Below are positions 1 to 32,940 of a stretch of DNA of 32,940 nucleotides, one piece after another (the stretch's first letter is position 1; each line of letters begins with the position of its first letter). The position numbers were made by a program, and so were the translations under genes. The DNA is taken from positions 1 to 32,940 of the forward strand of contig JADZEO010000068.1 in NCBI GenBank assembly GCA_020850475.1, given 5' to 3'. This DNA is from Bdellovibrionales bacterium. Lineage in GTDB: Bacteria; Bdellovibrionota; Bdellovibrionia; Bdellovibrionales; UBA1609. The notes under the pieces were generated by a model. It was not told the DNA's origin. It did no database searches and saw only the letters and a program-made list of their open reading frames with translations.

Positions 1-721
<721 letters not shown>

Positions 722-725
<4 letters not shown>

Positions 726-1591
726 TCCGTTCCCTTGTCGGCCGCCTCTTCGAGTTGTTGCTGCCAACTGCACAGTTTCGGTTCATTCTTATACCGACGC
801 CGACGAGCTTGGTCACTTTTTTTACAAAGCGAGACGTAGTTCGCTGCCCAGCTTCGCTTGGTCGGTGAGGCCGGCGAGTGCTTCCAAAGTAAGTAAAGGG
901 GCTCCGGAAATTCGGGGTCGCTCTTGGAAATTTTTCGCGCCCCGCTCACCGTGGCCTCTCGATTTCCCGCAGCGTCGTCGGCAAGGACTTTTAACCACGC
1001 GGCCTCAAAAGCAAATTGCGCTTCCAGCTGCGCAACGTCCCGCTCCCAGCCTTCACGCCGCTCTTCGGAGATTCCGGAACAAATCTCACTTCGCAAAAGA
1101 AAGAGTTTTAACTCCTGATCAAAAGGATTCAGCTGCGCTCCCTTGGCCGCGATGGCGCGCGCCTCATCACAATTTCCCTGGGCCAGCAAATTTCTTGCTA
1201 GCGCGGCGCCGATTCGAGTGTTTTCTGGCTCCAAGTCGGCGGCCTCTTGGTATCGCGGCTGAGCCTCGGCCGGTTTGTTGGAGTAAAAAAGTGACTCGCC
1301 CAACTCAAATACCGCTTGGGTTCGCTCACCAAAAAAGGCTCGGGAGATTTGATTCAGCGCGCCGATGAGCTGGGTTTTTTCGCTACTCTCGCCCGAAAGA
1401 TTGTTGATGGCTTGGACTAGCTTGGTTTGACCCTTGTGCCGCTGACCTGCCAGCGCCAACTTTTGCGCAGCCGCCACCAAGTCTTCCTTCGGCGGTGTCG
1501 CGGGCCCCGCCGCCTTGGGCGACGCAGCCAATGAAAAAACGGCGATCCCGCAAAGAATCGCCGTTTCAAAAAATCTCGAGTCAATCAGCAT
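722..1591 (-). CDS. Exported TPR-repeat protein of unknown function
   Basis: A 289-residue protein with an N-terminal hydrophobic segment (about residues 9-28) that looks like a signal sequence or membrane anchor, followed by alpha-helical TPR-like repeats. The clearest is at about residues 92-135, with the AVFELGESLFYSNKPAEA and ARNLLAQGNCDEARAIAAKG patterns typical of TPR helices A and B. Four or five Cys residues are scattered through the C-terminal half. It starts one base after the upstream secreted-protein gene and ends in an ATGA overlap with the LptM-like gene, so it sits in the middle of one operon with dapA. TPRs mediate protein contacts; the partner is unknown. An envelope assembly role is a guess from context. 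Confidence 0.7.
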
Positions 1592-1592
1592 C

Positions 1593-2171
1593 TTAGAGCT
1601 TGTTAAAGCCTGTGAGCTCCAGCGTGACGTTGCCCATCGGGCCGGGAGCGATCTGCTTAATCATTCCAGCAACGGGAACAATTGAAGGATTGATCCATGC
1701 CTCAGTGACTTCGCCCTTGTCGAGGTCCTTGATGCGGGCATAAATGCACTCAAAAGATCCTGCCGGAACGGTGATGTTGTCCTGGCGAGTCTCTTCGATT
1801 TCAGTATTGCCCGGAGCCGGCGGGTTTTGTTTTTGACCGTTAACGATCAACTCAAGAATTTGCCCGTTGTTTTTGTCGATATGAATCTCAATCTTTTGTT
1901 GACCCATAAAGCCCAGGTCGGCGTCCTGATCGAGCCAAAAACCTTGAGCGGTTTCTTCGCGCACACTCATTTTCATGGTGCCTTGAATGAAGCCCATGTC
2001 GAGGTTGTAGTCCGCTGACTCTCCCACTTTCCAGGGCAATCCCAGTGTTCCGACTTCACCCATGATTGATTCTTGCAATTGCGCAAGATCAACAACCGGC
2101 GTATCAAATGTGCGTGCCTCGGCTTGCAGTCCGGCCAGTAGTAATCCAGCCGCTAAAATCCGTTTAAACAT
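1593..2171 (-). CDS. Secreted periplasmic protein of unknown function
   Basis: A 192-residue protein with a clean signal peptide (residues 1-19, MFKRILAAGLLLAGLQAEA, probable cleavage before RTFD). The mature part is predominantly beta-strand by pattern: alternating hydrophobic stretches such as GTMKMSVREE and KIEIHIDKNNGQILELIV, then VPAGSFECIYARI and a C-terminal VTLELTGF. This resembles periplasmic beta-sheet proteins of the DUF3108 or Lol type in general character, but I do not recognise a family. The start is supported by an excellent AAGGAGGAG ribosome site. It is the first gene of the operon that continues through the TPR protein, the LptM-like lipoprotein and dapA. Confidence 0.72.
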   Translation of the reverse strand: MFKRILAAGLLLAGLQAEARTFDTPVVDLAQLQESIMGEVGTLGLPWKVGESADYNLDMGFIQGTMKMSVREETAQGFWLDQDADLGFMGQQKIEIHIDKNNGQILELIVNGQKQNPPAPGNTEIEETRQDNITVPAGSFECIYARIKDLDKGEVTEAWINPSIVPVAGMIKQIAPGPMGNVTLELTGFNKL

Positions 2172-2319
2172 TCACTCCTCCTTGAATTAAGTAGGACTAT
2201 CGAATCACAACTTAGATCCAGAAATCAAGTGCAACTCCTGCACTCACTGCGCAGCCGTTCTCGACCAAGGTCCAGTCTGCCCTCAGAACGCCACTAAGTT
2301 CATTCACTTTTTTGCCGAT

Positions 2320-2325
2320 TATATA
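2320..2325 (+). promoter_or_regulatory. Candidate -10 element (TATATA) for the PilZ-methyltransferase gene
   Basis: TATATA lies 24 bases before the ATG at 2350, in the 178-bp gap between divergent genes. A weak TTCATT sits about 15 bases upstream as a possible -35. An AGGAG ribosome site follows 5 bases before the ATG. Only the -10 is persuasive. No convincing promoter was found for the opposite strand. Confidence 0.35.
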
Positions 2326-2349
2326 GAGAGATTCTTCACAGGAGACACC

Positions 2350-3783
2350 ATGAGTCGCACATCGCATGACGAGATCGAAGTACAGGCCCCCTCTTCCGAC
2401 AAACCACTGCAAGTGATCCGCCAAGATCGCTACACCGTTGAAGAGGAAAATTGCTACCTCACCAGTCGCCTTGGCCGGCTGAAAGTTCTCGACTTGTCCG
2501 CCTTCGGACTCGCCGTTGAGGCCCCGCAAGCGCCAAGCCTTAACTTTGAGGAGTTTGATTGCCAGGTCGTTTTTGAAAGTGTTCAAATTGCCACCGTACA
2601 CATTAAGCTCGTGCGCACTGAGCCTCGCGACAATCAGTCACACAAGCTCGCCTTCGAGGTGATCGGCGAACCCATTCAGGTCGAACGCATTCGCGCCGTC
2701 CGCGCTTCCAACGAGCTCTTGGAGGCGCACGACTCTCGCTTTCGCCAACTCAATGAGCTCCCTGAGGCCGCGCGCGTACTCATTTATCAACTCAAAGATT
2801 GGCTCGAAGAGCTCCAGGAGCGCGTCAATGCGTTGGCTGAAGGTCGCGATCAAACCGACAGTCGCCGCACCCTCGAGTTTGAAAACACTCTGATCCCCAT
2901 TGTTGGCTCCTACATCGGGCGCGAGTTCCCGAAGCTCTACAGTCGGCTGGCTCAACCCCTGCGCGACCTCCCGCCCAGCTCGCGCAAGCTCCTCGTCGAA
3001 TTGTTTCGCTCAAAGCTCTGTGACCTCATTCACCAGTCCCCCTTTGCCCATCGGGTATTTAAAAAGCCCCTCGGCTATGCCGGTGACTTCGAAATGATGA
3101 ATTTGATCTACAAGTCAGAAAACATTGGCGACTCTTTGTTTGCTCGCTGTCTGCAGTACTACAGTGTGCGAGAACCCGCCGCCCAAGCCGTACGCAATCG
3201 CGCCGAATATCTCACGCGCAAAATTAGTTCCATTTTGGATCGTCGCCCCAAAGAACCGCTGCGCTTTCTTTCCGTTGCCAGCGGCCCTTCACGGGAGTGG
3301 TTTTCGCTGATCTCTGAAGTAAAACGGTACAATGATCGCCCCCTCCACATTGATCTAATTGACCAGGATGCCGGAGCTTTAAAATACGCTCAGCGCCAGC
3401 TTCGGGAGGCCTCGGTCCACCAGCCCAATAAGTTTCAATTTAACTTTTTCCACAAAGCCATCAAGAATGTGCTCGCCCGCGGGGTCGAGGGCAAGTATGA
3501 CGTGATTTACTGTGCCGGCTTGTTCGACTATCTCTCTGACCCGGTGGCTCAGCTCGCCGCGACTCGCTTGTTTTCCGCGGTTGCCCCGGGCGGACAAATG
3601 ATTGTTGGCAACTTCAACGTTGCCAACCCCAACGAAGTTATCATGGATCTCGCTCTCGATTGGCACCTCATCTATCGTTCCGAAAAAGACCTCAACACCT
3701 TGTTCGGACACGTGGGCGGGGCCTTGACGATCGAGTCGGAGAATTTGGACATTAACCTCTTTTGCATTTTGAAAAAGGACTAA
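2350..3783 (+). CDS. PilZ-like domain / SAM-dependent methyltransferase fusion
   Basis: A 477-residue cytoplasmic protein. Residues about 20-115 look like a PilZ domain: basic RQDR near residue 24 and the D-x-S-x-x-G signature LDLSAFG at residues 48-53, the cyclic-di-GMP-contacting motif. A helical linker (about 130-230) leads to a class I methyltransferase: a KPLGYAGDFEMMN motif near residue 240, the SAM-binding loop FLSVASGPSREW near 303, an acidic IDLIDQDA after strand 2, and DVIYCAGLFDYLSD near 390. The GYAGDFEMMN block recalls methyltransferases often annotated as 3-hydroxypalmitate methyl ester synthases (PhcB-like); that is from memory. It is 12 bases upstream of the cyclase gene, so probably co-transcribed. 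Substrate unknown. Confidence 0.75.
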   Translation: MSRTSHDEIEVQAPSSDKPLQVIRQDRYTVEEENCYLTSRLGRLKVLDLSAFGLAVEAPQAPSLNFEEFDCQVVFESVQIATVHIKLVRTEPRDNQSHKLAFEVIGEPIQVERIRAVRASNELLEAHDSRFRQLNELPEAARVLIYQLKDWLEELQERVNALAEGRDQTDSRRTLEFENTLIPIVGSYIGREFPKLYSRLAQPLRDLPPSSRKLLVELFRSKLCDLIHQSPFAHRVFKKPLGYAGDFEMMNLIYKSENIGDSLFARCLQYYSVREPAAQAVRNRAEYLTRKISSILDRRPKEPLRFLSVASGPSREWFSLISEVKRYNDRPLHIDLIDQDAGALKYAQRQLREASVHQPNKFQFNFFHKAIKNVLARGVEGKYDVIYCAGLFDYLSDPVAQLAATRLFSAVAPGGQMIVGNFNVANPNEVIMDLALDWHLIYRSEKDLNTLFGHVGGALTIESENLDINLFCILKKD

Positions 3784-3795
3784 GCGCTCACCGGC

Positions 3796-5244
3796 ATGAA
3801 TCCAGCTGACGACCTGCGCTCGCGGGAGAAATTAACGGAACTCAAAGCCTTCTTGTCGGTCATTACCCACAAGATGGTGATCCCGCTTTTCATGGCCTTT
3901 TGGTTGTGCGACCTGCTTTATGCCCCAGAATACAAGTGGGAGTTTCTGGTCGCCCGCAGCCTGGTGATTCCGCTCAGTCTCTTTACCCGCTGGAAGCTCT
4001 TGGCCCTCCAGCGCTTCTCCCACGCCCAATTGTTGGCGTTCTTCTACATCAGCGGGTTGGGCGGGATTATTAACTACATGATCTTTCAAATCGGCGACTG
4101 GAGCACGCCCTACTACGCCGGGCTCGGTTTGGTCGCGATCGGCTCTTTGACTTTTGTCCCTTGGTCATGGGCCTTCTTTTCACTCAGTGTCTTGTCCATC
4201 TTTAGCCCCTATTATATTGGCGCAGCACTCAGCCACCCCTCCGCTGCCGACTGGCGGCTGATTGGAATCCACAGTTTTTTTAACGTTAGCTTTGTCGTTA
4301 TCACGATGTTTTTGCGCTACCTCACCGAGCAGTTGCGCCAGCGGGAGATCGAAAGCCGCCAGAATCTCCGACAAGAAGTGATCTCGCGAGGAAAGGTGAT
4401 TGAGGAAAAAACCGCTGAAGCGCTTAAGCTCTCCGAGCTCAGTCGGCAGTTTTCTCCTCAAGTGGTTGAAGCCATTCGGCGCAACAAGGTAACTCTCTCT
4501 GAACGGGTGCATCGCTCAAATATTTGCGCGATATTTATTGATATTGTGAACTCCACTGAACGCGTCACGCGAATCGACAAAGACAAGGTGGATCGAGTGA
4601 TCTCGCGTTTTATGCAGGACTCGGCCCGAATCCTTCTAAAGTATGACATTACCATCGACAAATTTTTGGGCGACGGGCTGCTGGCCTTCTCAAATGACCC
4701 GGCTCCTTATAAGGACTACATCGAGCGCACCATCCGCGCGGGCATGGAAATTCGCGAGAAAATTTCGCGCGACCAAGATTTTTACGAGCGCAACTGGCTG
4801 CGTCCTCTGGAAATTCGGGTTGGCATCGCCTCGGGCTTTGCCAACGTCGGCTTTTATGGCAACGAAAAATACTATCACAGCTACACCGCCATCGGCCCGG
4901 TTATTAATCTCGCCAGCCGACTTTGTGGCTCGGCCAAACCCGATCAAATTATTGTTCCCTATGATGTCGTCGAAGCCCTGGGGTCCAATCCTGAATTCGA
5001 ATTTGACTTTGTCGGAAAAAAGAAGCTGAAGGGGTTTGGCGACGACGTCATCCAGGCTTACGAAGTGCGCCTGGCTAAGGATGCCAGCCTCTCCGCCCTC
5101 GATGTACTTGACTGTCCTAAGTGCAGCCATGTTTTACACATCGACACGAATAGCTCCGGAATTTTTGTCTTCCGTTGCCGCAACTGCGGGACCACCCTTG
5201 ACAAGTTGCCGCCTTCGGCCGCCGAATCTAAAAAAGCGGCCTAA
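3796..5244 (+). CDS. Membrane class III adenylate cyclase with C-terminal zinc ribbon
   Basis: A 482-residue protein predicted to make cAMP from ATP at the inner membrane. Residues about 20-180 form five or six transmembrane helices, followed by a coiled-coil stretch (about 180-225) and a class III cyclase domain (about 240-425). Visible residues: the first metal Asp in IFIDIVNST (about 249), the second in KFLGDGLLAF (about 294), the specificity Lys of IDKFLGDG and Thr of SYTAIG (a K/T pair expected of adenylate cyclases), and the transition-state Asn and Arg in INLASRL. The end (about 440-470) carries CPKC and CRNC, a four-cysteine zinc ribbon unusual for the family. It converges on ftsK with 13 bases between stops. 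Confidence 0.9.
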   Translation: MNPADDLRSREKLTELKAFLSVITHKMVIPLFMAFWLCDLLYAPEYKWEFLVARSLVIPLSLFTRWKLLALQRFSHAQLLAFFYISGLGGIINYMIFQIGDWSTPYYAGLGLVAIGSLTFVPWSWAFFSLSVLSIFSPYYIGAALSHPSAADWRLIGIHSFFNVSFVVITMFLRYLTEQLRQREIESRQNLRQEVISRGKVIEEKTAEALKLSELSRQFSPQVVEAIRRNKVTLSERVHRSNICAIFIDIVNSTERVTRIDKDKVDRVISRFMQDSARILLKYDITIDKFLGDGLLAFSNDPAPYKDYIERTIRAGMEIREKISRDQDFYERNWLRPLEIRVGIASGFANVGFYGNEKYYHSYTAIGPVINLASRLCGSAKPDQIIVPYDVVEALGSNPEFEFDFVGKKKLKGFGDDVIQAYEVRLAKDASLSALDVLDCPKCSHVLHIDTNSSGIFVFRCRNCGTTLDKLPPSAAESKKAA

Positions 5245-5257
5245 GCAAAGATCGGAT

Positions 5258-7678
5258 TTAAACTTTGAGTGGCCCCACCAGAACTTGGCGAGGCTTGCTG
5301 CCGTTGGCCGGACCAACCACGCCCTCGCTCTCAAAAACTTCAATTAAGCGCGCGGCCCTCGGGTAACCGATGCGGAAGCGTCGCTGAATGAGCGATGCGC
5401 TCACTTCCTTAAGGCTCGACACATAGGCAAGAATCTCGTCATAGCGATCGTCGCCGTAGTCATCACCCTCGAGATCAAAGGATTCACCGCCCAACTCAAA
5501 TCCTCCGCCACTTCCCTCGATAATTTTCATCGCCAGAGGATCGAAATCGGGCTCGCCCTGTGCTTCCCAGTGTTTGGTAATGCTGGCAATTTCGGACTCG
5601 CTCAAATAGGCCCCATGATGGCGCTCAGGCTTGGCCACTCCCGGAGCCAAGTAAAGCATGTCTCCACGGGTTAAGAGTCGCTCCGCCCCGCTCTCATCAA
5701 GAATGATTCGGGAATCCATTTTGCTCGCGACCTTAAAGCTGACTCGACCCGGGATATTGGTTTTGATGAGGCCCGTGACCACATCCTTGCGCGGGCTTTG
5801 CATTGCCAAGATCAAATGAATTCCACAGGCGCGAGCCATTTGCGCCAAACGCACAACCACGTGCTCAACTCCGGCTTTATCGACCGCCATAAGATCGCCA
5901 AACTCCTCGATGACGATGACGATATAGGGTTGAGCGGTATAGTAATAGTCGTCCAGGCGGGCTGCGCCCTCGAGCTGAGCGTGGTAGGTCTCGTGCTCCT
6001 CGAGCTCTTTTTTACTAAATTTGCCAACGATTTCGTTAAAGCCTTCGAGTCCGCGGGCGCCAAATTTCGACATCGAGCGATACCGTTTTTCCATTTCGCG
6101 AATCGCCCACTTAAGCGCTGACACGGCTTTTTGTGGCTCTCGAATCGGCGGCATTAACAAATGCGGACAGTGGCTGAAGGCCGCAAGATCCACTTGCTTG
6201 GGATCCACCAAAATCAATCTCAGGGTCTTGGGCGAATGGCGAAAGAGCAGGCCCACGATGAGGCTTACGACAAACACCGATTTCCCGGAGCCGGTCGAAC
6301 CTGCCACCAACATGTGCGGCATCCGTCGCAAATCCACAACCTTCGGTTCGCCGTCGGCCTGACGCCCAAGCACAACCGGCAAGCGCATCTCTTCTTCCCA
6401 AAAATCCTCTTGCGCCAATATGTCTTTTAGGTAAACCGCTTCGCGGTTTTGATTCGAGGTTTCGATTCCAACAACATCGCGGCCGGGAATGGGCGCAATA
6501 ATCCGCACTGACTCGCTGCTCAGGGCAAGCGACAGATCATCCGCCAGATCGGTGATCTTGCTAATCTTGACGTCGGCCGCCGGCTTGAATTCAAACAAGG
6601 TAATGGCGGGCCCCGGCTTAATGCCCACCACTGATCCTCGCACCGAAAATTGCGCTAGCTTATCTACCAAGATCTTGGCTTTCGCTTTGACCTCTCGCTC
6701 ATCAACTGAGCCCTCGGTTGCCGGCGGGTCATTGAGCATTGAGATTTTCGGGAGCGACCAGTTTTCAATTCGCTCAGTCTTTTTTATTCGGCGAATATTG
6801 CGGGACTCCGCTCCGGCGGGAGCTTTTCGTCGCATCAGGAACCCGCTCAGCGTGGGTCCGCCTTCTTCTGCGTCCGCCTCGTCTTCATCGTCCTCGAATC
6901 GACCCTCCGCGACGGCCGCGGCCACTTTAGTTTCTGGCTTGGGTGCTCCAACGGGCGGTTCGCCCTCAAGCGTTTTTCTCAGCGAAAACCGCGCCACCCG
7001 CGGCGCGTCCGCGGTAGGCGATTGGTAAACCTGAATCGGAATTTCGGTAGCGTGCTTGCTGAAAATTAAACTTTCGCGCAAGAAGTTGCTGACCCTAGAA
7101 ATCCACCCCGGCACCACCGTTAACTGGCTGGCTCCACCTTTGGCCAAATCGAGGGGCGTGCGCACCAACTCCGACACCGTCCGCTCAGAATAAAAAACCA
7201 CCAGAACTGCGGCGGCGGTCCAGAGAATGACGGCGACTCCCGCAAAATTGAAAATTCCTACGAGTCCCTTGGAAACCATCAGGCCAACAATTCCCCCCGC
7301 CGGAACTTGTCCCGAGAAAAATCGGGTCTCAGGAAAGTACAGGCCGACCAGCGCACAACTCGTAACAAATAAAAGTGTCGCCCACAGCCAACGCAGACGG
7401 CTCGGGTCTCCTTCTCGATCTAAAAAGTTGATTGCGGCCTTGCGGATTGCGACAACTACCAATAACCAAGCCGATAAGCCAAGCCCCTGGTAAAACAGGT
7501 CCGCCAAAAAGGAGCCGAAGTATCCGCAGTAGTTGAGCGCCCGGACATTTCGTCCAATCGAATTAAATGATGGGTCCGTCGGATTATAGCTGGCGAGGGA
7601 AAGCGCGATAAAGACCCCTGCCGCCAACCAAACCAAGCCAATGATATCTCGTCGAAACTTTTTGAATAGGCGATTCAT
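5258..7678 (-). CDS. ftsK: DNA translocase FtsK
   Basis: An 806-residue septal DNA pump that clears chromosome ends from the closing septum and supports dimer resolution. About four transmembrane helices lie in the first 190 residues. A short acidic linker (about 255-300) replaces the long Pro/Gln linker of E. coli, then come the alpha and beta motor domains. Walker A is VAGSTGSGKS near residue 457. The Walker B strand reads VIVIEEFGDLM where DE is more usual. LILAMQSPRKDV and the nearby FKVASKMDSR match FtsK/SpoIIIE. The last 65 residues, with SLIQRRFRIGYPRAARLIE, are the winged-helix gamma domain that reads KOPS-type sequences. The ATG start has only a weak ribosome site. Confidence 0.96.
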   Translation of the reverse strand: MNRLFKKFRRDIIGLVWLAAGVFIALSLASYNPTDPSFNSIGRNVRALNYCGYFGSFLADLFYQGLGLSAWLLVVVAIRKAAINFLDREGDPSRLRWLWATLLFVTSCALVGLYFPETRFFSGQVPAGGIVGLMVSKGLVGIFNFAGVAVILWTAAAVLVVFYSERTVSELVRTPLDLAKGGASQLTVVPGWISRVSNFLRESLIFSKHATEIPIQVYQSPTADAPRVARFSLRKTLEGEPPVGAPKPETKVAAAVAEGRFEDDEDEADAEEGGPTLSGFLMRRKAPAGAESRNIRRIKKTERIENWSLPKISMLNDPPATEGSVDEREVKAKAKILVDKLAQFSVRGSVVGIKPGPAITLFEFKPAADVKISKITDLADDLSLALSSESVRIIAPIPGRDVVGIETSNQNREAVYLKDILAQEDFWEEEMRLPVVLGRQADGEPKVVDLRRMPHMLVAGSTGSGKSVFVVSLIVGLLFRHSPKTLRLILVDPKQVDLAAFSHCPHLLMPPIREPQKAVSALKWAIREMEKRYRSMSKFGARGLEGFNEIVGKFSKKELEEHETYHAQLEGAARLDDYYYTAQPYIVIVIEEFGDLMAVDKAGVEHVVVRLAQMARACGIHLILAMQSPRKDVVTGLIKTNIPGRVSFKVASKMDSRIILDESGAERLLTRGDMLYLAPGVAKPERHHGAYLSESEIASITKHWEAQGEPDFDPLAMKIIEGSGGGFELGGESFDLEGDDYGDDRYDEILAYVSSLKEVSASLIQRRFRIGYPRAARLIEVFESEGVVGPANGSKPRQVLVGPLKV

Positions 7679-7721
7679 TCCAACAGCTTAAGGGACAGTT
7701 TACAGGCGCGCCAGTCTGGAT

Positions 7722-7751
7722 TTGACATTTTCTCTGAAGAGGTCGAATAGT
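7722..7751 (+). promoter_or_regulatory. Predicted sigma-70 promoter for queE-fis
   Basis: A perfect -35 TTGACA (7722-7727), an 18-base spacer and AATAGT (7746-7751, four of six bases) form the best housekeeping promoter upstream of queE. The predicted leader is about 65 bases. I looked there for a preQ1 riboswitch and did not find a convincing one. Confidence 0.55.
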
Positions 7752-7824
7752 TGTGCCTCATCTCTGATCGTGGCACCAATGAAACTCTATGCTTTTGTCC
7801 AGCTCGGCGCTGGAAGTGGGACAC

Positions 7825-8472
7825 ATGGATCGCCTCAAGATCAACGAAATCTTTTTTTCAATCCAAGGTGAATCCACTTGGGCGGGCACGCCAACAGTGT
7901 TTGTGCGAACCTCGGGCTGCCACCTCCGTTGTCATTACTGCGACACCACTTATGCTTATGAAGCCGGCGCACCCATGTCCGTGGACGAAGTTCTCACCCG
8001 CGTAACGAGTTACTCCGCTCATCACGTTTGTGTCACGGGTGGCGAACCCCTCTTGCAGCCAGCGACGCTACTGCTGTTGCAGCGGCTCTGTGATGCTGGT
8101 TATCGAGTGTCTCTTGAAACCAGCGGCGACCGCGACTGCTCCCTTGTTGATCCGCGGGTTAAGAAAATCATTGATGTAAAAACCCCCGATAGTGGCGCCC
8201 CTTTTTCATTTGCTGTCGAGAATTTAAAATTTGCCGAGGATGTCAATACGGAATTTAAATTTGTGATTTGCTCCGAAAATGATTTCGCTTGGGCGGAAAA
8301 ATTCGTAAGAGAAAATCAACTCCACAAGAAATCAATAGTTTTATACAGCCCATCATTCGGGAAAGTTCCGGAAAATTGGCTTGCAAAAAAAATTCTTTCG
8401 GAAAACTCACCTGCACGGTTGCAATTGCAATTACATAAGTATATCTGGAGTCCGGACACTCGAAGCGTTTAA
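7825..8472 (+). CDS. queE: 7-carboxy-7-deazaguanine synthase QueE
   Basis: A radical-SAM enzyme that contracts 6-carboxytetrahydropterin to 7-carboxy-7-deazaguanine on the route to queuosine in tRNA. The 215-residue product starts MDRLKINEIFFSIQGES, typical of QueE; this ATG, preceded by GGAAGTGGGA, is preferred over the in-frame ATG at 7789. The cluster-binding motif is CHLRCHYC, followed by DTTYAY, and the glycine-rich SAM motif is VTGGEPLLQ. The end LQLHKYIWSPDTRSV matches the family C-terminus. The last 250 or so bases are clearly AT-richer than the first half. The Fis-like gene follows 58 bases later and may share its transcript. Confidence 0.93.
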   Translation: MDRLKINEIFFSIQGESTWAGTPTVFVRTSGCHLRCHYCDTTYAYEAGAPMSVDEVLTRVTSYSAHHVCVTGGEPLLQPATLLLLQRLCDAGYRVSLETSGDRDCSLVDPRVKKIIDVKTPDSGAPFSFAVENLKFAEDVNTEFKFVICSENDFAWAEKFVRENQLHKKSIVLYSPSFGKVPENWLAKKILSENSPARLQLQLHKYIWSPDTRSV

Positions 8473-8530
8473 TTTTTCGGGTGGACCAAATCAGAAATGG
8501 ATTTTAGATAACAAGGGGGGTGAGATTCGC

Positions 8531-8842
8531 ATGCCACCGAATCTCAATAGTTCAAATCATCTGTTTGTCGCCAACCTTCAATCCGTAAGCCTTGAAAAGC
8601 TGGTCAAAAGTAAACTTGAGGTTTTCTTTGCCCAGCAGCGGGATGCCCAAATCGAGCTGAATGATTTTTACAAAATCTATCTTGAGCAAGTCGAAAAGCC
8701 GTTGCTGGAAGAGGCGCTTCGCGCCAACTTGGGCAATCAGGTGCGTACGGCCAAGATGCTCGGTATCAATCGCAACACTTTGAAGAAAAAGATTGATACC
8801 TATAAGATTCGAATTAGAAGTATCAAACACGCAGAACCATAA
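8531..8842 (+). CDS. Fis-like DNA-binding protein
   Basis: A 103-residue protein with the size and layout of E. coli Fis (98 residues) rather than of the large NtrC-type activators that carry the same helix-turn-helix. The C-terminal half contains YLEQVEKPLLEEAL, then GNQVRTAKMLGINRNTLKKK, which aligns with the Fis recognition region (GNQ-R-A--MGINR-TLRKK). The N-terminal 40 residues would form the arm and first helix. The chosen ATG at 8531 has a GGGGGGTGAG ribosome site. An upstream extension to about 8381 would overlap queE and contains no Fis-like sequence. Expected role: nucleoid bending and transcription control. Whether it is orthologous to enterobacterial Fis cannot be decided here. 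Confidence 0.83.
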   Translation: MPPNLNSSNHLFVANLQSVSLEKLVKSKLEVFFAQQRDAQIELNDFYKIYLEQVEKPLLEEALRANLGNQVRTAKMLGINRNTLKKKIDTYKIRIRSIKHAEP

Positions 8843-8930
8843 TTTTATGAGCAACAGCGGGTGCCTCTTCGATCATCTCCTTTGACAAGGCCCGCGCTCT
8901 TTTTCTGCGTAATAATTAATTCCTGGACTC

Positions 8931-8944
8931 TTGCCCGCGGGCAA
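8931..8944. promoter_or_regulatory. Perfect 14-bp palindrome upstream of dnaB (possible operator)
   Basis: TTGCCCGCGGGCAA reads identically on both strands and overlaps a possible -35 (TTGCCC) placed 15 bases before a TATGAT -10 (8952-8957). A dimeric regulator or a short hairpin could use it. The promoter assignment is weak because the spacer is short. Confidence 0.4.
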
Positions 8945-8998
8945 ATCGATCTATGATCGCCCCAGGGCAGCTTTGACTTGGATAAACGAGGAACTGCG

Positions 8999-10462
8999 AT
9001 GATGGACAAGAAAGTCCCCCCTCAAAACATGGACGCTGAAAAATCGATTCTCGGTGGCCTTATGGCCGATCCTGAGGTTTGGAACGACATTGCCGACCAA
9101 ATCGCCGAAGAAGACTTCTATAAACCGGCGCACCGCAAAGTTTTCGCGGCTATTCGTGAGTTGGGGCGCAAGGGGCTGCCGGCCGACCTCGTTACCGTTG
9201 GCAATTCGCTAATGGAAAATGGCGACTTTGAGTTGGTTGGAGGATCATCCTATTTAGTCGAGCTTTTTGAGGCGACTCCCACCGCTGCAAATATCAGCCA
9301 CTGGTGCAAAATCGTGCGCGAAAAGGCCCTCTTGCGCAAAGTCATTACTTCGAGCCAAGGGTTTATCGAGCGCGCCTTTGATCAGGACTTCGAAAATGTA
9401 GATGGCTTTCTGAATTCAATTGAATCTGAGGTCTTCGCTCTGGCCGAGAAAAAGGAGGCCAGCGGCCTTATTCAAGCCAATGACATCGTCAAAGCCAGCC
9501 TCGAGCGCCTTGAAGAGCTTTATTCTAAGAAACTGGCCGTAACGGGGATTCCCACGGGCTGGCCCGACATGGACACCCTAACGAGCGGATTTCAGCCGGG
9601 TGAGTTGATCATTATTGCCGCCCGTCCTTCGATGGGAAAAACAGCTTTTTGTTTGAATGTGGCCGGCAATGCTGCTTTGAGTGAGAAGAAGACGGTCGCG
9701 TTTTTCTCGGTGGAGATGGATCGACAATCGGTCTTACTGAGGATGCTCGCAAGCGCCTCTAAGGTTTCGCTGACCGACCTTCGCGTGGGTCACATTCCCG
9801 ATTCCGCCTGGCCTAAGCTCATTAACGCTGCCGCTTCGCTGAGCGAGACCAACCTCTTTATTGACGACACCTCGGGCATCAGCCCCTATGAAATCTTGGC
9901 CAAGTGCCGACGCCTAAAAGCCAAGCACGGCCTCGACATGATCATCATCGACTACCTTCAGCTGATGAGTCTTAAACAACGGGTCGAAAGTCGTGAGCGC
10001 GAGGTCTCGGAAATTTCGCGAACGCTCAAGGCGATCGCCAAAGAGCTGAAGGTTCCCGTAATTGCACTTGCTCAGCTTAACCGCGGCGTTGAGGGTCGTC
10101 AGAATCGACGCCCGATGCTTTCTGACTTGCGCGAATCGGGTTCAATCGAGCAAGACGCTGACGTTATTATGATGCTTTACCGAGAAGATTATTACGAAAA
10201 AGACAATCCAGATATTCGCGGTATTGCCGAGATTATTGTGGCCAAACAACGTAACGGCCCCACCGACACCGTCAAACTGTTGTGGAAGCCTGAGTTTGGT
10301 CAATTCGTCAGTTTTGAAGAGCAGCAGCGCGGGCCGAACCCGCCTCCACCGTCAGCCCCGCACCCCGGGTCTGGTCGCCCTTCCGGAAACCCAGGCTGGG
10401 CGGGCAAATCCGCCGATGGGCCATCAAAACCGCGTAACTTTGCTCCGGGCGCCGAGCTTTAA
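8999..10462 (+). CDS. dnaB: Replicative DNA helicase DnaB
   Basis: The hexameric helicase that unwinds the replication fork and recruits primase. The 487-residue product starts MMDKKVPPQNMDAEKSILGG; the ATG at 8999 is chosen because GAGG sits 7 bases upstream, whereas the longer reading frame needs a TTG. The N-terminal helical domain (about 10-110) is followed by the RecA-like motor: Walker A ARPSMGKTAF near 208, Walker B DMIIIDYLQLM near 315, and the arginine-rich LSDLRESGSIEQDADV region. The last 45 residues are a Pro/Gly-rich tail, longer than in E. coli and probably disordered. No intein is present. The gene stands alone, with promoter-like and palindromic DNA upstream. Confidence 0.97.
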   Translation: MMDKKVPPQNMDAEKSILGGLMADPEVWNDIADQIAEEDFYKPAHRKVFAAIRELGRKGLPADLVTVGNSLMENGDFELVGGSSYLVELFEATPTAANISHWCKIVREKALLRKVITSSQGFIERAFDQDFENVDGFLNSIESEVFALAEKKEASGLIQANDIVKASLERLEELYSKKLAVTGIPTGWPDMDTLTSGFQPGELIIIAARPSMGKTAFCLNVAGNAALSEKKTVAFFSVEMDRQSVLLRMLASASKVSLTDLRVGHIPDSAWPKLINAAASLSETNLFIDDTSGISPYEILAKCRRLKAKHGLDMIIIDYLQLMSLKQRVESREREVSEISRTLKAIAKELKVPVIALAQLNRGVEGRQNRRPMLSDLRESGSIEQDADVIMMLYREDYYEKDNPDIRGIAEIIVAKQRNGPTDTVKLLWKPEFGQFVSFEEQQRGPNPPPPSAPHPGSGRPSGNPGWAGKSADGPSKPRNFAPGAEL

Positions 10463-10527
10463 GCTCTTCCCCACTCCTGGGCAACTGGCTTTGTGTCCAG
10501 AAGTCACGCCTCTTTCTCGCACTCCTC

Positions 10528-10556
10528 TTGAGCGATCACTAACCGGCTGATCTAAT
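10528..10556 (+). promoter_or_regulatory. Predicted sigma-70 promoter for the 66-residue gene
   Basis: TTGAGC (10528-10533), exactly 17 bases, then TCTAAT (10551-10556) is a good match to the -35/-10 consensus. It would transcribe only the small gene at 10627, with a leader of about 60 bases. Confidence 0.5.
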
Positions 10557-10589
10557 GGCTTTGTCTTGATAGTAGGCGTTCTCGCAGAA

Positions 10590-10606
10590 CCAACCAGGAT
10601 GGTTGG
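10590..10606 (+). promoter_or_regulatory. Leader hairpin before the 66-residue gene
   Basis: CCAACCA, loop GGA, TGGTTGG: a perfect 7-bp stem lying between the predicted promoter and the GGGAGGGGA ribosome site of the next gene. No U-run follows, so it is not an intrinsic terminator. It could affect translation or mRNA stability. Confidence 0.4.
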
Positions 10607-10626
10607 GTATTCCCAGGGAGGGGATC

Positions 10627-10827
10627 ATGAGGGGGCTCGAACTACTTGCCGCTGTCGCTGAGGCCTCGGGATTGCCCCAGTCTCTGATAATTCAAGAGCT
10701 ACAAGAAATCGCCAATCGCGCAGGAATTCCCGTTGAACAGCTAAGTCTCGACGATCTTCGCGCTCTTTTGGCGGACTATCTTCAAGACGTCTTGATTTCG
10801 GCCAAGGCCGAATATTCACGGCCCTAA
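10627..10827 (+). CDS. Small conserved-looking protein of unknown function
   Basis: A 66-residue acidic protein, MRGLELLAAVAEASGLPQS onward, that reads as three amphipathic helices separated by short turns, with no Cys and no membrane segment. The start at 10627 is set by a very strong GGGAGGGGATC ribosome site; an in-frame TTG at 10603 is less likely. The small helical bundle with LPQSLIIQELQEIANRAGI could be a protein-binding or regulatory peptide. I do not recognise the family. It appears to be transcribed alone: own promoter, leader hairpin, and a terminator hairpin wrapped around its stop codon. That compact layout argues that it is a real gene. Confidence 0.62.
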   Translation: MRGLELLAAVAEASGLPQSLIIQELQEIANRAGIPVEQLSLDDLRALLADYLQDVLISAKAEYSRP

Positions 10828-10838
10828 GGTGGGCCGTG
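10817..10838. terminator. Hairpin between convergent genes
   Basis: CACGGCCC, loop TAAGGT, GGGCCGTG: a perfect 8-bp GC-rich stem in the 23-bp gap between the 66-residue gene and rplI. The stop codon TAA of the small gene lies in the loop. The plus side is followed by a weak T-rich GATTTCTCC, so termination on the plus strand is more plausible than on the minus strand. Confidence 0.5.
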
Positions 10839-10850
10839 GATTTCTCCTCG

Positions 10851-11297
10851 TTAGCCTTCGCGCTCAACGCTAATTGAAACCTCTGCTTCAAGGCCCTCGC
10901 CAAACTTCACCATGGCTTTGTGCTGCCCCAAAACTTTAATCGCGGTTTCAACATGAATGTCCTTCTTGTCGATCGAAAAGCCCTGCTTTTCGAGCTCCGA
11001 AGAAATATCCATCGTTGTGACGCTTCCGAAGAGCTTGTCGGTTTCACCGGCAACACGCTTAAAGACCAAGGAAACGCCCTTCAGGCGGTCAACCACGGCT
11101 TTGCGATCGGCCATCGCTTTCTTCGAGCGAATGGAGGCCACCTTTTTCAAGTGATTCCACTCTTTCTCCCGACGCTCAGTCGCCTCAACAGCGAGTTGAC
11201 GCGGAAAAAGGAAGTTGCGCGCAACTCCGGCCTTTACCGACACCAGATCGCCGACCTTGCCAAGATCCTTAACGTCTTTCTGTAAAATTACCTTCAT
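10851..11297 (-). CDS. rplI: 50S ribosomal protein L9
   Basis: A 148-residue L9, the usual family length. The N-terminal RNA-binding domain begins [30 protein letters not shown], with the conserved G-VK-GYARNFL pattern (A replaces Y). The long connecting helix (about 40-75) and the C-terminal domain with [12 protein letters not shown] follow. The start has a GGAG ribosome site. It is the last gene of the rpsF - DUF2232 - rplI block, 15 bases after the membrane protein gene. Ends face to face with the small gene at 10827. Confidence 0.97.
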
Positions 11298-11312
11298 AAA
11301 TTACTCCGTCTC

Positions 11313-12224
11313 TCAAAGAGTCTTGTTAATCTGTTCCGACTTTCCCTTCAGGCGATGGCGAAAATCCATCCAGTAATCGATGAGCCCAATAATGCTAACA
11401 ACCAAGAACAGCTGAAGCACCATGAGCACCAACCAAACTGTGCGCCAAAAGGGAGATACTTTCATTACATCAAAAAAACGAACTATGACCGCGAGCCCTT
11501 GGAAGAAATAAAGCAAAACACAAATGTTGAGCAAATTCATGCCCACCACCTGGGCCCACCGAACATCTGTCTTGGCAAAACTTCCAAGTAGCGCCGCAAT
11601 GGTGAGCCAAACAAAAACGTCGGGCAGCCTAAAATCTTTAAGATAGGTGATCGAGCTGTTGCTTTTTTGTCCCGCCCACTCTCGCAAACGTGGCTCCATA
11701 ACCAGCAGAAGCGCCGAGGCAACTATCAAAAGCAGCAGAAACCCCGATGGCGCCTGCAACAGAAGATCCTCAACGCTGAGTTTGATGCCTCCATTCAATA
11801 AGGGAGACTGACCAAAGCTGGACTGAACCGTCTCGGTCAAACGAGCAAACCATCCCTGTCCTTGACGAACCGTCCAGAGGAGGAACGCCGCGCCCCCAGC
11901 CAGGCTCGTCATGGCGAGCGAAACCGCTGAACTTGACAGTGGCGTCCAAGCATTTTCGAGGAGCTCACTATAAACGCCGACCAACATGGCAATCAGGACA
12001 AAAAAGATTGCCAAGGCCTTCCAGCCGATACCAAAAAGGACCAGTCCCATGCCAATCACCGACACCCAATACAAAGAGCGGCCAACCACCAGGCGAAGAA
12101 TTCGCAAAGGCGGTGCGCCCAAGACAACTGTAATGGTTGTCATGACCAAGGCCCACAGGGCCAAGAAAGAGGATCTGATTACTGCCCTCTTAGATAGAAG
12201 CAAGTCTCCTCCCGTTCTCGCCAA
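11313..12224 (-). CDS. DUF2232 (YybS-like) polytopic membrane protein
   Basis: An integral inner-membrane protein with about eight hydrophobic helices. The C-terminal region, NLLNICVLLYFFQGLAVIVRFF and then a final helix followed by YWMDFRHRL, matches the DUF2232/YybS family; in Bacillus yybS also neighbours rplI. The molecular function of the family is unknown. It lies between rpsF and rplI, where other bacteria have rpsR. The start is uncertain: the longest frame begins with TTG at 12224, but a TTG at 12203 sits just after GGGAGGAG and may be the true start. No ATG is available near the N-terminus. Confidence 0.8.
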   Translation of the reverse strand: MARTGGDLLLSKRAVIRSSFLALWALVMTTITVVLGAPPLRILRLVVGRSLYWVSVIGMGLVLFGIGWKALAIFFVLIAMLVGVYSELLENAWTPLSSSAVSLAMTSLAGGAAFLLWTVRQGQGWFARLTETVQSSFGQSPLLNGGIKLSVEDLLLQAPSGFLLLLIVASALLLVMEPRLREWAGQKSNSSITYLKDFRLPDVFVWLTIAALLGSFAKTDVRWAQVVGMNLLNICVLLYFFQGLAVIVRFFDVMKVSPFWRTVWLVLMVLQLFLVVSIIGLIDYWMDFRHRLKGKSEQINKTL

Positions 12225-12246
12225 AGCGAGACGATTCCAATGTTAA

Positions 12247-12846
12247 TTACTCTTGGCCCCGGCCGCCAGAATCACGCCCGCCGCCGAAGTCGCGTCCACC
12301 GCCAAAGTCACGGTCACGGCCGCCACCAAAATCACGGTCACGGCCGCCCCCGAAGTCGCGGTCACGACCGCCGCCAAAATCACGACCACCGCCGAAATCG
12401 CGGCCGCCACCACCCTCTTTACGGGCTGAAAATGCGGCTTTGCGGGCCTGGGCTTTGGCTTCGCGTTCACTCTCTCGGTTGGCGGTCTCTTGCAGAGCCG
12501 CGCGATATTTCTCGAGAAATTTGCCGAGGTTTTCGCGATCATCAAGGCGCGAGTGTAAGAAGCGCAAAACTTTGTCGTTAATTCGCATGGTCCGCTCAAG
12601 CTCGGCTACAGCATCGCCCTTGGCTTCGAAGGTCGTGTGAAAATAAATGCCGACGGTGGCCTTATTGATTGGATTAGCAAGGCGGCGCTTTCCCCAAGTG
12701 TCGAGGTGGTGAATGGCTCCACCAAAAGACTTAATGGTGTCGGCGTTTTTGCGCAGAATCGCCTTCTGATCAGCCTCACTTGAATCGGGGTGAAGAATGA
12801 CCACGGCTTCATATTTACGCAAAAAGTTTTCTTTGGATTTATCCAT
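12247..12846 (-). CDS. rpsF: 30S ribosomal protein S6 with a Gly/Arg/Asp repeat tail
   Basis: A 199-residue S6. Residues 1-105 carry the family fold: KYEAVVILHPDSSEADQKA, then IHHLDTWGKRRLANPINK, YFHTTFEAKGDAVAELERTMRINDKVLRFL. In the ribosome it pairs with S18 on the platform. Beyond a charged helix (about 110-143) is a repeat tail of GGGRDF and GGGRDRDF units (residues 145-197), far longer than in E. coli S6. ATG at 12846 is preceded by AAAGGA; a reading frame extending to 13230 is ignored because its sequence is not S6-like. The usual partner gene rpsR is missing from this cluster and from the window. Confidence 0.95.
   Translation of the reverse strand: MDKSKENFLRKYEAVVILHPDSSEADQKAILRKNADTIKSFGGAIHHLDTWGKRRLANPINKATVGIYFHTTFEAKGDAVAELERTMRINDKVLRFLHSRLDDRENLGKFLEKYRAALQETANRESEREAKAQARKAAFSARKEGGGGRDFGGGRDFGGGRDRDFGGGRDRDFGGGRDRDFGGGRDFGGGRDSGGRGQE
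12256..12414 (-). repeat. Tandem repeat encoding the S6 GGGRD(RD)F tail
   Basis: About seven imperfect units of 18-24 bases, encoding GGGRDF or GGGRDRDF, run to the end of rpsF. Units differ by an inserted RD and by synonymous changes, so the array has expanded by duplication and then diverged at the DNA level. Such arrays often vary in copy number among strains. Confidence 0.85.
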
Positions 12847-12865
12847 GCGGATCCTTTCGGTTAAA

Positions 12866-12879
12866 GCCCCATGTGGAGC
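12866..12879 (-). promoter_or_regulatory. Leader hairpin upstream of rpsF
   Basis: On the mRNA strand GCTCC, loop ACAT, GGGGC forms a 5-bp stem (one G-U pair) followed by TTTAACCGAAAGGA and the start codon. Many bacteria have an S6:S18-binding autoregulatory element in this position, with a conserved CCG; this one is too short to assign firmly. Confidence 0.25.
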
Positions 12880-13027
12880 AAGGATTTCGAAATTATTTAA
12901 TTGGCCAAGGTCTATCACGGTTGCTGCCAGACGACAAGATTTACCCGCGACACCGACCCCCTCTCCTGAAGGCTGGCATGGTCCTGGTTTTATTAATGTT
13001 TTCGCCGTTTTGGGGTAAGCTATTGGG

Positions 13028-13840
13028 ATGAAGCTCTTAATGGTTGTCCTACAGGGCCCGGTTGCCGGCCAAAAATTTGCTCTTGCTCCAGGCCAAGTGG
13101 TGGGCCGCTTGGCGGGCCAAATCATCCTCCAAGACCCCAAAATCTCGGGTCGGCACGCCGTGGTTGAACAAGGAAAGCAGGGCGAGCTCATTCTGACCGA
13201 CCTGGGATCCACGAATGGAATTAAAATCAATGGTCAGCGCGTTCAATCGGTGATTCTGGCGCCCGGACTCAAGCTTCAATTGGGCCGATCGCTGGTCGAA
13301 ATCGTCGCTGCAGAGGTTGCCGCCGCGCCAACTCCGACTGAGACCGTGGCCACCGCCGTCGCCCCTTCTCCCGCGATTCGAGTCTCGCCCGCTCCGCAAG
13401 CACCCAAGCCCGAACCTGAGCCCGAGCCCGAACCTGAGCCCGAGCCCGAAAAACCTAAGACGTGGTTTGAAATTCTCCTCGATCACCTCAACTCCAAGCA
13501 AAGAAAGATCAAAGATCGTCCTCGCGTGGTGGCGCCCTTTTCGCCGCCAATTACGCTGCGGTTTTTGCGCGGACTTCAGTTTGAAACGGAGTGGGTCGTC
13601 GGCTATGGGCCCCGTCGAGTCGGCGCCAAGTCCATCGATTTCCCAATTTGGGAGCCACAAGCTCCCGACATCTGCTTTGAGATCCTCCCGACACCCCAGG
13701 GGCCGGCCTTTAAAACAGTCAACTCCGGGATGGTTTTGCTCAACGGAAATTCTATTCCATCAGCGACCTTGAAAAGCGGTGATTTGATCTCTATATTTGA
13801 TTGCCTTATCGAAGTGAGCATGAGTGAAGCGGGTCAGTAA
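13028..13840 (+). CDS. FHA-domain protein
   Basis: A 270-residue cytoplasmic protein. Residues about 5-95 are a forkhead-associated domain that binds phosphothreonine peptides: GRLAG near 26, SGRHAVV near 40, and the DLGSTNGIKING signature near 58. A Pro/Ala/Glu linker with seven PE pairs (residues about 128-141) leads to a second domain (about 165-265). That domain has the FHA outline (VGYGPRRVGAKSIDFPI, then VLLNGNSIPSATLKSGDLISI) but lacks SxRH and the N of STNG, so it is probably a degenerate FHA. The alpha/beta hydrolase gene overlaps its 3' end by 17 bases. No kinase is encoded nearby, so the phosphoprotein partner is unknown. Confidence 0.88.
   Translation: MKLLMVVLQGPVAGQKFALAPGQVVGRLAGQIILQDPKISGRHAVVEQGKQGELILTDLGSTNGIKINGQRVQSVILAPGLKLQLGRSLVEIVAAEVAAAPTPTETVATAVAPSPAIRVSPAPQAPKPEPEPEPEPEPEPEKPKTWFEILLDHLNSKQRKIKDRPRVVAPFSPPITLRFLRGLQFETEWVVGYGPRRVGAKSIDFPIWEPQAPDICFEILPTPQGPAFKTVNSGMVLLNGNSIPSATLKSGDLISIFDCLIEVSMSEAGQ
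13409..13450 (+). repeat. Pro-Glu codon repeat in the FHA linker
   Basis: Seven consecutive Pro-Glu pairs. At DNA level an 18-base unit (ccc gaa cct gag ccc gag) is present twice and then begins a third copy. The exact repetition of synonymous codons points to recent slippage rather than selection on the peptide alone. Confidence 0.8.
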
Positions 13841-14699
13841 AAACACCGGTTATTTTAAGTCTTTTGATGGAACCAGAATCTATTACGAGGTTCGTGGTGC
13901 CGGGAAGCCCTTGGTTTTGGCTTACGGAATTGGTTGCCTGATTAACCATTGGCAGCAGCAGATCAAGTATTTTTCCTCTCGCTACAAGGTCATCACCTTT
14001 GACTATCGCGCCCATCATCTTTCAGAGATTCCCCAAGATCGTACCCATATTAATGTCGATAGCTTGGCCCGGGATGTTCGTTGTTTGCTCGATCATTTGG
14101 AGTTAGAAACCGCAAGTTTTTGGGGACATAGCTTTGGGGCTCAGATCATCACCCGGGTTTACGATATGTTCCCCCAATCCATATCCAACCTGGTGTTCGT
14201 CAACGGCTTTGTCTCAGACCCCATTCGCGGAATGTTCGGGAACGAAGTGGCGGGTTCCTTTTTCAACTTGTTTAAGAGTGGCTACAAGACGCTTCCGGAG
14301 ACCCTTTCCTTTCTCTGGCGACGGGCCGTCAACAATCCCTTGGCGATTCAATTTTCCTCGCTGGCCGGGGGGTTCAACTTAAGCCTGACTAGCCTCAAAG
14401 ACGTTGAGATTTACGCGCGTGGCGTGGCCTCCATGGACCTGGATGCCTTTATCACTTTGTTTGAGAGCATGATGAAGTTTGATGGTCGACCCGTACTCGA
14501 GCGCATCGATGTCCCGGTCTTGATTATTGCTGGTAGCAAAGATTCGGTGACGCCACTCCATTTTCAAGAGGAAATGAACCGGCGAATTCGCAATAGCCAC
14601 CTCTTGGTGGTTCCCTATGGCTCACACTGCACTCAGCTCGACATGCCGGAGTTTGTAAATCTCCGAATCGAAAAATTTCTTAAAGAGAACTCGTATTAA
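13824..14699 (+). CDS. Alpha/beta hydrolase fold protein
   Basis: A 291-residue cytosolic hydrolase, substrate unknown. It begins with GTG at 13824, inside the end of the FHA gene. The fold is clear: GKPLVLAYGIGC (oxyanion region), FDYRAHHLSE, the nucleophile elbow WGHSFGAQ with Ser103, the acid in AGSKDSVTP (about 240) and the base in GSHCTQLDMPE (about 268), so the Ser-Asp-His triad is complete. Such enzymes include esterases, lactonases and haloperoxidase-like proteins; sequence alone does not choose. The 17-base overlap with the FHA gene implies coupled translation and a shared process. Confidence 0.88.
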   Translation: MKRVSKNTGYFKSFDGTRIYYEVRGAGKPLVLAYGIGCLINHWQQQIKYFSSRYKVITFDYRAHHLSEIPQDRTHINVDSLARDVRCLLDHLELETASFWGHSFGAQIITRVYDMFPQSISNLVFVNGFVSDPIRGMFGNEVAGSFFNLFKSGYKTLPETLSFLWRRAVNNPLAIQFSSLAGGFNLSLTSLKDVEIYARGVASMDLDAFITLFESMMKFDGRPVLERIDVPVLIIAGSKDSVTPLHFQEEMNRRIRNSHLLVVPYGSHCTQLDMPEFVNLRIEKFLKENSY

Positions 14700-14725
14700 G
14701 GTGCCGCGGATCCGGCATCCCTCAC

Positions 14726-14755
14726 AAAAAAAGAGCGAGCCCCGATGGACCCGCT
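14726..14755 (-). terminator. Intrinsic terminator of the subtilisin gene
   Basis: On the minus strand a 9-bp stem (two G-U pairs; arms AGCGGGTCC and GGGGCTCGCT's complementary part, loop ATCG) is followed by CTTTTTTTG. It lies 33 bases beyond the protease stop codon and is one of the two strongest terminators in the window. Confidence 0.85.
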
Positions 14756-14787
14756 TTAGGCAAATTCTATTGGCAATCGCCCACGTC

Positions 14788-16428
14788 TTACTTGTAGGCG
14801 ACGGCCGCGATATCAAATCCGTAATTGTTAACACTGCCGTCTGAAGTCATGGTGATGATCATTGTGTCCCCGAGGACTGTGGGCGAAAAGCTCTCGTCTC
14901 GGTTGCCCGACCAAACACCAACTACTGCTCCCGTGGCGTCCTTAAAGGTCACCTTGTCGTAGCCCGCTTCGGTGTCAAATTTCGAAAAATAAATGGCGAT
15001 TTTGGTGGCGCCAGCAACCGTGACCGTCCAGGACTGGCTAAAGCCGTCGGCATAAGGATGGTTCGTTGACAGCTGGTAAGACTGTTGGGCCCAGTTAAAC
15101 GGATCTTCCATGTCCGGCGGCGGCGTCGTGTTGTTGAGTGCATGGTACGCATTGACCAAGCCCGCGACCGCGCGACTGCGCAAGCCCGATATGGGTTTGG
15201 TCGTGGCCATAAGCCGCTCTTTAAGCTCGACGTTCGTGAGTTTTTCGTGGGCCAACAAGATTGCGGCCACTCCCGACACGTGCGGAGTTGCCATTGAGGT
15301 TCCCGACCAAGACTGGTAGCCCGAAGGAGTCGTACTCAGTACGTTCACCCCGGGTGCGCCAACATGGACCGTGGTCTTGCCGTAGTTTGAAAAGCTGGCA
15401 AGCTGCCCCTTATTGTCGATAGCGGCAACTGAAATAATGTTCGGAACACTGTAAGTCGCAGGATACGTGGGACTTACGTCATTATTCATCGAGCTGTTTC
15501 CGGCGGCCGCGATAAACACAATCCCGGCATCATGAGCCCGCTGAATCGACTCCTCGAGTGCTTGGCTATATCCACCGCCACCCCAAGAGTTGCTCATGAT
15601 ATTCGCGCCCATCTTCGTAGCATAGTCGATGGAGGAAATCGCATCCGCAAGGCTTCCTCCGCCTTGAGCGGTGAGAAACTTAATTCCCATGATGCTCACA
15701 TCCCAAGCCACGCCCACCAAACCACTGCCGTCGTTACCCTTGGCACCGATGGTCCCGGAACAGTGGCTGCCGTGACCGTGATCGTCCATCGGATCGCCAT
15801 CTTTATTGGCAAAGTCGTATCCATATTTGTCGTCGACAAAGCCATTGCCGTCGTCGTCCACACCGGCCTGGCCGTTAAGCTCAGCGGCGTTCGTCCACAT
15901 ATTGGGAGCGAGCTCGGAGATTCGATAGTCGACGCCGGTATCAATGACGGCGACCACGATGTCCTTCGAGCCCGTGGAGATATCCCATGCCCGTTCGGCA
16001 TCAACGTCGACCTGTGCTACGCCGCGAGAACCACCAGAGTCGGCTTGACCGGTGTTGATCAGGCCCCAAAGCTCACCCAATTTAGGATCGTTTGGAACCG
16101 TGTCGATCGTATATATATAGTTGGGTTCGACATACTCGACTGCAGGATTTTCGCCGACACTTTTGAGGACAAAATCCGTGCGCTCCAGCGGATCGCGCTT
16201 TAACAGGACCGCGCTCGACTGCTCCGAAAGCAGGCGAACAACCTTGCCGCCCAATTGTGCTGACAATTGAGTCAGATTGGGTTGCAGGTTTTTTGTGTCC
16301 TTTAGCTTAACGACAAACTCACCAGGTACGGCCGGATGCTCAACTGAGGCTGACGCAACCGAACTCAGCAAAAGGGCGACCAATAATCCGGTTGCCTTGC
16401 TGCCCCAAAATCTTCCTTGATTTGGCAT
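14788..16428 (-). CDS. Secreted subtilisin-family (S8) protease with CUB-like C-terminal domain
   Basis: A 546-residue exported serine protease. Start at 16428 because GGAGG lies 5 bases upstream; an in-frame GTG at 16440 would overlap that site. Residues 1-27 are a signal peptide, about 35-105 an I9-type propeptide (GEFVVKLKD, EYVEPNY). The catalytic domain (about 120-430) has Asp163 (VIDTGVD), His222 (HGSHCSG), Asn311 (AAAGNSS) and Ser378 (SGTSMATPHVSG). A DDDGNGFVDD loop near 191 may bind calcium. Residues about 440-546 form a beta-rich domain with WTVTVAGATKIAIYFSKFDTE and GSVNNYGFDIA, the CUB-like module of secreted bacterial proteases. Likely degrades external or prey protein; that is inference. 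Confidence 0.94.
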   Translation of the reverse strand: MPNQGRFWGSKATGLLVALLLSSVASASVEHPAVPGEFVVKLKDTKNLQPNLTQLSAQLGGKVVRLLSEQSSAVLLKRDPLERTDFVLKSVGENPAVEYVEPNYIYTIDTVPNDPKLGELWGLINTGQADSGGSRGVAQVDVDAERAWDISTGSKDIVVAVIDTGVDYRISELAPNMWTNAAELNGQAGVDDDGNGFVDDKYGYDFANKDGDPMDDHGHGSHCSGTIGAKGNDGSGLVGVAWDVSIMGIKFLTAQGGGSLADAISSIDYATKMGANIMSNSWGGGGYSQALEESIQRAHDAGIVFIAAAGNSSMNNDVSPTYPATYSVPNIISVAAIDNKGQLASFSNYGKTTVHVGAPGVNVLSTTPSGYQSWSGTSMATPHVSGVAAILLAHEKLTNVELKERLMATTKPISGLRSRAVAGLVNAYHALNNTTPPPDMEDPFNWAQQSYQLSTNHPYADGFSQSWTVTVAGATKIAIYFSKFDTEAGYDKVTFKDATGAVVGVWSGNRDESFSPTVLGDTMIITMTSDGSVNNYGFDIAAVAYK

Positions 16429-16551
16429 GTGAACCTCCACTGTTCAGTTCCAAAATGGTACCAACAACGGACAGCTCCACGAACCAAGATCGCCTCGGGC
16501 GGGCTCAAATTAGACTAAGGTAACGACAGCACTCTCTCGACGCACCTTTGC

Positions 16552-16806
16552 TCAGCCCGTTTTTTTTGAATCATCAAAGTTAAATGACAATTGCTCGCCG
16601 CTTTTGGGTGTCCCTGCAGGAGCTTTCGCTTGGGGTGCCGGGGTCGCCTGCAACGGAGCTGTCGGGGGCTCAGGTTTGAGTGGGGCAAGTTTATTTTCCG
16701 AGAGATTGGCCTGGTGGATGAGGTGACGAACAAACGCCTTCTGAGATTCAAGTGGCGCTTCCGGGTTAAGCCCAAGCTCCCGCAGCAAGTCTCCAATGTG
16801 GCGCAT
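16552..16806 (-). CDS. Small protein with Pro/Ala linker and C-terminal QLSFNF motif
   Basis: An 84-residue protein. Residues 1-40 look helical (MRHIGDLLRELGLNPEAP, then KAFVRHLIHQANL); residues 41-68 are a Pro/Ala/Lys linker; the end is EQLSFNFDDSKKTG. QLSFNF resembles the short beta-sliding-clamp binding motif (QLxLxL/F, as in Hda), but one residue differs and short motifs occur by chance. The start at 16806 has GGAGG five bases before it, which rules against the overlapping frame that begins at 16811. Upstream lies the DnaA-box-like cluster; downstream the secreted protease. I do not recognise the family. Link to replication is a hypothesis. Confidence 0.65.
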   Translation of the reverse strand: MRHIGDLLRELGLNPEAPLESQKAFVRHLIHQANLSENKLAPLKPEPPTAPLQATPAPQAKAPAGTPKSGEQLSFNFDDSKKTG

Positions 16807-16929
16807 AACATCCTCCAGTATGAATCAATCGGTATTTGCTGCGTCTCATTGAAGAAAACCTTGGTGAAAAACTCGATGCCGTTCCCGCTCTAAAGACTAG
16901 CTTCGGGGGCAATCGGGTTAATGAGTGTT

Positions 16930-16969
16930 TGTGGAAAAGTCTGAGGATAAGGCTGTGATTTGTGGAAAA
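16930..16969 (-). promoter_or_regulatory. Cluster of DnaA-box-like 9-mers
   Basis: Read on the minus strand, TTTTCCACA occurs at 16961-16969 and again at 16930-16938, with TTATCCTCA (one base from TTATCCACA) between them at 16942-16950. The two exact copies fit the DnaA-box consensus TT(A/T)TNCACA, share one orientation and start 31 bases apart, about three helical turns. They lie in the 240-bp gap upstream of the QLSFNF gene, beside AT-rich DNA. Confidence 0.5.
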
Positions 16970-16990
16970 ACCTGTGAGTTGATGTCAATT

Positions 16991-17041
16991 ACTCCCTAAT
17001 TATTGGGTCTCTCTAGATTAAAGAACCTATCGCTAGGGAGT
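16991..17041. repeat. 8-bp inverted repeat with 35-bp loop downstream of sdhB
   Basis: ACTCCCTA (16991-16998) and TAGGGAGT (17034-17041) are perfect complements. The sequence between is AT-rich. On the plus strand the right arm runs into TTTTGC; on the minus strand the same left arm could instead form CCTA-GCGA-TAGG, so two alternative structures are possible just after the sdhB stop. Confidence 0.45.
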
Positions 17042-17046
17042 TTTGC

Positions 17047-17817
17047 TTATCTTTCTAAAAGTGATGCCTTTAAGAATTCGCGATTCAGTATGGCGATATG
17101 TTCCAAACTTATTTCTTTTGGGCACGCAGCGGCACAGGCGCCCGTGTTAGTACACCCGCCAAAACCTTCGGCGTCCATCTGATGCACCATTGCAAGCGCG
17201 CGCTTTTCTCGCTCCGCCTCTCCCTGCGGTAAGAGTGCTAGGTGGGCAACCTTGGCACCAACAAACAGGCTTGCTGAGGCGTTCTTGCAGGCGGCAACAC
17301 AAGCTCCACAGCCAATGCACGCCGCCGCCAAAAAGGCCCGGTCTGCCTTGTCTTTGGGAACCGGCAAACAGTTCGCATCCTGTGCTGTCCCCGTCGCTGT
17401 GGAAACAAATCCTCCGGCCTGAATCACTCGATCAAGAGCTGAGCGGTCAACGACGAGATCGCGAACCACTGGAAATGCTCCCGCCCGAAAGGGCTCCACC
17501 GTAACTGAATCGCCATCTTTGAATCGCCGCATGTGTAACTGACAAGTGGTCGTGGCGCCGTCGGGGCCATGGGGATTGCCATTGATGACCAACGAACACA
17601 TCCCACAGATGCCCTCGCGGCAGTCATGATCAAACTCGACGGGCTCTTCGCCCTTTTTCACCAGCTCTTCGTTAACCACGTCGAGCATTTCCAAAAAAGA
17701 CGCTTCGGTCGAAATGCCCTTCACGTCGTAATCCATGAAGTAGCCTTTGTCCTTTGCGTTCTTTTGGCGCCAAAGTTTCAGTTTAAGATTCAATTTTGAT
17801 TTGGAAGCTCCACCCAC
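17047..17817 (-). CDS. sdhB: Succinate dehydrogenase / fumarate reductase iron-sulfur subunit
   Basis: A 256-residue electron-transfer subunit carrying electrons from SdhA flavin to quinone. The [2Fe-2S] site is [15 protein letters not shown] with a later Cys in [11 protein letters not shown]; the [4Fe-4S] site is [11 protein letters not shown]; the [3Fe-4S] site is [15 protein letters not shown], ending with the CP common to the family. It follows sdhA by 12 bases as the last gene of the operon. The start [18 protein letters not shown] agrees with B-type enzymes. Downstream lie the inverted repeat and DnaA-box-like region, with no strong terminator. Confidence 0.96.
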
Positions 17818-17829
17818 GATCTGCCCCTA

Positions 17830-19758
17830 TTATTTATAGCTTCTGGTTGACAGTTTTACATATTCAAACTGCAGCGGCTCTTTGTGTAAGGTCCACTGCA
17901 TGCGTCCACCCTCTTGTTGGTATTGCCAAGCCGCCACGTGGCAGTAGTTGGCGTCGTCCCTCATGGCCTCATTTTCTGGCGTCTGATATTCCTCTCGGAA
18001 GTGGCCCCCACAAGATTCGTTCCGCTCTTGTGCATCCTGTGCCATCAGCTCGCCCAGCTCCAAAAAGTCGGCCACGCGACAGGCCTTTTCCAGCTCCGCG
18101 TTCTTGAAGTTCGCTTCGCCGGCAACGCGAACCTCTTGCCAGAAGCGGTCACGCAATTTGCCGATTTCACCGCGGGCCTTTTGCAAGCCCTCTTTGGTGC
18201 GCGACATCCCCACATATTCCCACATCAACTTGCCAAGCTCTCGGTGAAACTCATCAACGGTGTGTCCACCCTTGATTCCCAAAAGGCGCGACAACCGCTG
18301 CGTCACCTCGGCCTTACTTGCACGAAAGGCTTCGTGGTTCTCGTCGACTTTAGGCAACGGGGTCGAGGCCAAAAAATGCCCAATGGTGTAGGGGATGACA
18401 AAAAATCCATCGGCCAAGCCTTGCATTAAGGCCGAAGCGCCAAGGCGATTTGCTCCATGATCAGAGAAGTTGGCTTCCCCTAAAACATGAAGTCCGGGGA
18501 CCGTGCTTTGCAGATTGTAATCCACCCAAAGTCCACCCATGGTGTAGTGAACGGCCGGATAAATCCGCATTGGTGTTTCGTAAGGATCTTCGCCCGTGAT
18601 CTTGTCATACATCTGGAAAAGATTGCCGTACTTTTCGGCCACCACGCCCTTGCCCAGGCGCTGAATAGCATCGCGAAAATCGAGATACACGGCAATGCCG
18701 GTTGTTCCAACGCCCCGGCCCTCATCAACGCGAAATTTGGCCTGCCGAGAAGCCACGTCGCGAGGAACCAGATTGCCAAAGCTCGGATAAATGCGCTCAA
18801 GGTAATAGTCGCGCTCGCTATCGGGAATTTGCGATGGCGGACGCTGATCGCCCTTGTTCTTGGGCACCCAAACGCGTCCGTCGTTACGCAGGGATTCTGA
18901 CATCAACGTTAATTTTGATTGATAATCGCCCGAAACCGGAATGCAGGTCGGGTGAATTTGGGTGAAACAAGGATTCCCAAATAAGGCGCCCTTTTTGTGA
19001 CAGCGCCAAGAAGCCGTGACATTGGACGCTTTGGCGTTGGTCGAGAGAAAGAAGACGTTTCCATAGCCTCCCGTTGCCAGAACCACGGCGTCGCCGGCGT
19101 GAGACTCGATCTCTCCTGTTGTCAGATTACGAACCGTAATCCCTCGGGCCACGCCGTCGACCAGAACCAGGTCAAGCATTTCGCGCCGATGGTAAAGCTT
19201 AACTTGTTTTTCTTGCACCTGTCTCATCATGGACGAGTAGGCCCCCAGCAGCAGCTGTTGGCCCGTCTGCCCGCGCGCGTAGAAGGTGCGCGACACCTGG
19301 GCGCCACCAAAGGAGCGATTGTCCAGCATCCCGCCATACTCGCGCGCAAAGGGCACGCCGATGGCAACGCAATGATCAATGATCTGAGTCGACACTTGAG
19401 CCAATCGATAGACGTTGGATTCTCGAGCTCTAAAGTCGCCACCCTTAACCGTGTCGTAGAAGAGACGATAAATCGAGTCGCCGTCATTTTGATAATTCTT
19501 TGCGGCGTTGATTCCGCCCTGAGCAGCAATGGAATGCGCCCGCCGAGGCGAGTCTTGAATGCAAAAGGCTTTTACGTTGTAACCCAACTCCGCCAAGCTC
19601 GCCGCCGCAGATCCTCCGGCCAGTCCGGTTCCAACCACAATGATGGTGAACTTGCGCTTGTTCGCCGGATTGACGAGTTTAAGATCGAATTTATGTTTTT
19701 CCCAGCGGTTCTCAATCGGGCCAGTCGGGCTTTTTGCATCTAGCTTGATGGTCGCCAT
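17830..19758 (-). CDS. sdhA: Succinate dehydrogenase / fumarate reductase flavoprotein subunit
   Basis: A 642-residue catalytic subunit that interconverts succinate and fumarate in the citric acid cycle. The N-terminal dinucleotide fold is [21 protein letters not shown] (about 39-58); the FAD-linking histidine lies in [15 protein letters not shown]. Substrate-site residues include the [12 protein letters not shown] block and the arginine in [17 protein letters not shown]. The C-terminal helical part has [19 protein letters not shown]. Length and order match the Bacillus/epsilon-type B enzymes. It starts two bases after sdhC. Direction of the reaction in vivo cannot be told from sequence. Confidence 0.97.
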
Positions 19759-19760
19759 GT

Positions 19761-20429
19761 TTATCCCTTGTAGATGAGGAAGACGTAAAGCGGTTGACTC
19801 ATGAATCCGACACCCACCAAAACGGAATACAAGATGCCGGCCATTTTGAACTTGTTAAAATACCGCGGGTGATGAATGCCCAGGGTTTGAATCGAAGACT
19901 TCACTCCGTGACTCAAATGAAATGCCAGTGCGAAGAGCGCAACGAGATACCAGGCCACATAGAGCGGGTTTTGGAAAACCTCAATCACCAGGCGGTGCAG
20001 ATCGCGCATCATCACGCCACCATACTCCACCTCGTAGTGGGGGCCGAATTTGAAGGTGATCAAATGATGGATTATGAAAACAAAAATCAGAATTCCTTGG
20101 GCCCACATGGATCGCGTGGTGAGGCTCGTCGCTTTTTCGCCTGACGACACGACGGCATAGCCCACGGGCCGAGCCTTCCAGTTTTCGCGCGTCAGTTTCA
20201 TCGCTAAGGCCAAGTGAACAAATAAGATCGCCACCAAGCCCACTTCCGCCAGGTAAATGCCTGGGTTGCTGGTCAAGGCGTGCCCGTATTTATTGTAAGC
20301 CTCAGGGCTTACCAAGATGAGCAGATTCCCTAACATGTGCATGAGAACAAACAGGCTTAAACCAAGTCCGGTGAGTGCAACGAGATATTTTTTCCCTATT
20401 TTGGTCTGAGTTAAACAATGATGTGACAT
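19761..20429 (-). CDS. sdhC: Succinate dehydrogenase cytochrome b558 subunit
   Basis: A 222-residue membrane anchor with five predicted helices and histidines (HMLGN, HLALA, HHLITF, HLSHG) placed to hold two b hemes, as in B-type complexes with a single fused anchor in place of separate SdhC and SdhD. The family reads [23 protein letters not shown] at its start. It carries electrons from SdhB to the quinone. First gene of the sdhCAB operon; divergent from etfB across 180 bases. An AGGGA ribosome site precedes the ATG. Confidence 0.93.
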
Positions 20430-20473
20430 GCGTGTGTCCCTGGAGTGATGTTCGCGTAAAATTAGATCCGATT

Positions 20474-20502
20474 AATTTAACGCCCGCACCCTCTGCTGTC
20501 TA
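20474..20502 (-). promoter_or_regulatory. Predicted promoter of sdhCAB
   Basis: On the minus strand TAGACA (20502-20497), a 17-base spacer and TAAATT (20479-20474) give five and four matches to the -35 and -10 consensus. The leader would be about 40 bases. Consistent with the divergent layout, but not unique. Confidence 0.4.
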
Positions 20503-20503
20503 T

Positions 20504-20538
20504 TCTCTGCGCGGTTGGAACATCAAAAGATGCAGAGA
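20504..20538. repeat. Dyad between divergent sdh and etf promoters
   Basis: TCTCTGC (20504-20510) and GCAGAGA (20532-20538) form a 7-bp inverted repeat, and the CATC-AAAA-GATG hairpin lies at its right side (20521-20532). Both fall between the predicted sdh and etf promoters, where a shared regulator could bind. Confidence 0.45.
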
Positions 20539-20554
20539 GTCATGGGCGCCCGGT

Positions 20555-20583
20555 TTGCTTTTTAAACATCTATAAAATATAAG
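20555..20583 (+). promoter_or_regulatory. Predicted sigma-70 promoter of etfBA operon
   Basis: TTGCTT (20555-20560), a 17-base spacer rich in A and T, and TATAAG (20578-20583, five of six bases). The start codon at 20610 is preceded by GTGAGGA. It probably drives etfB, etfA and at least the next gene. Confidence 0.6.
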
Positions 20584-20609
20584 TTTTTAACTTTCTTGGT
20601 GAGGACAAA

Positions 20610-21386
20610 ATGAAGATCTATGTGTGCATCAAACAGGTCCCTGATACAGAAACCAAACTGCGCCTAAAACCCGACAACTCTGGCATCGATGACTCGGCGA
20701 TCAAGTGGATCATGAATCCCTATGATGAATACGCTGTCGAAGAGGCTTTGAAAATTAAAACCGAGATTCCCGCGGCGGTTGTTACCATCGTCAGCGTCGG
20801 ACCGAAAAAGCGCGTTGTCGATGCCATTCGCACGGGTCTCGCCATGGGTGCCGACGAAGGCATCGTCGTTGATGCTCCCGAGCATCTGGACAGCTACCTC
20901 ACCGCCAAAGCCTTGGCTGCGGCCATCAAGGGCGACGGCGCTCCCGACTTGGTGTTAACTGGCAAGCTCGCCATTGACGACAACAATGCCTATGTCAGTC
21001 AAGGCGTTGCCGAGTTTTTGGGCGTCCCCCACGCAACCGTCATTTCCAAAATGTCGCGCGAGGATGGGCGGATTACGGTAGAGCGAGAAGTTGAGGGCGG
21101 AAGCCGGGAAATTATTCAACTCAACGGCCCCTGCCTTATCGCCGCGAACAAGGGTCTCAATACTCCTCGTTACGCAAGTTTGCCGGGCATCATGAAGGCC
21201 AAGAAAAAGCCCCTCAAAGAGTTGGACTTGGCGGGCCTGGGAATTAACCCCGCAGAAACTCGCGTGGCCTACAAAGAATTGCAGCTACCGGCCGAGAAGC
21301 CCCCGACCAAAATGATTTCAGGTGATGTTGGACAACAATCCTCTGAGTTGGTGCGCCTACTCAGAGAAGACGCGAAAGTGCTGTGA
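20610..21386 (+). CDS. etfB: Electron transfer flavoprotein beta subunit
   Basis: A 258-residue subunit of the ETF heterodimer, which takes electrons from acyl-CoA dehydrogenases and passes them to the respiratory chain. It begins MKIYVCIKQVPDTETKLRL and has NPYDEYAVEEALKI, GADEGIVVDAPEHLDSY, and the AMP-binding LTGKLAIDDNNAYVSQGVAE. The recognition-loop region LPGIMKAKKKPL matches the family signature. It precedes etfA by 8 bases. With sdh close by, the region forms a respiratory pair, though they are transcribed apart. Confidence 0.96.
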   Translation: MKIYVCIKQVPDTETKLRLKPDNSGIDDSAIKWIMNPYDEYAVEEALKIKTEIPAAVVTIVSVGPKKRVVDAIRTGLAMGADEGIVVDAPEHLDSYLTAKALAAAIKGDGAPDLVLTGKLAIDDNNAYVSQGVAEFLGVPHATVISKMSREDGRITVEREVEGGSREIIQLNGPCLIAANKGLNTPRYASLPGIMKAKKKPLKELDLAGLGINPAETRVAYKELQLPAEKPPTKMISGDVGQQSSELVRLLREDAKVL

Positions 21387-21394
21387 GGTAACCC

Positions 21395-22360
21395 ATGTCA
21401 AACGTGATTGTTTTTTGTGAGCATCAAAACGGTAACCTCAAAAAGGGTGCGCTTGAACTCCTTTCCGCCGCTCGCGGCTCAGGCCTTCCGGTCTCAGCAT
21501 TAGTGATTGGCCCCGGGGCGAATGAATTGGCCAAGCAGGCCTTTCAGTTTGGCGCCACCAAGGCCTTCACTTGCGAAAGTAAAGACTTCGCGGCCTACAA
21601 TTCGGAGCTTTACGCTTCTGTCGTTGAACGCGCCATTAAAAACTCGGGCGCCTCAATTCTCTTGGCCTCGTCCTCAATGTTGGCGCGGGACCTTTTCCCG
21701 CGTCTCGCCGCTCGCGTGGGCGGGGGCCTGGTCAGTGATTGTACTGAGTTGGCGTTTGCTGGTGGTGCCCCTCGGGTCCGCAAGCCCCTGTACTCCGGCA
21801 AGTGCACTGCTGGCGTGGAGTTTAAGGGTTCAGGTCTCAAGATTATTTTGATGCGCCCGAATCAATTGCCCGTTGCCAATCCTGACTCGGGGAAGACGGG
21901 AGAGATCGTTCCTCTTGATGTCGCACCGATGGATCTTAAGACGCTCGTAAAAGAGGTGGTCCGTGGCGCCTCTGAAAAACTCGATTTGACGGAAGCAAAC
22001 ATTATCGTGTCGGGTGGGCGAGGCCTGAAGGAAAAAGAAAACTTCAAGCTCTTGGAAGAGTTGGCTGATGTTCTAGGAGCTACGGTTGGTGCCTCGCGTG
22101 CGGTCGTTGACTCCGGCTGGGTACCTCACGGAATGCAGGTGGGTCAGACGGGCAAAACCGTTGCCCCCACTCTCTACATCGCCGTCGGAATTTCTGGGGC
22201 CATTCAACATTTGGCGGGCATGACCGGCAGCAAGGTCATTGTGGCAATCAACAAAGATCCCGAAGCGCCGATTTTTCAAAAGGCCACTTACGGAATTGTG
22301 GGTGACTTGTTTGAAGTTGTCCCGGTGCTGACCAAAGAATTCCGCAAAGTTCTACAGTAA
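21395..22360 (+). CDS. etfA: Electron transfer flavoprotein alpha subunit
   Basis: A 321-residue FAD-binding partner of EtfB. The C-terminal domain shows the expected motifs: VSGGRGLKEKENFKLLEELAD, ATVGASRAVVDSGW (with the conserved arginine), GQTGKTVAPTLYIAVGISGAIQHLAGM, and INKDPEAPIFQKATYGIVGD. The N-terminal half holds the alternating strand pattern of the alpha/beta subunit dimer. The DUF374 gene starts four bases later, so all three genes are probably co-transcribed. Confidence 0.97.
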   Translation: MSNVIVFCEHQNGNLKKGALELLSAARGSGLPVSALVIGPGANELAKQAFQFGATKAFTCESKDFAAYNSELYASVVERAIKNSGASILLASSSMLARDLFPRLAARVGGGLVSDCTELAFAGGAPRVRKPLYSGKCTAGVEFKGSGLKIILMRPNQLPVANPDSGKTGEIVPLDVAPMDLKTLVKEVVRGASEKLDLTEANIIVSGGRGLKEKENFKLLEELADVLGATVGASRAVVDSGWVPHGMQVGQTGKTVAPTLYIAVGISGAIQHLAGMTGSKVIVAINKDPEAPIFQKATYGIVGDLFEVVPVLTKEFRKVLQ

Positions 22361-22364
22361 AAAC

Positions 22365-23024
22365 GTGCGGAAGATTCGTCATTTTATTTTATCGCGGCTT
22401 GTTTGGCTGATTTACCGTCTGTTGTTTTTGAGTTGGCGAATTACGCTGATCGAGGACGCCGCGCTCGTCCGCTGTCGCCAACAGCGGAGCCCGGCCCTGC
22501 TCGCTCACTGGCACGGCGACGAGTTGGCGATTTTGCACCTTGTTGCCCACTTTCACTTGGCCACCATGACGTCTACCAGCCCCGATGGCCAACTCATTGA
22601 CTACGTTATTCGGCGCTTGGGTGGTGCAACCTCTAAAGGCTCGTCAACCCGAGGAGCCGTGCAGGCCCTCAAGGGGCTGGTGCGCCTGGGGCGCCTCGGT
22701 CACCCCATTTCGATGGCGGTCGACGGTCCTCGTGGCCCCATCTACCAGGTCAAGAGCGGAGTGTTTGAGCTCTCGCGGTTACTCGATGCCCCTATTTTTC
22801 CAGTCGGGGTGGCAACCACGCGGCGGCTTTTGTTCAAAAAGTCGTGGAACCAAACTTATCTTCCTAAGCCCTTTGCTCGAGTCGTTATCGTTTTTGCTGA
22901 ACCCCTTTTGCCCGTCTCTCGAGACCAAGACCCCCGCTCAGATGACCTGGCTAAAAGACTTGCCAACGCGATTGCTGGTGCGCAGCGCCAGGCCGCTAAT
23001 TTAATTGCGGGCCACAACCCCTGA
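22365..23024 (+). CDS. DUF374 lysophospholipid acyltransferase-like protein
   Basis: A 219-residue protein starting with GTG. An amphipathic N-terminal segment (about 6-30) suggests membrane association. The family motifs are visible: LLAHWHGDELAILH near 45 (catalytic-type His with following Asp), TSTSPDGQLIDYV, GSSTRGAVQALKGL and MAVDGPRGPIYQVKSG. DUF374 proteins are grouped with lysophospholipid and lipid A acyltransferases; the acceptor here is unknown, but lipid A or phospholipid modification is the likely frame. Its position before three periplasmic chaperone genes supports an envelope role. Confidence 0.86.
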   Translation: MRKIRHFILSRLVWLIYRLLFLSWRITLIEDAALVRCRQQRSPALLAHWHGDELAILHLVAHFHLATMTSTSPDGQLIDYVIRRLGGATSKGSSTRGAVQALKGLVRLGRLGHPISMAVDGPRGPIYQVKSGVFELSRLLDAPIFPVGVATTRRLLFKKSWNQTYLPKPFARVVIVFAEPLLPVSRDQDPRSDDLAKRLANAIAGAQRQAANLIAGHNP

Positions 23025-23054
23025 TGCTAGCGTTTTTTGTAGAGAATTAGCATC
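23023..23054 (+). repeat. Inverted repeat before the first parvulin gene
   Basis: GATGCTA (23023-23029) and TAGCATC (23048-23054) are perfect 7-bp complements with an 18-base, T-rich loop. The left arm overlaps the DUF374 stop codon; the right arm ends a few bases before the GGTGAGG ribosome site. Could be an operator or a translational hairpin. Confidence 0.4.
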
Positions 23055-23073
23055 TTTAGGTGAGGTTTACTCT

Positions 23074-23892
23074 ATGCTTCAAAAATGGTCGGCGGCTTTT
23101 TTGGCGATCCTCTTTTTTTCTTCACCCGTGTTGGCTGAAAATGTAGCTACGGTCGGCGGAAAAAACATCACTCTTCAAGATTTCAAAACCAAATATGACG
23201 AAGTGAAGAGGCAAACAATCAACCCTCCAGATCCCGAGCTTTTTCTCGAAGATCTCGTCCGCTATGAAATCGGCGTTCAAGAGGCGGAAAAGCGTGGCCT
23301 GCGCAACGATCCCATCGTTATCGAGCGCATTAACCAGGAAATGTATAAGGCCCTGCTTGAGCGCGCGATCGGCGACAAGGTCAGCAAAATCAAGGTTAAC
23401 GAGGCCGAAATGAAGGCCTTCTACAAAGACAATCCCGAGCTTCGCCTCAGTCACATTTTGATCGAATTCAAACCCGGTTCGTCGGACAAAGAAAAGTCGG
23501 TCGCTCAAAAGCGGGCCGAAGATATCTACAAAGAAGTTCAGGCGAGCAATCGTCCCTTTGAAGAGCTCGTAAAGCTGTACTCAGATGACACTCTTAGCAA
23601 AGAAAATGGGGGCGACATTGGATTTCAGTCTAAAGTCACTCTCGTCCCGCCCATTTATGACGCCGTAATGAAAATGAAGGTGGGGCAAATCAAGGGCGTC
23701 ATTGAAACGCGCTACGGCTTTCACATACTTAAGCTGGTTGAAAAGGGCTCCTACGACAATGCGAATAAGCGTCAAATTCGGGCGGCCGTTTTCGACAACA
23801 AACGCAAAAGCATTTTTGATGACTTTTTTGCTGATCTGAAAAAGAAATACAAAATTTCGACTAATACGAGTGCCTTGAAGAATCTAAAATGA
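23074..23892 (+). CDS. Periplasmic parvulin-type peptidyl-prolyl isomerase (first of three)
   Basis: A 272-residue exported folding factor. A signal peptide (about 1-21, ending PVLA before ENVATVGG) is followed by a helical SurA_N-type arm (NITLQDFKTKYDEVKRQ) and one rotamase domain (about 125-235) with LSHILIEF, YSDDTLSKENGGDIGFQ and MKVGQIKGVIETRYGFHILKL. The ATG at 23074 is chosen over an upstream in-frame start at 23005, which precedes the DUF374 stop and has no signal-sequence logic. It ends in an ATGA overlap with the next chaperone gene. Confidence 0.88.
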   Translation: MLQKWSAAFLAILFFSSPVLAENVATVGGKNITLQDFKTKYDEVKRQTINPPDPELFLEDLVRYEIGVQEAEKRGLRNDPIVIERINQEMYKALLERAIGDKVSKIKVNEAEMKAFYKDNPELRLSHILIEFKPGSSDKEKSVAQKRAEDIYKEVQASNRPFEELVKLYSDDTLSKENGGDIGFQSKVTLVPPIYDAVMKMKVGQIKGVIETRYGFHILKLVEKGSYDNANKRQIRAAVFDNKRKSIFDDFFADLKKKYKISTNTSALKNLK

Positions 23893-24881
23893 TTTTGGCT
23901 TCCGATAGAATGAGATCCTGGCACCCTGCGATTTTAGTCGCAGGGTTTTTAATTTTTGGCGGTTCCGTCACGGGTTGTTTTGGCCGTCGCGCCGAGCTTT
24001 CCAGTCGCCCGGTTGTAAAAGTTAATGAGACGGCTATGACCGCTAAGGACTTCGCCGAGCTCTTGGCCTATCGCCTAAAAGATTTCGATGCCGTCAGCGT
24101 GAAGGATGCTCGCATTTTGTCCCGCATGAGGGAGCAGATCATCCGAGACTTCGTGGTCGAAATTCTCACTCGCGACTGGGCCCAGGAAAAGGGCCTCTTT
24201 GTAAAGAGCGAAGATCTCGATGCGGAAATCAATAAGGTCCGGGGAAATTACCCGGACGACCTCGCCTTCCGCCGCGCGCTTGCCGAGCAAGGTCTGACCT
24301 TTGAGCAGTGGCGTGAAAAGCTGAGAATTTCGCTGCTGCAGCGATTGGTTGTTGCTGACCTCTCTAAAGATCTCAGCGCACCCAAAGAAGTCGAAATTGC
24401 CAACTACTACAATCAAAACAAAGATCAGTTTCAACTTCCAGAGCGGGTAAAAATCCGTCAGATTGTTCTCGACTCCGAAAGTAACGCCCGCCGCATTTAT
24501 GACGAGCTCAAAAAGAAAAAGCCGCTAAAGGAGTTGGCGGCCAAGTTTTCCATCAGCCCCGAGTCGGACCGCGGGGGAGAGCTCGGCTGGATTGCCAAGG
24601 GAACCATGGATCTGTTTGATGCCGCCTTCAACATGCGCGTCGGTCAAACCAGTGACGTGGTCAAAAGCCCCTATGGATACCACATCTTTGAGGTGCTCGA
24701 TAAAAAGAAGGCGGGGCTTGAGCCCTTGGCCAATGTAAAAACCCAGATCGAGCGTACCTTGCGCGAGCAGGCGGAACAAAAAATGTATTCCTCTTGGCTC
24801 GATGAGAGACTGCGGGCGGCACACGTTTATCGCGATGAAACTTTAATCAACTCTTTGTCGGTTGAAACCAAGGAAGACTAA
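23889..24881 (+). CDS. Lipid-anchored SurA/PrsA-like peptidyl-prolyl isomerase
   Basis: A 330-residue chaperone-isomerase with a lipobox at VTGC (Cys30), so it is expected to be a lipoprotein facing the periplasm. A SurA_N-like helical region (about 45-190) surrounds the phrase VKVNETAMTAKDFAELLAYRL. One parvulin domain (about 195-285) includes RVKIRQIVLDSE, FSISPESDRGGELGWIAKG, and MRVGQTSDVVKSPYGYHIFEV, with the final helix returning to the chaperone lobe. It overlaps both neighbours (ATGA at the start, TAATG at the end), which argues for matched amounts of the three chaperones. Confidence 0.88.
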   Translation: MILASDRMRSWHPAILVAGFLIFGGSVTGCFGRRAELSSRPVVKVNETAMTAKDFAELLAYRLKDFDAVSVKDARILSRMREQIIRDFVVEILTRDWAQEKGLFVKSEDLDAEINKVRGNYPDDLAFRRALAEQGLTFEQWREKLRISLLQRLVVADLSKDLSAPKEVEIANYYNQNKDQFQLPERVKIRQIVLDSESNARRIYDELKKKKPLKELAAKFSISPESDRGGELGWIAKGTMDLFDAAFNMRVGQTSDVVKSPYGYHIFEVLDKKKAGLEPLANVKTQIERTLREQAEQKMYSSWLDERLRAAHVYRDETLINSLSVETKED

Positions 24882-25843
24882 TGATGAGTCGGCATATGGG
24901 ATTTTTGGGCTTGTTGGCGGCTCTGGTGATCTCCAGCTCGAGCCAGGCAAAAGTAATTGAAAAGATTCTCGCCATTGTAAATGACGAGATCATCACTCAG
25001 ACGGATATGCAGCGATTCAAAACCAAGCTGTCATCAGGCGGCCTCATTGACGAAGCGATTATTCGACTCGTTGACCCCAAGGTGATCCTTAAAGATGAAA
25101 AGGCCTTAATTAATCATCTGATCGATGAGCGTCTGGTGGATTCTGAGATTAAGAAAAAGGGGCTTGCGGTTACCGTCGAGCGAATTGAGCAAGAAATTCG
25201 CAACATCACTCGCCGCAATGGTATTTCTCGTGCCCAGCTGAAGGCCGCCCTTCAAGAAAAGGGCGTCAATTTTTCAGAGTACCAGGATTTTGTTCGCTCG
25301 AGTCTCGAGCGGCAATCCTTGATTGAAAAAGAGGTGAGCTCAAAAATTAAGATTTCTGACGATGACGTCAGCTCCTTTTATGTGACCCAGATGGGCGACA
25401 AGACCGCCAACGTTTTTGAATATACGATGTCTCACATCTTGTTCTTAACCAACAAGGGCGAAAAAGAAGCCCACCAGCGAGCGCGACTGGTTCAGGACAA
25501 GCTCAAGGCCGGCTCTTCGAATTTTGAAACCCTGGCCAGCCAGTTTAGCGAAGACCCGAATTTCTCGCAGGGTGGACTTTTGGGGACGTTTAAATCCGGC
25601 GAAATGCTCCCGGAAATTGAGCTCGCGGTAAGGGCTCTGTCCGTTGGAGAAACCACCGGGGTTGTCAAAACCCGCGTGGGCCTTCACCTGGTTAAGGTTC
25701 TCAAAAAAACTTTGGTCCCCAGCCCTGGCTTTGAAGCAAAAAAAGAGGAGCTGCGCGAGGCCCTCTTTGCGCAGGCTTTTAAAAAGCAACTTCGCAATTG
25801 GCTCGATGCCAAACGCCATGACTCGTTCATTCGGATTAATTAG
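24881..25843 (+). CDS. surA: SurA-type periplasmic chaperone and peptidyl-prolyl isomerase
   Basis: A 320-residue protein that escorts outer-membrane proteins. Residues 1-23 are a signal peptide (SSSSQA before KVIEKI). The N-terminal chaperone region reads ILAIVNDEIITQTDMQRF, typical of SurA, and includes LINHLIDERLVDSEIKKKG. A single rotamase domain (about 185-280) holds MSHILFLTNKGEKEA, FSEDPNFSQGGLLGTFKSGEM and VKTRVGLHLVKVL; E. coli SurA has two. The family name is used because of gene order: surA followed by pdxA, as in E. coli. The upstream overlap is TAATG. Confidence 0.88.
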   Translation: MMSRHMGFLGLLAALVISSSSQAKVIEKILAIVNDEIITQTDMQRFKTKLSSGGLIDEAIIRLVDPKVILKDEKALINHLIDERLVDSEIKKKGLAVTVERIEQEIRNITRRNGISRAQLKAALQEKGVNFSEYQDFVRSSLERQSLIEKEVSSKIKISDDDVSSFYVTQMGDKTANVFEYTMSHILFLTNKGEKEAHQRARLVQDKLKAGSSNFETLASQFSEDPNFSQGGLLGTFKSGEMLPEIELAVRALSVGETTGVVKTRVGLHLVKVLKKTLVPSPGFEAKKEELREALFAQAFKKQLRNWLDAKRHDSFIRIN

Positions 25844-25845
25844 TT

Positions 25846-26829
25846 GTGAATAGGCCCCTGCGAATTGTCATTACGACGGGCGATGCCGACGGTATTGGTA
25901 CGGAGATCTCGGCCAAGGCGTTGGCCAAACTGAAGCCACAAAAGGGTGTCCATTTTATTCTCTGGCGTTCGCCACTTTGTCCGCCCCGACACTTGCGCCT
26001 GATCGACCGCAACTTTAAGCGAATTCGCGTCGCCACGTGGCCAGAGGCTCTGAGGATCGCTCCGCAAAGCCATAAGGAGATTATCGACATCTGCTCAAGT
26101 CTGCGACCTCCACACTGGGTTGAAATGTCCGCTTCGGGCTGTTTATTTGGACATGTCGATGCCATTGCAACTGCGCCACTATCAAAATCCGAAATCGTCG
26201 CCGCCGGCATTGAGGCCATTGGCCACACCGAAATTTTAAAACGTGTCTCCCGTGCGCCCAATTTGTTTATGGCTTTTGTCGGCAAGCACTTTAGTGTCGT
26301 GCTCGCCACGGGACATGAGCCGCTGCGTGAAGTGGCCGCGAGCCTCACCCCTCATCGGCTCTACGAGGCCCTTGCCGCGGCAAACCGCTTGCGCAAACTT
26401 TTGCCGCGAAAGCAGCGCGAACTGCCTCTCGGATTGGTGGGGCTCAATCCCCACTCCGGCGAAGGTGGCCTTATTGGGACAGAGGAGCTTGATATCTTTG
26501 AAGACGCGTTAAAAGAAGCGCGGCGCCACAAAATTCCCGTCGAGGGTCCGCTGGTTCCTGATTCCGCCTTTTTTAAGCAAAATTGGTCTGCTTATAGTGT
26601 TTTTGTCTGCCCCTATCATGATCAGGGGCTCATTCCGTTTAAGATGATTCACGGCCAAGATTCCGGCGTACATATCACAATGGGCTTGCCCTTTGTGCGA
26701 ACTAGTGTTGACCATGGGACCGCTAAAAATATATTTGGTAAGAACCGCGCCAATCCTAATTCAATGGTAGAGGCGATTGAGTGGGCCATTCGACTGGCCA
26801 AGCACGGCGATCCCCGCGCGACTCTCTAA
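25846..26829 (+). CDS. pdxA: 4-hydroxythreonine-4-phosphate dehydrogenase
   Basis: A 327-residue metalloenzyme of pyridoxal phosphate synthesis (DXP-dependent route). It starts with GTG two bases after surA. Family motifs: ITTGDADGIGTEIS (usually GDPAGIGPEI, so the Pro and a Pro are replaced), the metal histidines in AIGHTEIL, ATGHEPLREV and CPYHDQGLIPFK, LNPHSGEGGLIGTEE, GPLVPDSAFF and LPFVRTSVDHGTA. All three metal-binding histidines are present, so it should be active. The atypical first motif is worth noting. The phosphomutase follows 13 bases later. Confidence 0.93.
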   Translation: MNRPLRIVITTGDADGIGTEISAKALAKLKPQKGVHFILWRSPLCPPRHLRLIDRNFKRIRVATWPEALRIAPQSHKEIIDICSSLRPPHWVEMSASGCLFGHVDAIATAPLSKSEIVAAGIEAIGHTEILKRVSRAPNLFMAFVGKHFSVVLATGHEPLREVAASLTPHRLYEALAAANRLRKLLPRKQRELPLGLVGLNPHSGEGGLIGTEELDIFEDALKEARRHKIPVEGPLVPDSAFFKQNWSAYSVFVCPYHDQGLIPFKMIHGQDSGVHITMGLPFVRTSVDHGTAKNIFGKNRANPNSMVEAIEWAIRLAKHGDPRATL

Positions 26830-26842
26830 GGAGGAGTACGAC

Positions 26843-28213
26843 ATGAAAATGAATTCCGTGATTTTTCGAGAGTATGATATTCGCGGCGTAGTAAACAGTG
26901 ATTTTGATGCCGCCTTCGCGCACGCTCTCGGCCGCGCCTATGTGACCTACTTGGCACAAGAAAAGGGTGTGACTTCGCCTAAAGTTTGCTTGGGCCATGA
27001 TGCTCGCCTGTCGAGTCCGGAGTTAGTTGCCGCCTTGTCGCGTGGGATGGCAGAGTCGGGGGCTCACGTTCTGCGTCTCGGTCTGGTCACGACTCCGGTT
27101 TCTTATTATAGTACCTTCGCTGTTCCGGGTGCCGCGGGCGCCATCATGGTAACGGGGAGTCACAATCCTCCAGAATACAATGGCTTCAAAATTTCAGTCG
27201 GGAAGTCGACCATCTTCGGAGTCGAAATCAAAAAGCTTGAAACCATTATTCGCGCCGGGAAGTTTGTCTCGGGCGACGGCACCGAGGCCAACTACGATAT
27301 CTTTCCCGAGTACCTCGCTCGCTATAAAAAAGAATTTGGAACGCTAAAGCCCGTCAAAGTGGTGGTCGATTGTGGAAATGGCGCCGCCGGCTCCATCGCT
27401 CGTAAGCTCTACAATAGTGTTGGCGTCGACCCGACGATTCTGTTTGAAAAACCAGATGGTACTTTCCCCAACCATCATCCGGATCCGACGGTGGCAGAAA
27501 ATCTCGTCGATCTCATTAAGGCGGTGAAGTCCGAGGGCGCTGTCATCGGCATTGGCTTTGACGGTGATGCCGACCGCATTGGCGTCGTCGGCAAATCGGG
27601 GCGCATGTTTTACGGCGATGAGCTGATGGCCCTGATTAGTCGCGATATCTTAGCTGATCGCCCGGGCGAAAAAATTATCGGCGATGTTAAGTGTTCCGAT
27701 CGCCTCTATCAGGACGTAACCAAATGCGGTGGAGTGCCGATCATGTGGAAGACGGGTCACTCTCTAATTAAGGAAAAAATCAAAACCGAAAAGGCGCCCT
27801 TCGGTGGAGAGCTGAGCGGACATATCTTTTTTGCTGATCGCAATTACGGCTTTGATGACGCTCTTTATGCCGGCTTACGAATTATTGAAATTTTAGGAAA
27901 GACCGGCAAATCTATTGAGGATTTACTCGCGGACTTCCCTCCGGCCTTCAACACTCCCGAGATTCGAATTGATACGACCGAGGAAAAAAAGCACCTCATC
28001 GTCGAAAAGTTGCGAAGTCGGTTTGCCGCCAATAAATCTGGGATTTCCGTCAATCTAATAGACGGCATTCGGGTGAGTTATCCGTTTGGCTGGGCTTTAG
28101 CCCGGGCCTCGAACACGCAACCCGTCCTCGTGCTTCGCTTTGAGGCCGACAGCCAAGAACACCTGAACGTGATCAAGAAAGAGTTCGAAGATATCGTCCA
28201 GCCCTTGCTCTGA
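26843..28213 (+). CDS. Phosphomannomutase/phosphoglucomutase (AlgC-like)
   Basis: A 456-residue alpha-D-phosphohexomutase. Start at 26843 has a near-perfect AAGGAGGAG; the longer frame from 26777 would overlap pdxA. Motifs in order: VIFREYDIRGVV, the phosphoserine loop MVTGSHNPPEYNGFK (near 108), the magnesium loop GFDGDADRIGVV (near 243), the sugar-specificity loop GGELSGHIFF (near 324) and the C-terminal phosphate-binding RVSYPFGWALARASNTQPVLVLRFEA. E-L-S-G-H in that loop fits enzymes acting on mannose and glucose phosphates. Supplies sugar nucleotides for LPS or exopolysaccharide. Confidence 0.94.
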   Translation: MKMNSVIFREYDIRGVVNSDFDAAFAHALGRAYVTYLAQEKGVTSPKVCLGHDARLSSPELVAALSRGMAESGAHVLRLGLVTTPVSYYSTFAVPGAAGAIMVTGSHNPPEYNGFKISVGKSTIFGVEIKKLETIIRAGKFVSGDGTEANYDIFPEYLARYKKEFGTLKPVKVVVDCGNGAAGSIARKLYNSVGVDPTILFEKPDGTFPNHHPDPTVAENLVDLIKAVKSEGAVIGIGFDGDADRIGVVGKSGRMFYGDELMALISRDILADRPGEKIIGDVKCSDRLYQDVTKCGGVPIMWKTGHSLIKEKIKTEKAPFGGELSGHIFFADRNYGFDDALYAGLRIIEILGKTGKSIEDLLADFPPAFNTPEIRIDTTEEKKHLIVEKLRSRFAANKSGISVNLIDGIRVSYPFGWALARASNTQPVLVLRFEADSQEHLNVIKKEFEDIVQPLL

Positions 28214-28294
28214 AGGGTTGGGCCGCCTAGCAGTTTGGCAGTTTGCAGCACTCAAAATACTGCTGAATCTCGCTCTCCCAGCCGAAAAGAAGGT

Positions 28295-29902
28295 ATGGGT
28301 TGGATTCGCTTCGCACAGAGTTTGAGACTCCTCGGTGTCCTCTGTTTCTGCTGGATGCAAGCTCCAGAAGCCCGGGCCTGCGAGCCCGGAATGGCCATTG
28401 CACATGAGTATCTCGTTCGCACTGCACCTGCGGCCCGCAGTGCTTCTGCTTTTGCCAAGGCTCAGGCCACCTTGGAAGATCAGCTGAGGGGCTCCGGCGC
28501 AACCCTTCGCTTGATCCATCGAGGTCTGTCGCCCGCTTCCGCCTTAAACAACAAGGTTCGTCTCACGACAGAAATCTCCCCGCTCTATCATGTTCAGGAG
28601 TACATAGGGGACCCGTCTCAACTAAGTGCCCTCCCCGGAGTGGTTTCGGTTGAGCAAAACTGCTGGATTCGCCCCATGGCTATTGCCAACGACCCTGAGT
28701 TTCCCAAAATGTGGGCCCACCAAGTGATCGAATCGAGGGGCGCTTGGGATGTCTCGACTGGTAGCCCAGAGATCATCGTCGCCGTCTCCGACACGGGCGT
28801 CGATTACCGACATCCCGACTTAAGAGCCCAGATGTGGATCAACGCTGTCGAGCAAGGCGGAAAGCCCGGGGCCGATGACGACAATAACGGTTGTGTCGAC
28901 GACATTTACGGCTGTGATTTCGCCGATAAAGACGGCGATCCGCGACCCCCCTGGACGTCCGGTGGTGAGCACGGCACCCACGTCGCTGGGATCATCGGTG
29001 CAATTGGCAACAACGGTGTCGGAGTGGTGGGGGTCAATTGGCGCGTTCGCCTGATGGCCCTTAAGGGGTTTCCCGATGCCGGCCAATTTGCCAACAAGGC
29101 GGATCTCATAGATACCGTCTACTATGCCGCTGACAATGGTGCTCGCGTTCTCAATTGCTCTTGGGGGTCCGATGAGCGGCCAGGGGCTGCCGAGCGAGAT
29201 GCTTTCAAATACGCTCTAAGCAAGGGGCTGGTCGTCGTCGTCGCGGCCGGAAATAGTGCGGCAGACAGCGAAGACTTTTCACCAGCTGGAATCCCTGACG
29301 TCATCACGGTCGGCGCGTCCAATTCTCGCGACGAGCTGTCTTCCTTTAGCAATTACGGTTCCGTCGTGGATTTGCTCGCTCCGGGCGGCGACAGCGCCGA
29401 GCTTGGTGGGCTCGAAGAAGATATCCTCTCGACCGTCACCGGCGACGGCTATGAGGGCACTCGTGGCACGAGCATGGCGGCGCCGTTTGTCTCTGGTCTT
29501 GCGGCACTTGTTTGGTCCATCAACCCCAAACTTTCACGCCTTCAAGTTGAAGATCTGATCAAAGCCAACGCCGATCCGGTCGACGTTCAAGTTCGTCACG
29601 CCAATCAGCTGCGCTTTCGGTATGGCCGCATCAACGCCCGCAAGGCCGCTGAGGCAACCCGCCTGACCATTCCCAAGGTTCCCCCACTCGACTGCTTGCC
29701 CGGTGAGGCTTGCGCCGACAACTCCTCACTCGCAAATGGGAGTCGGGCGAAGTGGTTGTCAGAGGCCTTTACGCCCACAATGGGTGGTTGCCAAAACGAC
29801 ATGAGGGCCCGATCCACCGAAACTGCTTCCTTCGGTTTTTGGGCGCTGCTGGGCCTTCCTGTCTTACTGCTCTTGCTGGTGCGTGGTGGGCGACGGCACT
29901 AA
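28295..29902 (+). CDS. Subtilisin-family (S8) protease with C-terminal Cys/TM/Arg tag
   Basis: A 535-residue protease, related to the one at 14788-16428 through the shared WDVSTGS and DTGVDYR segments. A signal peptide (about 1-28, ending EARA) precedes a propeptide-like region (about 33-125). The catalytic residues are Asp166 (SDTGVD), His229 (EHGTHVAG), Asn320 (AAGNSAAD) and Ser393 (GTSMAAP). Cys200 and Cys207 in the NGCVDDIYGCDF loop probably form a disulfide absent from the other protease. The end has GGCQND, a 17-residue hydrophobic helix (WALLGLPVLLLLLV) and RGGRRH: a membrane-anchor or sorting-tag layout. ATG at 28295 follows a close AAGAAGG; the longer frame needs a TTG. Confidence 0.92.
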   Translation: MGWIRFAQSLRLLGVLCFCWMQAPEARACEPGMAIAHEYLVRTAPAARSASAFAKAQATLEDQLRGSGATLRLIHRGLSPASALNNKVRLTTEISPLYHVQEYIGDPSQLSALPGVVSVEQNCWIRPMAIANDPEFPKMWAHQVIESRGAWDVSTGSPEIIVAVSDTGVDYRHPDLRAQMWINAVEQGGKPGADDDNNGCVDDIYGCDFADKDGDPRPPWTSGGEHGTHVAGIIGAIGNNGVGVVGVNWRVRLMALKGFPDAGQFANKADLIDTVYYAADNGARVLNCSWGSDERPGAAERDAFKYALSKGLVVVVAAGNSAADSEDFSPAGIPDVITVGASNSRDELSSFSNYGSVVDLLAPGGDSAELGGLEEDILSTVTGDGYEGTRGTSMAAPFVSGLAALVWSINPKLSRLQVEDLIKANADPVDVQVRHANQLRFRYGRINARKAAEATRLTIPKVPPLDCLPGEACADNSSLANGSRAKWLSEAFTPTMGGCQNDMRARSTETASFGFWALLGLPVLLLLLVRGGRRH

Positions 29903-31791
29903 GCGCTCTTGGTCTCGTTGCCTGCTGCCGAAAATTTTCTTACCAGATTTCGAACTTCAACTTCATGTAGATACTTGATGAACTTATCGAAGTCCTTCTC
30001 GCCAATGTGGAGGCCTGGTACTTTGTTCTTTTTCAAGCGCTCCTGTTGGGCCTTAAGAATTCGTCGTCCCTCGGTTAGGTAAAGCACGTACTTTTTGTTG
30101 AGCTCCATTTTCAAGTAGGTGTTAAACAAAACGGGGTCCTCGGGCGATAGATCATCCACCCGAATGGGGACCATTTGATCTATGGTTACCTTTTCTCGGG
30201 CGCGCCGTTCTTGCGTCGGAAAAAACGCTACGCCGACCTCAAGGCCCTCGTGTTCTTGTACGTAGAGGCCCGTGGACTTGGCTTTTGCCAGCTTAAGAAA
30301 ATCAACATCTTCCAAATCCATCACAAATTCCCCGTCCAGATCCGCACTGATTCCTTCGATGGGCAAAAAATCAATGAGCGAAAAGCGCAAGGCCTCGAGA
30401 AAACTCGAGCGCCCTTTATATGTCGGATCTGCCCATGCGACCGTGATGTATCCTTGCTGTCGCCCAGAGCGATAGGGGATGACGCCGACGGCGGTTGCGC
30501 GCACCAAGTAACGGGTTTGGTGATTGTTTTCCCGACAAACTTCATGCAGCGCCTTTTTAATGGCCTTGGCAAGAGCTTGGCTTTCAACTTCAATCTCGTT
30601 GCCGCCGGCTTGGACGACACCCTTAGCTTTCCCAAGGCTTGCTGCCTCCGTGTGTTCTGCGAGTGCCTCGTGATCGGTGGTGGGAGCCTCCGGTTTATAA
30701 CTTGGGGCGGTTCTTGAGCTGTGCGCCCCCTCGCCCCCATGAACTCCAGAGTTTTGCGCTGACGATCCTGGTTGGGATTCTGCCAAGCCTCCGCCAAAGC
30801 CAGAACCTATTGTTGCCGGTCCTGCTGACTGCGGTGTTTGGGAGAGGGTCGCTTTAGCTCCTCTGCCAGGGGCGGCCTCGCTGCCCATAGCTCCGCCGGG
30901 TCCACTGGCTCCTTCCTGAGTGACATTGTGGACGTTTTGCTTGGGGCCCTGCTGAACTTCGCTGAAGGCTTTGCTCTTGAGCGCCTCTTCCTTCTCATCA
31001 AGCTCGGCAGTAGGTTTAATTGACTTAGGCTGCACCACTTTGAAGGCGCGCCCGGCAGATCCCGTAACGCCCGACTCCTCTTGTTCAGCCTCTTCCGCGG
31101 AGCTTTCGTCCAACATCTTGAGCAGGGCTGCGGCATCCACCTTTTGTCCCTTAATCAACGTTGGTCCTCGCTTGGTTCCGCCGCCAGAAAGGCTCACGGT
31201 CCCGCTCGCCTCTTTATCTCCACCCGAAATACGAATCGCCGCATCTCCTTCGTCGCGGGCGGAGGACGTCTCTTTGGATTTTTCTGTCTTAGCCGCATCA
31301 TATTCTTCGCGAATAATTTTTTTAATTTGCCGGTGAACATTCGGTCCGCTCAGCTGCCCAAATATGCGATGGACCACTTGCATCCGGTTGAGCAGGCCGA
31401 TGCTCGGGCCGTCACTTTTTTCGCAGAAGCCAATACACTTGGTGTTAAAGGCCTGAGCCACAATCTGCGGCAACTTGGCGATTTTGGGATTGGGATGATT
31501 GGCAGAAACCAGTACAAACTTCGGCTGACTTGAAATCAAACTCTGGATTGCTTCAGGAAGTGTGGTTGCAATCGCCGTCGGCCAGTTTCTCCTACTCAGA
31601 AACGCCGCGGCCGACTCAAATTCTGCACGATTTTTTGCCACGATGAGAAGCGGCAGGGTGAGGCTGTCCAGCTCAGTGATTTCAGAAATTCCATAGGACT
31701 CGAGCACCTCTCGCTGAGGATCTGTCGCGACCTCATTCGAGGTTTCCCGCGAAGATTCTGTGCTCTCCTGTTCGGAATCGTCGTTAGCCAT
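29899..31791 (-). CDS. Receiver-like multidomain protein of unknown function
   Basis: A 630-residue cytoplasmic protein. Residues about 44-130 resemble a receiver fold (LPLLIVAKNRAEFESAAAFL, then PKFVLVSANHPNP), but the acidic pocket and a clear phospho-Asp are not evident. A long low-complexity middle (about 165-400) is rich in Gly, Ser, Ala and Glu. The C-terminal part (about 405-630) is ordered: YLVRATAVGVIPYR, then DPVLFNTYLKMELNKKYVLYLTEGRRI and KVPGLHIGEKDFDKFIKYLHEV, which recalls the N-terminal domain found in front of many HD-GYP phosphodiesterases, without the HD-GYP itself. A GAGGG ribosome site precedes the ATG. Its stop overlaps the protease stop on the other strand. I do not recognise the family. 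Confidence 0.68.
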   Translation of the reverse strand: MANDDSEQESTESSRETSNEVATDPQREVLESYGISEITELDSLTLPLLIVAKNRAEFESAAAFLSRRNWPTAIATTLPEAIQSLISSQPKFVLVSANHPNPKIAKLPQIVAQAFNTKCIGFCEKSDGPSIGLLNRMQVVHRIFGQLSGPNVHRQIKKIIREEYDAAKTEKSKETSSARDEGDAAIRISGGDKEASGTVSLSGGGTKRGPTLIKGQKVDAAALLKMLDESSAEEAEQEESGVTGSAGRAFKVVQPKSIKPTAELDEKEEALKSKAFSEVQQGPKQNVHNVTQEGASGPGGAMGSEAAPGRGAKATLSQTPQSAGPATIGSGFGGGLAESQPGSSAQNSGVHGGEGAHSSRTAPSYKPEAPTTDHEALAEHTEAASLGKAKGVVQAGGNEIEVESQALAKAIKKALHEVCRENNHQTRYLVRATAVGVIPYRSGRQQGYITVAWADPTYKGRSSFLEALRFSLIDFLPIEGISADLDGEFVMDLEDVDFLKLAKAKSTGLYVQEHEGLEVGVAFFPTQERRAREKVTIDQMVPIRVDDLSPEDPVLFNTYLKMELNKKYVLYLTEGRRILKAQQERLKKNKVPGLHIGEKDFDKFIKYLHEVEVRNLVRKFSAAGNETKSA

Positions 31792-31933
31792 GGGCCCTCT
31801 TGCTCAAGAAACAGTCCATCAAGACTTTTTCGGTAGTTTCACCAACAAGTTCGAGGGCTTTGCTCCTCTTGAGGCAAAGTTAATGCGGCGAATTTCTCGA
31901 GGCTGGACGCGACTCTCGTCTAGAGGATCTCGG

Positions 31934-31966
31934 CAATAAAAAAGGGAACCTCACAAGGCTCCCTTT
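31934..31966 (-). terminator. Intrinsic terminator of the atp genes
   Basis: On the minus strand AAAGGGAGCC, loop TTGTGA, GGTTCCCTTT forms a 10-bp stem (one G-U pair) followed by TTTATT. It lies 33 bases past the atpE stop, so the visible atpB-atpE transcript can end here and be separated from F1 subunit genes, which must be elsewhere. Confidence 0.88.
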
Positions 31967-31999
31967 CTTAGACCAAAGTCTCTTATTACAGACTTTCGG

Positions 32000-32314
32000 T
32001 TAGCCGATTTTTCCAACCAGCCTGAAGGCAATCACGAGCGAGTAAATGACCAGAGACTCGATCAAAACCAGACCGATGATCATTGATACAAACATGTTGC
32101 CTTGTGCTTGGGGATTGCGAGCAATACCGTCCATCGCCGAAGAGCCGATTTTCCCTTGCGCTAAAGCGCCGCCCATTGCGGCCAGTCCGATCGCGACACT
32201 TGCGCCGATCGCGAAATAAGCTGAGTTACCAACTGCTGAAGCTTGAGCAGCCATTTCTTGGGCAAAAGCCGGCAAAGCACCGAACAGAGTCGCGAGAAGA
32301 AGAGCCTTTTTCAT
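32000..32314 (-). CDS. atpE: F-type ATP synthase subunit c with N-terminal signal-like extension
   Basis: A 104-residue c subunit that forms the rotating ring. Residues 1-18 (MKKALLLATLFGALPAFA) look like a cleavable signal peptide, which some delta-like lineages have and E. coli lacks. The two-helix hairpin follows: IGASVAIGLAAMGGALAQGKIGSSAMDG, the polar loop ARNPQAQGN, and IIGLVLIESLVIYSLVIAFRL with the ion-binding glutamate. The Q of ALAQG, the ES of LIES and the Y of VIY sit where sodium-binding c rings have Q32, E65/S66 and Y70. The ribosome site is AAGGGAG. It follows atpB by 18 bases. Confidence 0.95.
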   Translation of the reverse strand: MKKALLLATLFGALPAFAQEMAAQASAVGNSAYFAIGASVAIGLAAMGGALAQGKIGSSAMDGIARNPQAQGNMFVSMIIGLVLIESLVIYSLVIAFRLVGKIG

Positions 32315-32332
32315 TTACTTTACTCCCTTGTG

Positions 32333-32940
32333 TTAGTGGTCATGGGAAATCGCCATGGACACATAAATCATCGTTAACATCATAAAAACAAACGCCTGCA
32401 TAAAGCAGACGAACATTCCCAAAAAATAAAAAATCACCGGCACAAAAAAGTATCCGGCTAAATCTAAGAAAATGGATAAAACTGTGTGATCACCAACCAT
32501 GTTTCCGTAAAGACGCAGTCCCAAGCTAAAGGGACGAACCACGTGAGAGATCAACTCAATGACTACCATCAGGGGCGCCATCAACAACACCGGGCCCAAA
32601 AACTGCTTTAGATAGGAGATCCCGTGCTCTTTAAAACCGTAATAGTTATACGCCAAAAACGAAAATATCCCGATGGCAATCGTGGTGTTTAGGTTGTCCG
32701 TCGCGGGAGTCATTCCCGGCAACAAGCCCAAAAGGTTGTTAACCAACACAAAAAAGAAAATCGCCGCAAACATGGGAGCAAACTTGCGTCCGTCATGCCC
32801 GATGACCTGCTCAGACAGACCAACGACAAATTCATGAATGACTTCAAACAAACCCTTAAGCGAAATGCTTCCCGCCGGAGCGACGGCCTTTTCGCCAGAA
32901 CCAAGCGCGAGTCGACCGAGAACCGACAGCCCAATTAAAA
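32333..32940 (-). CDS. atpB: F-type ATP synthase subunit a, partial (5' end beyond window)
   Basis: The visible 202 residues of the stator subunit that forms the two half-channels for the coupling ion. Key block PFSLGLRLYGNMVGDHTV includes the essential arginine. Earlier PMFAAIFFFVLVNNLLGLLPG and the C-terminal FVFMMLTMIYVSMAISHDH match the family. The reading frame continues past the window edge without a stop, reading LIGLSVLGRLALGSGEKA upstream of the apparent internal start at 32851, so the gene is open at its 5' end. Transcribed with atpE, far from any F1 genes seen here. Confidence 0.95.
   Translation of the reverse strand, partial: LIGLSVLGRLALGSGEKAVAPAGSISLKGLFEVIHEFVVGLSEQVIGHDGRKFAPMFAAIFFFVLVNNLLGLLPGMTPATDNLNTTIAIGIFSFLAYNYYGFKEHGISYLKQFLGPVLLMAPLMVVIELISHVVRPFSLGLRLYGNMVGDHTVLSIFLDLAGYFFVPVIFYFLGMFVCFMQAFVFMMLTMIYVSMAISHDH

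Follow-up and report, generated by a model that had tools for sequence, protein, structure and literature searches.

The 240-bp gap between sdhB and a gene for an 84-aa protein in a Bdellovibrionales genome contains a compact element made of two double DnaA boxes and two NrdR-box-like palindromes. We read this element, with a probability of about 0.5, as an origin-proximal DnaA-binding control site (acting by titration or in a datA/DARS-like way) coupled to NrdR, on the grounds of its conserved sequence and position. The window analyzed here is the whole 32,940-nt stretch of DNA, contig C68 of a 3.91-Mb genome in 175 contigs. An initial annotation of the gap had offered three options for its DnaA boxes: a DnaA-controlled promoter, a DnaA-titrating site, or part of an origin. 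The titrating site appears to be the best supported of the three, and the NrdR-box-like palindrome pair is an addition that was not foreseen.

Layout of the element in the sdhB gap

In the window, both genes flanking the gap lie on the minus strand. Read on this strand, the element begins 8 bp past the sdhB stop codon and runs from palindrome 1 over palindrome 2 to a weak-strong pair of DnaA boxes and a second weak-strong pair. The GC content of the gap is 43%, compared to 53% for the window. The features are as follows:

17047 to 17817, minus strand: sdhB, succinate dehydrogenase iron-sulfur subunit (Pfam Fer2_3; NCBIfam NF005746, 421.9 bits, cut-off 243)
17024 to 17039, minus strand: palindrome 1, NrdR-box-like, TCCCTAGCGATAGGTT, with the core CTANNNNTAG kept at 56-58 bp ahead of strong box C in 22 of 23 elements measured
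16993 to 17008, minus strand: palindrome 2, NrdR-box-like, ACCCAATAATTAGGGA, centre 31 bp from palindrome 1
16973 to 16981, minus strand: weak DnaA box B of double box 1, CAACTCACA, 3 bp from strong box C; an equivalent nnnCCACAG is kept at -12 in relatives
16961 to 16969, minus strand: strong DnaA box C of double box 1, TTTTCCACA, the reference point of the conserved unit
16942 to 16950, minus strand: weak DnaA box of double box 2, TTATCCTCA, at +19; G018, G060, and G029 also have a +19 box, weak or strong
16930 to 16938, minus strand: strong DnaA box of double box 2, TTTTCCACA, at +31; a +31 box also in G018, G060, and G029
16552 to 16806, minus strand: gene of the 84-aa protein, with a conserved N-terminal region and the C-terminal end QLSFNF; relatives in 26 of the 47 family genomes

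The two copies of TTTTCCACA and the single TTATCCTCA described initially, all in one orientation within 40 bp and with the strong boxes starting 31 bases apart, were confirmed in coordinates and orientation. A fourth, weak box (CAACTCACA) had been overlooked; exactly 3 bp separate it from strong box C. Both pairs represent “double DnaA boxes,” with 3-bp spacing within each. The inverted repeat reported beside the boxes was also found (16991-17010 / 17022-17041) and resolves into the two NrdR-box-like palindromes, 31 bp apart.

Conservation of the element and its association with nrdR

The family comprises 47 genomes, and five of these (G044, G061, G065, G041, and G067) had no sdhB match at the cutoff and their locus was not recovered. 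At least one exact TTWTCCACA is present in 27 of the 42 recovered loci of the same family and absent in 15. These tallies include G064, for which 170 bp were available, and G068, which was read from the side of the small gene. Loss of the boxes in close relatives, named initially as a refuting outcome, applies to these 15 loci, of which 14 belong to genomes without detected nrdR.

Alignment of the relatives on the strong box showed that they share a second box, 12 bp upstream of it, and the box-like TTATnaACA at position -22; in most genomes, a CTANNNNTAG palindrome also precedes the strong box by 56-58 bp. A composite pattern gave 40 matches in the 47 genomes vs. 17 for the reversed control; 25 of the 40 fell at the sdhB locus, in 22 genomes, and the other 15 are at about the control level. 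Among 140 genomes of the order, a stricter pattern was present in 8, with a single occurrence in each and always at the sdhB locus (control, 0).

The arrangement extends beyond the family. G029 (family f6) has boxes at 0/+19/+31 after sdhB, identical to the arrangement in the window, and five genomes of family f10 (G038, G033, G053, G080, and G076) have the 12-bp box pair after sdhB. G082 has one inverted strong box, and G056 and G084 lack an exact box. The G029 array lies on contig C97 (L343), 214-254 bp from the reverse-complement start, with CTAGATATAG adjoining and no small gene seen. The strong pair was absent from the sampled genomes of f8 (5), f5 (5), f7 (2), f2 (2), and f3, f4, and f9 (1 each).

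NrdR of E. coli is described as binding two 16-bp palindromes that are 15 bp apart (PMC12176259). An NrdR operator should have two palindromes of 16 bp with some 15-16 bp between them, and the pair in the window has this layout: the palindrome centres are 31 bp apart, equal to a 15-bp gap, and about 32 bp apart in several relatives. Scored with an assumed NrdR consensus, the window pair reached p = 0.023 vs. shuffles, and several relatives were individually not significant with the same consensus; the window palindromes are degenerate. Because pair scans with the assumed consensus gave weak results in most genomes, a new motif was derived from the elements. Among the ribonucleotide reductase loci of nrdR genomes, 9 of 41 had this motif upstream at p ≤ 0.01 when the tested genus was left out, compared to 0 of 11 in genomes without nrdR; most ribonucleotide reductase loci have no motif site. 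The 52 upstream regions scored are fewer than the matches listed, and the G068 locus was omitted, its upstream stretch being too short. The ribonucleotide reductase locus of G000 itself, on contig C35, is among the nine positives. A strong NrdR-like pair can be seen there (L210; TGACGATATATGGTGA / TCACTAGATCTAGGGG, 32 bp apart), about 100 bp upstream of the ribonucleotide reductase frame. Counting the bare palindrome genome-wide with 2 mismatches allowed was uninformative (678 sites vs. 2004 in the reversed control).

The element was present at 25 of the 26 recovered loci in genomes with nrdR, compared to 2 of 16 in genomes without it (Fisher 3e-8, a value that ignores shared descent). G023, 82% complete, was counted as lacking nrdR, yet keeps the element. 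On an sdhB tree, which omits G016, G064, and G043 (sdhB pattern mismatch) as well as G068, the element changes 5 times and nrdR 4 times; independent co-losses are therefore few, and no sign test can reach significance. The link to nrdR amounts to 2 to 4 independent pairs. There is no ribonucleotide reductase operon at the locus, where the neighbors are sdhB and the small gene. The palindromes are probably NrdR boxes.

The neighboring gene, the origin, and chance

The 84-aa protein belongs to a family of 62-98 aa with an N-terminal MKKIGDLMxELGF...AFxxxLI and a C-terminal end of the QLSFDF/QLDLF/QLSLF type. Such ends, like the QLSFNF of the 84-aa protein, resemble a beta-clamp-binding motif. 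Searches with the small protein gave no domain that counts in Pfam-A or NCBIfam and no PDB relative. In many genomes of the order, genes of this family lie near sdhB and at a distance of roughly 25 kb from dnaA.

Control of this gene is a serious rival to the reading as a DnaA control site, if on the whole an unlikely one: the element would be the regulatory region of the 84-aa gene, and DnaA and NrdR would control a clamp-motif protein that feeds back on replication. In the window, as in most family genomes that have the small gene, the element is located upstream of this gene, and the two co-occur (21/26 vs. 6/16, p = 0.008). The element also stays beside the small gene in G004, G010, G047, and G062, four genomes in which sdhB is at a distance of 0.8-4.1 kb or on a different contig, and the E. 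coli nrdA promoter likewise combines a double DnaA box with NrdR boxes. However, the element follows sdhB without the small gene in 7 genomes, with another same-strand gene in its place in G002 and G009 and a convergent gene in G008, G014, G019, G021, and G066. The entire unit is inverted in G018, G060, and G045 (for G045, whose small gene is at a contig edge, the contig with sdhB was used to read the element). The small gene, for its part, is retained in f8, f5, G049, G003, and G046, where the element is missing, and a simple scan of 16500-17100 for promoters and terminators came back empty. Because of its retention without the small gene, its position between convergent genes, and its inversion, the element is probably not simply the promoter of the small gene. 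The DnaA-controlled promoter proposed initially is accordingly possible as a part of the picture and probably incomplete as an account of an element that 7 genomes keep without the gene and 3 have inverted. Both roles may be combined in a DnaA/NrdR site that also affects its neighbor.

In many genomes, the stretch that leads from the boxes to the small gene contains a recurring TTAACC motif (seen by eye; about 16909-16925 in the window), and the motif is found ahead of the gene even where DnaA boxes are lacking. This motif may form part of the small gene's own promoter.

An unannotated RNA or very short peptide driven by the element, with or without the small gene, would account for its retention beside convergent genes. 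We consider this improbable, as opposed to a DnaA control site, given that the comparison with Rfam gave no meaningful match, that downstream of the boxes no conserved sequence was seen outside the element, and that the unit is inverted in one genus.

The position of the element relative to the replication origin was derived from gene order. The dnaA gene of this genome lies on contig C82 (9033-10445), where the dnaA-dnaN intergenic region is ordinary and contains boxes as well as a CTACTATTACTACT trio and AT-rich DNA. Synteny with G040 places the left end of C82 directly next to the right end of the window. The element would thus be on the dnaN side of oriC at about 25 kb, a distance inferred from this synteny with dnaA and oriC on another contig. 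In 12 genomes with both on one contig, element and dnaA are 21.5-29 kb apart. The distance to oriC may merely mirror conserved gene order. The window also encodes an FtsK-type DNA translocase (5258-7678, minus strand) and a replicative DnaB helicase (8978-10462, plus strand), both located beyond the element as seen from oriC.

That the element is a second or relocated replication origin is very improbable. A comparison of 16500-17100 with 39 genomes, its own included, gave as the sole outside DNA match the dnaA-dnaN intergenic region of G005, where the box cluster alone was covered (45 bp, 85% identity). Against this likeness stand the ordinary oriC-like region already present at dnaA on C82 and the sdhB gap itself, in which no DnaA-trio was seen. 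The GC-skew check suggested in the initial annotation also speaks against an origin at the locus: in the relative G024, used for this purpose with the window genome being fragmented, one contig holds both loci, and the minimum of the cumulative GC skew, at 454 kb, coincides with dnaA (453.3-454.7 kb) rather than with the element (477.9 kb). On gene context, the absent trio, and the skew of this relative, we rejected the origin, and with it the option that the boxes are part of one. A DnaA-trio run, CTACTACTACTACT, is strongly conserved among the dnaA-dnaN regions of the order that were displayed (L003-L032, most of 30).

By numbers within the window, the boxes are a modest signal. TTWTNCACA has 4 matches in the window vs. 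2.35 in shuffles, and the expectation of 0.015 matches given for the gap was recomputed as 0.014 with equal base use. Genome-wide, exact TTWTCCACA occurs at 66 sites, compared to 77 with the reversed sequence as a control. No more than two pairs are closer than 100 bp, the sdhB-gap pair (31 bp), which is the tightest of the genome, and a pair beside dnaA on C82 (92 bp). The initial annotation had proposed such an all-genome scan, and its result, with only this one other pair, excludes that the genome has many clusters of equal density. Under simulated uniform placement, a same-strand pair within 31 bp arises anywhere in the genome with a chance of 0.018. The spacing statistic by itself is moderate, and the comparison with relatives is stronger; it is because of the conservation in relatives that the cluster rises above chance. 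A functionless chance cluster, for which the mild excess of two matches within the window could be cited, is hardly credible: the boxes are kept at 27 of the 42 family loci recovered, with fixed spacing, and are found at the same place in two other families, which effectively refutes it.

A candidate DnaA control locus near the origin

For the DnaA control site coupled to NrdR, we propose the following mechanism. DnaA would dock on the two double boxes, most likely cooperatively, and NrdR on the neighboring pair of palindromes. At about 25 kb from oriC, the locus would be duplicated early, soon after initiation, and the duplicated locus would then hold DnaA or alter its nucleotide state in the manner of datA/DARS. 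NrdR bound alongside would modulate the effect on DnaA with the dATP/ATP balance. We infer the actual binding of DnaA and NrdR, and the effect on DnaA, from the sites and their conservation. More specifically, the element could be an origin-near switch in which the dATP/ATP sensor NrdR, sitting beside double boxes and needing no downstream gene, sets the amount of active DnaA that is free, with initiation only when dNTP supply allows; this version is tentative, and we think it rather doubtful. The absence of the element from f8 and several other families sampled counts against the control-site reading.

E. coli DnaA is described as preferring double boxes with gaps of 2-3 bp (PMC11317965). The same source presents the E. 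coli loci datA, DARS1, and DARS2 as non-coding loci with DnaA boxes, double boxes among them, that lie outside the origin (PMC11317965), and the sdhB-gap cluster likewise consists of non-coding DnaA boxes outside oriC that form double boxes with a gap in this range. It further resembles datA/DARS in being single copy, and the sdhB-gap element persists without a downstream gene. Where datA and DARS carry IHF/Fis sites, the sdhB gap may have its NrdR-like boxes instead. The element is presumably also much closer to oriC than datA. It would constitute a DnaA-box control locus in a new form, with NrdR-like boxes added, and we assign it neither to datA nor to DARS.

The nrdAB promoter of E. coli, as far as described in the sources cited, shares the combination of a double DnaA box and NrdR boxes (PMC11317965; PMC12176259). 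In contrast to that promoter, the element is found without a ribonucleotide reductase gene and, in 5 genomes, between convergent genes. E. coli DnaA boxes are reported to gather near oriC, which is taken to favor titration (PMC12371093). The sdhB-gap element shares with this enrichment the presence of DnaA boxes near oriC, where they are duplicated early; it differs as one compact conserved site, the E. coli enrichment being described as diffuse, over a tenth of the chromosome (PMC12371093). The strong boxes match the consensus NN(A/T)TCCACA given for oriC of Bdellovibrio bacteriovorus (PMC5124646). Unlike that origin, the element is not located between dnaA and dnaN, no DnaA-trio was seen, and no unwinding element was identified.

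The terms datA, DARS, Hda, RIDA, titration, and NrdR do not appear in the text of a 2023 review of Bdellovibrio replication (PMC11318664), and none of the papers searched mentions NrdR together with Bdellovibrio. A control site at the sdhB gap would extend origin-proximal DnaA control loci to a Bdellovibrionales family for which we found none described. How dNTP supply and the start of replication are linked is a long-standing question. If the reading is true, a compact site that joins a dATP/ATP sensor to the initiator, outside ribonucleotide reductase promoters, would make this link directly testable.
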